A DNA stretch of 64,000 bases from NCBI GenBank assembly GCA_001485605.1, contig FAON01000001.1:1-64000 (forward strand). Reading direction: 5' to 3'. This stretch comes from Candidatus Kryptobacter tengchongensis. GTDB lineage: Bacteria; Bacteroidota; Ignavibacteria; Kryptoniales; Kryptoniaceae. The position numbers and the translations under genes were made by a program. The notes below the pieces were generated by a model. The model ran no database searches and had not been told where the DNA came from. It was given only the letters and a program-made list of their open reading frames with translations. Below, piece after piece: positions 1 to 64,000 of the stretch (the stretch's first letter is position 1; every line of letters starts with the position of its first letter).

Positions 1-327
1 CCCTCTCTAAAATTTAGAGAGTCGGCGAAGCTCCAAAGGAGTCCCCCTAAGGTCCGAAAGGACTCCCTTGGAGGGTCTCCTAAGGAGTCCATAGGACCTT
101 TGGACCTTAGGGACGATCCCCCAAAGGGGTCCTTAGGACCTTCGGGAGGGGAATTAAAGGGGGTGAGTTGAAAATGACTTTTTGAAATTGCTTCTCGCTC
201 ACTAACCCTCTCTCTAAAATTGTAAAGGGGTAAAGAAATTGACTCACCCCCTATTCTCCTGTCTAAAGTTTAGAGAGGGGGAATCAAAGGGGGTGAGTTG
301 AAAAACTTAGTGAGGGGATAGAGAGTT
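1..327. repeat. Palindrome-rich intergenic repeat cluster
   Basis: No gene is visible here. The stretch is more GC-rich than its surroundings and packed with inverted repeats: CTCTCTAAA-a-TTTAGAGAG at 3-21, CCCTAAGGTCC at 45-55 against GGACCTTAGGG at 102-112, GGTCC-tta-GGACC at 128-140, and TCTAAA-g-TTTAGA at 262-274. A 24-base segment is directly repeated at 151-174 and 281-304 with one mismatch (GAATTAAAGG... versus GAATCAAAGG...), and its GGGGGTGAGT core is present inverted at 242-251. The region follows the 3' end of gcvPB (minus strand), so it would be transcribed as a highly structured tail. This looks like a REP/MITE-type element; its full length cannot be seen because the window begins inside it. 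Confidence 0.7.
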
Positions 328-1776
328 TTATTCTTTAAAGCATACATTTACATTTTTTGAGGCGTAAGCGTCGTCAAGTCGTTTAACAGGTGTGGAATGT
401 GGAGCCGTGCGGACAACATCTGGATTTGTTTTTATTTCTTCAATAATTTTTATCAAAGCATCTGCAAATGCATCAAGTGTTTCTTTTGTTTCGGTTTCAG
501 TCGGTTCAATCATCAACGCTTCAGAGACAATCAGTGGAAAGTAAATAGTTGGTGCATGGAATCCGTAATCAAGCAATCGCTTTGCTATATCAAGTGTGCG
601 GACATTGTATTCAAATTTGTATCTGCTTCCTGAGACGACAAATTCATGAAGTGGTTTTCCAAGATAAGGTCTATCAAAGTAATCCTTTATTCTGCTCAAG
701 AGATAGTTTGCGTTTATGATTGCGTTTTCACTTACCTCTCTTAGACCTTTGCTTCCAAGCATTCTGATATAAGTATAGGCACGGATCATCATTCCGAAGT
801 TTCCAAAAAATGTGTGAATTTTTCCGATTGAATCTGGATAGTTATAGTTCAAAATAAATTTTCCATCTTTTTTCTCTATTCTTGGGACGGGTAGAAATGG
901 CAAGAGTTTTTCGCTCACGGCGACCGGACCTGAACCTGGACCTCCGCCACCATGTGGGGTTGAAAATGTTTTGTGTAGATTTAAATGAACAACATCAAAA
1001 CCCATATCTCCAGGTCTTGTTATTCCAACGAGTGCATTGAGATTTGCACCATCCATATACATTAGGGCACCAGCATCGTGTATTAATTTTTCAATTTTAA
1101 GGATATCTTTTTCAAATATTCCAAGCGTGTTCGGATTGGTGAGCATTATTCCAGCAACATCTTCATCAAGCTTTGATTTTAAATCATCAAGGTCAATGGT
1201 TCCATATTCATTTGACTTGACACTCACGGCGGTGTATCCGGATATCGTAACGCTGGCTGGGTTTGTTCCATGTGCGGAGTCGGGGACAAGAATTTTTTTT
1301 CTTGGGTTTCCGAGTTTCTCGTGATATGCTCTTATCATCAAAATTCCGGTTAATTCACCGTGGGCTCCTGCAGCTGGTTGAAGTGAGACAGCTTTCATTC
1401 CAGTTATTTCAGCAAGCATTTCAGAAAGTTCATACATGATTTGAAGCGCCCCTTGGACAAGCTCATCATCCATGTGCGGATGAATATCTTTGAAGCCCGG
1501 CAAAGATGCGGTGGTTTCGTTTATCTTGGGATTGTATTTCATGGTGCATGAACCGAGCGGATAAAAACCTTTGTCAACATGGTAATTCATCGTAGAAAGT
1601 CGTATGTAATGTCTTATGACCTCATTTTCGCTGATTTCAGGCAGTTGAGGTGGGGATGAGCGTAAGAATTTTTGTGGAATTAGATCTTCAATGTGTTTTT
1701 CTGGAACATCGTTTTTAGGGAGGGAATAACCTCTTCTTCCTGGGCGACTTAGTTCAAAAATTAACTTGGATGGCAT
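328..1776 (-). CDS. gcvPB: Glycine dehydrogenase (decarboxylating) subunit 2, P-protein beta subunit
   Basis: This is the PLP-binding half of the split P-protein of the glycine cleavage system, which decarboxylates glycine and loads the aminomethyl group onto the H-protein lipoyl arm. The 482-residue length fits subunit 2. The PLP lysine is K269 in [18 protein letters not shown], and the family block [14 protein letters not shown] lies at residues 70-83. The ATG at 1776 fits the usual N-terminus ([14 protein letters not shown]). Subunit 1 (gcvPA), commonly just upstream, is not next to it: the upstream neighbour is a divergent PfpI-like gene. No glycine riboswitch was recognised in the 187-bp upstream gap. 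Downstream it runs into the repeat cluster at the window edge. Confidence 0.95.
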
Positions 1777-1868
1777 TTTTAAATTTAATTTTTGTTTAAA
1801 ACTTATGTGCTTTTCAAACCAAAGTTAAAAAGAAAAAGAAAATTTTACAAATCGGCAACCCGTCAAAC

Positions 1869-1890
1869 ATTGAAAAAATGATTTTTCAAT
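1869..1890. repeat. Intergenic inverted repeat, 9-bp arms
   Basis: ATTGAAAAA and TTTTTCAAT flank a 4-base spacer between the divergent gcvPB and PfpI-like genes. The arms are perfectly complementary but AT-only apart from one G-C pair. It could be an operator or simply AT-rich coincidence; no assignment is made. Confidence 0.35.
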
Positions 1891-1963
1891 TTTATCTTTT
1901 TAGATGTGAAGTAAAAATGAGAAGAAAGCGTGAGTTTATCAAAAACAAACATTTCAGTGCGAT

Positions 1964-2482
1964 ATGAAGTTAAAAGGCAAAAAGATTGTCGTTTTAGTTG
2001 AGGACTATGTTGAGGAAATTGAACTTCTTTATCCGAGATACAGATTAATTGAAGAAGGAGCTGAGGTTAAAGTTGCAGGTCCAGAGGTGAAAGTTTTTAG
2101 AGGGAAAAATGGTTATCCTATAAAAGCAGATATCAGTTTTGATGAGATAAGTGTTGAGAATTTTGATGCTATTGTGATACCTGGTGGATATGCGCCGGAT
2201 AGAATACGAAGGAATAAAATTGCCGTTGAATTGACAAAAAAATTTTATGAGTCGGGCAAAATTGTTGCTTTCATTTGCCATGCTGGATGGGTTCCAATTT
2301 CTGCTGGAATTTTGCGGGGTAAAAAGGTCACAGGATTTTTCTCAATAAAGGATGACCTTGTAAATGCGGGTGCAGAATATGTTGACAGTGAAGTTGTGGT
2401 TGATGGAAATTTAGTAAGTTCAAGAGTTCCGGATGACCTTCCAGCATTTTGCAAAGCTATAATATCTGCTCTTTCTGATTGA
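1964..2482 (+). CDS. DJ-1/PfpI family protein (class I glutamine amidotransferase-like)
   Basis: This 172-residue cytoplasmic protein has the DJ-1/PfpI fold. The nucleophile-elbow cysteine is C105 in VAFICHAGW, followed by H106, and an acidic pair E17/E18 stands where the family places the glutamate that activates the cysteine. The FDAIVIPGGYAPD block is also typical. Family members are described as proteases, deglycases or general stress proteins; the exact reaction cannot be read from the sequence. The gene is divergent from gcvPB and lies 63 bp before the radical SAM gene, so the two may be cotranscribed. No good Shine-Dalgarno sequence precedes the ATG. Confidence 0.88.
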   Translation: MKLKGKKIVVLVEDYVEEIELLYPRYRLIEEGAEVKVAGPEVKVFRGKNGYPIKADISFDEISVENFDAIVIPGGYAPDRIRRNKIAVELTKKFYESGKIVAFICHAGWVPISAGILRGKKVTGFFSIKDDLVNAGAEYVDSEVVVDGNLVSSRVPDDLPAFCKAIISALSD

Positions 2483-2545
2483 AACCAGAATTGTCTCAAA
2501 TATGTTGGAATTAATGAAAGCGTAAAAGAAAAAGTGAGGTTTTTT

Positions 2546-3604
2546 ATGTTCAGCGAGGTTCAAACGCTGAAAAATGTTTTGATGCGAAATTCAAGGGTTG
2601 GGGAACTTTACAGAAAAATTGAAGAGAAGCGGATTGAATGTTTCGCCTGCGGGCATAGGTGTAAAATTTCCGATGGGAAAAGTGGCGTTTGTAGAGTTAG
2701 ATTTAATGTTGGGGGAAAGCTTTATGTTCCATGGGGATATGTGACTTCACTTGCGCTTGACCCGATTGAGAAAAAGCCGTTTTTCCATGTTTATCCTGGA
2801 AGTTACACTTTAAGCTTCGGCATGCTTGGTTGCGATTTTCACTGTGATTATTGCCAAAACTGGGTAACATCTCAAGCGTTAAGAGATCCTGTTGCTGGAA
2901 CGATGCCAGATTTTATCACCCCCGAGGAAATAGTTGATATCGCTCTTAAATACAAAAGCAAAATTATAACAAGCACATATAATGAACCGCTGATCACATC
3001 AGAATGGTCTGTTGGGATTTTTAAAATTGCAAGTCAATATGGAATTCGCGGAGCTTATGTGTCAAATGGAAACGCAACGCCTGAGGTTCTGGATTACCTC
3101 AGACCATATGTTGATTTTTATAAAGTTGATTTAAAGACATTCAACGATTTGAATTATAGAAAACTTGGCGGAAGGTTAAATGTTGTTCTTGATACAATTA
3201 AAATGCTTGTTGAAAAAGGTTTCTGGGTTGAGATAGTTACGCTTGTTGTCCCTGGATTTAACGATTCCGAGGATGAATTGAGAGATATTGCGAGGTTTAT
3301 AGCAAGTGTTTCTCCAAACATTCCATGGCATGTAACTGCTTTTCATAAGGATTATAAAATGACGGATCCGGATAATACAAGACCAGAACAGTTGATAAAA
3401 GCGGTTGAGATAGGTTATGAAGAAGGATTGAGGTTTGTCTATGCAGGGAACATACCAGGTTATGTTGATAGGTATGAGAACACATATTGCTTCAATTGTG
3501 GGGCTTTGCTCATTGAAAGGTTTGGCTTCAGGGTTTTAAAAAATAAAATTGACAATGGGAAGTGTTATAAATGTGGAACCGTTATACCTGGTTATTGGGG
3601 ATAA
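2546..3604 (+). CDS. amrS: AmmeMemoRadiSam system radical SAM enzyme
   Basis: This is a radical S-adenosylmethionine enzyme of the AmmeMemoRadiSam type (pyruvate formate-lyase-activating-like). The 4Fe-4S motif CX3CX2C is at C96, C100 and C103 in GCDFHCDYCQNW. N-terminal cysteines C32, C35, C39 and C49 and a C-terminal CFNCG...CYKCG zinc-ribbon-like cluster match this subfamily. The frame can start at GTG 2534, but ATG 2546 is preferred because GAGGT ends five bases before it. The AMMECR1 and Memo partner genes that name the system are not in this window. The substrate is unknown. The stop codon overlaps or closely abuts the start of the TonB receptor. Confidence 0.9.
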   Translation: MFSEVQTLKNVLMRNSRVGELYRKIEEKRIECFACGHRCKISDGKSGVCRVRFNVGGKLYVPWGYVTSLALDPIEKKPFFHVYPGSYTLSFGMLGCDFHCDYCQNWVTSQALRDPVAGTMPDFITPEEIVDIALKYKSKIITSTYNEPLITSEWSVGIFKIASQYGIRGAYVSNGNATPEVLDYLRPYVDFYKVDLKTFNDLNYRKLGGRLNVVLDTIKMLVEKGFWVEIVTLVVPGFNDSEDELRDIARFIASVSPNIPWHVTAFHKDYKMTDPDNTRPEQLIKAVEIGYEEGLRFVYAGNIPGYVDRYENTYCFNCGALLIERFGFRVLKNKIDNGKCYKCGTVIPGYWG

Positions 3605-6045
3605 TGTTAATTTTATTTTCATTTTCATCAGCCCAAGATGCAAGGATAAAAGGAAAAGTTATAGATTCTGAAACTGGTGAACCGATTCCAAATGTGAATG
3701 TAGTGATTGTTGGGACGACGCTTGGGGCATCAACTGATTTAAGAGGAGAGTTTGAGATCAGAGTCAGACCCGGGATTTACATTGTTGAAGCAAGAGCTGT
3801 TGGCTACCAAAGTAGCAAGAAAGAGGTTGATGTAAAAACTGGGGCTGTTTTCGTTGAGTTTCGTTTAGAACAGAATTATATAGAAATTGGTGAGGTTGAG
3901 GTGCTTGCAGATTATAAAACTCGCCGTGCTGTTGATGTAAGACCAAGCGTTATAGAAGTTAAACCAAAAGATGTTAAGATAAGTGCTGGTTTTGGTGAAG
4001 ATGTTTTTAGGATGTTAAGAACTTTGCCCGGAGTTTTATCGCCTTCTGATTTTGCCACGCGCTTTGTTGTTCGTGGTGGTTCCCCAGATGAAAATTTGAT
4101 AATTATAGATGGGGTTGAGATTTACAATCCGTATCGCCTTTATGGTTTTGTGAGTATGTTTAACCCCGATCTTGTCAGTGATTTTAATTTCATGGCTGGT
4201 GGATTCCCAGCAAAATACGGGGATAGATTATCCGCTGTCCTTGATGTTTCAAGTCGTGATGGAAACAGAGATAAACTCTTTTCAAGCATGATAAATGTAA
4301 ATTTCACAAATGCAAATTTGATTTTTGAGGGGAAGTTGCCACTAAATGGCTCGTGGATATTTTCAACTAGAAGAACATATTATGATTTGATACTTGGTCC
4401 AATAGCGGAGAAGACGGGGCTCGTCAGCGGTGATGTTGCATTTCCAAATTTTTACGATTTTCAGAGCAAATTAACCTTCCAACCGTTTAACAAAAGTAAA
4501 GTGGATCTTTTTTTGATTCACAGCAGAGATGCGATGAATATCATAACTGGCGAAAATTTTAATAGACCAGATAGCGTTGCGGTAAATGATTTATCTTATA
4601 ACAATACATTCGCTTTTTCCTGGAGGTATTCTCCATCTAAAAATTTTGTTATTAAATTTTTGTCGTCGTGGTATAAAAACTCAGGGGAGAGTAAATTTGG
4701 CGGTGAACTGCTTGATCCATCTTATGATTTTGATAAGAAGGTTGTTTCAGATGACGCAACATTTTTTAAGATAGAAACATGGTCAAATTATTCAATACAA
4801 AAATTTTCAACATCAGTTGATGTTAGTTATGAATTCGGACGAAATCTTCTTGAGTTTGGTATCGGGAATAACTATGTTATTTCGGAGTTAAAATATGTTT
4901 TGAAGATGGATGAGTCTTTGAGGATGTTTCTTCTATCGCTTGGTTTTTTCTCAGCCCCCGAGATTTTTAAGTATGCTGAGAGATATAATCGTTCTTATTT
5001 TTATGTTCAAGATAAGTTGAGATTGGGGCATAAATTTACTGTGCAACCTGGAGTGAGATTTGATTATTACGGGATTGTGAAGAGAGGTTATTTTTCACCG
5101 AGATTTAATTTTCTTTACAACATTGATGCGCTTACAAGTTTGAGGTTTGCCTATGGATGGTATTATCAATCGCCAGGATATGAAAAAATTTATGATCAAA
5201 ATACATTTTTTGATTTCACCCAGGTTGAAAATTTAAACGCAGAGAAGGCAACGCATTATATTCTTGGTTTTGAAAGATGGCTTGCACCGGATATTTTGGC
5301 AAGGGTTGAGGGTTATTACAAGAACTTTGATGATCTTATTGTGAGAAAGCGTGTAAATGGGACAAGGTGGGTTGCGGATAGAATACCTGATTATCCTCCG
5401 ACAGATATTAATGGCTGGAGTCAGCCATATCGGATAACCGTGAGCGATTCGGTTACGCCAATCCCTGTAAATAAGGGCGATGGAGAGGCTTATGGTTTTG
5501 AAATTTATATTGAGAAAAGGGAGACGAGAAATAGCAAAATTTATGGATGGCTTTCCTATTCTTTCTCGGTTGCGAGGAGAAAAATTTACAATGTTGAGTT
5601 GCCCTTTATTTTTGACCAGAGGCATACATTTAACATTGTATTGAACTGGAAGATAAGCAAGAAATTTGATATGGGCATAACATGGATGTATGGGACGAAT
5701 TATCCATATACAGAGCCAATTGGTGTAAAGCCAAGGATTTTTGTGAGTGATACAGTTGTTAAGATAATGACTGTGAGAGATAAAGTTTTACTTGATCTTG
5801 ACTTTGGAGGATTGGCTAATTTTTTAAATGCGAGGAAACCACCATATCATCGTCTTGACATAAGAATTATATATAATGCAAGGTTCTGGGGCGCTAATTG
5901 GAGTTTTTACCTTGATGTTGTGAATGTTTACAACAGGAAAAATGTTGTGGCTTACGATTTCAGCATCTCAAATGGACAGATAAAACGAAGGGCTATAACA
6001 ATGTTGCCGATCCTTCCTACATTTGGAATAAGTGTTAAGTTTTAA
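3571..6045 (+). CDS. TonB-dependent outer-membrane receptor with carboxypeptidase-regulatory-like domain
   Basis: This 824-residue protein has a signal peptide (residues 1-22, ending FSFSSAQ), a CarboxypepD_reg-like beta-sandwich (about 24-105, beginning ARIKGKVIDSETGEPIPNVN), a TonB plug (about 115-225, with VVRGGSPDENLIIIDGVEI) and a 22-strand-type barrel. It ends in GISVKF, and a terminal Phe is typical of outer-membrane barrels. This architecture is common in Bacteroidota-type receptors for large or chelated nutrients; the ligand is not predictable. The ATG at 3571 overlaps the upstream gene by 34 bp but supplies the positively charged n-region of the signal peptide. An alternative ATG at 3604 would leave a truncated signal. 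TonB at 61.6-62.3 kb could energise it. Confidence 0.9.
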   Translation: MWNRYTWLLGIMLILFSFSSAQDARIKGKVIDSETGEPIPNVNVVIVGTTLGASTDLRGEFEIRVRPGIYIVEARAVGYQSSKKEVDVKTGAVFVEFRLEQNYIEIGEVEVLADYKTRRAVDVRPSVIEVKPKDVKISAGFGEDVFRMLRTLPGVLSPSDFATRFVVRGGSPDENLIIIDGVEIYNPYRLYGFVSMFNPDLVSDFNFMAGGFPAKYGDRLSAVLDVSSRDGNRDKLFSSMINVNFTNANLIFEGKLPLNGSWIFSTRRTYYDLILGPIAEKTGLVSGDVAFPNFYDFQSKLTFQPFNKSKVDLFLIHSRDAMNIITGENFNRPDSVAVNDLSYNNTFAFSWRYSPSKNFVIKFLSSWYKNSGESKFGGELLDPSYDFDKKVVSDDATFFKIETWSNYSIQKFSTSVDVSYEFGRNLLEFGIGNNYVISELKYVLKMDESLRMFLLSLGFFSAPEIFKYAERYNRSYFYVQDKLRLGHKFTVQPGVRFDYYGIVKRGYFSPRFNFLYNIDALTSLRFAYGWYYQSPGYEKIYDQNTFFDFTQVENLNAEKATHYILGFERWLAPDILARVEGYYKNFDDLIVRKRVNGTRWVADRIPDYPPTDINGWSQPYRITVSDSVTPIPVNKGDGEAYGFEIYIEKRETRNSKIYGWLSYSFSVARRKIYNVELPFIFDQRHTFNIVLNWKISKKFDMGITWMYGTNYPYTEPIGVKPRIFVSDTVVKIMTVRDKVLLDLDFGGLANFLNARKPPYHRLDIRIIYNARFWGANWSFYLDVVNVYNRKNVVAYDFSISNGQIKRRAITMLPILPTFGISVKF

Positions 6046-6076
6046 TCGCTAAACCGAAACAAATTAAAATTTAAAC

Positions 6077-7261
6077 ATGCGAAGGGTTTATCTTGACAAC
6101 AGTGCTACGACACCCGTTGACCCTGCTGTTGTTGAAGCGATGATGCCATATTTTACTGAAATTTTTGGGAATCCATCTTCTGTTCACTGGTTTGGCAGGG
6201 AAGCGAAGGTTGCAATAGAAGAGGCAAGATATAAAATCGCAAATTTTATAAATGCTGATCCATCTGAGATAATTTTCACAAGTGGGGGGACGGAATCTGA
6301 TAATTTTGCAATCTTTGGGGTGGCGCTTTCTGGTCTTAGGAAAGGTAAAAACCACATAATAACAACTAAAATTGAACACCATGCTGTGCTTGATTCTTGT
6401 CTTTATCTACAAAAAAATGGGTTTGAGGTCACATTTTTAAAAGTTGGTTCAGATGGGGTTGTTGATCCCGATGATGTGAGAAAAGCGATAACTTCCAAGA
6501 CTTGTCTTATAAGCGTGATGCACGTGAATAATGAAATTGGAACGATACAACCGATTCAGGAAATAGGTATGATAGCAATGGAACATGGTATACCATTTCA
6601 TACAGATGCAGTTCAATCTTTTGGTAAGATTGAGGTTGATGTTAAGGACTTGAAAGTTGATTTAATTTCGGCTTCGGCTCATAAAATTTACGGACCTAAG
6701 GGGATAGGTTTTCTTTATGTAAGGAATGGGGTTGAGATTGAGAAATTTCATCACGGGGGTTCGCAGGAGGCAGGCAGAAGAGCGGGGACGGAGAGCGTTC
6801 CATTGATAGTTGGATTTGCTAAAGCGGTTGAACTCTGCGCTGAGAGAATGAAGCAAGATTATGAACATGTGGGCTCATTAAGAAAGCGTATGATTGAAAA
6901 AATAAATGATCTCTTTGCGGAGTTTGGCGATATTTTAATTTTGAACAGTCCATATGATAAAACGATACCTTATATCTTGAATTTTTCAATAAATTCAGGT
7001 AAAATTGATATAGACGCAGAAGCATTGATATATGGACTTGACTTGAGAGGCGTTGCGGTTTCAAATGGTTCCGCTTGCACTTCTGGGAGTTTGAAACCGT
7101 CTCATGTTATACTTGCACTTGGAAGGGATGAAAAAACATCTCTTGCCACAGTTAGATTTTCTTTTGGACGATGGAATACAATTGATGATGTTGATTATGC
7201 TGTTGAAAAATTTGCCGAGGTAGTTAAAAATTTTGTTGGAAGAGCTGTTTTAAAAACTTAA
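6077..7261 (+). CDS. nifS: Cysteine desulfurase (NifS/IscS family)
   Basis: This PLP enzyme removes sulfur from cysteine as a persulfide for Fe-S cluster assembly or other thiolation. It is 394 residues long, the usual length. K203 in SASAHKIYGPKG is the PLP lysine and C334 in SNGSACTSGSLKPSHV is the persulfide cysteine. The longer active-site segment around the cysteine marks a group I (NifS/IscS) enzyme. No iscU, iscA or iscR lies next to it, so its acceptor is not evident here. It sits 31 bp after the TonB receptor, with the ATG at 6077. Confidence 0.94.
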   Translation: MRRVYLDNSATTPVDPAVVEAMMPYFTEIFGNPSSVHWFGREAKVAIEEARYKIANFINADPSEIIFTSGGTESDNFAIFGVALSGLRKGKNHIITTKIEHHAVLDSCLYLQKNGFEVTFLKVGSDGVVDPDDVRKAITSKTCLISVMHVNNEIGTIQPIQEIGMIAMEHGIPFHTDAVQSFGKIEVDVKDLKVDLISASAHKIYGPKGIGFLYVRNGVEIEKFHHGGSQEAGRRAGTESVPLIVGFAKAVELCAERMKQDYEHVGSLRKRMIEKINDLFAEFGDILILNSPYDKTIPYILNFSINSGKIDIDAEALIYGLDLRGVAVSNGSACTSGSLKPSHVILALGRDEKTSLATVRFSFGRWNTIDDVDYAVEKFAEVVKNFVGRAVLKT

Positions 7262-7273
7262 ATTATTCAAAAC

Positions 7274-7915
7274 ATGAGATTTTTTATAAAGAAGTTTGTT
7301 GTTATTTTCACGATCTTATCGCTTGTTGTTTACGATTTTTATCCCACAGTGGTTTTTGCACAGCGGGATAAAATCAAAGTTGGGTTTATTGGATTCAAGT
7401 TTGAGGGGGTTGGAAAGAAGGTGCAAAGGGACATAACTAATAATGTCTTATATTTACTTGCACGAAAACCATCGGTTGAAATAGTTCCTCCGGAGGAAGC
7501 AATTGCTCTTGTTGGGAGTGAAAAAATTAACGCTATTTTATCTTTGCCTTCTGAAAATGAGGTTGTACTTCTTTCGCATATGCTTGGGGTTGATTATCTT
7601 TTCTTTGGAAATTTTGTAAATCAGGGAAATGATACGAACAATGTCATGCTTTATGGAACATTTGAGTGTTTTGATAGACCGAAAAGAAGGTTTCATACTG
7701 TTGAGATAACCTGGACATACGAAAACATTGAGGAGGAGGTAAAGAAGATAGACAAAGAGTTTGTAAGTAAGGTTTTACCAAGTAGGGGTTCCGCGCTTAC
7801 AAATTTGTTTTTTATCATTGTCCTTGGTTTACTTGTCATTGGGACTTATACGCTTGTGTGGGGGTTGAGCGCAGGCGAATCACAGGATACTGGATCATCG
7901 CCGGTTACGCAGTGA
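7274..7915 (+). CDS. Secreted or membrane-anchored hypothetical protein
   Basis: No family is confidently recognised. The 213-residue product has a long N-terminal signal sequence (about 1-29, ending TVVFAQ), a soluble domain, and a hydrophobic segment near residues 176-197 (LFFIIVLGLLVIGTYTLVW). The soluble part (KVGFIGFKFEGVG, then VGVDYLFFGNFVNQG-like strands) loosely resembles CsgG/TolB-N-type domains, in which a sugar-like or lipid-like search for a conserved pattern begins with a beta strand; this resemblance is weak. It lies 12 bp after the cysteine desulfurase and 24 bp before a lipoprotein, so the three may share a transcript. Confidence 0.7.
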   Translation: MRFFIKKFVVIFTILSLVVYDFYPTVVFAQRDKIKVGFIGFKFEGVGKKVQRDITNNVLYLLARKPSVEIVPPEEAIALVGSEKINAILSLPSENEVVLLSHMLGVDYLFFGNFVNQGNDTNNVMLYGTFECFDRPKRRFHTVEITWTYENIEEEVKKIDKEFVSKVLPSRGSALTNLFFIIVLGLLVIGTYTLVWGLSAGESQDTGSSPVTQ

Positions 7916-7939
7916 GAAAAATTTTTAAGGAGGTAAGTT

Positions 7940-8461
7940 ATGTATTGCCTACAAAGTGCACATATTTTTGGAAGGTTATTAATAGGTTTTATGTGCTTTA
8001 TGATGTTTTCGTGTAAAGGTGGTAATTTCATAAGCAATAAGGGTGTCGTTTCGTATGAGGTTTCTTTTAATACGGATAAAAATTATATCATCAACGAAAC
8101 GACATTTATTTTGCAGTTATATGAATATACACTTGAGATAGTTGATCCGATGCGGGATTATTATGTTATACAGACATACTGGAGGGTTCGCGATGGGCAG
8201 CTTTCGTTTGGTGAAGATACTGTTGATGCTTTATTTAGGGATAGGGTGCTTATTCATATTGTTCCGCGTGGCAGAAGTAGTTTTTACTTTAGGACATATC
8301 AGGTTTACAATACAGTTTTTCAGTTTGAGTTCCAGGTGAAAATGGGATCGGGTAATTGGGTTAAGTTTTCGCCACCTGAAGATTATTTGAGGGAATATAC
8401 AGCTATAATTAAGGAGTTGAAGATAAGGATGTTAAGGTATGGTCCAAGTTCGGGTGGATGA
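7940..8461 (+). CDS. Hypothetical lipoprotein
   Basis: The 173-residue product is not recognised. It has an N-terminal hydrophobic segment ending in a lipobox-like FMMFSC (cysteine at residue 25), which suggests lipid anchoring after cleavage by signal peptidase II. The rest is predicted to be mainly beta-strand (GVVSYEVSFNTD..., FYFRTYQVYNTVFQFEFQ). AAGGAGGT lies seven bases before the ATG, one of the best ribosome-binding sites in the window. It follows the preceding secreted hypothetical and ends about 90 bp before the tRNA cluster. Confidence 0.72.
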   Translation: MYCLQSAHIFGRLLIGFMCFMMFSCKGGNFISNKGVVSYEVSFNTDKNYIINETTFILQLYEYTLEIVDPMRDYYVIQTYWRVRDGQLSFGEDTVDALFRDRVLIHIVPRGRSSFYFRTYQVYNTVFQFEFQVKMGSGNWVKFSPPEDYLREYTAIIKELKIRMLRYGPSSGG

Positions 8462-8483
8462 TTTAGTTGGAATTGAGAAATTC

Positions 8484-8512
8484 TTGCATTTTTAAAAATG
8501 AATGATTATATT
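8484..8512 (+). promoter_or_regulatory. Promoter of the tRNA-Thr/Tyr/Gly/Thr cluster
   Basis: TTGCAT at 8484-8489 and TATATT at 8507-8512 are separated by 17 bases and lie about 40 bp before the first tRNA. The TATATTT -10 form recurs at other promoters in this window. Confidence 0.6.
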
Positions 8513-8552
8513 TATGTCTGCTCTGAGGTTAGTCATAGTTCTTTTATAATAG

Positions 8553-8625
8553 GCTGGCGTAGCTCAGTTGGTAGAGCAGCTGACTTGTAATCAGCAGGTC
8601 CGGGGTTCAAATCCCCGCGCCAGCT
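8553..8625 (+). tRNA. tRNA-Thr (UGU)
   Basis: A complete cloverleaf is present: acceptor GCTGGCG pairs with CGCCAGC, the anticodon loop CTTGTAA gives UGU, and the T-loop is TTCAAAT. CCA is not encoded. It is first in the cluster. Confidence 0.96.
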
Positions 8626-8636
8626 CAGTTTTGAGT

Positions 8637-8721
8637 GGGTGGGCGCCGGAGTTGGAGAGCCGGGCTGGGCTGTAAACCCAGTGGCGTGAAGCCTGAGGGG
8701 GTTCGAATCCCTCCCCACCCA
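8637..8721 (+). tRNA. tRNA-Tyr (GUA)
   Basis: Acceptor GGGTGGG pairs with CCCACCC, D-stem CCGG with CCGG, anticodon stem CTGGG with CCCAG around CTGTAAA, and there is a class II variable arm (GGC-GTGAA-GCC). With the 7-bp acceptor stem, position 8 is C (base 8644) rather than the nearly universal U8, while A14 is kept. Confidence 0.95.
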
Positions 8722-8731
8722 CAGATTTAGA

Positions 8732-8804
8732 GCGGGTGTAGCTCAGATGGTAGAGCGCCAGCCTTCCAAGCTGGTGGTCGCGGGTTCGAGTCCCGTCGCC
8801 CGCT
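8732..8804 (+). tRNA. tRNA-Gly (UCC)
   Basis: Acceptor GCGGGTG pairs with CGCCCGC, with one T-G pair. The anticodon stem CCAGC/GCTGG encloses CTTCCAA, giving UCC. The T-loop is TTCGAGT and CCA is not encoded. Confidence 0.96.
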
Positions 8805-8811
8805 CAAGAAC

Positions 8812-8884
<73 letters not shown>

Positions 8885-8921
8885 CCAGATTTGAAAATAT
8901 CAAAATAAATGTTATATTTAG

Positions 8922-9086
8922 ATGGCTAAATCTGAAGGGAGAGAGATTATCACGCTTGAGTGTACGGTTTGTAAGCGTAGAAATTATACGACTACGAAAA
9001 ATCGTAGAAAACACCCAGAAAGGGTAGAATATAAAAAATATTGCAAATTCTGCAATAAACACACTATTCACAAGGAAACACGCTAA
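8922..9086 (+). CDS. rpmG: 50S ribosomal protein L33
   Basis: This 54-residue protein ([17 protein letters not shown]...) is a complete L33 of the large subunit. It keeps the zinc-binding form with C14-x2-C17 and C41-x2-C44, so it is the C+ type. No Shine-Dalgarno sequence is visible. A TTGAAA (8891) - N16 - TATATT (8913) promoter-like pair ends only three bases before the ATG, which would give a leaderless or nearly leaderless transcript if it were used. It lies between tRNA-Thr and tRNA-Trp, as in genomes with the order tuf-rpmG-tRNA-Trp-secE, but tuf is absent here. Confidence 0.95.
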
Positions 9087-9092
9087 TGGGAC

Positions 9093-9165
9093 ACGTCCGT
9101 AGCTCAACTGGTAGAGCAGCGGTCTCCAAAACCGCAGGTTGGGGGTTCGAGTCCCTCCGGACGTG
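9093..9165 (+). tRNA. tRNA-Trp (CCA)
   Basis: Acceptor ACGTCCG pairs with CGGACGT, the anticodon loop CTCCAAA gives CCA, and the discriminator is G, as expected for bacterial tRNA-Trp. It lies 37 bp before secE, its usual neighbour. Confidence 0.96.
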
Positions 9166-9202
9166 CTAATTTTTTATTTAAAAATTATCTGCTTTTAACC
9201 TG

Positions 9203-9385
9203 ATGCGAGAGAAAATAATTAATTTTTTCACTGATATTTACAAAGAGATGCAAAAAGTCACCTGGCAAAAGCAAGATGAGCTAATTGAATCAACAAAGGT
9301 TGTTTTAGTTGCTTGTTTGATTTTTACTGTTATCATCTGGGTAATTGATATCATAGTTACTGAGATTTTAAAAGTTATATTTTGA
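9203..9385 (+). CDS. secE: Preprotein translocase subunit SecE
   Basis: This 60-residue single-span SecE clamps the SecY channel in the inner membrane. The amphipathic EMQKVTWQKQDEL segment (about 15-28) and the transmembrane helix (about 33-55) are typical of the short form. It is followed after seven bases by nusG, the conserved secE-nusG pair, and precedes the L11-L1-L10-L12-rpoBC genes. Confidence 0.95.
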   Translation: MREKIINFFTDIYKEMQKVTWQKQDELIESTKVVLVACLIFTVIIWVIDIIVTEILKVIF

Positions 9386-9392
9386 TGGGTCC

Positions 9393-9923
9393 ATGGCAAG
9401 AAGATGGTATGCGGTGAGAACATATTCGGGGCATGAGAATCGCGTTAAGAAGTTTATAGAAAATGAGATTGCTGAGGGAAAGTTTAAAGACAAAATCTTT
9501 AATGTTCTTGTCCCAACTGAAAAAGTAACGGTTGTAAGGGAAGGGAGAAAAAAATCTCGTGTTAAAGCGTTTTTTCCAGGTTATATACTCATTGAAGCAG
9601 AGATGGATGATGAAGTTAAAAATTTCATTCGTGCTGTTCCATCTGTTGTAAGTTTCGTTGGTCCTAAGGGGAATCCAGTGCCTTTGAGGGAAGATGAGGT
9701 TGAAAGGTTCATAGGTAAACCTGAAGGAGCTGAGTTAGAAAGAATTGATGTTCCATTCAGAGTTGGTGATTCAGTTAAAGTGATTGATGGTCCGTTTACA
9801 GATTTCAGCGGTGTAGTTCAAGAGGTTAATTCTGAAAAGATGAAGTTAAAAGTTATGATCAATATCTTTGGTCGCAAGACACCTGTTGAACTTGATTTTA
9901 CACAGGTTGAAATTGAAAAATAA
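9393..9923 (+). CDS. nusG: Transcription termination/antitermination protein NusG
   Basis: The 176-residue protein binds the RNA polymerase clamp and links transcription to ribosomes or Rho. The NGN domain opens with RRWYAVRTYSGHENRV and includes FFPGYILIE. The C-terminal KOW domain begins near residue 125 (VGDSVKVIDGPFTDFSG). Length and order are standard. The start ATG follows the secE stop by seven bases. Confidence 0.97.
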   Translation: MARRWYAVRTYSGHENRVKKFIENEIAEGKFKDKIFNVLVPTEKVTVVREGRKKSRVKAFFPGYILIEAEMDDEVKNFIRAVPSVVSFVGPKGNPVPLREDEVERFIGKPEGAELERIDVPFRVGDSVKVIDGPFTDFSGVVQEVNSEKMKLKVMINIFGRKTPVELDFTQVEIEK

Positions 9924-9942
9924 AAATTAATTTTATAGTGAA

Positions 9943-10368
9943 ATGGCTAAGAAAGTAGTTGGATATGTAAAGCTTCAGATACCTGGGGGGCAAGCAACAC
10001 CAGCGCCTCCAGTTGGACCTGCGCTTGGTCAGCGTGGCATTAACATTATGGAATTTTGCAAACAGTTCAACGCACGAACCCAGGATAAAATGGGTTTGAT
10101 TTTACCTGTTATAGTTACGATTTACTCTGATAAATCGTTCACATTCGTTGTAAAGACCCCGCCAGCGTCGGTGCTTTTAAAGAAGGCAGCTGGAATTGAG
10201 AAGGGCTCATCCGAACCGAAGCGCGTTAAGGTTGGTAAAGTTACGCGTCAGCAGATAAGAGAAATTGCTCAAATGAAAATGCCTGATTTAAACACTGACG
10301 ATATTGAAGCTGCAATGCGTATGATTGAAGGTACAGCTAAAAGCATGGGGATTGAAGTTGTTGATTAA
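9943..10368 (+). CDS. rplK: 50S ribosomal protein L11
   Basis: This 141-residue L11 binds the GTPase-centre region of 23S rRNA. The proline-rich block [19 protein letters not shown] and the C-terminal RNA-binding domain ending GIEVVD are conserved. It lies 19 bp after nusG and 23 bp before rplA. Confidence 0.97.
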
Positions 10369-10391
10369 AAAATTAATTTATAAGAGCGAAA

Positions 10392-11099
10392 ATGGCAAAA
10401 CATAGCAAAAGGTATCTTGAAGCATTAAAAAAGATTGATAAATCAAAAGCATATTCACTTGAAGAGGCAGTTCAAAAGGTTAAGGAAACAGCAACAGCAA
10501 AATTTGATGAAACAGTTGATATTGCGGTTCGCCTTGGGGTTGACCCAAGACATGCTGATCAAATGGTACGTGGAACAGTTGTCCTTCCTTATGGGACAGG
10601 GAAGAAGGTTCGCGTTCTTGTTTTGACGAAACAGCCAGATAAGGAAAAGGAAGCAATTGAGGCAGGTGCTGATTATGTTGGATTTGATGAGTATATAAAT
10701 AAAATAAAGGAAGGATGGACTGATGTTGATGTTATAATTGCAACCCCTGAAGTTATGGGTGAGGTCGGAAAACTCGGTAAAATCCTTGGACCTCGTGGGT
10801 TGATGCCAAATCCGAAAAGCGGAACTGTTACAAATGATGTCGCTAAAGCTGTTAAGGAAGCAAAGGCAGGAAGAGTTGAATTCAGGGTTGACAAAGCCGG
10901 GAATATACATGTATCGGTCGGGAAAGTATCATTTGAAAATGAAAAGTTAATTGAAAATATAAAGACGCTTCTTTCAACAATAGTTAAGTTGAGACCAGCT
11001 TCTGTTAAAGGTCAGTACATAAAGAACATCACTCTTTCAAGCACAATGGGTCCAGGGATAAAAGTGGATAAGAATTCAGTTCTCATGAATTTATCATAA
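10392..11099 (+). CDS. rplA: 50S ribosomal protein L1
   Basis: This 235-residue L1 of the tRNA exit (E-site) stalk carries the signature block [17 protein letters not shown] at about residues 129-145. In many bacteria L1 represses the L11-L1 operon by binding its mRNA; no L1-binding leader was identified here. A structured gap of about 100 bases separates it from rplJ. Confidence 0.97.
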
Positions 11100-11197
11100 A
11101 TGGGTTGCTTCTAAGCCAACATCTCTGGGCGTAAAGAGACGCACTCTTTAATTTATGCTTGAGATATTTTCTAATTTAAAAAATTTTTGAGGTTGAA
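11100..11197 (+). promoter_or_regulatory. Candidate L10 leader between rplA and rplJ
   Basis: The 98-base gap contains a TTGCTT/AAGCCAA hairpin (11105-11119) and two mutually exclusive stems: TCTCT (11122-11126) with AGAGA (11135-11139), or AAAGAG (11133-11138) with CTCTTT (11144-11149). In other bacteria L10(L12)4 binds this position in the mRNA to autoregulate rplJL. The match to a named leader family is inferred from position and folding, not from a covariance search. Confidence 0.45.
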
Positions 11198-11728
11198 ATG
11201 AAAAGAGAGGAGAAAGCTAAAATTGTTGAGGAGATAACTGAAAAAATTTCGCGTGCAAGAGGACTTGTTTTGACCGATTTTACCAAGATGACAGTAGCTG
11301 AGGTAAATGAGTTAAGAAAGGAACTTAAAAGCGCTAAGGTTGATTATAAGGTTGTGAAGAATACGCTTTTAAAGATAGCGATGCAGAATGTCGGAGGATA
11401 TGATGGGTTGTTTAAGTATCTTGAAGGACCAACAGCGGTTGCATTTGGATACGATGATCCGATTACGCCGGTCAGATTGATAAAAAAGGTAAAAAGCAAG
11501 ATTGAGAAGCCAGCTGTTAAGGCTATTTTTGTGGAGGGGCAGATATATGACGGTTCAAAACTTGATGAACTGGCAAATTTGCCTTCAAAGTCAGATATCA
11601 TTGCTGGAATAATCGGGAGTATTGCAGCTCCAGCAAGTGGTATTGTCTGGACATTAAATGCGGTTTTATCGGAACTTGTTCTTGTAATTGATGCGATTGC
11701 GAAAAAACTTGAAGAAAAAGGTTCATAA
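11198..11728 (+). CDS. rplJ: 50S ribosomal protein L10
   Basis: The 176-residue L10 anchors L7/L12 dimers to the ribosomal stalk. The rRNA-binding N-terminus (MKREEKAKIVEEITEKISR, then VVKNTLLKIA) and the C-terminal helix that recruits L12 dimers are present. TGAGGT lies six bases before the ATG. It probably shares translational control with rplL through the leader just upstream. Confidence 0.97.
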   Translation: MKREEKAKIVEEITEKISRARGLVLTDFTKMTVAEVNELRKELKSAKVDYKVVKNTLLKIAMQNVGGYDGLFKYLEGPTAVAFGYDDPITPVRLIKKVKSKIEKPAVKAIFVEGQIYDGSKLDELANLPSKSDIIAGIIGSIAAPASGIVWTLNAVLSELVLVIDAIAKKLEEKGS

Positions 11729-11764
11729 GAATTTTTAAAAACAAAATTTTTAAGGGAGAAAAAA

Positions 11765-12160
11765 ATGCCATCACAGATAGTAGAAGAAATTGTTGAAAGA
11801 ATTGAGAAGCTTACGCTTCTTGAAGCAGTAGAGTTAAAAAAGATCCTTGAGGAAAAATTTGGTGTTTCTGCAGCTGCTGTTGCAGCGCCAGTTGTTGCAG
11901 CTGTCCCTGGTGCAGCACCTGCAGCAGCACAACCAGCAGCTGAGGAGAAAACCGAATTTGATGTCATCCTTGTTAATCCAGGTGCACAGAAACTTAATGT
12001 CATAAAGATCGTCAGACAGATAACAGGTCTTGGGTTAAAGGAAGCAAAGGACCTTGTTGATAGTGCACCAAAGCCGATCAAAGAAGGTATTTCAAAGGAA
12101 GAGGCTGAAAAGATTAAGAAAGAACTTGAAGAGGCAGGAGCACAAGTTCAAATCAAATAA
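11765..12160 (+). CDS. rplL: 50S ribosomal protein L7/L12
   Basis: The 131-residue stalk protein recruits translation GTPases. It has an N-terminal dimerisation domain (1-34), an Ala/Pro-rich hinge (about 38-63) and a C-terminal domain with [28 protein letters not shown] lies before the ATG. A strong hairpin follows it before rpoB. Confidence 0.97.
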
Positions 12161-12205
12161 AATTTTTCTTTTAAACTAAATTTGAAAACCAAATTAAAAA
12201 CAAAC

Positions 12206-12266
12206 ACAAGCCGGTAACAACCTAAAAGTGATAAACTTTTAGGGTTATCGGCTTGTTGCTTTTTTT
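12206..12266 (+). terminator. Hairpin with T-run between rplL and rpoB
   Basis: ACAAGCCG at 12206-12213 pairs with CGGCTTGT at 12249-12256, continued by an inner stem CCTAAAAGT/ACTTTTAGG around GATAA, and a run of seven T follows. It has the form of an intrinsic terminator. Because rpoB lacks an obvious separate promoter, partial termination that adjusts ribosomal protein to polymerase output is plausible. Confidence 0.85.
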
Positions 12267-12306
12267 AGAATTTCAAAAATTTAAAATTTTAAGGAGTGAG
12301 GGAAAA

Positions 12307-15300
12307 TTGGCAAAGAAAAGAGAAATAACAGCAACGGGGAGAATTTCATTTGGAAAAATTAAGCCTGTGCTTGATTATCCTGATTTGCTTGAGATCCAGC
12401 TTAAATCTTTTAAAGAGTTTCTTCAAGAAGATGTTCCACCCAGCAAGAGAGAAGATAAGGGTTTACAGGCGGTTTTTAAAGCGAATTTCCCTGTAACTGA
12501 CTCAAAAGAAGTTTTCGTGCTTGATTTTATTGAGTATTATATTGATAAACCTAAATACACGATTGAAGAATGTAAAGAGCGAGGTTTAACATATGCTGTT
12601 CCATTGAAAGCTAAGTTGCGCCTTTCTTCCAAACTTGATCCAAGTCATGCTGATTATGTTGAGACAATTGAACAGGATGTTTTCCTTGGTAATTTGCCTT
12701 ATATGACTGAAAGAGGCACATTCATTATAAATGGCGCCGAAAGGGTTGTCGTAAATCAATTACAAAGATCACCGGGGGTTTTCTTTGATGAAACGGTTTT
12801 CCCGAATGGGTTAAAGACATATCAAGCGCAAATAATTCCTTTGAAGGGTTCATGGATTGAGTTCACAACCGATGTTATGGATATGATGTATGTTTACATT
12901 GATAGAAAGAGGAAATTTTATGTTACAACTCTTTTGAGGGCGCTTGGGTATTCATCTGATGAAGATATATTGAAATTATTTGAACTTGTTGAGGAAATAC
13001 CTGTTAATAGTTCAACACAGGCGAAATTGATAGGCAGGATCGTTGCATCTGATGTTGTTGACTTAAAGACAGGAGAGATAATTATTACAAGAAATTCTGA
13101 AATAACTGTAGATGATCTTGAGAGGATTAACTCTGCAAATATCAAAACCTTGCTTGTATGGAAAGAGGGTGATTCGGATGTTAAGGATATAATTTTAAAA
13201 ACAATGGACAAAGATGCGATAAAGAGCGAAAAGGAAGCGATTGAACATATTTACAAGCAGTTGCGACTTGGAGAGGCTCAGGATATGGAAACGGCAAAGA
13301 GTATAATTGAGAAATGGTTCTTTAATCCAAAACGCTATGATTTAAGCGTTGTTGGAAGATACAAGATCAATTCACGACTTAACCTTAATGTTCCGTTAAA
13401 TCAGACAACGTTAACTAAGGAAGATGTTGTTGCGATTATAAAATATCTTGTTCATTTGCAAAGTGGTAAAGAAAGGATTGATGATGTTGATCATCTTGGA
13501 AATCGCAGAGTAAGGACAGTAGCTGAACAACTTGTTCAGGTATTGAATGCGGCGTTTGCGAGGATGGCCCGCACGATAAAGGAGAGATTAAATTTAAGGG
13601 AGACTGATAAGCTTACACCTCAGGATCTTGTCAATTCAAGGATTATAGCCAACGCATTAAATGCATTTTTCGGCACAAGCCAGTTATCTCAATTTATGGA
13701 TCAGACAAACCCGCTTGCCGAGATAACGCATAAAAGAAGGGTTAGCGCACTTGGTCCAGGTGGATTGACAAGAGAAAGAGCGGGTATTGAGGTCCGTGAT
13801 GTTCATTACACTCAATACGGGAGACTATGTCCTATTGAAACACCTGAGGGTCCAAATATTGGTTTGATTGCTTCGCTTGCTGTTTTTGCCAGAATAAATG
13901 AGTTTGGTTTTATTGAAACTCCATATAGAAAAGTTAAAAATGGTCGTGTTACAGATGAAATTGAATATCTTACGGCTGACGAAGAGGAAAGAGTCATAAT
14001 CGCACAGGCGAACGCTCCAATTGATTCAAATGGTAGATTTCTTGTTGATAAGGTCAAGGCAAGGAAAGGAGGAGATTTCGTTGTTGTATCGCCCAATGAG
14101 GTTCAGTATATGGATATCTCGCCGAATCAGATAGTTAGTGTGTCTGCTTCCCTCATTCCATTTCTTGAGCATGATGACGCAAACCGTGCCCTTATGGGTT
14201 CAAACATGCAAAGACAAGCAGTTCCACTTCTAAGACCCGAAGCACCACTTGTTGGAACTGGATTTGAGGATAAAGTTGCTCGCGATTCAAGGATGATGAT
14301 AGTCGCAGAGGGTGATGGCGTAGTTAAATATGTTGATGCAACTAAGATTATAGTTGAGTATGATCATAAGAAAGGAAGTATTGAGGAAATTTTGAGTTTT
14401 GATGATAAATACACAGTTGAGTATAAGTTGACAAAATTTTCAAGATCAAATCAGGATACATGTATAAACCAGAAACCAGTTGTCAGGGTTGGACAAAGGG
14501 TTAAAGCTGGAGATGTTCTTGCTGACGGACCTGCAATTGACCATGGTGAACTTGCCCTTGGAAGGAATGTACTTGTTGCTTTTATGCCATGGAGAGGTTA
14601 TAATTTTGAAGACGCTATAATTGTGAGCGAGAAACTTGTTGCTGAGGATGCTTTCACATCAGTTCATATAGAAGAATTTGAGCTTTCGGTCCACGATACG
14701 CGTCGTGGCGAGGAAGAATTCACCAGGGAAATTCCAAATGTAAGTGAGGAAGCTATAAAAGATCTTGATGAAAATGGTATAGTTAAAGTTGGGACATATG
14801 TTAAGGAGGGCGATATCTTAATTGGTAAAATAACTCCGAAAGCGGAGACTGAACCAACGCCTGAGGAAAAACTTTTGAGAGCGATATTTGGAGAGAAGGC
14901 TGGGGAAGTTAAAGATGCATCATTAAGGGCAAGTCCGGGGTTGAGGGGTGTTGTGATTGCGACGAAGCTTTTCCAGCGCAAAAAGAAGGATGCTGAATCA
15001 AAAAAGCAGGAAAAGAAACTTATTGACGGAATAGAAAAGAAAAGAAAGAAGTTAATTGATGAGGCGAAAGAAAAATTAGCAGAAAAACTTGGGCGGTTGC
15101 TTGAAGATGAAACATCACTTGGGATAAGAAATAAAAAGGGTGAAGTTGTTATAAGAAGCGGAGTTAATTTAAGACCGGAGGTTTTCAAGTCGCGTATTGA
15201 CGAACTTGACGACCTTGATTATGATGGTGAGTGGGTTGAAAGTTCAAAGAAGAACATGTTGAAAAAGCAGTTATATGAAAATTATTTAAAGAAGTTACAA

Positions 15301-16089
15301 GATATTGAAACGCAAGCGAAGATTGAAAAGTATAAAGTTCAGGTTGATGAACTTCAGCCTGGTGTTGTCCAGCTTGCTCGTGTTTATGTTGCAAAGAAGA
15401 GAAGATTACAAGTTGGGGATAAGATGGCGGGTCGGCACGGGAATAAAGGTGTTATAGCAAAAGTTGCTCCCGTTGAAGATATGCCTTTCCTTCCGGATGG
15501 GACACCAGTTGATATCGTTTTAAATCCGCTTGGTGTGCCTTCAAGAATGAATTTAGGGCAATTGTTTGAGACCGCTCTTGGGTGGGCTGCGAAAAAACTT
15601 GGCGTCAAATATGCAAGCCCCATATTTGACGGTGCAACATGGGAGGACATCCAAGAAGAACTCAAAAAAGCAGGCTTGCCTGAAACAGGGAAAACAATTC
15701 TCTATGATGGCAGAACTGGAGAACCTTTTGATCAAGAGGTTACCGTTGGATACATTTATATGATGAAACTTATCCATATGGTTGAAGATAAAATTCACGC
15801 AAGATCAATCGGTCCATATTCACTTATCACGCAGCAACCGCTTGGTGGAAAAGCTCAGTTTGGTGGTCAAAGACTTGGAGAAATGGAAGTATGGGCTCTT
15901 GAGGCTTATGGTGCAGCTTACACTCTACAAGAAATGTTAACTTACAAATCTGACGACATTCAGGGTCGTTCAAAAGCCTATGAAGCAATAGTTAAAGGTG
16001 ATAATTTACCTGAGCCAGGGATTCCCGAATCGTTTAATGTTCTGGTTCGTGAGCTTCAAGGACTTGGTCTTGATGTGAGAATTGAATAA
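12307..16089 (+). CDS. rpoB: DNA-directed RNA polymerase subunit beta
   Basis: The 1260-residue beta subunit contains [23 protein letters not shown] (split here for reading; rifampicin region near residues 455-480), the [12 protein letters not shown] block and the C-terminal [20 protein letters not shown]. The start is taken as TTG 12307 ([17 protein letters not shown]), because AAGGAG lies at 12291-12296, ten bases upstream; the frame is open further upstream only into the terminator hairpin. A lysine-rich insertion with coiled-coil character at about residues 895-1010 is a lineage-type insertion in beta. The gene is followed by rpoC with a 28-base gap. Confidence 0.96.
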
Positions 16090-16117
16090 AAATAAATTTT
16101 TCTCAGGAGGTTTAAAA

Positions 16118-19100
16118 ATGGAAAAATTGCAAATTTTAAAAGAAGGTCTTTTGAAGAAAAAGCAGATCACAAAAGTTTCAATTAAACTTGCAAGCCCTGA
16201 CACAATACTTCAATGGTCTCGTGGTGAGGTTACAAAGCCTGAAACGATAAATTACAGAACATATAAACCAGAAAGAGATGGACTTTTCTGCGAGAAGATA
16301 TTTGGACCTGTTAAAGACTGGGAATGTCATTGCGGAAAATACAAAAGAATAAGATATCGGGGGGTTGTATGTGATAGATGCGGTGTTGAGGTTACGCAAA
16401 GAAGCGTGAGACGTGAAAGAATGGGGCACATTGAGCTTGCTGTGCCTGTTGTGCATATATGGTATCTGAGGTCTGTCCCAAGCAAAATTGGTTCATTGCT
16501 TGGAATGTCAACAAAAGATCTTGAGAAAATAGTTTATTATGAGTCGTATGTTGTTATAAAACCTGGTAAAACAGGTTTGAAAGAAAAGGATCTTATAACA
16601 GAGGAACAATATCAAGAAATACTTGAGAAGTTCCCTGATAACGATAAATTGCCTGATGATCATCCTGATAAGTTTATTGCGAAGATGGGTGGAGAAGCGA
16701 TAAGAGATCTTTTGAAAAATCTTGACATTGAACAGTTATCAATTGAATTAAAAGAGCAATTAGCTCAGGAGTCCTCCGAACAGAAAAAATATGAGATTTT
16801 GAAACGACTAAAAGTAGTTGAAGCGTTTAATCAAAAGCAGGTCATAAGGGGTAAAGAGGAGTTTATAAACAGACCTGAGTGGATGGTTTTAACAATAATT
16901 CCTGTTATCCCACCAGAGCTGAGACCGCTTGTTCCTCTTGAGGGTGGACGCTTTGCTACGAGCGATTTGAACGATCTCTATCGTAGGGTTATAATCAGAA
17001 ATAATAGATTGAAGAGATTAAAGGAGATAAAAGCGCCAGAGATAATCCTCAGAAACGAAAAAAGAATGCTACAGGAGGCAGTTGATGCCCTGCTTGATAA
17101 TTCAAGGCGTGTGAACGCTGTAAAAGCAGATACAAATAGACCTCTCAAATCCCTGTCTGATATTCTAAAGGGCAAGCAAGGTAGATTTAGACAGAATTTG
17201 CTTGGTAAAAGAGTTGATTATTCAGGTCGTTCTGTCATTGTCGTTGGACCTGAGTTAAAACTTCATCAGTGTGGATTGCCGAAGGATATGGCTGTTGAAT
17301 TGTTTAAACCATTTTTGATTCGCAAGCTGATGGAGTATGGTTATGCAAAAGCAGCACGCACAGCGAAGAGGATAATTGAAAGGAAAGATCCTATCATTTG
17401 GGGATTACTTGAAAAGATTGTTGATAGTCATCCTGTCCTATTGAACCGTGCTCCGACATTGCATCGGCTCGGGATACAGGCATTTCAGCCTGTTTTAACA
17501 GATGCAAAAGCTATTCAGTTGCATCCACTCGTTTGTGTAGCTTTCAATGCTGACTTTGATGGTGACCAGATGGCGGTTCATGTCCCGCTTTCATATGAGG
17601 CTCAACTTGAGGCAAGGATATTGATGCTCTCAAGCCATAATTTGCTCAAACCTGCTGATGGCAAACCAATTACAATCGCAACTCAAGATATCGTTCTTGG
17701 ACTTTATTATCTGACTAAAGAAAGAGAAGGGGAACCAGGTCAAGGTAAACTTTTCTCATCGCCTGAAGAAGTAATAATTGCATATAACAGCGGTAAACTT
17801 GGGCTACATGCAAAGATCAAAGTTAGAATGTTAAATCAAACGACAGGAAAATATGAGATTGTTGAGACAACAACTGGTAGAGTTATTTTTAATCAGATTG
17901 TCCCGAAGGAAATTGGATTTATCAATGAGGTCTTGACGAAGAAGAAACTCACGGATCTGATAGCGAAAATTTACAAAAAGTATGGAAATGTTAGAACAGC
18001 TGAATTCCTTGATGAGATGAAGGATATGGGATATTACTATGCGACAAAGTCTGGAATTTCAATTGGTGTCCCTGATGTGATAGTCCCTGAAGAAAAAGAA
18101 GCTATAATTGCTGAATATCAGAAACGAGTTGACGCTCATTATAATGAATATCTTGAGGGAGAGATTACCGATACAGAAAGGTATAATAAAGTTATTGATG
18201 AATGGTCGGCAGCTACAGAGAAAGTTGCAAAGGCGTTGTTTGATAAACTTTCCAAGGTAAATCAGGGATTTAATCCACTTTTTGTCATGCTTGATTCGGG
18301 TGCCCGTGGATCAAAGGATCAGGTAAGGCAACTTGGTGGAATGCGTGGCTTAATGCAAAAGCCACAAAAAGGTATGACTGGGCAACCTTATGAGATGATT
18401 GAGCATCCAATTCTTTCAAATTTCCGTGAAGGTCTTTCAATATGGGAATACTTCCTTTCAACGCACGGCGCAAGGAAAGGTCTTGCAGATACAGCTCTTA
18501 AAACATCCGATGCAGGTTATCTTACAAGGCGTTTGGTTGATGTCGCACAAGATGTTGTCGTAACGGAGGAAGACTGCGGAACTGTCAGGGGAATTACTAT
18601 CACAGCCCTGAAAGAAGAAGGTGGTGAAGAAGTTAGAGTTACACTCGCAGACAGAATTATCGGAAGGGTTGCTTTGCATGATATCTATCATCCTGTCACT
18701 GGGGAAATAATTGTTGAGGCAGGACAAGAAATTGATGAAGATCTAGCTCAAAAAATTGAAGAAGCTGGAATAGAAGAAGTTGAAGTTCGTTCTGTCCTCA
18801 CATGTGAAGCCAAATATGGCGTTTGTGTAAAGTGCTATGGTAGAAATCTTGCTACAGGTAGAATGGTGGAAGTTGGTGAAGCAGTTGGGATAATCGCTGC
18901 CCAGTCAATAGGTGAGCCAGGAACACAGCTTACGCTTAGAACTTTCCACACAGGTGGTAGCGTTGCGGGTGCTGGATATAGATCGTCAAAGATCTTCGCT
19001 AAAAACGATGGTAAGGTTAAATTTGTAAATCTAAAGTACATTGAGTATGAAAAGGCAACAGATGAAGGAGTAGAAAAGGTTCTGCGTGTGATGTCAAAGC

Positions 19101-20458
19101 AAGGATATATTATAGTTGAAGATGAGAAACGAAGTGAGCTTTCTAAAAAATATGCCGTTCCTTATGGTGCCGACCTTAAAGTGAAAAATGGGCAACTTGT
19201 CAAGAAGGGAGAAGAACTCTATGAAACCGACCCGTATAACTCTCTCATTCTTGCAGAGAAGTCAGGAAGAGTTGAACTTATTGATTTTATTCCTGATGTC
19301 ACATATCGTGAGGAAGCGGATGAGACAACAGGGCATATGCAGTGGGTTATAATAGAAGCAAAGGATAAAACTAAAGTTCCAAGAATTAAAATTATAACAT
19401 CAAAAGGTGAAGAGCATTATCAACCGATCCCAGCCAGGGCGCTTGTGAATCCGGAAATTAGCAATGGAGTGTATATCAAAGCTGGTGATGTTATAGCTAA
19501 AATCCCAAGAGAACAAGCAAAGATCAGAGATATAACCGGTGGATTGCCGAAGGTTGTAAATCTTTTTGAAGCAAGAACCCCTAATGATCCAGCAGAACTT
19601 GCTGAAATTGATGGCGTTGTAAGCGTTAAAACGGAGAAAAATTATTACATCGTCAAGATAACAAGCGACGATGGGCAGTTTGAAAAAACCTATCAAATAC
19701 CACAGACAAAACATCTTATTGTTGAAGATGGTGACCGTGTTTATGCAGGTGATAGATTAACAGACGGTCCAATTGACCCGCATAAAGTTCTAAGCATAAA
19801 GGGAATCAATGCAGTTCAGCAGTATCTTGTTAATGAGATCCAAGATGTTTATAGAAATGAAGGTGTTGAAATTAATGACAAGCATATTGAAGTAATCGTC
19901 AGGCAAATGATGCGTAAGGTTAAAATTACAAATTCGGGTGATACAAAGTTCCTTGAGAGAGATATAGTTGATAAAGATTTAGTTGACGAGGAAAACAACA
20001 GGATAAGGAATATGGTTGTTATAACAAACAAGGGTGATTCAAAGTATAAAGTTGGGCAAATAAAACTGAAGACTGAAGTTGACAAGGAAAACGATATATT
20101 AAGAAAGAAAAGAAAAAGACCTGCAGAATATCGTCCCGCAAAAGGTGCTGAATTTGAACCTGTATTGCTTGGTATAACCAATGCTGCTTTGACAACCGAA
20201 AGCTGGATTTCGGCAGCTTCGTTCCAGGAAACCACGCGGGTTCTGACAGATGCAGCAATAGATGCAAAGGTGGATAATCTGCGCGGTTTAAAAGAAAATG
20301 TTGTCGTTGGTCAACTTATACCTGCTGGAACAGGCTTCAGAAACGAGCAGAAAGATTACCGTGATGTCAGAGTTATGTTAAAGGAAACTGCAAAGGAAAT
20401 TGAAAAAGCCGAGGAAGAAAAAGAGAAAGTCGCTGAAAAGAAAGCAGCATCATTGTGA
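16118..20458 (+). CDS. rpoC: DNA-directed RNA polymerase subunit beta'
   Basis: The 1446-residue beta' subunit holds the catalytic Mg2+ aspartates D479, D481 and D483 in [12 protein letters not shown]. An N-terminal zinc site ([20 protein letters not shown]) and a second one near [13 protein letters not shown] are intact. ATG 16118 is chosen because AGGAGG at 16105-16110 sits seven bases upstream; an in-frame TTG at 16082 has no such site. The acidic, Lys/Glu-rich C-terminal tail is not conserved in the family. It is closed by a strong terminator. Confidence 0.97.
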
Positions 20459-20496
20459 AAATTAAATTTTTAATCCGAATGAAAAATTTAAAAACA

Positions 20497-20528
20497 AGCG
20501 ACGGCTGGATTTTAGCCGTCGCTTTTTT
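20497..20528 (+). terminator. Intrinsic terminator after rpoC
   Basis: GCGACGGCT and AGCCGTCGC form a 9-bp stem around GGATTTT and are followed by six T. It ends the secE-rpoC block and insulates topA. Confidence 0.93.
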
Positions 20529-20554
20529 GTTAAAAACCAAAAAAGATTAAAAAG

Positions 20555-22798
20555 ATGGCAAAAGAAGGTCTCGTAATAGTTGAATCCCCAGCAAAAGCAA
20601 AAACAATAGGCAAGTATCTTGGGAGTGAATTTATAGTTGAGGCATCAATCGGGCATGTCAAAGACCTTCCAAAGAGACCAAGGGATAAGTCAAAACTTGG
20701 AATAGACATTGATAGGAATTATAAACCAAGATATGTTGTAATCCCTGGTAAAAAAGAAGTTCTTGAAAAGTTAAGAGAACTTGCAAGGAAGGTAAATAAG
20801 GTTTTCATAGCAACAGACCCTGATAGAGAGGGCGAGGCAATTGCATGGCACATAAAAACGGAAATTGAAAGTGTAAATTCAAACATAAAGCGTGTTCTTT
20901 TCACTGAGATAACTAGGAACGGAATTGAAAAAGGGATGCAAAATCCCCGTGATATTGATATGAACCTTGTTGATGCCCAGCAGGCAAGGCGTGTCCTTGA
21001 TAGAATTGTTGGGTATAGAATCAGCCCATTTTTGAAGAAGGTTGTGAATGAAAAAATTTCTCTCTCTGCTGGGAGAGTTCAATCGGTCGCACTTCGTTTG
21101 GTATGCGAGCGTGAAGAGGAGATAAAAAATTTCAAGCCAGAAGAATACTGGACAATTGAAGCGGAGTTTAAAACGCAGTCGGGGGAAATTTTAAAAGCCA
21201 AGTTATTCAAAATAAATGGCGAAGACCCAAAGATACCAAATAGAGAAACAGCTGAAAAAATTTTAGATGATTTGAAAGACAAAGTTTTTAGAATCTCAAA
21301 CATCCAAAAGAAAGAAATTTTAAAAAATCCAGCACCACCATTTATCACAAGCACTCTCCAACAGGAAGCAAGCAATAAACTTCGTTTTTCAGCAAAGAAA
21401 ACAATGATGTTAGCCCAGCAACTTTACGAAGGCGTTGAACTTGGAGATGAAGGAAGGGTTGGATTGATAACATATATGAGAACTGACTCAACGAGATTAA
21501 GTGATGAATCTGTAAACGCGGTAAGGGAATACATTTATAACAATTACGGCAAGGAATATCTACCTCAAACACCAAGGGTTTTCAAAAAATCAAAGACAAG
21601 TCAAGATGCACACGAAGCAATAAGACCAACATATATGAAGTATGAGCCGAAGTTTGTAAAGAAGTATCTTGATGAAGACCTTTTCGCTCTTTATGAACTC
21701 ATTTGGAATAGGTTCGTTGCTTGTCAGATGTCCTCAGCTGTGCTTGAGCAAACAGTCGTTGATATAACTGCGGATGGGTATCTTTTTAGGGCAACTGGAA
21801 CTATAGTTAAGTTTAATGGTTACATGCAAATTTACGAAGAAACAAAAACTGAGTCAGAGGATAAAGAAGAAAAGGAAGTCAAGATACCTGTTAAAATAAA
21901 CATTGATGAAATTTTAGCACTTACAAACCTTGTCCCCGAGCAACACTTTACAAAGCCACCAGCAAGATATACCGAAGCCTCGCTTGTAAAAGAGCTTGAA
22001 TCAAGAGGCATTGGAAGACCAAGCACTTATGCTACGATAATCAGCACAATTCTTGAGCGTGGATATGTTGAACTTCAAGATAGAAAATTGATTCCTACGG
22101 ATCTTGGTTTTGCCGTGAATAAAATTCTCATCTCAAACTTTCCCGATGTTGTTGATTATAAATTTACAGCGAGGATGGAAGATGACCTTGATGAGATAGC
22201 CTCTGGAAAGAAAAAATATACCGATGTTGTTGATTCGTTTTTTAAACCGTTTGATAGATATCTCAAAGAACTTGAGAATAAAAAAGATGAAATAAGAGAA
22301 CAAGTCCAAGAAAAAACAGATATAGCGTGTTATAAATGCGGTTCAAAAATGGTTGTTAAAATTGATAAATATGGAAAATATCTTGCCTGTTCTAATTTGG
22401 AATGCAATTATACAATGGCTTTTCCAACGGATGGAGAGCTTGGGCAAGTAAGAGTCTGTCCAGAATGCGGTGGCAGGTTAGTTTTGAGACATGGCAGATT
22501 TGGAAAATTTTACGGATGTGAAAATTATCCATCGTGCAAATATACTGAATCAATAACAACAGGCATAAAATGTCCCGAGTGCGGGAAAGGGGAACTTGTT
22601 GAGCGGAAAAGCAAAAGAAAACGAACTTTTTATGGATGTTCAAATTACCCAGATTGTGGTTTCATTCTATGGGATAAACCCATTGAAAAACCATGCCCTG
22701 AATGCGGTTATCCACTTATAGTTAAACCTAAGCGTAAAACCTCAACCTCTTACAAATGCCCCAAATGCCATGCGGAGATAATGGAACATAGCGTTTGA
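20555..22798 (+). CDS. topA: DNA topoisomerase I
   Basis: The 747-residue type IA topoisomerase relaxes negative supercoils. The TOPRIM domain starts LVIVESPAKAKTIGKYLG and includes FIATDPDREGEAIAWH. The DNA-linking tyrosine is Y307 in ITYMRTDSTR. Four C-terminal zinc-ribbon modules follow from residue 590: CYKCG...CSNLEC, CPECGG...CENYPSC, CPECGKG...CSNYPDC and a last CPECG...CPKC. Length and order are normal for bacterial TopA. It is not reverse gyrase, since no helicase domain is fused. A lipoprotein gene converges on it six bases downstream. Confidence 0.96.
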   Translation: MAKEGLVIVESPAKAKTIGKYLGSEFIVEASIGHVKDLPKRPRDKSKLGIDIDRNYKPRYVVIPGKKEVLEKLRELARKVNKVFIATDPDREGEAIAWHIKTEIESVNSNIKRVLFTEITRNGIEKGMQNPRDIDMNLVDAQQARRVLDRIVGYRISPFLKKVVNEKISLSAGRVQSVALRLVCEREEEIKNFKPEEYWTIEAEFKTQSGEILKAKLFKINGEDPKIPNRETAEKILDDLKDKVFRISNIQKKEILKNPAPPFITSTLQQEASNKLRFSAKKTMMLAQQLYEGVELGDEGRVGLITYMRTDSTRLSDESVNAVREYIYNNYGKEYLPQTPRVFKKSKTSQDAHEAIRPTYMKYEPKFVKKYLDEDLFALYELIWNRFVACQMSSAVLEQTVVDITADGYLFRATGTIVKFNGYMQIYEETKTESEDKEEKEVKIPVKINIDEILALTNLVPEQHFTKPPARYTEASLVKELESRGIGRPSTYATIISTILERGYVELQDRKLIPTDLGFAVNKILISNFPDVVDYKFTARMEDDLDEIASGKKKYTDVVDSFFKPFDRYLKELENKKDEIREQVQEKTDIACYKCGSKMVVKIDKYGKYLACSNLECNYTMAFPTDGELGQVRVCPECGGRLVLRHGRFGKFYGCENYPSCKYTESITTGIKCPECGKGELVERKSKRKRTFYGCSNYPDCGFILWDKPIEKPCPECGYPLIVKPKRKTSTSYKCPKCHAEIMEHSV

Positions 22799-22804
22799 AT
22801 TGTT

Positions 22805-23413
22805 TCAGGGTTCGTAAATAAATTTAGATTGATTTGTCATCGGCATTGGGAATATTTTCAATGGCACAGGTGGGGAAGCACCCCTTGTGAGGAATACATA
22901 ATATGTCTGGAACGAACCCTTTATATAAATTGTCTTCGTTTTTACTTCCCAGGTCTGTGGGTCAATTTCCTTGGGTCTAAGTTCAAAATTTCCAGCTATG
23001 GTGTGAAGTGTTAAGTTGTGTAAAGTGAGATTTAAAATCCCTGTTCCAATTGGGCTCGCTGGATTCCCAAGCGAATCAACCGTTGCAGTTGAGTAAGTAT
23101 TTGTTGAATCAATGTAAATAGCCACCATTTCAATCGGTGTTCTGGTGGCATCATATGTTTTAGGAACTTGTATATCGCTTGAGAATTTAAATCCAATTGC
23201 TATAAGATTTTGAAGTGTTCCACTGGCGTATTTTACTCCGATCAAACTCATAACCCCAGCTGAATCGTCATACACAGCAATAACTGAATCCATTTTAAAG
23301 GATTTACTGTCAACAGTGATTTGAATATACGGCAAAATTTGGTTCTGTTCTTCTTTTTTGCAAGAGTAGATGAAAAGCAGGGCAAAAATCAGAAAAATTA
23401 ATTTTGATCTCAT
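22805..23413 (-). CDS. Hypothetical lipoprotein (DUF-like, unrecognised)
   Basis: The 202-residue product starts MRSKLIFLIFALLFIYSCKK, a signal peptide with a lipobox cysteine at residue 18, so it is probably anchored to a membrane. The rest looks beta-rich and resembles many small Bacteroidota surface lipoproteins, but no family is assigned. Its ATG overlaps the last four bases of the upstream minus-strand gene, so the two are translationally coupled. Confidence 0.75.
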   Translation of the reverse strand: MRSKLIFLIFALLFIYSCKKEEQNQILPYIQITVDSKSFKMDSVIAVYDDSAGVMSLIGVKYASGTLQNLIAIGFKFSSDIQVPKTYDATRTPIEMVAIYIDSTNTYSTATVDSLGNPASPIGTGILNLTLHNLTLHTIAGNFELRPKEIDPQTWEVKTKTIYIKGSFQTYYVFLTRGASPPVPLKIFPMPMTNQSKFIYEP

Positions 23414-24378
23414 AATCTCTCCAATCTTTCTTTTGCTTTTTTAGCGACGGGACTTCTGGGATATTCTTTCAGAACGCGATTCATATATTCTTTTGCTTCT
23501 TTAATTTTCCCAAGCGCTGCGTAACATCTTCCAAGCATATATAAAGCATCAGGGGTTTTGGTTGATTTTGTCTGTGCGACATAGTTGAAATATTCAATTG
23601 CCTTCTCGTATTGTTTTAAGGCGAAGTAGCTTTCACCTGCCCAGTAGACAGCGTTTATTTTCAAGTTTGTTTCAACACTACTTCTCATCAAAGTATCAAA
23701 GTAAGAGATAGCCATTTTATATTTGCGATTTTTGAAAGCATTAAGTCCCAAATTGTAATAATTTCTAAATTGCTTTTCCGTCATTTCAATTTTTGGCGTT
23801 TCAGCAGTTATGCCAGGATAAGCAAGTTTAGCTTCACCGGCAACAGTTGCAGGTTTGGTTTCAGCAGGTTGTGTTGTTAATTTTGTTTCAAGTTCAGCAA
23901 GTTTCGCTTGCAAGTCCCTTATCTGTCTTTTATATTCTGTAATTTCGCTGTCTCGCTTTACAATCTCAGCTCTAAGTTCAAGTTCAGTTGCCCCGGGCTT
24001 TGGTTGTGATTCATACTCTGAGAGCTTTAAAGAAAGTTCGCGTGTTTTTTGTTTCTCCGCTTCAAGTTGAGCTCCGAGGTCGGAAAGTTTTGCAGTCAAC
24101 TGAGCGTTGTTTTCTTGAAGTGATTGTATTTTTTTCTCCAGTTCAGATTTTTCTCTTTGTAGCTGTGAGTTTTGGGTTTCTAATTTTGATATTTGTTCTT
24201 TGAGTGTTTTGTTTTCCTCAGATAGGGTAAGCATTTGCGTTGTATCAATTTCTGCCGTTGTTTCCCCAATTATGTTTCCGTATATATCTTCTTGTTCAGC
24301 TGTGGACGCGCATCCCTGAATTAAAGTTAAAAACAATAATCCAGCTGTAATAGTTAAAATAAAACCCACTATTTTCAT
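23410..24378 (-). CDS. Coiled-coil/TPR lipoprotein, CpoB (YbgF)-like
   Basis: The 322-residue product has a lipoprotein signal (LIQGC, cysteine at residue 23), a long coiled coil rich in Glu/Lys/Gln at about residues 50-185, and tetratricopeptide repeats at about 205-320 (YYNLGLNAFKNRKYKMAISYF, AVYWAGESYFALKQYEKAIEYF, ALYMLGRCYAALGKIKEAKEYM). This coiled-coil plus TPR order is that of CpoB/YbgF, a Tol-Pal-associated coordinator of outer-membrane constriction. No tol or pal gene is adjacent, and lipidation is unlike the E. coli protein, so orthology is uncertain. Confidence 0.8.
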   Translation of the reverse strand: MKIVGFILTITAGLLFLTLIQGCASTAEQEDIYGNIIGETTAEIDTTQMLTLSEENKTLKEQISKLETQNSQLQREKSELEKKIQSLQENNAQLTAKLSDLGAQLEAEKQKTRELSLKLSEYESQPKPGATELELRAEIVKRDSEITEYKRQIRDLQAKLAELETKLTTQPAETKPATVAGEAKLAYPGITAETPKIEMTEKQFRNYYNLGLNAFKNRKYKMAISYFDTLMRSSVETNLKINAVYWAGESYFALKQYEKAIEYFNYVAQTKSTKTPDALYMLGRCYAALGKIKEAKEYMNRVLKEYPRSPVAKKAKERLERL

Positions 24379-24506
24379 GGCTTAACCTTCCTTTTGTTTA
24401 ACTTTGCTTGATTTAAAATAAAAAAGTATTGGGTAAAAGTCAAGCGATGAGGCGATCCTGGCAATCTTGATTTTATTTGCAAAATTTTATAAATTTATAA
24501 TCGCCT

Positions 24507-24590
24507 GGAGGGTTAGCCTAATTGGTAAGGCGGCGGTCTTGAAAACCGCTGGGCTTCGCGCCCTTGGGGGTTCGAGTCCCTCACCCTCCG
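24507..24590 (+). tRNA. tRNA-Ser (UGA)
   Basis: Acceptor GGAGGGT pairs with ACCCTCC, anticodon stem GCGGT/ACCGC encloses CTTGAAA giving UGA, the long variable arm is GGGC-TTCGC-GCCC, and the discriminator is G. TATAAT at 24496-24501 ends five bases before the gene, so transcription may start at or very near the mature 5' end. Confidence 0.96.
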
Positions 24591-24707
24591 CACTTTGTAA
24601 TTTTTCCACACCGGTTTGAAAAAATGTAAAATTTAACCCGCTGACTTATTTAATTTCCCCGCTTTTTTCAGATTTTTTGAAAGGAATAAAATTTGATGTG
24701 TTTTTAA

Positions 24708-24723
24708 TGTGAGCTGTGTCACA
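24708..24723. promoter_or_regulatory. CRP-type palindrome
   Basis: TGTGA-GCTGTG-TCACA is a perfect match to the CRP-family operator TGTGA-N6-TCACA. It lies between tRNA-Ser and the secreted dockerin-like gene, centred about 126 bases before that gene's likely transcription start. The rest of the 320-bp gap holds the promoter and hairpin listed next, and nothing else recognisable. Confidence 0.55.
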
Positions 24724-24806
24724 CTGTTTCTTGAAGCACCTTTGCAATTTTGTTTAAAGACAAAAATTGAACATTCATTAGAAGGTTTTAACCTATGATT
24801 AAAAGC

Positions 24807-24835
24807 TTGACAAAGGCGATTAGTTTTGTTATATT
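24807..24835 (+). promoter_or_regulatory. Sigma-70-type promoter of the dockerin-like secreted protein gene
   Basis: TTGACA at 24807-24812, a 17-base spacer, then TATATT at 24830-24835 gives a near-consensus promoter, the strongest seen in the window. The predicted transcript has a 5' leader of about 70 bases. Confidence 0.82.
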
Positions 24836-24853
24836 TACCTCAAGATAACAAAA

Positions 24854-24868
24854 GCCACTCGTTGTGGC
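24854..24868 (+). promoter_or_regulatory. 5' leader hairpin
   Basis: GCCAC-TCGTT-GTGGC folds into a compact hairpin about 12 bases after the predicted transcription start. A 5'-terminal hairpin often stabilises mRNA; that role is inferred. Confidence 0.45.
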
Positions 24869-24910
24869 AGAAATTACAAACTAAATAAAAAGTAATTTTT
24901 GGAGGTAGCC

Positions 24911-26584
24911 ATGAAAAAATTGTTGTTGATTTTGGTTTTCATCTCTATACTTGTGTCTTTTTCAATAGGGCAGGTAACGATAGGATGGCACCAATCAAAT
25001 ATTGAAATTGATGCTGGAGTTTCAGGTCAGCAAATTTTTGTTATGCTACAAAATAGTTATTCCAATCAGGGTGTCTGGAGCTTCAAAATTGATATTACTT
25101 CAACAAGTATAACTTTGAATACGAGCAATGTTAGTTTATATCCTGGCTTGTCCTCAAATTTTCTAATAACTAAGTCAAACATAACAAATGGTGTTAGTGT
25201 TGTTGTTTATGGAAAAACGAAGAGTCGTATGTTTCAGCCTGGTTTTAACTCAAGCGTGCTTGTGGTTACATTACCTTCTTTGTCAGCCGGTTCGTATTCT
25301 GTTACTTTGAGTGGTGCATCTGCAGTCATTAGAAATTATCCAGGTGGTGGTGGCACGCCTCAAATGGTTACCCCAACTTTAAGTCCGGCTACGATAAATA
25401 TTACAGCTTCCACTTTTACACCTCCTACTTCTTCGCCAACATTTACGCCAACTGGTTATACCAATAGTCGCAAATATGGTGATGTAAATTGGGATAATAA
25501 TGTAAATATTGTAGATGTAACCGCACTTGCTGATGTCGTGGTTGGAAATTACGGTGCTGTAATAGTAAATGATCCTGAAGTTAATTTTAGAGATGCGAAT
25601 AGCGATGGAACAAATGATAGATATTTTTATGAGACAACCAATGGTGAAAGTCCGCTCCAATATGACAATGCGAATCCTGATAATGCAGACAGGATAGCTT
25701 CTGATGTTAATGGTGGGGGCGGAACTCTTGATCTTATGGACCTCGCAACATTGGAAGATGCGGTGGTAAGTGGTGTATGGCCAGGTTATGCGATAGCTGC
25801 GATTGCTGGTTCGCCTGTGTTTAAAGTTAATGATAAAGGTTTAGGTTCTGGTGCAATTCTTGCAAAGTTTGGAGGAGGTGGGAAAAAGGTAAATGCAAAC
25901 GGACTTTTAAAATTTGAGCTGTTCAGTCCTGGGACGAAGACAAGTAAGATAAGGGTTAAACTTGAAAATAACGAGCCTTTGTTAAGAGGATTGCAAATAG
26001 AATTTATATCTTCTGTTTTACCTGGCAAGATTGATGTTTGGAAGATGCCCGATGCAAGTGGGTTAAATGTTGATTGGAGGAGGAATGAATTTAATAAAAT
26101 TGTAATTGTCGTCTATGCCGATGGTGGTAAATATATCAAAACAGGTGAAAGCGTTTTGCTTACGATAGTGCTTCCTAATGTCACTGCTGAACAACTTTTG
26201 AATGCTGAACCTCAAATTATAGCAAGTGTTGGAAATACAGGTGCAGATTTGTTATATAATGCTTATCAATTTGGAGGAGAGGTGCCACTTGATTATATGC
26301 TTTACCAAAACTATCCAAATCCGTTTAACCCGGGCACCGAGATAAGGTTTGATATACCTGAGTATTCAAGTGTTAAGATAATCGTTTGGAATGTTCTTGG
26401 TCAGAAGGTTAAAACACTTGTTGAGGCAAATCTTGATCCTGGAAGAAAGAGTGTTAAGTGGGATGGAAGAGATGAGCAGGGTAATCCTGTTGGTTCAGGT
26501 GTTTACTTCTATACGATGTATGCAAAGTCGCTTGAGGATGGAAGAGAATTCACGATGACAAGAAAAGCAATATTGATGAAGTAG
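24911..26584 (+). CDS. Secreted protein with cohesin/dockerin-like modules and type IX-like C-terminal sorting domain
   Basis: This 557-residue protein has a signal peptide (1-20, ending SIGQ), a cohesin-like beta domain (about 21-165), a Pro/Thr-rich linker (CDS residues about 160-182), and dockerin-type calcium loops (GDVNWDNNVNIVDVTALAD, and later SDVNGGGGTLDLMDLATLED). It ends in a domain beginning LYQNYPNPFNPGTEIRF and closing ARKAILM-type, as in FCB sorting domains. It is therefore expected outside the cell or on its surface; binding partners are unknown. ATG 24911 is used, with GGAGGT four bases upstream. The strong promoter and leader hairpin suggest high expression, as for a major surface protein. 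Confidence 0.85.
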   Translation: MKKLLLILVFISILVSFSIGQVTIGWHQSNIEIDAGVSGQQIFVMLQNSYSNQGVWSFKIDITSTSITLNTSNVSLYPGLSSNFLITKSNITNGVSVVVYGKTKSRMFQPGFNSSVLVVTLPSLSAGSYSVTLSGASAVIRNYPGGGGTPQMVTPTLSPATINITASTFTPPTSSPTFTPTGYTNSRKYGDVNWDNNVNIVDVTALADVVVGNYGAVIVNDPEVNFRDANSDGTNDRYFYETTNGESPLQYDNANPDNADRIASDVNGGGGTLDLMDLATLEDAVVSGVWPGYAIAAIAGSPVFKVNDKGLGSGAILAKFGGGGKKVNANGLLKFELFSPGTKTSKIRVKLENNEPLLRGLQIEFISSVLPGKIDVWKMPDASGLNVDWRRNEFNKIVIVVYADGGKYIKTGESVLLTIVLPNVTAEQLLNAEPQIIASVGNTGADLLYNAYQFGGEVPLDYMLYQNYPNPFNPGTEIRFDIPEYSSVKIIVWNVLGQKVKTLVEANLDPGRKSVKWDGRDEQGNPVGSGVYFYTMYAKSLEDGREFTMTRKAILMK

Positions 26585-26625
26585 GGATTATTTCTGGATT
26601 TTCTCTCTTTATTTAGTTTTTTATC

Positions 26626-26653
26626 AACCCCTCCCTATAGGGAGGGGTTTTTT
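26626..26653 (+). terminator. Intrinsic terminator after the secreted dockerin-like gene
   Basis: AACCCCTCCC and GGGAGGGGTT form a 10-bp stem around TATA and are followed by a T-run. It ends the gene 42 bp upstream. The remaining gap to secG shows nothing else. Confidence 0.93.
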
Positions 26654-26828
26654 ATTTTTGAAAGTCTGATTATTTTGGTTTTGAGTAATTTTCTTTTTAA
26701 ATTTAACAAGAACAAAGTTGCTTCTTAATTCCTTTTTGAATAAGGAACACAAGAGAAGCAAGTTGATTAAGGAGTTTAAACTTGATTTTTAAATGTATGA
26801 AAAACAAAATTTCGGAGACGATTTAAAA

Positions 26829-27185
26829 ATGTATGGTGTTCTTGTTGCGATTGAGATAATAATTGCTATTTTTCTTGTTATCGCAGTTTTGCTTCAAGCT
26901 GGAAGAGGTGGTGGTCTTGCTGGAGCGTTTGGCGGAGCAGGTTTTGGGACAGTTTTTGGGATCAGAAGAACTGCAGACTTTCTTAGCAAAGCAACGATTA
27001 CACTTGGTGCAATTTTTCTTTTGCTTGCAATTATAATTAATCTTTTCTTTCTACCAGGGAAGACACCCGAGAGTGTTCGTGAAAGCATAATTCAACAAAG
27101 GGCAAAATCGGTTCCACCAATTACTGTTCCTGCACCTCAGCCTGGTCAATCTCAACCTGCTGCAACCCCGCAGGAACAGAAATAG
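26829..27185 (+). CDS. secG: Preprotein translocase subunit SecG
   Basis: The 118-residue protein has two transmembrane helices (about 2-22 and 52-75) around a glycine-rich cytoplasmic loop (LLQAGRGGGLAGAFGGAG), the SecG hallmark, and a Pro/Gln-rich tail. The start is taken at ATG 26829 (MYGVLVAIEI), which matches family N-termini; an ATG at 26793 in the same frame would add 12 polar residues and has its AAGGAG too far away. It supports SecYEG activity together with secE of the ribosomal block. Confidence 0.9.
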   Translation: MYGVLVAIEIIIAIFLVIAVLLQAGRGGGLAGAFGGAGFGTVFGIRRTADFLSKATITLGAIFLLLAIIINLFFLPGKTPESVRESIIQQRAKSVPPITVPAPQPGQSQPAATPQEQK

Positions 27186-27251
27186 TTGATTTATTTCGGG
27201 TGAAAATAGTGAATTTTTGGCAAAGATGTATTTCGTAACGGATTTTACGAT

Positions 27252-30200
27252 GTGAAACAAAAAATTTATTTTTTATGCAAAGTTATGTTTTTGATGTTAA
27301 TAAGCGAAGTACTTGAATTTTTTTATGTTCTTTTGCCTGTCCTCTCGCTTACCGCTTTAGCTTATAGATTTACATTTGAAACAGGGAAAAGAACGGGGTC
27401 TTCACTTCTGTTTTTCTCCGCCGTTTTTTATTTGATAGCTGTTTATGAGTCTTTTTACATAACAGCAAGATTTGGGCTTATAACAAGCGCTGAACTTGTT
27501 TTAATACATATACTTTACATCATTGGCGGATTTCTTCTTATCTTTGGGGTATTTTCTCTTTATAATTTCTTTATAAGATTGACAGGGATTGGTGATTTAA
27601 GCTCTTCTTTAAAAAAGATTTTGATACCTGGGGGCGCTTTTGTTGTTTTGTTGTTTCCGTATTTTTGGGTGCAATCTTATGAAAAAATGCTTCATCTTCT
27701 CACCGATATTTTTTATGTCTTGATTCAATTACAATTTTTTATTGCTTATTTTACCCTTGGCGATATAATGTTAACAAATAAAGATGTGTGTAAAAAAGCA
27801 CCTCGCAGGAGCAAGTGGATTAAATTATTCTCTCTTTATTTCTTAGTTGAACCAGTTTTATGGCTCTGGTTTTTGAAACTTAGTTTTTCAGGGTTGGCAC
27901 TTAGCAGAGTTTTCCTTGCGATAGAGGTTGCTGGCACATTTGTTTCTGGATTTTTAACTTTTAACATACTTCACATTTTGATTTCTCATTCGCCGTTGTT
28001 GCTTGAGGAGTATAAGTCAAGGTATATCGCCATTGTAAAATCTAGCATTATGAGACGACTTGCGGTGATAGCAATTGTTGCGGGTTTTGCAGTTGTTTTG
28101 TCGGGGACGCTTGCAACGGGATTATTTTTTGATATGCAGGAACAAATTTTTATAAGCCGTATTTCAAAAGATGCTGAAATTATGAGGGTTTTCTCAAGAG
28201 AAAGTGAGAGGGAAATTGAAAGTTTATCCTTAAAAATTCAACTTTTGATTAAAAATGGGTTAGAATCTGAAAAAGTCAAAGACACTATAAGGAGCTTGAG
28301 GGAAAGATATGGGGAAATTGTTTCAAATGTGTTTTTCTTTGATGAGAAGGGAAAAGTTTATTATTCACATCCTGAGATTCTTAATTTCACTATACCTGAG
28401 AGGTTTTTGAAGGATAAGTTTATAACAACGCCAGTCGTTAAAAATGGAAGTAGTTTTTCTACATTTGTTCTTTATCCATATTTTAGCCAAGGTGGGAAGT
28501 TTTTGGGTGGGATTGGGGTTGAGTTCAATTTTGAAAATTTGCGCAATAATTTAAAAAAACTTGTAGAGCCACATTCAAGAGTTTTATTTGTTGATGCTAA
28601 CTTGGGGATTGTTATAGCTGGTGAGTCAAATGCTCTTGGTGTTAATTTCATTGAGTTTTTAAATTCGCGAATTGATTCGCCATTGAACTTTAAGGGTTTG
28701 GTGAAGGACGATACTTTGATTTATGAAAGGGTTTATAAAAATTCAAGGAGGACAATCCTCGGTGTCGCGATGGTTTCTGTTAATTTTAATTCGCATAAAA
28801 TTTATATGGTTGATTATCACTTTCTTGAGGACTTTGGAATCTTTGAAGTAGTTCCAAGGGCTACTCTTTTCTGGATGATTTTAAGTTCACTTGGGATTTT
28901 GGTAAGTGTTGTTGTGATTTTATTTTTGAATTTTAAATTTTCGGAGCATCTTGAATATGAAATTGAAAAGCGAACAATTGAACTTGTGAGGTCCGAGGAA
29001 AAATACAGGTCAATTGTTGAAAACCCATTTTTTGGTGCGTATTTGATGGATGCTTCTGGGTTTAAATATGTGAACGATAAATTCTGTGAGATTTTTGGAT
29101 ATAGTAAGGATGAAATTTTGAATTTGAAAGATTATTCTTTGTTAATTCATCCAGATGATAGGGAAAGGTTAAATAAGCAATTAAGAAAGAGATTAAAAGG
29201 TGAGCTGGAGATAAACAAGTGGAGTGCGAGAGGTTTAAGGAAAGATGGAAGTGTTATCTTTATTGAGGGTTACACAAAGCGGGTTGAGTATGAAGGGAAA
29301 CCAGCAGCGCAGGGGATGATAATTGATGTAACGGAGGAAGTTAAAAGGAGAGAAGCACTTCAGCAAACGCAAAAACTTGAAGCACTTGGAACACTTGCGA
29401 GTGGAATTGCCCACGATTTTAATAATATTTTACAAATTATAATTGGTGCAGCTCAACTGCTTGGGATGAAACTTAAAAATTCAGAATATATGAGATGGGT
29501 TGACACTATTAACACAACTGCATTACGCGGGGCGGAACTTGCGAAACGATTATTGACATTCTCCCGAAAGAAACCAACTGGAGAAATGAAGCCAATAAAC
29601 TTGCATCAAATGATTGAGGAATCAGTTAAAGTGTTCAGAGAGACTTTCCCAAGAAACATTGAGATTGAGGCGTATCTTGAGGCAGAAGATTATATGATAC
29701 TTGGGGAGGAAGCGCAAGTTCAACAAGTTATTTTCAATCTTGCCGTGAATGCGAGGGATGCTATGCCGGATGGGGGGAAATTAATTTTCAGAACAGAAAA
29801 TCGTTTTGGGAATGGTTTTGAGGCAGATCCAAATGTTGAGTATGTTGTAATGCATGTGATTGATACAGGTATTGGAATGAGCGAGGAAGTAAAAAGAAGG
29901 ATATTTGAGCCATTTTTTACAACAAAGCCAGCGGGTAAAGGGACAGGGCTTGGGCTTTCAACAGTTTATGGAATTGTGAAATCATATAACGGGTTTATTA
30001 AAGTTTACAGCGAGGTTGGAAAGGGAACGAAATTCTCAATTTATATCCCTGCCCATAGGGAAGTTCAAAAAGAAAGTAAAGAGGTTAAGGTGAAAGTGGG
30101 AAGAACGGGTACTTTGCTTTTGATTGACGATGAGGAAGAAATACGAATTGCTGGCAAAGAATTACTTGAAGCCGAGGGGTTTAGGGTTTATGTAGCAGGC

Positions 30201-30461
30201 GATGGGGTTGAAGGAATTGAAATTTATAAAAAGCATAAGGATGAAGTTGACCTTGTTATACTTGATCTTAACATGCCAAAGATGAGTGGTAAAGATACAT
30301 TAGCACAACTTCTTTTGATAAATCCAGATGTAAAAGTGATAATTGCGACAGGATATATAACCGAGTCGGAAAAGGAAGAAGTTAAGGGGGTGGCTGGATT
30401 TATTGAGAAACCGTTTGATATAAGTAAGCTTCTTCAGATGATAGCAGAAATTTTGGGATAA
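27252..30461 (+). CDS. Hybrid sensor histidine kinase with N-terminal multi-span domain, PAS and receiver
   Basis: The 1069-residue membrane kinase has about seven N-terminal hydrophobic helices (about 18-250), a transmembrane helix at 268-292, a probable extracytoplasmic sensor (293-535), a second helix (536-560), a PAS domain (about 580-695), a HisKA domain with the phospho-accepting H721 in GIAHDFNN, and an HATPase domain (QVIFNLAVNARDAMPDGG, DTGIGM, GTGLGLS). A C-terminal receiver carries D1005 in LVILDLNMP. The kinase core is NtrB/ZraS-like. GTG 27252 has no ribosome-binding site; ATG 27285 is a possible alternative. No separate response regulator is adjacent, so the output partner is unknown. 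Confidence 0.9.
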   Translation: MKQKIYFLCKVMFLMLISEVLEFFYVLLPVLSLTALAYRFTFETGKRTGSSLLFFSAVFYLIAVYESFYITARFGLITSAELVLIHILYIIGGFLLIFGVFSLYNFFIRLTGIGDLSSSLKKILIPGGAFVVLLFPYFWVQSYEKMLHLLTDIFYVLIQLQFFIAYFTLGDIMLTNKDVCKKAPRRSKWIKLFSLYFLVEPVLWLWFLKLSFSGLALSRVFLAIEVAGTFVSGFLTFNILHILISHSPLLLEEYKSRYIAIVKSSIMRRLAVIAIVAGFAVVLSGTLATGLFFDMQEQIFISRISKDAEIMRVFSRESEREIESLSLKIQLLIKNGLESEKVKDTIRSLRERYGEIVSNVFFFDEKGKVYYSHPEILNFTIPERFLKDKFITTPVVKNGSSFSTFVLYPYFSQGGKFLGGIGVEFNFENLRNNLKKLVEPHSRVLFVDANLGIVIAGESNALGVNFIEFLNSRIDSPLNFKGLVKDDTLIYERVYKNSRRTILGVAMVSVNFNSHKIYMVDYHFLEDFGIFEVVPRATLFWMILSSLGILVSVVVILFLNFKFSEHLEYEIEKRTIELVRSEEKYRSIVENPFFGAYLMDASGFKYVNDKFCEIFGYSKDEILNLKDYSLLIHPDDRERLNKQLRKRLKGELEINKWSARGLRKDGSVIFIEGYTKRVEYEGKPAAQGMIIDVTEEVKRREALQQTQKLEALGTLASGIAHDFNNILQIIIGAAQLLGMKLKNSEYMRWVDTINTTALRGAELAKRLLTFSRKKPTGEMKPINLHQMIEESVKVFRETFPRNIEIEAYLEAEDYMILGEEAQVQQVIFNLAVNARDAMPDGGKLIFRTENRFGNGFEADPNVEYVVMHVIDTGIGMSEEVKRRIFEPFFTTKPAGKGTGLGLSTVYGIVKSYNGFIKVYSEVGKGTKFSIYIPAHREVQKESKEVKVKVGRTGTLLLIDDEEEIRIAGKELLEAEGFRVYVAGDGVEGIEIYKKHKDEVDLVILDLNMPKMSGKDTLAQLLLINPDVKVIIATGYITESEKEEVKGVAGFIEKPFDISKLLQMIAEILG

Positions 30462-30482
30462 TTTTATTTTGGGAGTAAATAA

Positions 30483-30511
30483 TTGGAAAATCCTGTGATT
30501 TTTGCTATATT
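30483..30511 (+). promoter_or_regulatory. Promoter of the TPR protein gene
   Basis: TTGGAA at 30483-30488, 17 bases, then TATATT at 30506-30511, followed by TG. This fits the Bacteroidota-like TAnnTTTG -7 element and lies about 35 bp before the start codon. Confidence 0.6.
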
Positions 30512-30551
30512 TGAAAAAAGAAATTTTAAAAATTAATCTTTGAAAGAAGAC

Positions 30552-32018
30552 ATGTCAAAAGTAAGGTCAGTTTTAATTTTGTTCACATTTGTGGGCATTT
30601 TAATTTACCTTTCTGTTACAGGATTTCAGTGTGCAAGTGCTGAGGTTACGGGAGCAAAGGTTTATATGCAGAGGCAGGATTGGGTAAATGCAGAAAAGCA
30701 ACTTTTGAAGGAAGTTGAAAACAATCCGAAAAATGATGAGGCGTGGTTTCTCCTTGGTTATGTCAGAGGAGAGCAGAAAAATTACAAAGGTATGCTTGAG
30801 GCATTTAACAAATCACTTGAGATTTCAAACAGGTTTGAGAAGGACATTAATAATTTTAAGCTCAAATATTGGGTTGATAACTTCAATGCTGGTGTGGTTT
30901 ATTTCTCAAGGTTTAGCAATAACCGTGATTCAGTTGTTTACATTGATAAAGCAATTGAATCTTTTAAAATTTGCACTGAGATAATCCCAGATAGTGCAGC
31001 GGCTTATAAAAATCTTGCTTACAGCTATCTTTCAAAAGGGGAGATTGACCCTTCCGTTGAACCGCTTAAGAAGGCAATTGAGCTTTCACATGAGAAAGAT
31101 GTTGAAGCGATGAAGATGCTTGGGAAGATTTACTATGATTATGCTTCTCGCCACACGATGAAGTTTGAGGATCCGTCAAACAAGCGTGATGTAAAAGTTG
31201 GGATGGCGAAAGATGTGGTTCAAAATACTTTGGGAGAGCCCGATGTTATCAGCAAGCCTGAAGTACAACAGCCAACGAAGGGCAGGAGGCAAACCAAGCC
31301 AGCACCGCAACCCCCTCAACCTGAAAAATGGATTTATTCAAGGTACGGGTTGACGCTTGAGTTTGAGAATGAGATTGTTAAGAGCATTAATTTTAAAGGT
31401 GAAAAATATGAAGATGGTGGGGTGACAGTTGCGCTTGATTCAACCGAATTTTATGCTGCAAGGGAATGGTATGATAAAGCAATTGAGGTTTTCAACAAAG
31501 TCAGAAATCTTGAGCCTTCTGACGAGGAAACACTTGCTTTCTTATCAAATGCTTATATAAATGCCGGGCGTAGCGATGAAGCGCTTGAAGCTTTCCGTGC
31601 CTCAGTTGAAGCTCAACCTGGAAACAAGTATTTTCATTACAATTATGGTGTTCTTCTCCTTAAGGCTGAACAGTTTGAAGATGCTATAAGAGAATTTAAG
31701 GCAGCGGTTGATCTTGATCCAAATTATAAAGAGGCAATTTATAATCTTGGTGCATCATATGTTAACTGGGGAGTCAAGCTAAAACAGCAGGCTGAAGATC
31801 TTGCTTTGAAACAGAATTTGGAAGAGCAAGCAAAGTATGAAGCAATGGCAAAAGAGAAGTTTAAACAGGCACTTCCCTATCTTGAAAGGTTGACGGAGAT
31901 TGAACCAGATGATATATTTATCTGGGAACTTATCGGTAAGATTTACGCAAATCTTGGAGAAGTTGAGAAGGCAGAACAGGCGTTTAAAAAAGCAGATGAG
32001 TTAAGGAATAAAAGATAA
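30552..32018 (+). CDS. TPR protein with internal BamE/SmpA-like segment
   Basis: The 488-residue protein has an N-terminal signal or anchor (about 5-28, followed by QCASAEVTG) and TPR units on both sides of a central segment. That segment, about residues 212-285, reads VKVGMAKDVVQNTLGEPD..., then a Pro/Gln-rich linker, then EKWIYSRYGLTLEFEN. This G-M-x-K-x-x-V-x-x-x-LGEP...W-x-Y pattern resembles the BamE/SmpA fold. The C-terminal TPRs are canonical (YFHYNYGVLLLKAEQFEDAIREF). A periplasmic envelope-assembly or scaffold role is plausible but inferred. ATG 30552 is chosen over the upstream TTG 30540. It is ended by its own terminator. Confidence 0.82.
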   Translation: MSKVRSVLILFTFVGILIYLSVTGFQCASAEVTGAKVYMQRQDWVNAEKQLLKEVENNPKNDEAWFLLGYVRGEQKNYKGMLEAFNKSLEISNRFEKDINNFKLKYWVDNFNAGVVYFSRFSNNRDSVVYIDKAIESFKICTEIIPDSAAAYKNLAYSYLSKGEIDPSVEPLKKAIELSHEKDVEAMKMLGKIYYDYASRHTMKFEDPSNKRDVKVGMAKDVVQNTLGEPDVISKPEVQQPTKGRRQTKPAPQPPQPEKWIYSRYGLTLEFENEIVKSINFKGEKYEDGGVTVALDSTEFYAAREWYDKAIEVFNKVRNLEPSDEETLAFLSNAYINAGRSDEALEAFRASVEAQPGNKYFHYNYGVLLLKAEQFEDAIREFKAAVDLDPNYKEAIYNLGASYVNWGVKLKQQAEDLALKQNLEEQAKYEAMAKEKFKQALPYLERLTEIEPDDIFIWELIGKIYANLGEVEKAEQAFKKADELRNKR

Positions 32019-32040
32019 GTTTTGGAATCTCAGAATCAAA

Positions 32041-32067
32041 AGGCAGGCAAAATTTGCCTGCCTTTTT
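32041..32067 (+). terminator. Intrinsic terminator after the TPR gene
   Basis: AGGCAGGCAAA and TTTGCCTGCCT pair almost without a loop and a T-run follows. It ends the TPR transcript 22 bp after the stop codon. Confidence 0.92.
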
Positions 32068-32093
32068 ATTTATAATAAATTGGGGTTGCAAAA

Positions 32094-33236
32094 ATGGGAT
32101 TCTCAACCGATGCAATTCATTACGGTCAAAAACCTGATAAGGAATCTTTCTCTGTAATACCACCGATTTACCTTGCCACGACCTATGCGAGGAAATTTGG
32201 AGATCAGGAGGCTCCTTATGTTTACTCGCGAACCCAGAACCCAAATCGTAAAATGCTTGAAGAAAATATCGCAAAGCTTGAAAATGGTAAGTATGGTTTT
32301 GCTTTTTCATCTGGTGTTGCTGCTGTAACGGCAGTGATGCAACTCTTAAAACCAGGTGACCATGTGATAACGACGAAAAACATTTACGGCGGGACATTAA
32401 GGGTTTTTAAAGAAATGCAAAAGTGGGGGATTAAATTTTCTTTTGTTGACATGACACAAATTGAAAACATTGAGCGTGAGCTTAAACGGGAAACGAAGAT
32501 GATCTTTGCTGAAACCCCATCAAATCCGTTCCTTTACCTTACGGATCTTAAAAAATTATCTGAGCTTCGTAATTCATTCAATAGGGAAATTTTGATAGCT
32601 GTTGATAATACATTCATGACCCCGTATCTTCAAAGACCTATTGAGTTGGGGTGCGATATAGTTATTCATAGCAGTACGAAATTTTTAAACGGACATAGTG
32701 ATGTTGTGGGTGGGATCGTTGTGACGAATAGAGATGAGCTTCAAAAGCCATTGTGGTATATTCAAAGGGCATTTGGTGCGGTCCCCAGTCCTTTTGATTG
32801 TTGGCTTCTTTTGAGATCAATAAAGACGCTTGCTGTTAGGATGAGCCGACATTGTTATAATGCTAAAAGAATTGCGGTTTTCCTTGCTTCCCATCCAAAA
32901 ATTAAAAAAATTTTTTATCCTGGACTTCCATCACATCCGCAGTATGAACTTGCTCAATCCCAAATGAAAGATTTTGGGGGGATAATTACAATTGATCTTG
33001 GTTCGTTGGAAAATGTTAGAAAGTTTCTTGACAATTTAAAAATCTTCACGCTTGCGGAATCGCTCGGTGGTGTTGAAAGCTTGGTTAATCATTCCTGGAG
33101 TATGAGTCATTCATCTGTGCCAGATGAGGAGAAAAGGGAACTTGGTTTGACTGAAGGGATTTTGAGGCTGTCTATTGGAATTGAGGATGTTGAGGATTTA
33201 ATCTTTGACCTTGAACAAGCTCTTGATAGAATTTGA
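32094..33236 (+). CDS. Cys/Met metabolism PLP-dependent enzyme (cystathionine gamma-synthase/lyase family)
   Basis: The 380-residue fold-type I PLP enzyme has K196 in IHSSTKFLNGHSDV as the cofactor lysine and the YSRTQNPN motif (residues 44-51), whose tyrosine and arginine bind phosphate of the neighbouring subunit's PLP. The C-terminal block ESLGGVESLVNHSWSMSH is typical of this family. Members catalyse cystathionine gamma-synthase, gamma- or beta-lyase, or methionine gamma-lyase reactions; the residues seen do not decide between them, though transsulfuration or methionine synthesis is likely. No met genes lie beside it. GGGG lies eight bases before the ATG. Confidence 0.9.
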   Translation: MGFSTDAIHYGQKPDKESFSVIPPIYLATTYARKFGDQEAPYVYSRTQNPNRKMLEENIAKLENGKYGFAFSSGVAAVTAVMQLLKPGDHVITTKNIYGGTLRVFKEMQKWGIKFSFVDMTQIENIERELKRETKMIFAETPSNPFLYLTDLKKLSELRNSFNREILIAVDNTFMTPYLQRPIELGCDIVIHSSTKFLNGHSDVVGGIVVTNRDELQKPLWYIQRAFGAVPSPFDCWLLLRSIKTLAVRMSRHCYNAKRIAVFLASHPKIKKIFYPGLPSHPQYELAQSQMKDFGGIITIDLGSLENVRKFLDNLKIFTLAESLGGVESLVNHSWSMSHSSVPDEEKRELGLTEGILRLSIGIEDVEDLIFDLEQALDRI

Positions 33237-33290
33237 AACCGTCTTCACTTTCATACCGTCAAATTTTTTAAAAAGTTAGGAGCTTTAGAA

Positions 33291-35786
33291 ATGAAAAAGA
33301 CGAAAAGTTTCATCTTCTTTATTATTGCTTTTGTTTTATTTTTAAATTTATCATTCGCTCAACGTCCAAGATTTTATTACAAATCGCCAACCCTGCCACC
33401 CGAGCATCCGACAAGGGAAAGAACATATGATGTTTTGCATATAAGAATTGAGGTTAAACTTGACGAGAAGCAGAAAACAGTTGACGGAAAGGTTACGACA
33501 AAGTTTGTCCCGCTTCGTCCTGATTTTGGGGTTTTTGAGCTTGATGCAGCTGAAATGAAGATTAAAAAAATTTATTTGGTGAATGGGAAACAACTTAATT
33601 TCAATTTTGATTCGCTTGCTCAAAAATTGAAAATTTATCTTGATCGGACATATTCATTTAGAGATACCCTCTCCGTTGTTGTTGAATATTTTGTTTCAAA
33701 TCCACGCAAAGGGTTATATTTTATCCAGCCAGATTCAGCCCATCCAGATAAACCTTATCAAATCTGGTCTCAAGGACAACCCGAAGATAATCATTATTGG
33801 TTTCCGTGCTATGATTTTCCAAATGATAAAGCTACAAGTGAGGTTATTGCAACTGTGAATAAAAATTTCACAGTTGTTTCAAATGGGAAACTTGTTTCTG
33901 TTAAGGAGGATAAAAAGAGAGGTTTGGTGACATATCACTGGTTCATGGATAAACCTCATTCAGGTTATCTAATTTCAATTGTCGTTGGTGAATATGTTAA
34001 GCTTCAGGATTATTACCTTGACATACCTCTTGAATATTATGTTTATAAATCAAACGCAAAGTATGCAAATCTTTCATTTGAGAAAACGCCTGAAATAATG
34101 AAATTCTTCTCGGAGAAAATTGGCTATAAATATCCTTACAACAAATATGCCCAAACCATAGTTGAGGATTTCATTTACGGTGGGATGGAAAATATAACAG
34201 CTACGACGCTTACAAGTTCAACAATTCACGATGAGAGGGCGCATCTTGATGTCTCAAGCGATGGTCTTGTTGCCCACGAGATGGCTCACCAATGGTGGGG
34301 TGATCTTTTGACATGTAGAAGTTGGGAACATGCGTGGCTAAATGAGGGGTTTGCAACTTATTTCACTGCGCTCTACTTTGAATATGCTAAGGGAAAGGAT
34401 GAATTTCAATATAGCATTTACAACATGCAAAGGACGGCGAAATTTGCCGATATGAGCGATAAAAAACCAACTGTATGGAACAGGTATTTTGACCCAACTG
34501 ATCTTTTCGGTCCTCACATATACCAGCGTGGCGGTTCAATTCTTAACATGATAAGATTTATCCTTGGTGATGAACTTTTCTGGAAAGCTATGAACTATTA
34601 CGCAAAAAAATATGAGTATCAAAATGTTGAAACGGAAGATTTGAGGATTGCAATAGAGGAAGCAACTGGATACAATCTCAAATGGTTTTTTGATCAATGG
34701 CTTTACAAGGCAGGTTATCCGATCTTTGAGGTGAAATATGATTATGATGAAGTGAGCAAAATCCTTACTTTAACTGTTGAACAGATTCACCCTGCTGATT
34801 CACTTACGCCCGAGGTTTTCAAAACCCCTGTTGATGTTGAAATAACAACCGAATTTGAAAGCAAAACTTATAAAATTTTCATTGACAAGCGAAAACAAAC
34901 TTTTGAATTTAACATTGACAGCAAGCCGTTGATGGTTATATTTGACAAAGGAAACTGGATTTTGAAAGATTTGTTCTTTGAGAAATCAAAAGATGAACTA
35001 ATCTATCAGGCGTTAAATGCAAAAGATATGATTGATAGATTTTGGGCAGTTCAAGAACTCGGGAAATTTATAAATGAACAGGGCGTTTCAGAAGTGATGA
35101 AAAAAATCAGTGCAAATAGCAAAGAGTTTTATGCAGTAAGGCAAGAGGCGATAAATAACCTCGGTAAGTTAAAAGATGAAAGCACGGCAAGATTTTTGAT
35201 TGATATATTCAGAAATGAGAAAGATTCAAGGGTTAGAAGAAGTGTTGTTGAAGCTTTGAAGGAATTTAAATTTGATTTTGTTTCAGAGTTTTTGAATGAA
35301 GTTATAAAAACCGATAAAAGTTATTATGTCATTGCATCTGCTGTTAATTCCCTTGCTTTGATAGATTCAACGAATAGAATGCAGGTTATAAAGAACGCTT
35401 TAACTATGAATTCGCATCAAGAAGTTATAAGAACAACTGCTTTAAGAAGGCTGGGCGATTTTAAAAATACCTCATATGAGAAAGAGGCAATTGAAATTCT
35501 TAAAAAATATTCAATCCGTGGTAATCATCCATCTATTAGGATAACTGCAATTTCAACACTTTCAAATTTTGCTGATAAAGATCAAAGCATAAAAGATTTT
35601 GTTTTCAGTATGGTAAATACACCTGAATTTTTTGTTAGGATGGTTATTTACAATGTTTTAGGGAACATAGGCGATAAAAAGGTTCTGGATTATCTAAAAG
35701 TCGCAGAGAAAATGGAAGTTGACGGCAGGATGCTTCAAACGATATGGGATGCAATTGCAAGATTGAAAGATAAATTGGGGGATTAA
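33291..35786 (+). CDS. Secreted M1 family aminopeptidase with C-terminal HEAT-type repeats
   Basis: The 831-residue zinc peptidase has a signal peptide (1-23, ending NLSFAQ), the M1 exopeptidase motif GGMEN near residue 295, and the zinc site H329-E330-x2-H333 with E352 in NEGFATYF. After the catalytic region, residues about 570-825 carry helical repeats (EAINNLGKLKDESTARFLIDI, SVVEALKEFKFDFVSEFL) like HEAT/ARM units rather than the usual ERAP-type C-terminal domain. It probably trims peptides in the periplasm or outside the cell. AGGAG lies eight bases before the ATG. The S46 peptidase at 41.3 kb would be a functional relative. Confidence 0.93.
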   Translation: MKKTKSFIFFIIAFVLFLNLSFAQRPRFYYKSPTLPPEHPTRERTYDVLHIRIEVKLDEKQKTVDGKVTTKFVPLRPDFGVFELDAAEMKIKKIYLVNGKQLNFNFDSLAQKLKIYLDRTYSFRDTLSVVVEYFVSNPRKGLYFIQPDSAHPDKPYQIWSQGQPEDNHYWFPCYDFPNDKATSEVIATVNKNFTVVSNGKLVSVKEDKKRGLVTYHWFMDKPHSGYLISIVVGEYVKLQDYYLDIPLEYYVYKSNAKYANLSFEKTPEIMKFFSEKIGYKYPYNKYAQTIVEDFIYGGMENITATTLTSSTIHDERAHLDVSSDGLVAHEMAHQWWGDLLTCRSWEHAWLNEGFATYFTALYFEYAKGKDEFQYSIYNMQRTAKFADMSDKKPTVWNRYFDPTDLFGPHIYQRGGSILNMIRFILGDELFWKAMNYYAKKYEYQNVETEDLRIAIEEATGYNLKWFFDQWLYKAGYPIFEVKYDYDEVSKILTLTVEQIHPADSLTPEVFKTPVDVEITTEFESKTYKIFIDKRKQTFEFNIDSKPLMVIFDKGNWILKDLFFEKSKDELIYQALNAKDMIDRFWAVQELGKFINEQGVSEVMKKISANSKEFYAVRQEAINNLGKLKDESTARFLIDIFRNEKDSRVRRSVVEALKEFKFDFVSEFLNEVIKTDKSYYVIASAVNSLALIDSTNRMQVIKNALTMNSHQEVIRTTALRRLGDFKNTSYEKEAIEILKKYSIRGNHPSIRITAISTLSNFADKDQSIKDFVFSMVNTPEFFVRMVIYNVLGNIGDKKVLDYLKVAEKMEVDGRMLQTIWDAIARLKDKLGD

Positions 35787-35788
35787 TT

Positions 35789-35868
35789 TTTAGTGAAGCG
35801 ATGTTGTTTTATTTAGTGTAGAGCAGAAGTTTGTTTTAAACTTCAAAAATCTGTATTTTTTCACTAAA
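35789..35868. repeat. Nested inverted repeat between the aminopeptidase and coiled-coil genes
   Basis: An outer pair TTTAGTGAA (35789-35797) and TTCACTAAA (35860-35868) encloses a perfect hairpin GAAGTTT-GTTTT-AAACTTC (35826-35844). No T-run follows, so it does not look like a simple terminator. The function is unknown. Confidence 0.45.
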
Positions 35869-35890
35869 TGAAAATTGATTAAGTAAAAAC

Positions 35891-37435
35891 ATGCCGAGGG
35901 TCAGCAAAACATCTAAGATAACTGCATCTGTTCGGAAGGAGATAGAAAGGATAATTGATGAACGGGTAAAGCCAGTATATGTTACCAAAGATGATTTTAA
36001 CGAGTTAAAGAGCATAGTTAAACAGCTCGGTGAGGCACAGATAAATCTTACAATTCGTGTCGCTGAACTTGCAGAAGCGCAAAGAAAAGTAGAGGAACAA
36101 TTAAATATACTAACTCAAAGGGTTGATGCTTTAGCGGAAGCGCAGAATATTTTGGCTCAGAGGATAGATGTTTTGGCGGAGGCACAAAGTATTCTAACTC
36201 AAAGGGTAGATGCTTTAGCAGAAGCACAGAGGAGGACGGAGGAGAGATTGGATGCGTTTGAGAAAGCGACGGAGGAGAACTTTAAGAGAGTATGGGAGAG
36301 CATAAATCAACTTACGATTAGAGTAGATCAACTTACAGAGGCACAAAGGAGGACGGAGGAGAGGTTGAATGCGTTTGAGAAGGCAACGGAGGAGAACTTT
36401 AAGAGAGTATGGGAGAGCATAAATCAACTTACAGAGGCGCAGAGGAGGACGGAGGAGAGGTTGAATGCATTTGAGAAGGCGACGGAGGAGAACTTTAAGA
36501 GAGTATGGGAGAGCATAAATCAACTTACAGAGGCACAGAGGAGGACGGAGGAGAGGTTGAATGCGTTTGAGAAGGCAACAGAGGAGAACTTTAAGAGAGT
36601 GTGGGAGAGCATAAATCAGCTTACAGAGGCACAAAGGAGGACAGAGGAGAGATTAAATGCGTTTGAGAAAGCGACAGAGGAGAACTTTAAGAGGGTATGG
36701 GAGAGCATAAATCAACTTACAGAGGCGCAAAGAAAGACGGAGGAGAGGTTGAATGCGTTTGAGAAAGCGACAGAGGAGAACTTTAAGAGGGTATGGGAGA
36801 GCATAAATCAACTTACGGAGGCACAAAGGAGAACGGAGGAGAGACTGAATCAGCTTACAATTAGAGTGGATCAGCTTGCGGAGGCGCAGAGGAGGACGGA
36901 GGAGAGGTTGGATGCGTTTGAGAAGGCAACAGAAGAGAACTTTAGGAGGGTATGGGAGAGCATAAATCAACTTACGGTCAGAGTTGACCAGCTTACAGAC
37001 GAAGTTAGGGCGCTTACAAGAGAGGTAAGGGATATTAGGAGAAGGTTTGGAGAGCTATCAGATTCCGTTGGTTTTGGGCTCGAAGATAAAGCCTTTAAAT
37101 CTTTGCCAAAGCTTCTTAAAAGGGATTACGATATTGAAGTCAAAAAGATATTGATAAGAAGATTTATCAAAGATAAATACGGCAAGGATATTGAAGTCAA
37201 TATATTTGCCCAGGCGGAAAGAAATGGGCAGGAAATAACTGTAATAGGTGAGTGTAAAAGCCAGCTTTCAAAAAATGATGTTGAGAATTTTGAAGAGTAT
37301 CGGCTGAAAAGATTTGAAGGGGTTTATCCAAATATATTACCAATTTTGATCACATACATGGAAAGTGAACCTGGAGTTGAAGAATTCGTTAGAAGCAAAG
37401 GAATTGGGATTTACTTTTCGTATGAACTTGATTGA
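35891..37435 (+). CDS. Long coiled-coil protein with repeats and PD-(D/E)XK-like C-terminal domain (DUF3782-type)
   Basis: This 514-residue protein has a coiled coil with a 14-residue repeat (LAEAQNILAQRIDV), then seven copies of a 32-residue unit (LTEAQRRTEERLNAFEKATE..., ending RVWESINQ), some separated by a QLTIRVD heptad. The C-terminal 110 residues are globular and carry D433/E435 and the E454-C-K456 motif (VIGECKS), as in PD-(D/E)XK nuclease-fold proteins. Such proteins are frequent in thermophilic bacteria and archaea; their role is not established, although nuclease-like activity on DNA is suggested. There are no membrane segments. The 32-residue period equals three heptads plus a hendecad. 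No good Shine-Dalgarno sequence is visible. Confidence 0.88.
   Translation: MPRVSKTSKITASVRKEIERIIDERVKPVYVTKDDFNELKSIVKQLGEAQINLTIRVAELAEAQRKVEEQLNILTQRVDALAEAQNILAQRIDVLAEAQSILTQRVDALAEAQRRTEERLDAFEKATEENFKRVWESINQLTIRVDQLTEAQRRTEERLNAFEKATEENFKRVWESINQLTEAQRRTEERLNAFEKATEENFKRVWESINQLTEAQRRTEERLNAFEKATEENFKRVWESINQLTEAQRRTEERLNAFEKATEENFKRVWESINQLTEAQRKTEERLNAFEKATEENFKRVWESINQLTEAQRRTEERLNQLTIRVDQLAEAQRRTEERLDAFEKATEENFRRVWESINQLTVRVDQLTDEVRALTREVRDIRRRFGELSDSVGFGLEDKAFKSLPKLLKRDYDIEVKKILIRRFIKDKYGKDIEVNIFAQAERNGQEITVIGECKSQLSKNDVENFEEYRLKRFEGVYPNILPILITYMESEPGVEEFVRSKGIGIYFSYELD
36332..36811 (+). repeat. Five tandem 96-bp units inside the coiled-coil gene
   Basis: Units begin at 36332, 36428, 36524, 36620 and 36716, each exactly 96 bp, with few substitutions, mostly synonymous (for example gaggcgcag versus gaggcacag). 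Related diverged copies start at 36215 and after 36812. The identity at DNA level shows recent duplication, and copy number may vary. The units encode protein, so this is not a CRISPR array. Confidence 0.95.
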
Positions 37436-37439
37436 ATTT

Positions 37440-37833
37440 TTTATTCATTGACCTTCCTTGAATTTTTATAAAGTTATCATTTTGAAATTTTCTCAAAACT
37501 CGTGAAATTGTTTCGGGTCTTGTTCCAAGATATGTTGCAGGCATAACCTGTGAAAGATTTAATCTAATTTCGTTTTTCCCAAGTTTTTATATTCGCTGTG
37601 AAGATACTTGGCAAGACGCTTAAGAACATCTTTTTAAGGTTAAATTTCCGCTCCGTTGATTTGAACTTATCAATCTTTTCGCAAGACCATGGGGCATCTT
37701 TATACAAATTTAAAGTTGAATTCTTAATTGCCTGCGCATTTGCAGTGTAAGTTTCCTTTTTCCTTATCTTTCAAAGATATACGAAATTTAAAACATCAAT
37801 TTCTTAAAAAACAGATTGAAATGGGGGAATTTT
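37440..37833 (-). pseudogene. Decayed Crp/Fnr-family regulator
   Basis: The gap after NnrS holds remnants of a Crp/Fnr regulator read on the minus strand. In order they are an N-terminal KIPPFQSVF-stop-EIDVLNFVYL piece, a beta-roll end (YTANAQAIKNSTLNL), a dimer helix (DVLKRLAKYLHSEYKNLG) and the helix-turn-helix (RLNLSQ...LGTRPETISRVLRKF). The pieces lie in different frames, with in-frame stops and a deletion of much of the cyclic-nucleotide-type barrel. Frame changes fall at A5 runs, so sequencing error could explain some, but not the deletion and stops. It would be the last gene of the NO operon. I see no other feature in this 395-base gap. Confidence 0.82.
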
Positions 37834-39223
37834 ACCTCATTTTGGAGGTTTTTCGGAGGTTTATGAAAAGAAAAATAAGTGATGTGATCGCAACAAAGCC
37901 AGAAATCCCAAAAAGATATAACATAATCTGTGTTAAAATTTGAGCCGAACTGGATAAATAAAAAGGAACAAGCATCGGGATAACCCTTGAAAAAACGGCG
38001 ATGTTTCCTAAAATAAATGTTATAAAAACAATTTTAGTGTTTGCAATTTTACTTTTGTGCATAAACCCAGGCAACATTCTCTGCGCCATTCCAAGTATTA
38101 AAAGGGTGATGAAACCAGCAAGGAAAGAATGTCTTGTGGGATCATCGCCATAGTGAACAGGTAGATCAAACAATAAGAGCACCCTTGCAAGTGCGTCAAG
38201 AAATAATCCGATCATAAGCCATATATAAGCCGAATAAATTAAAAACTCAAATCTTCCAAACTCACCATAATCCGAATAACCCTTTCTTGGTTTTTTCTCT
38301 TGGTTAACTTCATTTTCAAATCCATCTCTTCTCCAAAATGGTGATTTTGAAAGTGCCTCATTAGGTAGAAAAATTCTTTGAATTATTCCAGATGATAAAA
38401 GCAACAAAACGACAGTTAAATCAACAAGTAGAGCGGTGAAATTAAAGTCAATGGGTAAAGTTATCATTTGAGTTGGCATGGAGATGAACTCGTGAAATAG
38501 AACAATTACGAGATAAAGATAGCCGATATATTTTAGCGATTTTGAGGGTGGCTTCAAATGAATGTAGAGCGGGAAATTTAAAATTGAAAAAGCAAATGAA
38601 ATTGGGAAAAGCACAAAACTTACAAAAAGATTTACGCTCCATTTATTCCACATTATCCACTCATATCTATCAAGAAAAATTGAGGAAACCTGAACAAGCG
38701 AATAAATTATCCAGCCCAAGATGAATAATATGAAAAATGGTTTTACTATTTCAAAGCCCCTCTTTTTAAAATCAGGCGCTTTTAAGAATGTTTTGGTAAG
38801 AACAGAAACATAAAAGATTAAGCCAGCAAACTCAATAATATTTCCAATGTTTGCAAGATGTTTAAAAATAACTTTGATTTTCTCATCGTCAAAGTAGGGA
38901 CTCCAGAACTCAAAATTTGTCCTGATCAAAAGTCCAGTGACAGTGAAATAAAGAATAAATTTCAATGTGCCTCTTCTCTCAATTGGGACACTTGCCATTC
39001 TCGGCAGGAAATGTAAACTAACCCCAATTATAAAAAGCCCTGTCCATCCGATAAGTTGGAGATGTCCGTGCGTTTGAATCCATATATCAAGTGCCCTTGG
39101 CAAACCCATATTGAATCCAATCTGCATTGCAATATGAGCGCCGATCATAAACCCACCCAATATGGCAATTCCAAGTGACCACCAAATAAAGCCACTTTCA
39201 AATTCTTGATGTATTTGCTTCAC
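37832..39223 (-). CDS. nnrS: NnrS family protein
   Basis: This 463-residue protein with about twelve membrane helices contains the NnrS core THGHLQLIGWTGLFIIGVSLHFLPRM (shortened here to its GHLQLIGW and LHFLPRM parts). NnrS is a heme- and copper-containing membrane protein that protects against nitric oxide stress and is commonly controlled by NO-responsive Crp/Fnr regulators. A second histidine-rich segment (DPTRHSFLAGF) is also typical. It lies 13 bp after a related membrane gene and two genes after the hemerythrin gene, with a regulator pseudogene directly behind it. Confidence 0.88.
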   Translation of the reverse strand: MKQIHQEFESGFIWWSLGIAILGGFMIGAHIAMQIGFNMGLPRALDIWIQTHGHLQLIGWTGLFIIGVSLHFLPRMASVPIERRGTLKFILYFTVTGLLIRTNFEFWSPYFDDEKIKVIFKHLANIGNIIEFAGLIFYVSVLTKTFLKAPDFKKRGFEIVKPFFILFILGWIIYSLVQVSSIFLDRYEWIMWNKWSVNLFVSFVLFPISFAFSILNFPLYIHLKPPSKSLKYIGYLYLVIVLFHEFISMPTQMITLPIDFNFTALLVDLTVVLLLLSSGIIQRIFLPNEALSKSPFWRRDGFENEVNQEKKPRKGYSDYGEFGRFEFLIYSAYIWLMIGLFLDALARVLLLFDLPVHYGDDPTRHSFLAGFITLLILGMAQRMLPGFMHKSKIANTKIVFITFILGNIAVFSRVIPMLVPFYLSSSAQILTQIMLYLFGISGFVAITSLIFLFINLRKTSKMR

Positions 39224-39236
39224 ATCAAAGTGATTT

Positions 39237-40346
39237 TTATTTGAAACTTCTCAAGACACTTAAAATATAAAGTATGAAAAAAATGAAATGTAAAGTTCCA
39301 GTTATCCATCCAGCCCAACTCCATAACTCAACAGAGACCGTGACGAATAAATCTGTAAAAACTCGTACAATTGTCATTAGTTGAAAAAGATAGAACAAGA
39401 TCCTTGAAGGAATCCTTTTGGGCATCTTTGCAAGCGTTGAACTCAAAACAATTGGCGCATGGGATAAGATCATCGTAAATATAAATCCCAATCCAATTGA
39501 ATGAAAAACAACATCTTTTGCAACTGCTTGAATTTGGTTCCATAAGATTATAGAGATACTCGCAAATATAAGCCAGAGGTATGCAACTATTAAAGTTTCT
39601 CTTGCAAACTTATGCAACGCCCCTTGTGCGAGAGCAAAACCTTTAACATAAACAATTATCACAGAGTCGTTATAAATCAATCCGATGGAGACAAAAAGTA
39701 GGATGATCCCAACAATTTGAACTGGTATAAGATAAAACAGTGAATTAATAATTGAGATGCCAAGATAAACTATTAAACTTAAATAAAGAACTTTTGCTGA
39801 TGTTCTGTTGAAACCAAGTGTTAATTCTATTCTTTCAGCTCCTATTACAGCAATTGCAAATGAAAATCCGGCAAGTGCGGATTCAATGCTTCCTGCAAGT
39901 CCGTCATGTGAGAGTAGGGCAATTGAAAGAGCAACATAGGAGAGGAATTCAATAAGTGGATTCAAAAGATGTTTAAATGTTTTGTAGGCAATGAATCTGT
40001 GGATTCCCCAGCCAAGAAGTGCTACGATGTTAAGAATTTTGAACAGAGGAAAATCAATGTGAATTAAAGCGGAGGATATTCCCCAGATGTATGGTGTCCA
40101 GATAAGCCATTTGACGGGCAAAGCAAACATTCGCTCAAAAATTATCAGTGTCCCAAGAAACGCACCAATCATAAGGTTTCCGTGTGGGGGCAAAAATTCA
40201 GGTATTGAGGGTAAAATAAAACCACGGGTCAATGCAATTCTCCAAATTCCTATCAGGATAGCAAAAACAAAAGAAAAAATCCCAATTAGCATTGACCCTT
40301 TTAAAATTCGTTGAATTCTTTTTGAATTATTTGAAGCAAAACTCAT
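39237..40346 (-). CDS. Polytopic membrane protein, NnrS-neighbour type
   Basis: This 369-residue, about ten-helix protein is of unassigned function. The block PPHGNLMIGAFLGTLIIFERM (residues 53-73 region, read as HGNLMIGAFLG) echoes the THGHLQLIGW block of NnrS, and a second histidine segment (HSIGLGFIFTMILSHAPI) lies near residue 283, so it may be a distant relative that also binds heme. It starts four bases after the hemerythrin gene ends and is followed by nnrS, so the three are surely cotranscribed. A role in NO or oxygen handling is inferred from this context. Confidence 0.8.
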   Translation of the reverse strand: MSFASNNSKRIQRILKGSMLIGIFSFVFAILIGIWRIALTRGFILPSIPEFLPPHGNLMIGAFLGTLIIFERMFALPVKWLIWTPYIWGISSALIHIDFPLFKILNIVALLGWGIHRFIAYKTFKHLLNPLIEFLSYVALSIALLSHDGLAGSIESALAGFSFAIAVIGAERIELTLGFNRTSAKVLYLSLIVYLGISIINSLFYLIPVQIVGIILLFVSIGLIYNDSVIIVYVKGFALAQGALHKFARETLIVAYLWLIFASISIILWNQIQAVAKDVVFHSIGLGFIFTMILSHAPIVLSSTLAKMPKRIPSRILFYLFQLMTIVRVFTDLFVTVSVELWSWAGWITGTLHFIFFILYILSVLRSFK

Positions 40347-40350
40347 AAGG

Positions 40351-41133
40351 TTAACTTTTCTTTGTTATTTTGACACTCCATATAGTTGGACCTGTAATTG
40401 TATATTCCCATTCAAATTTTATTTCTTTTTCAGCTTGGAATTGATAATACAAAGGTTTAGGGTCATGGTCGTTCACAAGGATGAGGCTTTCGGATGGATT
40501 TAATTTGTTAAATTCTTCAAGTATAAAATCATGTCTTTGAACTGGTGGGATATCCCGCACATCAAGTATTTTTGAATTTCCGAAAAATTCACTTTTTATT
40601 TCGTCAAGTATCCTGTGAAATTCTTCATGTTTCCCCTTGCCAATCTCATTCAATTCAAATTCCTCAAACTTCTCAAATAATTCTTTTTGTTTTTGAAGTG
40701 AAAGATGCATATCCGCTATGACAAATAAAACATTATTTTCTTTATAAATGTGTTGTTCAAGGAGATTGACATAGCCTTTTATTGCTTCCGATATCTTCAT
40801 AAGTGCTGAATTGTTATGAGTCGTTTTATAATTTTGTGCCGATTCCCTGATTATTTTAATGTAGTTCCGACCGAGTTCATGTTCAGTTAACATTACCTCA
40901 ATTGGTCCCCCTTCCCTTGGGATACCAGCTTTTTCAAGTTCTGGGAAAAGCATATTCTCTTCTTTTGCGTGATGGCATCTGTCGGCAAAAACCGAGAAAA
41001 ACTCGGTTAATTTTTCAATTTTTTCAATATCTGCTATGTTTTCTTTTTCAATTTTGCTTCTGCATATATCAAGCAAAAACAAAGCCAAGCGAATTGCCCG
41101 ATGTTCTTTTTTAAGTTGCTCTGTTGCTGTCAT
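40351..41133 (-). CDS. Hemerythrin HHE domain protein with C-terminal DUF2249
   Basis: The 260-residue cytoplasmic protein has an N-terminal hemerythrin-type four-helix bundle. Its iron ligands are expected from KKEHRAIR, HHAKEENMLF, TEHELGRNY and LEQHIYKENNVLF (the H...HxxxE...H...HxxxE pattern). Residues about 190-258 (LDVRDIPPVQRH...LILVNDHDPKPLYYQF) form a DUF2249 domain. This pairing is common in denitrifiers and NO-stress operons; the diiron site may bind or repair after NO. It is first in the operon and has a perfect Fnr/Dnr-type box 51 bp upstream of its start. No Shine-Dalgarno sequence is evident. Confidence 0.92.
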   Translation of the reverse strand: MTATEQLKKEHRAIRLALFLLDICRSKIEKENIADIEKIEKLTEFFSVFADRCHHAKEENMLFPELEKAGIPREGGPIEVMLTEHELGRNYIKIIRESAQNYKTTHNNSALMKISEAIKGYVNLLEQHIYKENNVLFVIADMHLSLQKQKELFEKFEEFELNEIGKGKHEEFHRILDEIKSEFFGNSKILDVRDIPPVQRHDFILEEFNKLNPSESLILVNDHDPKPLYYQFQAEKEIKFEWEYTITGPTIWSVKITKKS

Positions 41134-41155
41134 GATGAAAATTTCTTTTTGTTTA

Positions 41156-41161
41156 AATTTA
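41156..41161 (-). promoter_or_regulatory. -10 element of the hemerythrin-nnrS operon
   Basis: On the minus strand this reads TAAATT, beginning 23 bases after the Fnr/Dnr-type box. A class II activated promoter (box centred at -41.5) would place the -10 hexamer 22 bases after the box. Confidence 0.5.
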
Positions 41162-41184
41162 AAAAAATCGCTGTTCGGGAAACA

Positions 41185-41198
41185 TTGATTTAAATCAA
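41185..41198. promoter_or_regulatory. Fnr/Dnr-type operator
   Basis: TTGAT-TTAA-ATCAA is a perfect, fully symmetric match to the Fnr/Dnr/NnrR consensus TTGAT-N4-ATCAA. It sits between the divergent hemerythrin operon and the S46 peptidase gene, at the class II activation position for the hemerythrin promoter. The linked regulator gene is a pseudogene, so a trans-acting paralogue would have to use it. Confidence 0.82.
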
Positions 41199-41300
41199 GG
41201 ATTTTGACGCCACCTGTAAAGACTTGAAATTTAAATTATTTCGTATTAATTTAACTTTGATTTTGATCTTTCTTTGCAAAAATAAAATTTCGAGGAAAAA

Positions 41301-43475
41301 ATGCTCAAATACTTTAAAAGCCACCTTATACTTTTCCCATTTCTTGTCATTTTATTTCTCACAGGCTGTTCAACCTACCAAGCGACAAAACCTGATTATC
41401 TCGCTTACCTTGACACTGTAACTGCAGGGCAATTTGATAATGGCAAAATGTGGACATTTGATTATCCTCCAATTGATTATTTTAAAAAGACATACAATTT
41501 TACTCCGACATCTGATTGGTTTGAAAGAGCACGGCTTTCTGCGCTCAGACTTCCTGGGTGTTCAGCATCTTTTGTCTCTGAAGATGGACTTGTTATGACC
41601 AACCATCATTGCGCAAGAGGAGCTCTTGATGCGGTTAATCGCGAGGGTGAAAATTTACCCGAAACAGGTTTTTACGCTGCTACGCTTGAAGAAGAAAGGA
41701 AAATTCCCAATCATTATGTTGATCAGTTAATTCATATTGAGGATGTAACTGACGAAGTTCAAAAAGCGTTTGAAGAGGGCAAAACTGATGAAGAAAGGGT
41801 TGCAAATAGGGACAGAAAAATAAGAGAGATACAGCAAAGATACTATGAGAGTTTTAAAAGGCTTAACCCAGATGATTCAATTGTCGTCAGCGTTGTGACA
41901 TTTTACAATGGCGGTAAATATTCAGCTTATGTTTACAAAAGATACACCGATGTCAGGCTTGTTTATGCTCCTGAGACAAGCGTTGCTTACTTTGGTGGGG
42001 ATCCAGATAACTTTACATACCCAAGATATGACCTTGATGTTGCGTTTTTCAGGGTTTATAAAAATGGCAAGCCATTGAAGACAAATTATTATTTCCCGTT
42101 TAGCAAAACAGGAGTAAAAGAAGGTGATGTTGTTTTTGTAATTGGAAATCCAGGTAGAACAAATCGCTTACTTACTGTTGCACAACTTGAGTTTTTCAGA
42201 GATGTAAGCTATCCTTACACTTTGTCAATGCTTGATAATCTTGTTAAAATTTACAGCGATTTTATTGCAAAGCATCCGGATAAAAAATTAAAGTACCAAA
42301 CTCGTTTATTTAGTTTCTCAAACTCTCAGAAAGCGTATACCGGCAGACTTGCAGGTCTTAGAGATCCATACCTTATGGCAAGGAAACGTGATTTTGAGAA
42401 AAAATTTAAAAATGCTGTTTTAAATAATCCCCAGCTCAAGGCGAAATATAGCGATCTTTGGGGTGAAATTGCTAAGTATCAAGTTGAAAAAAGGAAATTA
42501 TTCCCTGAACTTCAAGCATATAATTTTGTTGGACCTGCTAGAAGCGTTTATTTCAGAATTGCGAATGATCTTGTTGAATATGCTGAGCAGATGAAGCTTC
42601 CCGAGGAGAAAAGGGCGGAATCTTACAAGGGCGAACGCCTTAAAACGACAAAAGCAAGAATTTTCCCACAGGAGATAGAGCCAGAGCTTGAAAAGGCGAT
42701 ACTTGTTTATCAACTTAGTTATATGAAATCTGTCTTTGGCGATAGAAATCAGGCGTTTAATGAGCTTTTGAAAGGTCAATCACCCGAGACAGCGGTTGAT
42801 AACTTGCTTTCGGCGACGATTCTTGCTGATAAAGAAAAAGTTACCGCTCTTCTTGAAGGAAATCCGGATGATATTTTAAAATCAAATGACCCATTTATTT
42901 CGTTCGTCGTTAAAACGAGGAAACAAGCTCAGGAGATAAGAGATAAATATAACTCCATTAGCTCAAAGGAGTCAGCAAAGCTTCAATTGCTTGGCAGGGC
43001 GATATTTGATGTATATGGGACAACAATTCCACCTGATGCAACATTTACCTTGAGAATAGCAGATGGAGTTGTGAAAAGTTATGAATACAATGGAACAATT
43101 GCTCCACCGGTTACAACATTTTATGGGCTGTACGATAGACATTATTCATTTAATTCAACTGAAAGAACAGATTGGCAACTGCCCGAAAGATGGAAAAACC
43201 CACCTTCAACATTTGATTTAAGCACACCACTTAACTTTGTCGCAACAAATGACATAATTGGTGGAAATTCTGGAAGCCCAGTAGTCAATAAAGATCTTGA
43301 AGTTGTAGGATTAATTTTTGATGGGAATATTGAGAGTTTACCGGGTGATTTCATCTATGTAGATGAAAAGAACAGGGCTGTTGCAGTTGATGTGCGTGGA
43401 ATAATTGAAGCATTGAAGCATATTTATAATGCAGATAGATTAGTTGATGAACTTCAATATGGAAGGATCAAATAG
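41301..43475 (+). CDS. S46 family dipeptidyl-peptidase, lipoprotein
   Basis: The 724-residue serine peptidase of the DPP7/DPP11 family removes dipeptides in the periplasm or at the surface, feeding amino-acid growth. A lipobox (FLTGC, C23) suggests it is lipid-anchored. The catalytic histidine lies in MTNHHC (residues 99-104) and the serine is S657 in GGNSGSP; SEDGLVMTNHH is diagnostic of the family. GAGG precedes the ATG. S46 peptidases are concentrated in Bacteroidota and relatives. It shares its upstream region, including the Fnr-type box, with the divergent hemerythrin operon. Confidence 0.94.
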   Translation: MLKYFKSHLILFPFLVILFLTGCSTYQATKPDYLAYLDTVTAGQFDNGKMWTFDYPPIDYFKKTYNFTPTSDWFERARLSALRLPGCSASFVSEDGLVMTNHHCARGALDAVNREGENLPETGFYAATLEEERKIPNHYVDQLIHIEDVTDEVQKAFEEGKTDEERVANRDRKIREIQQRYYESFKRLNPDDSIVVSVVTFYNGGKYSAYVYKRYTDVRLVYAPETSVAYFGGDPDNFTYPRYDLDVAFFRVYKNGKPLKTNYYFPFSKTGVKEGDVVFVIGNPGRTNRLLTVAQLEFFRDVSYPYTLSMLDNLVKIYSDFIAKHPDKKLKYQTRLFSFSNSQKAYTGRLAGLRDPYLMARKRDFEKKFKNAVLNNPQLKAKYSDLWGEIAKYQVEKRKLFPELQAYNFVGPARSVYFRIANDLVEYAEQMKLPEEKRAESYKGERLKTTKARIFPQEIEPELEKAILVYQLSYMKSVFGDRNQAFNELLKGQSPETAVDNLLSATILADKEKVTALLEGNPDDILKSNDPFISFVVKTRKQAQEIRDKYNSISSKESAKLQLLGRAIFDVYGTTIPPDATFTLRIADGVVKSYEYNGTIAPPVTTFYGLYDRHYSFNSTERTDWQLPERWKNPPSTFDLSTPLNFVATNDIIGGNSGSPVVNKDLEVVGLIFDGNIESLPGDFIYVDEKNRAVAVDVRGIIEALKHIYNADRLVDELQYGRIK

Positions 43476-43510
43476 ATAAGCTTTAATTGTGGTGATTTGT
43501 TTGGCATTTT

Positions 43511-43539
43511 TTAGATTTGATGAGAAAACCCACTATATT
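43511..43539 (+). promoter_or_regulatory. Possible promoter of the symporter gene
   Basis: TTAGAT and TATATT are separated by 17 bases, about 120 bp before the symporter. The -35 is weak; the TATATTT match is the main support. Confidence 0.35.
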
Positions 43540-43598
43540 TTAGTGCCTGCTTTTAAGACCAAGGTTGATATCTGATTGAAAACAAGCTTTAAATGATT

Positions 43599-43624
43599 CC
43601 CCCTCTTCAGGGATGAAGAGGGGG
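43599..43624. repeat. Strong 10-bp stem-loop without T-run
   Basis: CCCCCTCTTC and GAAGAGGGGG enclose AGGGAT between the S46 and symporter genes. No T-run follows on either strand. The following GGTGTTCAAAA resembles the GGTGAGTTGAAAA that follows a G-run in the repeat cluster at 1-327. Confidence 0.6.
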
Positions 43625-43662
43625 TGTTCAAAAATTTTATTTCAAATTAAAAATTTCCCATT

Positions 43663-45198
43663 ATGTTTTTTAAAAAGCCGATCCCGATTCATACAAAAAT
43701 AATTATCGCTTTGATCCTCGGTGCAATTTTCGGGGTTATTTTCAGTGTTGATACTCATAAGTTGAAAATAATAACGAGAACGGATAAGGGTGAGGTTAAA
43801 AGCATAGTTGAAAGATGGGAAAAGGCTGAGTTTATTCTGCACGATTCCAAAAAAGAATTTACATCTGATGATCAAAGCAAGATAATTAAATTTTTTCGTG
43901 ATTTGCCAAAATCTGAAAAATCAAATGTGGTTTTGATCTTTTATAAAAAGTCATCAAATAATCAATTTCGGGAAACGCAGTTGATAAAGTTTGAGAATAT
44001 CATTGATGTCCAAAAGGTTAAAACCATTGCGATAGAGATAAAACCAATTGGGACAATTTTTGTTCGCTTGCTAAGTTTTCTTGCGATCCCGCTTGTGATA
44101 GCTTCACTTATAGTTGGTTCAGCAAGTTTGGGTGATATTAGAAAAGTTGGAAGAATTGGGGGTAAAACGCTTGGTTATTATATCATTACCACATCGCTTG
44201 CGATTACAATCGGGCTTATTTCAGCTAATTTGATTAAACCTGGAGAGAAAATTTCTGCAGATATAAGAGATAGAATTGCTTCTGAATATCAAGCGGATGT
44301 CTCGGAGAAAATACAGCAGGAGCTCGGGGTTGATGTAATTGATTTTTTAGTCAACATTGTCCCGACAAACCCGATAAACGCGATGGCAAATGGGAATATG
44401 CTTCAAATTGTTTTCTTTGCAGTTATATTTGGTCTTACTTTAACTATGATTGATAACAGCAAATCTGAATCTGTTATTAGATTTTTTGATGGTGTGAGCG
44501 ATACAATGATAAAAATGGTTGACCTTGTGATGAAGATAGCACCGTATGGGGTTTTTGCTTTGATTTCAGCGACTGTTGCGGAGTTTGGATTCGGGATTCT
44601 ATCAACATTGTTGTGGTACATTGTCACGGTTTTGATTGGATTGTTAATTCATTTGCTTGGTGTTTATTCATTTGCTGTAAAATTTCTTGGGAAAATGAAT
44701 CCGTTGAAATTTTTCAAAGGGATGAGAGATGCTCAAATAATTGCGTTCAGCACAAGTTCAAGTGCTGCCACTTTGCCAGTTAATTTTGAATGCACCGAAA
44801 GAAATCTTGGCGTTCCAAAACAAATTACAAGTTTTGTCCTCCCACTTGGTGCGACAATAAACATGGATGGAACTGCGCTTTATCAGGGAGTCGCTTCTGT
44901 CTTCATAGCACAGGTTTATGGGTTTAATCTTGATATAACCCAACAACTTACAATTGTTCTCACTGCAACGCTTGCTTCAATTGGGACTGCTCCTGTCCCT
45001 GGAGTTGGTATAATCATGCTTGTTATGATTTTAAAAGCAATTCATATACCGGCGGAGGGGATTGCGCTTATTCTCGGTGTCGACAGAATTCTTGATATGT
45101 GTCGGACTGTGGTAAATATCACCGGTGACGCAACAGCTGCGGTCATCGTTGCGAGGAGCGAGGGGTTAATGAAAAACGACGAGAAAAATGAGGTTTAA
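43663..45198 (+). CDS. Dicarboxylate/amino acid:cation symporter with extra loop domain
   Basis: This 511-residue member of the DAACS (GltP/DctA) family imports glutamate, aspartate or C4-dicarboxylates with Na+ or H+. HP1 (SSSAATLPV) and the NMDGTALYQG segment bind substrate and ions. Between the first membrane helix (about 11-29) and the second (about 129 on) lie about 90 hydrophilic residues (31-122), where the family usually has a short loop. The insertion looks like a small alpha/beta domain facing outward. The gene overlaps the next one by 11 bp. Confidence 0.92.
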   Translation: MFFKKPIPIHTKIIIALILGAIFGVIFSVDTHKLKIITRTDKGEVKSIVERWEKAEFILHDSKKEFTSDDQSKIIKFFRDLPKSEKSNVVLIFYKKSSNNQFRETQLIKFENIIDVQKVKTIAIEIKPIGTIFVRLLSFLAIPLVIASLIVGSASLGDIRKVGRIGGKTLGYYIITTSLAITIGLISANLIKPGEKISADIRDRIASEYQADVSEKIQQELGVDVIDFLVNIVPTNPINAMANGNMLQIVFFAVIFGLTLTMIDNSKSESVIRFFDGVSDTMIKMVDLVMKIAPYGVFALISATVAEFGFGILSTLLWYIVTVLIGLLIHLLGVYSFAVKFLGKMNPLKFFKGMRDAQIIAFSTSSSAATLPVNFECTERNLGVPKQITSFVLPLGATINMDGTALYQGVASVFIAQVYGFNLDITQQLTIVLTATLASIGTAPVPGVGIIMLVMILKAIHIPAEGIALILGVDRILDMCRTVVNITGDATAAVIVARSEGLMKNDEKNEV

Positions 45199-46303
45199 AA
45201 GTTTAATGGGAATTACATTGGTTAAATCTCTAATTTTAATTTTTTCATTCTTGTTTTACGGAATTAGCCCTGAATCATATGTTTATCGCTATGATGTTCA
45301 ACACAGTGGAGTTTACCGTGGTGAAAAGTTTCCAACACTTAATAAGTTGAAATGGAAATTTAAAACAAACGGGACAATTTACTCAACCCCAGCTATTGCT
45401 GAAATGAGCGTTTTCTTTGGCTCAAATGATGGAAATTTTTACAGCATTGATTTTAAAACAGGAAGATTAAAATGGAAATTTAAAACAGGTAATACAATTG
45501 AGACATCACCAGTGTATTTTGACGGCAAAATTTACTTTGGTTCAAATGATAAATACTTTTACTGTCTTGATGCGAAAACCGGGAAAATGCTATGGAGATT
45601 TAAAGTTGAGGGTTGGCTTATGAGTTCACCAATAATTGTTGATGATATTGTCTATTTTGGTTCAGGTGAAGGAGTTCTTTATGCGGTTTCAGCTCTAAAT
45701 GGAAATCTCATTTGGAAATTTCAGGCACAAAAGGCGATTTATTCCTCTCCTGCCTATTACGATGGGAAGATTTACTTTGGTTCGCTTGATAAGAATTTTT
45801 ATGCGGTTGATTCAAAAACTGGAAAACTTGTTTGGGTGGTTCCAACTGGTGGAATGATAAATGCTTCCCCTGTAATTTCTTCAGGGATTGTTTTTTTTGG
45901 TTCCCATGATGGGAATTTATATGCTGTTGATTCAAAAGCTGGATGGATCAGGTGGAAATTTCAAACACGAGGTCAACTTACTCAAACCCCAGCAGTTGAT
46001 GGTAAAGCTGTTTATTTTAGTTCCGCTGATGGCATACTTTATATTGTGTCATTAGATGGGAAGCTTATTTGGAAAATAGCGCTTGATGCAGTTTCAATAT
46101 GGAGCCCACCGATTGTGAGCGGTGATTATATTTATGTTTGTGTGAATACATCAACCTATTCAGGTGTTTATAAATTTAATCGGATGACCGGGAAAATGGA
46201 GTCAGCATTTGATTTAGGACATCGGGCATTTGCTTCGCCGGTAATTGCTTATGGTGTTTTGTTTGTTGGGGCAAAGGATGGATATTTGTATGCAATTGAG
46301 TAA
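45188..46303 (+). CDS. PQQ-like beta-propeller repeat protein
   Basis: The 371-residue protein has an N-terminal hydrophobic anchor or signal (about 8-26) and seven or eight blades of the pattern KWKFKTGNTIETSP...GKIYFGSNDKYFYCLDAKTG (two short pieces of each blade). These are PQQ-type propeller repeats as in BamB and quinoprotein dehydrogenases, but no cofactor-binding or dehydrogenase residues were recognised, so a scaffolding or binding role is more likely than catalysis. It overlaps the symporter gene end by 11 bp, so the two may be co-translated. Confidence 0.88.
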   Translation: MRFKSLMGITLVKSLILIFSFLFYGISPESYVYRYDVQHSGVYRGEKFPTLNKLKWKFKTNGTIYSTPAIAEMSVFFGSNDGNFYSIDFKTGRLKWKFKTGNTIETSPVYFDGKIYFGSNDKYFYCLDAKTGKMLWRFKVEGWLMSSPIIVDDIVYFGSGEGVLYAVSALNGNLIWKFQAQKAIYSSPAYYDGKIYFGSLDKNFYAVDSKTGKLVWVVPTGGMINASPVISSGIVFFGSHDGNLYAVDSKAGWIRWKFQTRGQLTQTPAVDGKAVYFSSADGILYIVSLDGKLIWKIALDAVSIWSPPIVSGDYIYVCVNTSTYSGVYKFNRMTGKMESAFDLGHRAFASPVIAYGVLFVGAKDGYLYAIE

Positions 46304-46353
46304 TTCTTTATCTTGTTAAGGCAAAAAAATTAAAAACGAAATTTTAATCACTA

Positions 46354-47007
46354 TTGATAGCGCTTTTTGCTGGCATAATTTTCGGAGTTATCATCTCAGT
46401 GCCAATTGGACCGATAAATCTTACGATTTTGACGAAGGGAATGAGAGATGGTTTTAAACCTGCTTTTTGGACAGGTGTGGGTTCTGCGACAATGGAGTTT
46501 TTATATTGCCTTCTCGCGATGTTTGGTATGGGTGCATTGGTTGAGCATTCACTTGGAAATATAATCGTTCAGATTTTCGCATTCTTGATTCTTTTCATCT
46601 TTGGATTTCGTAATCTTATAGTTCATCCGAAGAAGATTTATAACGGTGAGTTTGCACTTAATAATGGAAATGGTAAGCTCAATTTCATCAAGAAACATCA
46701 CATTCATAACACCTTCCTTGTTGGAGCGGTATTATATGCTTTGAATCCAACATTTATAATTTTCTGGATAACCATCGCAGGTTTTGTTCAATCAACAAGC
46801 TTGATTGGAAATTCACTTGACAACTTTTTATTCGCACTTGGGGTTGGGCTTGGGGTTGTGCTTTGGTTTTATTTGTTGCTAAAGTTTGTTCATAACATCA
46901 TTGAGTTCAGAACAAAAACAGTTGCTCGCTTTCATCGCATTTCAGGAATAATCATACTTGGCTTTGCTTTTTATCTTGCTTTTGAAATTCTGAAAAAATT
47001 AATATAA
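46354..47007 (+). CDS. LysE/RhtB family transporter
   Basis: The 217-residue, six-helix protein has the LysE-type start SVPIGPINLTILTKGMRDG (conserved Pro-Ile-Gly-Pro) and should export amino acids or derivatives. The only start in frame is TTG 46354, because a stop lies just upstream, and no Shine-Dalgarno sequence is seen. It is 50 bp after the propeller gene and 11 bp before ogt. The substrate cannot be told from the sequence. Confidence 0.85.
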   Translation: MIALFAGIIFGVIISVPIGPINLTILTKGMRDGFKPAFWTGVGSATMEFLYCLLAMFGMGALVEHSLGNIIVQIFAFLILFIFGFRNLIVHPKKIYNGEFALNNGNGKLNFIKKHHIHNTFLVGAVLYALNPTFIIFWITIAGFVQSTSLIGNSLDNFLFALGVGLGVVLWFYLLLKFVHNIIEFRTKTVARFHRISGIIILGFAFYLAFEILKKLI

Positions 47008-47018
47008 AAAAGGGGGAT

Positions 47019-47522
47019 ATGCTTTATTGTACATCGTTTGAGTCAATTATTGGGGTAATTTACATCGCCTCTTCCGAAAAAGGGGTCTGTAAAATTTCCC
47101 TAACCCATGCTTCCGCTGATGAATTTAGGACCTGGATAAAAAGACATTTCCCCGAACATGAAATTGTTGATAGCAGGCAACAAAATAAGGAAGCGATTGA
47201 GCAAATTAGGCTTTATCTTGCAAGAAAGCTGAGAAAGTTTGACCTTGAAATTGACATGATTGGGACTGAGTTTCAGAAAAAAGTTTGGCGTGAGACGATG
47301 AAAATTCCGTATGGAGAAACAGTGACATATTCAACGCTTGCCAGAAGAATTCATAAGCCAAATTCTCAAAGAGCTGTTGGTAACGCACTTGGGGCTAATC
47401 CATTGCCAATTGTGATCCCTTGCCATCGTGTTATTGCTTCAGATGGGTCGCTTGGTGGCTATACTGGTGGAATCAAAATAAAAGAATTTTTGCTTGGTCT
47501 TGAGGGAGCAAGGAATATTTAG
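47019..47522 (+). CDS. ogt: Methylated-DNA-protein-cysteine S-methyltransferase
   Basis: This 167-residue suicide repair protein removes O6-alkyl groups from guanine. The acceptor cysteine lies in VIPCHRVI, preceded by the helix-turn-helix RAVGNALGANPLP with its arginine finger, and followed by GSLGGYTGG. GGGGGAT lies before the ATG. Its 3' end overlaps the start of the next gene by 29 bp. Confidence 0.94.
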   Translation: MLYCTSFESIIGVIYIASSEKGVCKISLTHASADEFRTWIKRHFPEHEIVDSRQQNKEAIEQIRLYLARKLRKFDLEIDMIGTEFQKKVWRETMKIPYGETVTYSTLARRIHKPNSQRAVGNALGANPLPIVIPCHRVIASDGSLGGYTGGIKIKEFLLGLEGARNI

Positions 47523-48279
47523 AATTCTTTTTATTTTAAGCTTTGTTTCCGTTTTAAGTGCGCAAGTTAAAGTGGTTGAATCAAGTGGGTTGAACTTTAA
47601 ATGTTTGACCGCAAGCTTTTACGAGCCGAAAATGGGGGTTATGAAATATCTTGATAGAAACAGCTTAAAAGTTGACATCGGGAATTCACTTGATTTAATT
47701 GAGGTGAAAAATAAAAATTATTCCATTAGCTTCGGGGCAGATTTTTTTGCTTATGTTCTTGTCAATAATCATGGTTTTTTAATTTTGAGGGTTGAGGCAA
47801 TTGATGGTTTCTTTGGTGGGAATATGAGTGTGAGAAAAGGCAATTTTTCATATCGTTTAAGGATTCTTCACCACAGTGCGCATCTTGTTGATGAGTATGG
47901 GGAGTTAGATAGGAAGCCATTCCCATTTACAGGTGAATTTGCTGATTTAATTTTTGCTTTTACGGACAAATTTTACAGGCTATATGGCGGTCTATCATAT
48001 ATGTTCAGAATAAAGCCATCCGATGTTAGAAAGTTCTATTTTCAATCTGGACTTGAACTTTTCAAAGACTTAGATTCATTTGTGTTCATTTTTGCTTATG
48101 ATGTTAAATTTATTGATGAGATTTTATCTTTTAATTTGACAGCGGGGGTAAAACTTGGGCGATGGAATTCAAGAGGAGTTTTAATTTATTTCGTGTTTTA
48201 CGATGGTTTTGATATTTATGGACAATACTTTAATTTAAAAAGAAAATTCACTGGTTTAGGTTGTTCATTTGAGTTTTAA
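47494..48279 (+). CDS. Probable outer-membrane protein, DUF1207-like
   Basis: The 261-residue product has a signal peptide (about 1-23, ending SVLSAQ) and an all-beta body with the histidine motif RLRILHHSAHLVDEYGE, which resembles the HxSSHLGDEY signature of DUF1207 proteins. A final Phe fits an outer-membrane barrel. The start overlaps ogt by 29 bp and shifts the reading frame, so coupling is likely. Its function is unknown. Confidence 0.75.
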   Translation: MVLREQGIFRILFILSFVSVLSAQVKVVESSGLNFKCLTASFYEPKMGVMKYLDRNSLKVDIGNSLDLIEVKNKNYSISFGADFFAYVLVNNHGFLILRVEAIDGFFGGNMSVRKGNFSYRLRILHHSAHLVDEYGELDRKPFPFTGEFADLIFAFTDKFYRLYGGLSYMFRIKPSDVRKFYFQSGLELFKDLDSFVFIFAYDVKFIDEILSFNLTAGVKLGRWNSRGVLIYFVFYDGFDIYGQYFNLKRKFTGLGCSFEF

Positions 48280-48307
48280 AATTAATACGAAGTGGCGAGA
48301 TGAAAAA

Positions 48308-49510
48308 ATGATTGGCGAAAAAACGACATCGGAAAAATTAGTCCTTTTTGAAAATGTTCAGTTTATCTATGAGCTCGCATTGGCACAGTTTGAACTTATA
48401 TCTCTTGGGGTTGGTTTTGAGATAACAAATGGACTTAGGGAATTTAATGTATTCGGCGACCTTGATTTGAAAAAACTTAAGAAAAGATTGGCGTATTTTA
48501 AGATTGTTGGGAGTGAATACACTGATTATTATTTTATTTTGAGAAAGAACAGGACAAACTCGGTTAATCAATATTTAACGCATTGGATTTACCCATACAA
48601 AGGCAAGTTTCACCCCCAAATGATAAGAGCTTTGTTGAATATAATAAAGCTTGAAAGCGGAGATACAGTTCTTGACCCATTCATCGGAAGTGGGACAACT
48701 GCCCTTGAGGCACAATTGCTTGGAATAAATTGCATAGGAATTGATATATCACCTTTATGTGTGCTTCAGAGCAAAGTTAAAACTGAATCTATTTATGTGC
48801 TTAACGAAATATGTGAATATAAAGAGAAAATTGATTCATCTCTCTTTTTTAGTGCGGATGAGAAAAAACTTGAAAGAATTATTTCTAATATTGAGAACGA
48901 AAAGGTTAGGAATTTTTATACGATAGCTAAGCTTGTGGCTATAAGTGATAACATAAGGAGAAAAAAGAAATTTCAAGATGCTTTCTTGAAAAACTTTAAT
49001 TTAATGCTTCTTTCAGTGAAAGATTATGTTGAACTTGTAAATGAGTTAAATCTTGATTTAGGTCGCGTTGATATAAGGTTAGGTGATGCGAGAAATTTAC
49101 CACTTTCTGATGAAAGCATTGATGGGGTTATAACTTCACCGCCTTATTCCATTGCTCTTGATTATGTGAAAAATGATGAGCATGCTTTGAAAGCACTTGG
49201 ATATGATTTAAGAAACATAAGAGAAGAATTTATTGGCGTCAGAGGGAAAGGAAGAAATAGAATAGAGCTATATAACGAAGATATGGAACAGGTTATTAGA
49301 GAAATATATAGGGTGCTTAAAAGAGGGAAATATGCTGTTATAATAATAGGAAATGCAACATATCAGGGTAAAGAAATAAAAACTACAGAATTTATCATCA
49401 ATTATGCGACGCAAATTGGATTTAAGCTGGTTAGAAATATAAATAAGATAATCTTCGGTTTGTACAATGTGATGCAAAGAGAAAACATTTTGATCTTTAA
49501 GAAGGAATGA
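48308..49510 (+). CDS. Type II DNA methyltransferase (N4-cytosine/N6-adenine)
   Basis: The 400-residue AdoMet-dependent DNA methyltransferase has motif X (KGKFHPQMI), motif I DPFIGSGTT at D123, and motif IV TSPPY at 276-280, in the order X-I-target region-IV (alpha type). TSPPY is more frequent in N4-cytosine enzymes, but N6-adenine is not excluded. It should protect host DNA against the endonuclease encoded next (ATGA overlap). ATG 48308 is chosen over TTG 48269, which overlaps the previous gene. The recognition sequence is unknown. Confidence 0.88.
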   Translation: MIGEKTTSEKLVLFENVQFIYELALAQFELISLGVGFEITNGLREFNVFGDLDLKKLKKRLAYFKIVGSEYTDYYFILRKNRTNSVNQYLTHWIYPYKGKFHPQMIRALLNIIKLESGDTVLDPFIGSGTTALEAQLLGINCIGIDISPLCVLQSKVKTESIYVLNEICEYKEKIDSSLFFSADEKKLERIISNIENEKVRNFYTIAKLVAISDNIRRKKKFQDAFLKNFNLMLLSVKDYVELVNELNLDLGRVDIRLGDARNLPLSDESIDGVITSPPYSIALDYVKNDEHALKALGYDLRNIREEFIGVRGKGRNRIELYNEDMEQVIREIYRVLKRGKYAVIIIGNATYQGKEIKTTEFIINYATQIGFKLVRNINKIIFGLYNVMQRENILIFKKE

Positions 49511-50160
49511 GAAACAAAAACGACGAATATGTAAAACATCTTGAAGAAACAATTTCTAAGTTCTTAGAGCCAATTAAGGATATTCCTTATAGAATAGCAA
49601 TTAAAGTGCTAACTGGTTGTGATGTTTTAAAATTTGATCCTGAATTAGATGAAAACAAGGATTTATTATTGAAGTTGAAAAAAGCAGCTGAAATAGCAGG
49701 TAAAAAAGCTCGCGAGAAGGGAATTCGCAGCAAAAGACCGAATGAAGCCGGAAATAAGATAGAGTCTTTTGTGATAGAATCTTTAAGGGAAGTTGGATTA
49801 GATGCTGATAAACCTAAAGCAAAGTCTGGCAGGAAAAAAGCCTCTGGATACCCCGATATTAAAATTTTATATAACGATAAGGTAATCTATCTTGATTGTA
49901 AAACTTACAGCTCAAAGACAAAAGAACAAACCTTTAGGACTTTTTATTTTTCACCTTCGGATGACCCTAAAATTACAGAGGATGCTTTTCACTTTCTTTT
50001 GAGCTATGAATTAAAACAAACTGGTCGTATTTTTGTGCCTGTTTCGTGGCAACTTTACACTCTTGAAAACCTTTGGGTTCAAGTTAAACATGAGTTCAAT
50101 GCGAGTAATAAAGATATTTACAAAAAGGAATTTTTATTATTACAAGGCAAGTTGAAATAA
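49507..50160 (+). CDS. Probable type II restriction endonuclease
   Basis: This 217-residue protein carries a PD-(D/E)XK nuclease site: P116-D117 in GYPDIKI and D130-C131-K132 in IYLDCK. Its lysine-rich front part includes KSKAKSGRKKASG-type basic residues. Its start overlaps the methyltransferase stop (ATGA), the usual coupling in type II restriction-modification pairs. No known isoschizomer is recognised. The two genes interrupt an otherwise housekeeping region between the DUF1207-like gene and dnaG, consistent with acquisition, although base composition looks similar. Confidence 0.78.
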   Translation: MRNKNDEYVKHLEETISKFLEPIKDIPYRIAIKVLTGCDVLKFDPELDENKDLLLKLKKAAEIAGKKAREKGIRSKRPNEAGNKIESFVIESLREVGLDADKPKAKSGRKKASGYPDIKILYNDKVIYLDCKTYSSKTKEQTFRTFYFSPSDDPKITEDAFHFLLSYELKQTGRIFVPVSWQLYTLENLWVQVKHEFNASNKDIYKKEFLLLQGKLK

Positions 50161-50175
50161 AACTAAAATTCAAAA

Positions 50176-52083
50176 ATGCGTATCCCTGAAGATAAAATAG
50201 AGGAGATAAGAATTGCTGTTGACATTGTTGATTATATAAATCAGTTTGTGCCTTTGAGGAAGGTTGGGAAAAATTATGTGGGGTTATGTCCCTTTCATAC
50301 TGAGAAAACGCCTTCATTTACAGTAAGCCCGGATAAACAACTTTATCATTGTTTTGGTTGTGGTGCTGGTGGAAATGTTTTTAATTTTGTTATGCAATAT
50401 GAAAAGGTTTCATTTTTTGAAGCTGTTAAGAAAATTGCGGAATATGTGGGGGTAGAACTCCCAAAGCCAGAAAGGAAGGAAAGGTGGGTTGAGACGGAGT
50501 TTGAAGAACTTTATGAGGCGAATCAGTTTGCGAAAGAATTTTTTATCAGAAATTTGATGAAGACGACGGAAGGGAAGAAAGCAATTGAATATCTTTATAA
50601 GCGTGGAATTAATGACGCAACGATAAGGAATTTTGAACTTGGTTATTCTCCAGAACAATGGGATGCCCTTGTCCAATATGCGATAAAACAAAATTTTTCG
50701 CTTGAATCGCTTGAAAAAGCTGGTGTTGTGGCAAGAAGAGAAGACGGAACTTATTATGACAGGTTCAGGGGTAGGGTAATTTTCCCAATTTTTTCAATCA
50801 CAGGTCGGACTATAGCTTTTGGCGGGAGAAGATTGAAAGATGATGAAAATATACCAAAGTATATAAACTCTCCAGAGACAAAGGTTTACACAAAGGGTAA
50901 AGTTTTATACGGGCTTTATCAGGGAAAAGAAGCGATAAGGAGAAAAGGATATGCGATTCTTGTTGAGGGTTATATGGATTGCATCTCTCTATTTCAGGCG
51001 GGGATTGAAAATGTTGTCGCTTCTGGGGGCACGGCTTTGACGGAGGAGCAGGTGAGGTTGATTTCAAATTATACGAATACAATTTATTTTCTCTATGATG
51101 CCGATTCAGCTGGAGCAAAAGCTATGATGCGTGGGATTGATTTGATGCTTGCACAGGGACTTGATGTTTATATCGTTAAATTGCCAGAAGGTGAAGATCC
51201 AGATTCGTTTATAAAGAAAAATCCCATTTCTGAGTTTAATAAATTAATTGAAAATGCTGTTAATTTCGTTGAATTCAAGGCATTAACATATCAGCAACTT
51301 GGAAAATTTGATGATCCAAATGTGAAAGTCAAAGCAATTCGCTCGCTCGTTGAATCAATTTCAAAAATTCCAGATGAACTTAAAAGAAATGTTTTCATTC
51401 GTGAAATTTCCTCAAAGTATAAAATTCCAGAGCGTCTCCTTGTTAATGAGGTTGAATCTATCATTCTGAGAGCTCGGAAAGAATCGGCAAAGAATGAAGT
51501 TAAATCTCAGGAAAGTTTTATTTTTTCAAAGTTTAAAAACATTCCAGCGGAAGAAAGGGATCTTGCGAAGATTTTACTTGAGGCAAATGAAGTTGTGTTA
51601 AAGTTTGTTTTTGAGTATATAAAGCTTAGCGATATTACAAGCGACTATGTTAAGCTGATCTATCAGAAAATTCATGAATCGTTTCAAGAAAGTAAGGGAG
51701 ATTATAAAAAGCCAGATGTTAATGATCTTTTGAATAAAGCTGAAAGCGATGAATTTAGAAGTTTTTTGACAAACATTGCCCTGAGCAAATATGAGGTTAG
51801 TCAATTTTGGAATGAAAAAAGAACTTCGGGTGATGAAGATGAGGTTGAAGAGTTGTGGAAAGCTGTTGATGATGTTCTTACCAAGTTTTATCTTCGCAAA
51901 ATACAGAAGATAGAGCTTGATTTGACGGAGAAGATAAAAGAAGCTGAGAAGTCGGGTGATGAAGGGAGGCTTTTGGAACTTCTTGTGAAAAAGAGCGAAA
52001 TTGGAAAAAAGAAAAATATACTCGGCATCAAGGGTTTCAAGGATATAATTAGAAAATATCTTAACTCACTAAATAAGGTGTAA
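50176..52083 (+). CDS. dnaG: DNA primase
   Basis: The 635-residue primase makes RNA primers at the fork. The CHC2 zinc site is C38, H41, C59 and C62 (CPFHTEKTPSF, CFGCGAGG), the RNA polymerase core contains FGGRRLKDDENIPKYINSPET and the TOPRIM VEGYMDCISLF, and a C-terminal helicase-interaction region follows. Its order and length are normal. It lies 15 bp after the endonuclease gene. Confidence 0.97.
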   Translation: MRIPEDKIEEIRIAVDIVDYINQFVPLRKVGKNYVGLCPFHTEKTPSFTVSPDKQLYHCFGCGAGGNVFNFVMQYEKVSFFEAVKKIAEYVGVELPKPERKERWVETEFEELYEANQFAKEFFIRNLMKTTEGKKAIEYLYKRGINDATIRNFELGYSPEQWDALVQYAIKQNFSLESLEKAGVVARREDGTYYDRFRGRVIFPIFSITGRTIAFGGRRLKDDENIPKYINSPETKVYTKGKVLYGLYQGKEAIRRKGYAILVEGYMDCISLFQAGIENVVASGGTALTEEQVRLISNYTNTIYFLYDADSAGAKAMMRGIDLMLAQGLDVYIVKLPEGEDPDSFIKKNPISEFNKLIENAVNFVEFKALTYQQLGKFDDPNVKVKAIRSLVESISKIPDELKRNVFIREISSKYKIPERLLVNEVESIILRARKESAKNEVKSQESFIFSKFKNIPAEERDLAKILLEANEVVLKFVFEYIKLSDITSDYVKLIYQKIHESFQESKGDYKKPDVNDLLNKAESDEFRSFLTNIALSKYEVSQFWNEKRTSGDEDEVEELWKAVDDVLTKFYLRKIQKIELDLTEKIKEAEKSGDEGRLLELLVKKSEIGKKKNILGIKGFKDIIRKYLNSLNKV

Positions 52084-52085
52084 AG

Positions 52086-52283
52086 ATGGTGATAGTCAAA
52101 GATAATAAATGTGATTTCTGCGGTTGTTGTGTTGGTGTTTGCCCAGAGAATTGTATTGAGCTTTACGAGGCGAAAATTGAGATAATTCAGGAGCTTTGCA
52201 CGGATTGTGGCAAATGCGTATGGGCTTGTCCTTTTGAAGTTCTTGAACTTCACATAACTAAGAAAAGGGAGACCTTTACATAA
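52086..52283 (+). CDS. 2[4Fe-4S] ferredoxin
   Basis: This 65-residue protein has two CxxCxxCxxxCP cluster motifs, CDFCGCCVGVCP (C9, C12, C15, C19) and CTDCGKCVWACP. It carries low-potential electrons. It begins two bases after dnaG stops and ends two bases before a geranylgeranyl-reductase-like flavoprotein, to which it probably supplies electrons. Confidence 0.92.
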   Translation: MVIVKDNKCDFCGCCVGVCPENCIELYEAKIEIIQELCTDCGKCVWACPFEVLELHITKKRETFT

Positions 52284-52285
52284 AA

Positions 52286-53476
52286 ATGGCTTTTGGAAAA
52301 AATTTCCCAGAATCGGATTATTACGACATCATTGTTGTTGGAGCTGGTCCAGCGGGGACGACAGCTGCAAGGTTTTCAGCAATGAGCGGGGCAAAGGTCC
52401 TTGTGCTTGAAAAAGATAGAGATGTGGGTTATCCTGTAAGATGTGGCGAAGCGGTGAGCCATGAGGGACTTGTTCAGTTCATTGAGCCAGACCCGAAATG
52501 GATTGCAAGCACTGTTAGATATTTTAAACTTGTCGCTCCAGACGGGACTATAATAAAACCAAACATTGAAGGTTTTGGATATATACTTGAGAGAAGAATT
52601 TTTGATTACGAGCTTGCAAAACTTGCTGTGAGATATGGCGCTGAAATTGTGACCAAGGCTTATGTAAATGGCTTGATAATGAAAGATGGAAGGGTTGAAG
52701 GAGTGAAAGTTTTACTGAACAATTCTGAACAGGTTGAAATTAGGGCTAAGATAGTTATCGGCGCGGATGGTGTTGAATCAAGAGTGGGAAGATGGGCAGG
52801 ACTTAACACAACATGCAGACTTCAAGATATGGAATCGGCGGTGCAGATGACCTTAACAAATATAGAGGTTGAACCAGATACATGTTATTTTTACTTCGGT
52901 GAGAAAGTTGCTCCTGGTGGATACCTATGGATTTTTCCAAAGGGGAAAAACACCGCAAATGTTGGGCTTGGAATCGCTGGAATTTACGGGAGACAGAAGC
53001 ATGCATTAAGATATCTTGAAGAATTCGTTGAAAAAAATTTCCCTAAAGCTTCTGTTTTAACTGTCATAGCTGGTGGCGTTCCGTGTGCTAAAACAGCAGA
53101 TAAGATTGTAACGCATGGGCTTATGCTTGTTGGCGATGCAGCACATCAGGTGAATCCAGTTTCTGGTGGCGGAATAATAAGCGGAATGATAGGAGGGAAA
53201 ATTGCAGGTCAAATTGCAGGGGAAGCAGTAAGGGAAAATAATCTTAACTTGATTTTCAAGTATGAAGACGAATGGAGAAAAACACTTGGACAAAGGCATG
53301 AAAGATATTACAAGATAAAGCAATTCATTTATAAATTTTCAGATGAAAAGTTGAATGAAATTGCAAGGGAACTTTCAAAAATTCCATATGAAAAGCTAAC
53401 ACTTAAAAATCTTTTTCTCACGGCTGTTAAAACTCAACCTTCACTTATAATTGAGGTGATGAGGCTGTTTATATGA
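52286..53476 (+). CDS. Geranylgeranyl reductase family FAD-dependent oxidoreductase
   Basis: The 396-residue flavoprotein has an N-terminal FAD motif (VVGAGPAGTTAARFSA), the PVRCGEAV motif whose cysteine is conserved in geranylgeranyl reductases, and the second FAD block GDAAHQVNPVSGGGI. The family saturates isoprenoid double bonds of archaeal lipids, chlorophyll side chains or menaquinones. With no chlorophyll genes in view, isoprenoid-quinone or lipid saturation is the more likely role. The adjacent ferredoxin is its probable electron donor, as in archaea. Confidence 0.9.
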   Translation: MAFGKNFPESDYYDIIVVGAGPAGTTAARFSAMSGAKVLVLEKDRDVGYPVRCGEAVSHEGLVQFIEPDPKWIASTVRYFKLVAPDGTIIKPNIEGFGYILERRIFDYELAKLAVRYGAEIVTKAYVNGLIMKDGRVEGVKVLLNNSEQVEIRAKIVIGADGVESRVGRWAGLNTTCRLQDMESAVQMTLTNIEVEPDTCYFYFGEKVAPGGYLWIFPKGKNTANVGLGIAGIYGRQKHALRYLEEFVEKNFPKASVLTVIAGGVPCAKTADKIVTHGLMLVGDAAHQVNPVSGGGIISGMIGGKIAGQIAGEAVRENNLNLIFKYEDEWRKTLGQRHERYYKIKQFIYKFSDEKLNEIARELSKIPYEKLTLKNLFLTAVKTQPSLIIEVMRLFI

Positions 53477-53528
53477 GATTCGGTTTTAAAGAATAGTTGC
53501 GATTTTTGATTTGGTTTAGTAAATTTTC

Positions 53529-53565
53529 AGGGAGTAGCTTTGATAAATGGCTACTCCCTTTTTAT
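53529..53565 (+). terminator. Intrinsic terminator after the reductase gene
   Basis: AGGGAGTAGC and GCTACTCCCT form a perfect 10-bp stem around an 11-base loop, followed by TTTTATTTT. It ends the dnaG-ferredoxin-reductase stretch. Confidence 0.93.
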
Positions 53566-53617
53566 TTTAAAGGGAGGCGTGATTCTTTTAAATCAAACAA
53601 AAAAATACCTTAAGATT

Positions 53618-54967
53618 ATGGAACTTCAGGAATTTTACAAAGGTCCTCGTGGGATCGCAGTTAAAATTTTGAATCGCGTTGAGAGAACAGATTCATATCT
53701 TGATAAACTTCTTGACATTGAACTTAAATCAGACGAACTTAATGAACTTGACAAGAGATTTTTGACGGAGTTAACCCATGGAGTTGTGAGGTGGAAAACG
53801 CGACTTGATTTTATAATTGAGTATTTCTGTAAGAACAAGTTCGCTATGCAAGATCCGAACATAAGAAACGCAATGAGGGTTGCGCTTTATCAGATTTTGT
53901 TTTTAACAAAAATTCCACATGCTGCAGCTGTAAACGAGGCGGTTGAGTTTGTCAAAAAAATTCGCGGGCAAAAAGCTGCTAATCTTGTCAATGCTGTGTT
54001 AAGAAATATAATTCGTAATCTTAACAAACTACCCACGCCAGATAGCGAATCAGACCCGATTCAGTATCTTTCAATAATGTATGCGCATCCAACATGGATT
54101 GTTAAGAGGTGGGTTGAAAGATATGGGTTTTATGAAACTGAGCAGTTGCTTTCTGCAAATAATGAACGCCCGACGGTGGTTGTCAGAGCAAATTCTTTGA
54201 AAACAAATGTTGATGAACTTGCAAAACTTTTTGATGAAAGAGGGATAAAATATGTTAAGTCAAAATATCTTGATGATTTTTTGAAGGTCGGGCATCTTAC
54301 GGGAATTTATAACCTTGATCTTTTCAATCAAGGTTATTTTTCTGTTCAGGATGAAAGCGCTGGACTTGTCGTTAAACTTCTTGATCCAAAACCTGGTGAA
54401 ACGGTGATTGACTTATGTTCCGCACCTGGTGGAAAAACTACATATATCGGTGAATTGATGAAAAACGAGGGGAAAATAATTGCGGTTGATAAATACGAGC
54501 ACAGGTTAAATCTTGTCAAGCAAAGTTGTGAAAGAGTCGGGCTTACAAATGTTGAGTTTATAGCTGAGGACGCAACTGCTGTTAATTTTAATGGAAGCGC
54601 GGATAAAGTTTTAGTTGATGCACCATGTTCAGGTTTTGGAGTTATTCAGAAGAAGCCAGATATAAAATGGCAAAGAGAGCTTTCGGATATCAAAAATCTT
54701 GTAAAAACTCAACTTGAATTGCTTGAAACAGCAAGCAAGCTTGTTAAAAATGGCGGTGTGATAGTTTATAGCACATGCACAATTGAACCAGAGGAAAATA
54801 TTGAGGTTGTTAAATCTTTCCTTGACAAACATCCAGAGTTTGAAGTTGAAGATGCGAGGAAATATTTACCATCTGATGTTGTAACAAATGGAGGTTATAT
54901 GGAAACATTTCCACACAAGCACGATATGGATGGAGGGTTTGCGGTAAGACTAATCAAAGTGAAATAA
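53618..54967 (+). CDS. rsmB: 16S rRNA m5C967 methyltransferase RsmB
   Basis: The 449-residue protein methylates 16S rRNA. An N-terminal NusB-like RNA-binding domain (about 5-145, with ILNRVERTDSYLDKLL) precedes the methyltransferase core with DLCSAPGGKTTYIG, the catalytic APCSGFG and the YSTCTIEPEEN motif. ATG 53618 gives the usual length; an in-frame start at 53540 would lie inside the terminator hairpin and is not used. A GGGAGG near 53573 is too far upstream to serve this ATG well. Confidence 0.92.
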   Translation: MELQEFYKGPRGIAVKILNRVERTDSYLDKLLDIELKSDELNELDKRFLTELTHGVVRWKTRLDFIIEYFCKNKFAMQDPNIRNAMRVALYQILFLTKIPHAAAVNEAVEFVKKIRGQKAANLVNAVLRNIIRNLNKLPTPDSESDPIQYLSIMYAHPTWIVKRWVERYGFYETEQLLSANNERPTVVVRANSLKTNVDELAKLFDERGIKYVKSKYLDDFLKVGHLTGIYNLDLFNQGYFSVQDESAGLVVKLLDPKPGETVIDLCSAPGGKTTYIGELMKNEGKIIAVDKYEHRLNLVKQSCERVGLTNVEFIAEDATAVNFNGSADKVLVDAPCSGFGVIQKKPDIKWQRELSDIKNLVKTQLELLETASKLVKNGGVIVYSTCTIEPEENIEVVKSFLDKHPEFEVEDARKYLPSDVVTNGGYMETFPHKHDMDGGFAVRLIKVK

Positions 54968-54973
54968 AAGCTT

Positions 54974-56569
54974 ATGAAAAATAACAAAACTTCGCACCCT
55001 GTAATAGTTGATGGTGAGACATTAACACCTGAAAAGGTTTTTGATGTTGCGGTTAATTTCGCACCTGTTAAACTTTCTCCAGATGCCATATCCAAAATGA
55101 AAAAGTCAAGACAACTTGTTGAAAAGTGGGTTCAAAAAGATGAGGTGATTTATGGGGTTACAACTGGATTTGGGGATTTTGCTACGGTGAAGATAGAAAA
55201 GAAAGAGATTGAAAAACTCCAGAGGAACCTAATCTTCAGCCACTCTGCAGGTGCAGGTGAGCCATTACCTCCTGAAGTTGTAAGGGCGATGATGCTTCTT
55301 AGAGCAAACGCTCTTTCAAAAGGTTATTCGGGTGTTAGAGTTGAAACGGTTAAAATGTTAATTGATTTTTTAAATCTTCACATAACACCAATCATTCCAT
55401 CTCAAGGTTCTGTTGGCTCAAGTGGTGATCTCGTTCAGCTTTCACATCTTGTCCTTGCAATGATGGGAGAGGGTAATGTTTGGGTGGGGAAGGATATTAA
55501 CCCATTAAATTTGAAAAAAATGAAGGCTTTGTCTGCGCTTAAAAAATTTGGATTGGAACCAATTAGACTTTCTGCAAAGGAAGGACTTGCTCTTATAAAT
55601 GGCACACAGATGATGACTGCTTATGCATGCTTGATTGTTAAGCAAGCAAAAGAATTGTGTAAAATAGCTGATATCGCCGCATCACTTAGTATTGAGGCTT
55701 TGAAAGGAACTGATAGAGCTTTTGATGAAAGAATTCATAAACTAAGACCCTATCAAGGACAACAGAAGGTTGCGAGAAATATATTGAGAATGATGAAAAA
55801 TAGCGAGATACGGCTTTCTCATCTTTATGATGATCCAAGGGTTCAAGATGCTTACTCTTTGAGATGCGTTCCTCAAATTCACGGTGCATCAAGAGATGCG
55901 ATTGATTATGTTTACGAAATTGTTTCAATTGAGGTGAATTCAGCAACGGATAATCCGTTGATTTTCCCAGAGGATGAAGTTCATCTTGAAGGTGGAAATT
56001 TCCATGGACAACCGATTGCGCTTGCAATGGATTTCATCGCTATTGCTTTATCTGAACTTGCAAATGTTTCAGAAAGAAGAATAGAACGACTTGTCAACGC
56101 TCAATTGAGTGGTTTGCCGAAGTTTTTAACAACTCGTGGTGGATTAAACTCGGGATTGATGATAGCTCAATACACCGCAGCATCTCTGGTTTCTGAAAAC
56201 AAAGTTTTGGCTCATCCTGCAAGCGTTGATTCAATACCCACATCAGCAAATCAAGAAGACCATAACAGCATGGGCTCAATATCGGCGCAAAAGGCATATA
56301 GAGTTTTAAAAAATGTTCAAACTGTTCTTGCAATTGAGATAATGTGCGCTGCTCAGGGGATTGACTTTGCGAAGGTTGATCCAAAGACTGGAAAAATAAT
56401 GAGGTGCGGTATCGGGACACAAGCGGCGTATGAATTCGTTAGAAAGAAAATTAAACATCTTGATGAAGATAGAATTTTACATAATGACATCGTGAAGGCG
56501 CTTGAAATCGTCAGGAGTGGGGAAATTATAAATGTGGTTGAAAAAGCAATTGGTGAAAAACTTGAATGA
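54974..56569 (+). CDS. hutH: Histidine ammonia-lyase-like MIO enzyme
   Basis: The 531-residue enzyme should deaminate histidine to urocanate using the MIO cofactor. HAL-type residues are present: Y60 in YGVTTGFG, H90 in FSHSAGAGEP, the INGTQ asparagine, YSLRCVPQ, and NQEDHNSMG. The cofactor tripeptide, however, is S149-S150-G151 (GSVGSSGDL) rather than Ala-Ser-Gly. The other hut genes are absent. It lies between rsmB and recG and is probably cotranscribed with them. Histidine specificity is inferred from H90; another aromatic substrate is possible. Confidence 0.85.
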   Translation: MKNNKTSHPVIVDGETLTPEKVFDVAVNFAPVKLSPDAISKMKKSRQLVEKWVQKDEVIYGVTTGFGDFATVKIEKKEIEKLQRNLIFSHSAGAGEPLPPEVVRAMMLLRANALSKGYSGVRVETVKMLIDFLNLHITPIIPSQGSVGSSGDLVQLSHLVLAMMGEGNVWVGKDINPLNLKKMKALSALKKFGLEPIRLSAKEGLALINGTQMMTAYACLIVKQAKELCKIADIAASLSIEALKGTDRAFDERIHKLRPYQGQQKVARNILRMMKNSEIRLSHLYDDPRVQDAYSLRCVPQIHGASRDAIDYVYEIVSIEVNSATDNPLIFPEDEVHLEGGNFHGQPIALAMDFIAIALSELANVSERRIERLVNAQLSGLPKFLTTRGGLNSGLMIAQYTAASLVSENKVLAHPASVDSIPTSANQEDHNSMGSISAQKAYRVLKNVQTVLAIEIMCAAQGIDFAKVDPKTGKIMRCGIGTQAAYEFVRKKIKHLDEDRILHNDIVKALEIVRSGEIINVVEKAIGEKLE

Positions 56570-56572
56570 TTT

Positions 56573-58762
56573 ATGATGAGCAAACAAGAGAAAAAATCAA
56601 CGCTTACTCTTGAAACTGACATAAGGTATCTCAAAGGGATCGGGGAAAAAAGATCACAAGCGCTCCGTGATGTTGGCGTTGAAAAACTTATTGATCTGCT
56701 TTACTATGCCCCAATCAAGTATATTGACAGAAGCACCGTCGTAAGTGTTGCCAGGTTGAAAAGAAACTGGTGGGAATTTTCTTACAAGTCTTCTGCAGTT
56801 ACATTTATCGGTCGTGTCGTTGATAAAAAAATTCTTGTAAGTTCAAGCGGAAAAGAAATCCTTGAAATTGTGATTGATGACGGCACTGGCAAATTAAGTT
56901 GCACATGGTTTAATAAAATTGAATATTTTAAAAGGCAATTTGACATCGGGGATCTTGTCGCTGTTTTTGGTAAACCAGTTACCTTTAAAGGCAAAATAAA
57001 TCTTGTTCACCCTGAATTTGACTTTTTAACCGAGGCAGATAGCATAAATATACACACAGGAAGAATTGTTCCAGTTTATCCCTCTACCTCAAAACTGAAA
57101 TCCCTTGGTCTCAACACGCTTAAACTTCGTGAAATGATAAGTGAGGTCATTAATAACTACATTGATTATGTTGAAGAAACTTTACCCGAGAAAATTCTTG
57201 CAAAGTATAATCTTGTGCCCTTAAATCTTGCTATAAAATCAATCCATTTTCCTGAAACTCATATTGATCTTCAACTTGCGCTGAAAAGATTAAAATTTGA
57301 AGAATTATTTTTCCTTCAACTTCTTCTTGCAAGAAAACATTATGAGCTGAAACATTTTGAAAAAGGCATCTCTTTTAAAAAAATTGGTGATCTTGTTCAT
57401 GGTTTCAGCAAAATTTTACCGTTTAAACTCACAGAAGCTCAAAGACGGGTGATTCGTGAGATATGGAATGATATGAAATCGGATAGACCGATGAATCGTT
57501 TGCTTCAAGGTGATGTTGGAAGTGGGAAAACGATAGTTGCTTTAATTGCGATGTTAATCGCTGTTGACAATGGCTATCAATCTGCGTTTATGGCCCCAAC
57601 AGAAATTCTTGCTGAACAGCATTATGCTACTTTCTTGAGCTTGCTTGATTCTTTGCCCGTTAAAGTTCGCCTTCTTACGGGAAGTTTGAAACCAAAAGAG
57701 AAAAAGGAAATTTTAAACGAGATTGAAAATGGCGAGGCGCAGATAATAATTGGAACACACGCTTTAATTCAAGAAAGAGTTAATTTTAAAAACCTTGGTC
57801 TTGTTGTGATTGATGAACAACATCGTTTCGGAGTTATGCAAAGAGCATCGCTTATTGAAAAGGGTTATAATCCTGATGTTTTGATAATGACAGCGACCCC
57901 AATTCCAAGAACGCTTGCTTTCACACTTTACGGAGACCTTGATGTCTCAATTATAGATGAAATGCCTAAAAAAAGAAAGGTTAAAACTGAAGTCTTACCC
58001 GATACCGAAAGAGAAAGGGTTTATGAATTCATCCGTGCGAAGCTCAAAGAAGGACATCAGGCATATATCGTTTATCCGTTGATTGAGGAATCTGAAAAAC
58101 TTGACCTTGAGTCGGCGATTGAAAATTATATTCGTTTGAAAAATGAAGTTTTCCCTGAGTTCAGCGTTGGCTTGATCCACGGCAAAATGCCAGGCACGGA
58201 AAGACAAGAAATTATGCTTGCTTTCAAGGAAGGAAAAATTCAAATTCTTGTTGCGACGACGGTGATTGAAGTTGGCATTGATATCCCAAATGCCACAATA
58301 ATGGTGATAGAAAACGCTGAAAGGTTTGGGCTTGCACAACTTCATCAGTTGCGCGGTAGAATTGGAAGAGGTGAAAAGCAATCATACTGCTTTTTGATTG
58401 TGAAATCAAATCTTGTTAGAAAAACATCAAATGACGCTTTGTTTGAGTATGAGGTAAATGATGAGGTTAAAGCAATTGAAAGAGTTAAGATCATTGCTTC
58501 AACTATGGATGGATTTAAAATTGCTGAAAAGGACCTTGAACTTCGTGGTCCAGGTGAATTTTTCGGAACTAAACAAAGTGGATTTATAAAATTTAAATTC
58601 GCTGATATATCAAAAGATAGAGAACTTCTTGAGCTCGCACGCTCTGAGGCGTTTGCAATTATAAAAGAAGACCCAGATTTATCAAAACCAGAACACTCTA
58701 AACTGAGAAAGGAATTTTTAAAGCGATATTCCGATAGCGTTAATCTTGCAAAGGTAAGTTAA
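56573..58762 (+). CDS. recG: ATP-dependent DNA helicase RecG
   Basis: The 729-residue helicase regresses stalled replication forks and branch-migrates Holliday junctions. An N-terminal wedge/OB domain (LVAVFGKPVTFKGKINLVHPEF) precedes the helicase motor with Walker A (LQGDVGSGKTIVAL), DEQH (VVIDEQHRFGV), the TATPIPRTLAFTLYGDL block and motif VI (QLRGRIGRG). The order is typical. It follows the HutH gene by three bases. Confidence 0.96.
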   Translation: MMSKQEKKSTLTLETDIRYLKGIGEKRSQALRDVGVEKLIDLLYYAPIKYIDRSTVVSVARLKRNWWEFSYKSSAVTFIGRVVDKKILVSSSGKEILEIVIDDGTGKLSCTWFNKIEYFKRQFDIGDLVAVFGKPVTFKGKINLVHPEFDFLTEADSINIHTGRIVPVYPSTSKLKSLGLNTLKLREMISEVINNYIDYVEETLPEKILAKYNLVPLNLAIKSIHFPETHIDLQLALKRLKFEELFFLQLLLARKHYELKHFEKGISFKKIGDLVHGFSKILPFKLTEAQRRVIREIWNDMKSDRPMNRLLQGDVGSGKTIVALIAMLIAVDNGYQSAFMAPTEILAEQHYATFLSLLDSLPVKVRLLTGSLKPKEKKEILNEIENGEAQIIIGTHALIQERVNFKNLGLVVIDEQHRFGVMQRASLIEKGYNPDVLIMTATPIPRTLAFTLYGDLDVSIIDEMPKKRKVKTEVLPDTERERVYEFIRAKLKEGHQAYIVYPLIEESEKLDLESAIENYIRLKNEVFPEFSVGLIHGKMPGTERQEIMLAFKEGKIQILVATTVIEVGIDIPNATIMVIENAERFGLAQLHQLRGRIGRGEKQSYCFLIVKSNLVRKTSNDALFEYEVNDEVKAIERVKIIASTMDGFKIAEKDLELRGPGEFFGTKQSGFIKFKFADISKDRELLELARSEAFAIIKEDPDLSKPEHSKLRKEFLKRYSDSVNLAKVS

Positions 58763-58790
58763 AAACCTAAAAATAAAAAATAAACAAAAA

Positions 58791-59207
58791 ATGAGAGCCA
58801 AAATGAATGATGAAATCAAAGAAATCCTGACAAAGTATAAAACAATTGCAGTGGTGGGTATTTCAGATAAATCTGATAGAGATAGCTATATCGTTGGGGA
58901 GTATCTTTTGAGAAACGGTTATAAGATCATCCCTGTTAATCCAAACATAGATTCAGTTTTTGGTTTAAAAGCTTATCCAGACCTTTTAAGTGTGCCGGAT
59001 GATGTTGATATTGTTGATATATTTAGAAGACCTGAATTTGTTGATGAGATAGTTGAGCAGGCAATCCAAAAGGGGGCAAAAGTTGTGTGGATGCAGCTTG
59101 GGGTTATAAATGAAAGAGCAGCAAAAAGGGCTCAAGATGCAGGTTTAAAAGTTATAATGAACAAGTGTATAAAGGTGGAGCATATGTATAGGTTTGGAAA
59201 TTTTTAA
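58791..59207 (+). CDS. CoA-binding domain protein (YccU-like)
   Basis: The 138-residue protein is a Rossmann-type CoA-binding protein, like the N-terminal domain of succinyl-CoA synthetase alpha and YccU. The IAVVGISDKSDRDSYIVGEYLLRNGY motif (first ten residues shown: IAVVGISDKS) and VWMQLGVINERAAKRAQDAG are diagnostic. The real start may be ATG 58791 or 58803. Its function is unknown. Its stop codon overlaps the convergent MltD-like gene by four bases. Confidence 0.88.
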   Translation: MRAKMNDEIKEILTKYKTIAVVGISDKSDRDSYIVGEYLLRNGYKIIPVNPNIDSVFGLKAYPDLLSVPDDVDIVDIFRRPEFVDEIVEQAIQKGAKVVWMQLGVINERAAKRAQDAGLKVIMNKCIKVEHMYRFGNF

Positions 59208-60334
59208 TAAACAGGTATTTTGATTATTTGTCCGGGTTTTAGACTTTTACCCTCAAGTTTGTTGAGTTCAACGATGTCTTCAATGCTTACATTGTATTTT
59301 TGGGCGATTTTTTCAATTGTTTCCCCAGCTCTGACACGGTGATTGATCGTTTTTTCTGGAACGATAATTATCTCTCCGTTTTGAAATATAACTCTTGAAC
59401 CTTTGTACTTATACTCTGCAAGGTTCAATTCCTGAGGTTGAGCTTCAGCTGGTAAAGCGATTTGAAATTCACCATCTGGAAGCGATGATTTCAGAATCCA
59501 TGGATTAAGATATTTTAAGGTCTTATAATTTGTTCCCTGCATTCTTGCCCAAAGAGCGAGATTTTGGATTGGACCTTTAACGGTAACATATTTGATATTT
59601 GGTGCCTTAAAAAGTTTTGTGGTATCAAGAATAAATCCGTATTTGCGAGCGTTTGAAATTAACTCTTTTATTGCAGCAACTCTAAATACAAATCTTGCCG
59701 TTTCCCTGTTGAGGTGAAGGTCAAAATAATTATCAACCCATTGAAATTGCATTGCATCTGTTATCCGGGCATCTCCAGCGTTGTATGCAGCAAGGACAAG
59801 TGACCAGTTGTTAAATTTTTTATACAAATCCTGAAGGTATGAAAGAGCAGCTTCCGTTGCTTTTTGGATGTGAAGGCGCTCATCTATATAATCGTCAACC
59901 CTCAGACCGTATTTTCTCGCTGTTTCGGGCATAAGTTGCCAAATTCCAGCTGCTCCTTTACTTGAATATACGTTTTCAATAAGACGGCTTTCAGCAATTG
60001 CAAGATACTTCAAATCAGCAGGCAATCCCCTTTCACTTATCTTGCTCTCAATGTAAGGCATATATTTCCCACATCTTTTGAGGTCAAGTATAAGTTGATT
60101 TTCATTAAATTCAATGTAAAATTCACGCTCAAATCTTTCTCTGACATCGGGAATCTCAAGTGGTATTCTTTCACCGCAGAGGAAAACGATATCAGGCGGA
60201 TGAACAATTGAGAAATAGTTTATTGAAACATTTTCAGTCGGTTCTGGTCTATTTATCTCATTAAAGTTTTTTGTCGCTATAAATACAGCGAATATAAATG
60301 CACCAACAGAAAAAATGTGTAGAACTTTATTCAT
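59204..60334 (-). CDS. Membrane-bound lytic murein transglycosylase (MltD-like) with LysM
   Basis: The 376-residue enzyme cleaves peptidoglycan between MurNAc and GlcNAc. The N-terminal hydrophobic segment (about 4-21) anchors it. The SLT domain holds the catalytic E115 in YLAIAESRL, followed by GAAGIWQLMPETARKYG and LAAYNAGDARI. A LysM module closes the protein (HRVRAGETIEKIAQKYNVS). It overlaps the upstream CorC-family gene by eight bases, so the two are cotranscribed. Confidence 0.93.
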   Translation of the reverse strand: MNKVLHIFSVGAFIFAVFIATKNFNEINRPEPTENVSINYFSIVHPPDIVFLCGERIPLEIPDVRERFEREFYIEFNENQLILDLKRCGKYMPYIESKISERGLPADLKYLAIAESRLIENVYSSKGAAGIWQLMPETARKYGLRVDDYIDERLHIQKATEAALSYLQDLYKKFNNWSLVLAAYNAGDARITDAMQFQWVDNYFDLHLNRETARFVFRVAAIKELISNARKYGFILDTTKLFKAPNIKYVTVKGPIQNLALWARMQGTNYKTLKYLNPWILKSSLPDGEFQIALPAEAQPQELNLAEYKYKGSRVIFQNGEIIIVPEKTINHRVRAGETIEKIAQKYNVSIEDIVELNKLEGKSLKPGQIIKIPVY

Positions 60335-61547
60335 GGTGTTTTAAAAGAGTTAGTTTTAGAGAGTTTATCCGAGTTCGTGTTACGCTCAAAATCGTTATCT
60401 TAAAATTATTGATTATAAACTCTTCACCTTTTGATGGAATTCTACCGATATTATTTATCACAAAACCCGAGATCGTTTCATAATCTCCTTTAGGAATGTT
60501 GAGTTTATATTCCTCATTTAAATGATCAATTTCCGTAAGCCCATTCAGAATAAAAGTGTTGGCATCTATCTTTTGTATAAATTTTTTCCCGATATCAAAT
60601 TCATCTTCAATTTCTCCAACCAGTTCCTCAATTACATCCTCAAGGGTTATCAACCCCGAAACGCCACCAAATTCATCAACTACAATTGCCATAGATATAT
60701 TTTTTTCTTTGAAATCTCTTAAAAGTTCAATACAACGTTTTTTCTCTGGGACAAAATAAGGTTCTTTTAAAATCTCTTCAATACTTTTTGGGTTTTTAAA
60801 TAAGTCTTTCACATAGATTATCCCGATTATATTGTCAATTGTTCTATCATAAACTGGCAGTCGTGAGTGTCCAGATTTTGAGAATGTTTCAATTATCTCT
60901 TTCATTTTCATGTTTTTTTCAACGCCTACTATTTCTGTTCTCGGTCTCATTACGGATTCAACCGCCAAGCTTTCAAGTTTGAAAACTTTTGAGAACGGTA
61001 TATCAATTTTTAGGCTTTCTCTTGTTTCACTTTCTTTTAGAAGGATTTCAAAATCCTTTTTGCTGAAGAATTGTTCAATTGTTTCTGTTTTGATCTTCAA
61101 GGCTTTTGAAATTTTCTCCGACGCAACTTTTAGAAGCTTCACTACCGGTAAAAATATAAAGTAAATCAGTTTAAGAGGAAGTGATGCAAATAACACAAAT
61201 CCATCTGCAGACTCCCTTCCAATTGTTTTTGGGATCAATTCTCCAAAAGTAAGGATTAAAAGTGTAAGAAAAATCAAAATTGAAAAGTCATTAAGATTTG
61301 TTATCGTTTTAAGAATGTAGGTCAAAATTGAACTAAGAGCTATGTTAGCAAAATTGTTTCCGATTAGAATGGTTATGAGAAATCTTTCGGGATTTTTGGC
61401 GAAATCATTTGCGATTTTAGCAGTTAAAGATGAGCGTGATTTTATTTCAAGTTTTATTTTGTTTGCAGTTATGAAAGCAATCTCGCTTGCAGAGAAAAAA
61501 GCTGATAAAATAAGTAAAATGGAGGCGAGGATAATTTCGGTTTGCAT
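60327..61547 (-). CDS. CorC/HlyC family membrane protein (CNNM-like, CBS domains)
   Basis: The 406-residue protein has an N-terminal DUF21 membrane domain (residues about 1-180, starting MQTEIILASILLILSAFFSA), two CBS domains (about 195-315, with SGHSRLPVYD and VVDEFGGVSGLITLEDVIEE) and a CorC_HlyC domain at the end. The family is linked to Mg2+/Co2+ transport or efflux. Gliding-motility GldE of Bacteroidota belongs to the same family, but no gliding genes are nearby. Confidence 0.9.
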   Translation of the reverse strand: MQTEIILASILLILSAFFSASEIAFITANKIKLEIKSRSSLTAKIANDFAKNPERFLITILIGNNFANIALSSILTYILKTITNLNDFSILIFLTLLILTFGELIPKTIGRESADGFVLFASLPLKLIYFIFLPVVKLLKVASEKISKALKIKTETIEQFFSKKDFEILLKESETRESLKIDIPFSKVFKLESLAVESVMRPRTEIVGVEKNMKMKEIIETFSKSGHSRLPVYDRTIDNIIGIIYVKDLFKNPKSIEEILKEPYFVPEKKRCIELLRDFKEKNISMAIVVDEFGGVSGLITLEDVIEELVGEIEDEFDIGKKFIQKIDANTFILNGLTEIDHLNEEYKLNIPKGDYETISGFVINNIGRIPSKGEEFIINNFKITILSVTRTRINSLKLTLLKHHE

Positions 61548-61573
61548 AGTTGGGAAGTTTTATTTTAAATAAA

Positions 61574-61604
61574 AAGGCACAGAGTTATAAAAACCCTGTG
61601 CCTT
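61574..61604 (-). terminator. Intrinsic terminator of tonB
   Basis: On the minus strand AAGGCACAG and CTGTGCCTT form a 9-bp stem followed by TTTTTATTT. It lies 36 bp beyond the tonB stop codon. Confidence 0.9.
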
Positions 61605-61639
61605 GAAAAATAAAAGAGAGATATTCAAAAGATTTTGAC

Positions 61640-62314
61640 TTATTTCTTCAATTTAAATCTTATCGGGATCATCACACGAACTTTGACGGGTTTTCCACGC
61701 TGTTTCCCGGGTTTAAACTTAGCTTTCATGACCGCAGCAACAGCAGCTTCATCACATCCAGCGCCAATCCCCTTGACAACATCAGCCCTTACGACATTTC
61801 CATTTTCATCCACGAATGCCATAACATAAACCGTTCCTTCAACCCCAGCTCTTATAGCTATCTCAGGATATACAACATTTCTCTGGATTGATTCAAGTCC
61901 GCCAATTATCTCTGGCATCTCCTCAACTACCATAAAGAACTGCTCCTCAAACGGTATCTCTTCTTCTTTCTTGCTCAGCTCTTCTTTCGGTGGGGGTGGA
62001 GCAACCTCTTTTGTGATATCAAGCTCAGAACTTATATCAATGTTGATATCGCTCAAAGCTTCATCGCTTGGAGCTTCAATTGGGATTGGTGGTCTTGGTG
62101 GTGGCGGAGGTCTATTTTCCTGTCTGGTTTGTGGAATTTCCTCCGGTTTGATTATTTCCTGCTCCACAGTTAAAATTTTCTTCCCACGACCAACATCTTT
62201 CGGGAAAAATCTAAAAGCGACAATTGACACAACAAGCGCAATCACAAGTCCGAGTTCAATCCACTTCCGCCACCTTAATCTCAAATCAGCTTCGGGTTTT
62301 TTGATAACTGGCAT
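61640..62314 (-). CDS. tonB: Energy transducer TonB
   Basis: The 224-residue protein couples the proton motive force to outer-membrane receptors. A single membrane helix (about 19-36) follows a basic N-terminus, a proline-rich segment (RPPPPPRPPIPIEAP) spans the periplasm, and the TonB C-terminal domain closes with VEGTVYVMAFVDENGNVVRA and FKPGKQRGKPVKVRVMIP. No exbB or exbD gene is adjacent. It likely serves the receptor at 3.6-6.0 kb and others. Confidence 0.94.
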   Translation of the reverse strand: MPVIKKPEADLRLRWRKWIELGLVIALVVSIVAFRFFPKDVGRGKKILTVEQEIIKPEEIPQTRQENRPPPPPRPPIPIEAPSDEALSDINIDISSELDITKEVAPPPPKEELSKKEEEIPFEEQFFMVVEEMPEIIGGLESIQRNVVYPEIAIRAGVEGTVYVMAFVDENGNVVRADVVKGIGAGCDEAAVAAVMKAKFKPGKQRGKPVKVRVMIPIRFKLKK

Positions 62315-62389
62315 TTTTAATTAACCTCCAAGATAATTTTTTATATCGCTGTTTTTAAGTTAAAAAATTTGAAATAAAATTTCAAGTTT

Positions 62390-62408
62390 GTTCAACGATA
62401 AGTTGAAC
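62390..62408. promoter_or_regulatory. Inverted repeat in the tonB/CydA-like divergent gap
   Basis: GTTCAAC-GATAA-GTTGAAC is a perfect 7-bp inverted repeat between the divergent genes. It could be an operator; the binding protein is unknown. Confidence 0.4.
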
Positions 62409-62480
62409 GCATTCTCTATAAAATTATAACACAAAATTTGCAAATTTGTTTCTTTTGACAAAAAATTAAGAACTTCTAAC

Positions 62481-62509
62481 TTGACTTGTTTTGTCAGGGA
62501 TGTTTAAAT
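62481..62509 (+). promoter_or_regulatory. Promoter of the CydA-like gene
   Basis: TTGACT (62481-62486), 17 bases, then TTAAAT (62504-62509), about 35 bp before ATG 62545. Confidence 0.5.
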
Positions 62510-62544
62510 TTATAACGAGTTTAAAACAAAATAGGAGTACATCT

Positions 62545-63867
62545 ATGAACTATCCTTTCTGGGATGTTCCGCTAATCGGAGGTGGAATCTTAATTGGTGT
62601 TGTTGCAATTCTTCATGTCTTTGTTTCACATTTCGCAGTTGGTGGTGGGATCTATCTTGCTTTAACAGAAAGAAAAGCAATCAAAGAAAATGACCAAAAA
62701 CTTATTGCTTATCTGAAAAAGCACTCAAAATTTTTCCTGCTTCTCACAGTGGTGCTTGGAGCTTTATCAGGGGTTGGAATCTGGTTCACAATTGGTCTTG
62801 TTCATCCATCTGCTACATCAACTTTAATTCACAGCTTTGTATTCGGGTGGGCAATTGAGTGGGTGTTTTTCATTGTTGAAATCTCCGCGATTTTAATTTA
62901 CTATGCTACATGGGACAAACTTGACCCGAAAACACACAACATAATTGGCTGGATTTACTTTGCGGGTGCATACTTGAGCCTTGTAATTATTAACGGTATT
63001 TTGACATTTATGCTTACATCTGGAGGTTGGGTTGATATTCCGTTTACGGAACCTTCCAAAAAGTTCTGGGTCGGATTTTTCAATCCTTCATATTTCCCAT
63101 CGCTTTTCATAAGAACGGGTGTTGCGCTTGCACTTGCGGGGTTATATTCTTTGATAACCGCAACTCGTTTAGAAGATGAAGAGTTGAGAATTAAAGTCGT
63201 TCAATATTCAGGCAAATGGCTCGTTCCTGCATTTATTCTTATTCCCGTGGCGGGGATTTGGTATATTTCAATTATTCCACCGCTCGCTCGTGAAATTTCA
63301 ATGGGCGGTGCGCCAGCTGTTACTATTTTTGCCGGGTTAAGTGTTGTTTTTTCATTTATCATCGCTTTATTCTCATGGCTTGGTCCAATTAAAACCCCAA
63401 AACAAACATCGTTCGCATTTGCACTGGGCTTGCTTGTTATGGGATTTTTGGTTACTGCTGTGACCGAATGGGTGAGAGAAGCGGTCAGAAAACCGTATAT
63501 AATTTACAACTACATGTATTCAAATTCCATCCTAAAAGCTCACGGTGATAAAATAAACGAGATGGGAATTTTAAACTTCGCCAAATGGATTACCATTAAG
63601 GAAATAAATGAAGAAAATATGCTCAAAGCGGGTGAAGAAATTTTCAGGGTTCAATGCCAGAGTTGCCATACAGTTGATGGTTATAATGGGATAAAGAAAC
63701 TTGTCAATGGATGGAGCGAAAATTATATTGATTTTCAACTTCAACATCTTGAAATGCTTAAAGGTTTTATGCCACCATTTTACGGAACCGAACAGGAAAG
63801 GAAAGCACTTGCAAAATGGCTTTATAATTTAAATGAAGAAAAAACAAAATACGGGTTTAAAAAATGA
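62545..63867 (+). CDS. CydA-like (cytochrome bd-family) membrane protein with C-terminal cytochrome c domain
   Basis: This 440-residue protein has about nine membrane helices. HVFVSHFAVGGG near the N-terminus and EWVREAVRKPYIIYNYMYS near residue 315 match the helix-I histidine and GRQPW-region of cytochrome bd oxidase subunit I, but are divergent. After residue 355 a class I cytochrome c domain follows, with C371-Q-S-C374-H375 as the heme-c motif and a later Met for the sixth ligand (HLEMLKGFMPP). This resembles bd-family relatives reported in environmental bacteria; the electron acceptor is not known. ATG 62545 is chosen since AGGAG lies seven bases upstream. It is ATGA-coupled to a partner gene at the window end. 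Confidence 0.78.
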   Translation: MNYPFWDVPLIGGGILIGVVAILHVFVSHFAVGGGIYLALTERKAIKENDQKLIAYLKKHSKFFLLLTVVLGALSGVGIWFTIGLVHPSATSTLIHSFVFGWAIEWVFFIVEISAILIYYATWDKLDPKTHNIIGWIYFAGAYLSLVIINGILTFMLTSGGWVDIPFTEPSKKFWVGFFNPSYFPSLFIRTGVALALAGLYSLITATRLEDEELRIKVVQYSGKWLVPAFILIPVAGIWYISIIPPLAREISMGGAPAVTIFAGLSVVFSFIIALFSWLGPIKTPKQTSFAFALGLLVMGFLVTAVTEWVREAVRKPYIIYNYMYSNSILKAHGDKINEMGILNFAKWITIKEINEENMLKAGEEIFRVQCQSCHTVDGYNGIKKLVNGWSENYIDFQLQHLEMLKGFMPPFYGTEQERKALAKWLYNLNEEKTKYGFKK

Positions 63868-64000
63868 CACAGCAAATCATAATACCAGAACCTGACCCGA
63901 TACCGTTGCCAGCACCATATTGGCTTTTAAAATTCTTGCTTATTCTTACATTCATACTTCATATAATCGCAATGAACTTTGCACTTGGTGGTGGTATAAT
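63864..64000 (+). CDS. Partner membrane subunit, cut off by the window end
   Basis: Only the first 45 residues are visible. They read MTQQIIIPEPDPIPLPAPYW and then FILHIIAMNFALGGGI, which parallels HVFVSHFAVGGGI of the preceding protein, so the two are probably homologous subunits of one complex. The start overlaps the upstream stop (ATGA). The gene continues past the window. Confidence 0.75.
   Translation, partial: MTQQIIIPEPDPIPLPAPYWLLKFLLILTFILHIIAMNFALGGGI

Follow-up and report, generated by a model that had tools for sequence, protein, structure and literature searches.

A putative nitric oxide (NO) defence operon of the hot-spring lineage Kryptonia (PMC4737851) has lost the Crp/Fnr regulator gene at its end and has retained the Fnr/Dnr-type operator in front of its first gene; after this loss the operon is very probably controlled by a different regulator of the cell. 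The operon lies in the 64,000-nucleotide stretch analysed here (the window), which is part of a 2.68-Mb Kryptonia genome (G000; 16 contigs, 98.7% complete). The comparison set comprised seven genomes of the genus, G000 to G006, among them 'Ca. Kryptonium thompsonii' JGI-4 (G001) and 'Ca. Chrysopegis kryptomonas' JGI-23 (G002); G002 and G005 are 78% and 71% complete, respectively. The features of the locus, in the order of transcription, are:

41185..41198, minus strand: Fnr/Dnr-type palindrome TTGATTTAAATCAA, 65 bp upstream of the operon ATG
40351..41133, minus strand: gene 1, hemerythrin HHE and DUF2249 protein, 260 aa (Pfam PF01814, 9.3e-21; PF10006, 2.5e-23)
39237..40346, minus strand: gene 2, polytopic membrane protein, 369 aa (AlphaFold/structural match)
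37832..39223, minus strand: gene 3, NnrS-like polytopic membrane protein, 463 aa (PF05940, 23.7 bits, E 3.1e-5)
37440..37790, minus strand: gene 4, Crp/Fnr (DNR-like) pseudogene (tblastn, PF13545, nucleotide alignment)

A tblastn search with the intact G001 protein revealed Crp/Fnr homology 3′ of gene 3, split among three reading frames and interrupted by in-frame stops (E 1e-25). Nucleotide alignment with the G001 and G006 genes showed that the 5′ third of gene 4 and the spacer before it are lost, and that the remainder carries an internal deletion of about 50 nt and indels of 2, 1 and 1 nt. The in-frame stops, frame changes and internal deletion described in the initial annotation are thus confirmed, and gene 4 of G000 is a true pseudogene that provides no functional regulator. 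In its C-terminal part the recognition helix PETISR remains readable, and PF13545 matches at 35.4 bits over model positions 15-57 of 70. The best PDB match of the intact orthologues is Pseudomonas aeruginosa DNR (3dkw; 7.6e-28, residues 7-223), followed, as the next different solved protein, by NtcA at 9e-17. These orthologues contain one or two cysteines, none of them N-terminal, and no FNR-type cysteine cluster. The helices SETISR (G001) and PETISR (G006 and the pseudogene), set beside PETFSR in DNR, fit the pattern xExxSR with a residue other than Arg at CRP position 180. Judged by its intact orthologues, the lost regulator was probably a DNR-type Crp/Fnr protein, and by the same likeness it may have responded to NO. 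On the other side of the pseudogene, a convergent gene (window 35891-37435, plus strand) encodes at least four repeats of 32 residues (INQLTEAQRRTEERLNAFEKATEENFKRVWES); the length of its protein in relatives varies (514, 449 and 269 aa), which suggests a change in repeat number.

Intact copies of the fourth gene exist in relatives, contrary to the possibility, raised beforehand, that no regulator had ever stood here: gene 4 directly follows gene 3 in G001, at the same chromosomal site as in G000 by synteny, and in G006, where the operon occupies a different site. The two intact copies are 68% identical. In G003 the operon lies at the site used in G001, and gene 4 is reduced to a scar of about 110 bp in which the first codons are fused to the last. 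G002 carries the operon at a different site and lacks gene 4. The NnrS-like gene was not found in G004 or in the 71% complete G005, from which the operon is probably missing, and a related bin (L040) contains genes 1-3 with neither regulator nor box. In an rpoB tree, G001 (intact) and G003 (lost) are sisters with 100/100 support and G000 falls outside; this makes the loss in G003 independent of that in G000 and gives at least two losses, in line with the non-nested lesions of the two genes. In G002 and G006, tRNA genes immediately precede the operon, which occupies unrelated sites in the two genomes (L021:5624-6600, L023:6178-7181); the box lies close behind the tRNA genes, and this arrangement suggests that operon and promoter move as one unit.

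The perfect TTGAT-N4-ATCAA palindrome reported in the initial annotation was located at 41185-41198, and its position is conserved in all five genus loci (65-70 bp ahead of the ATG) whatever the state of the regulator. The boxes read TTGATTTAAATCAA in G000, TTGACTTAAGTCAA in G001, TTGACTCAAGTCAA in G003, TTGACTTAAATCAA in G002 and CTGACCTAAGTCAA in G006, and the operon promoters are poorly conserved outside them. By simulation, the chance of a YTGAY-N4-RTCAA site within 150 bp of such sequence is P ~0.003. The genus consensus, TTGAC-TTAA-GTCAA, is HcpR1/DNR-like, and the TTGAT form of G000 is a variant that departs from it at two symmetric positions (TTGAT...ATCAA vs TTGAC...GTCAA). A genome-wide count of TTGAT-N4-ATCAA in G000, a check proposed with the initial annotation, returned 13 copies: the operon box is the only one outside coding frames, and the 12 further copies all lie inside them. 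Three genomes without a local regulator (G000, G002 and G003) retain the box, and regulator loss with operator retention is thereby shown.

The three structural genes are all intact in G000. Gene 1 is 60-75% identical to its counterparts in four genus relatives. It shares the hemerythrin HHE domain and an NO-linked gene context with the iron-cluster repair proteins RIC/YtfE/DnrN, but it is fused to DUF2249 and scores far below the equivalog models of that group (38 bits, cut-off 204.7). Pfam and NCBIfam searches gave no match for gene 2, and its AlphaFold model (pLDDT 67) weakly resembles subunit I of cbb3 oxidase (TMq 0.60, E 0.03). Gene 3 was assigned to no Pfam family by hmmscan. When the NnrS profile was run against the genome, its match fell exactly on gene 3, below the curated PF05940 cut-off of 28 and restricted to model positions 252-361. 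The AlphaFold model of gene 3 (pLDDT 71.7) retrieved heme-copper oxidases and NO reductase in Foldseek (TMq 0.58-0.66, best E 1.6e-4), at 10-14% identity. We consider the label NnrS-like reasonable because the model resembles heme-copper oxidases and NnrS itself is described as a heme-copper membrane protein (PMC1274295); gene 3 would be a distant, sub-threshold relative. Both the NnrS family and gene 3 are polytopic membrane proteins of NO-type operons, and a heme-copper-oxidase-like fold is a probable further likeness; the differences are the score under the cut-off and the length (463 aa vs 371 model positions). A profile comparison of genes 2 and 3 gave no significant homology; judged by the models, a heme-copper-oxidase/NnrS fold is probable for both. 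The minus-strand order proposed initially is confirmed, and the name nnrS for the third gene is reduced to a sub-threshold PF05940 match. The operon probably protects against nitric oxide, by NO removal or by repair of the damage.

The TTGAC-N4-RTCAA form occurs in 13 copies in G000, two of them intergenic, at a sigma factor gene and at a ferredoxin gene. The latter copy, TTGACAAAAGTCAA (G000:C7:156323-156336), lies 81 bp before a 95-aa ferredoxin gene. Its sequence is invariant in 7/7 genus genomes, whereas its flanks vary, and its distance to this gene is 79-82 bp throughout; it is present also in genomes without the local regulator or the operon. The ferredoxin promoter is a probable second Fnr/Dnr-type promoter, and the presence of its box in all seven genomes therefore indicates that the genus reads TTGAC-N4-GTCAA generally, beyond gene 4. 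The other intergenic copy, TTGATACAAGTCAA, precedes the gene for the major sigma factor by 32 bp (L058:1537-1582, G000:C7). A genome search with the relaxed motif TGAYYYRRRTCA gave 10 matches, comprising the operon box, seven sites inside ORFs, and two others at C14:78509 and C1:12636 (near rpoB). The C14:78509 site (GTGATTTGAATCAC), 66 bp before an ORF, was rejected as a further target as it is not a TTGAY box.

Kryptonia are thermophiles with nitrous oxide reductase and neighbours of N2O-producing Thermus; they carry nosZ, and other denitrification steps are reported missing (PMC4737851). G000 also contains nosZ. The nos operon (G000:C10:184000-198000) was rejected as a target, no box having been found there. 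It is headed by an Rrf2-family regulator gene (PF02082, 4e-35), and N2O reduction is probably under separate control.

The search for other Crp/Fnr genes suggested with the initial annotation yielded a close paralogue of gene 4. HTH_Crp_2 and Crp profile searches of G000 identified two intact Crp/Fnr genes, which we denote clade A (contig C14) and clade B (contig C12, L026:4960-5646). The clade B protein (228 aa) has the FNR/DNR-type recognition motif IETLSR, its best PDB match is DNR (9e-25), and it is 55-59% identical to gene 4; both are 29-30% identical to clade A. The G001 and G006 copies of gene 4 separate as a pair from clade B with weak support. Clade B is present in 6/7 genus genomes, the exception being the 78% complete G002, in which neither clade A nor clade B was found though the box is retained. 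A published code of specificity (PMC1274295) links Arg at CRP position 180 to a TGTGA site, and Ser or Pro at this position, with Glu181 kept, to TTGAC (HcpR1). Clade A, with the motif RETVSR, is therefore expected to bind a CRP-type TGTGA site, and this helix together with its 30% identity disfavours it as a surrogate. Clade B holds Ile, neither Ser nor Pro, at the specificity position, and its gene neighbours are carbohydrate and beta-propeller genes, with no NO genes among them. On sequence grounds, clade B is the best candidate surrogate for the lost regulator. In addition, a 157-aa ORF at G000:C8:178790-178918 has a partial Crp-type HTH match, and similar ORFs occur in relatives.

We favour, with some reserve, a model in which the DNR-like gene 4 has decayed and the operator is kept under selection by clade B, which would now be the sole controller of the operon. 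The NO-type defence operon would once have had a DNR-like Crp/Fnr regulator of its own, encoded by gene 4, which then decayed in G000 and, independently, in the sister lineage of G001 (G003). Clade B would bind the same TTGAY-N4-RTCAA site and, like DNR in Pseudomonas, act as an activator, here of the operon, the signal being NO produced by neighbours such as Thermus. It would very probably control the ferredoxin gene too. Within this model, the binding, the activation, NO as the signal and the role of the genes in NO removal or damage repair are inferences. Counting against control by clade B are its Ile helix, its neighbourhood, the box in G002, the state of L040 and the box-less nos operon. 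A further step, in which loss of a Ser/Pro-type regulator was followed by re-tuning of the operator from TTGAC to TTGAT on both half-sites toward the Ile-type paralogue, is conceivable and rather unlikely.

Alternatively, the box may always have belonged to clade B, or been shared, with gene 4 an accessory that came and went without consequence; this fits the conservation of the box independent of gene 4, the ferredoxin box in all genomes, even where gene 4 or the operon is missing, and the occurrence of clade B in six of the seven genomes, the seventh being incomplete. We hold it possible but doubtful, as gene 4 is co-directional with the operon and adjoins it at unrelated sites in two genomes, an arrangement that usually marks a dedicated regulator, and as gene 4 encodes a recognition helix of the kind suited to this box. 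The reading of the box as a relic awaiting decay, with the operon constitutive or off since the regulator was lost, draws on the two departures of the G000 box from the genus consensus and on the L040 locus, which lost or never had box and regulator. Yet the palindrome in G000 is perfect beside a heavily decayed pseudogene, two other regulator-less genomes also keep the box, the two changes are symmetric and yield another bona fide Fnr/DNR box, and the three structural genes are intact; we judge decay in progress improbable.

The left half of the box resembles TTGACA, and TTGAC/TTGAT could be merely the −35 hexamer of a sigma-70 promoter. This is very improbable, since both palindrome halves are conserved, no promoter-like match was found at the operon box, and the ferredoxin box is invariant over its full 14 bases between variable flanks. 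It is barely conceivable that an assembly or sequencing error breaks an intact regulator on paper. Although the indels lie close to homopolymers, the gene has lost its spacer and roughly one third of its length, and a further ~50 nt are deleted; lesions this large are therefore not base-calling slips at A5 runs, and a second genome (G003) has a different, larger deletion.

The observation is well supported by comparison, and the locus is a case of ordinary regulatory evolution of a known kind. Literature searches for comparable published rewiring returned nothing close. The genus offers a natural experiment in which the same box stands with a local regulator that is intact, decaying, nearly erased or absent, beside a single plausible surrogate. 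What is special is the constant operator over this series of regulator states; the symmetric change from TTGAC to TTGAT in G000 may be a second such point. The analysis would extend DNR/HcpR-type NO regulation to Kryptonia and defines a two-promoter regulon (operon and ferredoxin) as a candidate for testing. In the DNR and HcpR1 regulons (Rodionov et al. 2005, PMC1274295) the boxes are of the same type (DNR, TTGAT-N4-ATCAA; HcpR1, TTGAC-N4-GTCAA), the targets likewise include nnrS, hemerythrin-like and ferredoxin genes, the regulator often lies beside its target, and the FNR-type cysteine cluster is absent. Unlike those regulons, Kryptonia has repeatedly lost the adjacent regulator while the box stays, and its nos operon starts with an Rrf2 gene and has no box. 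The genome of Acidithiobacillus ferrooxidans similarly carries a pair of closely related DNR-type paralogues, and a box-preceded operon lies near each of them (PMC1274295); in Kryptonia, by contrast, one member of the pair is in decay and its operon would be left to the other.
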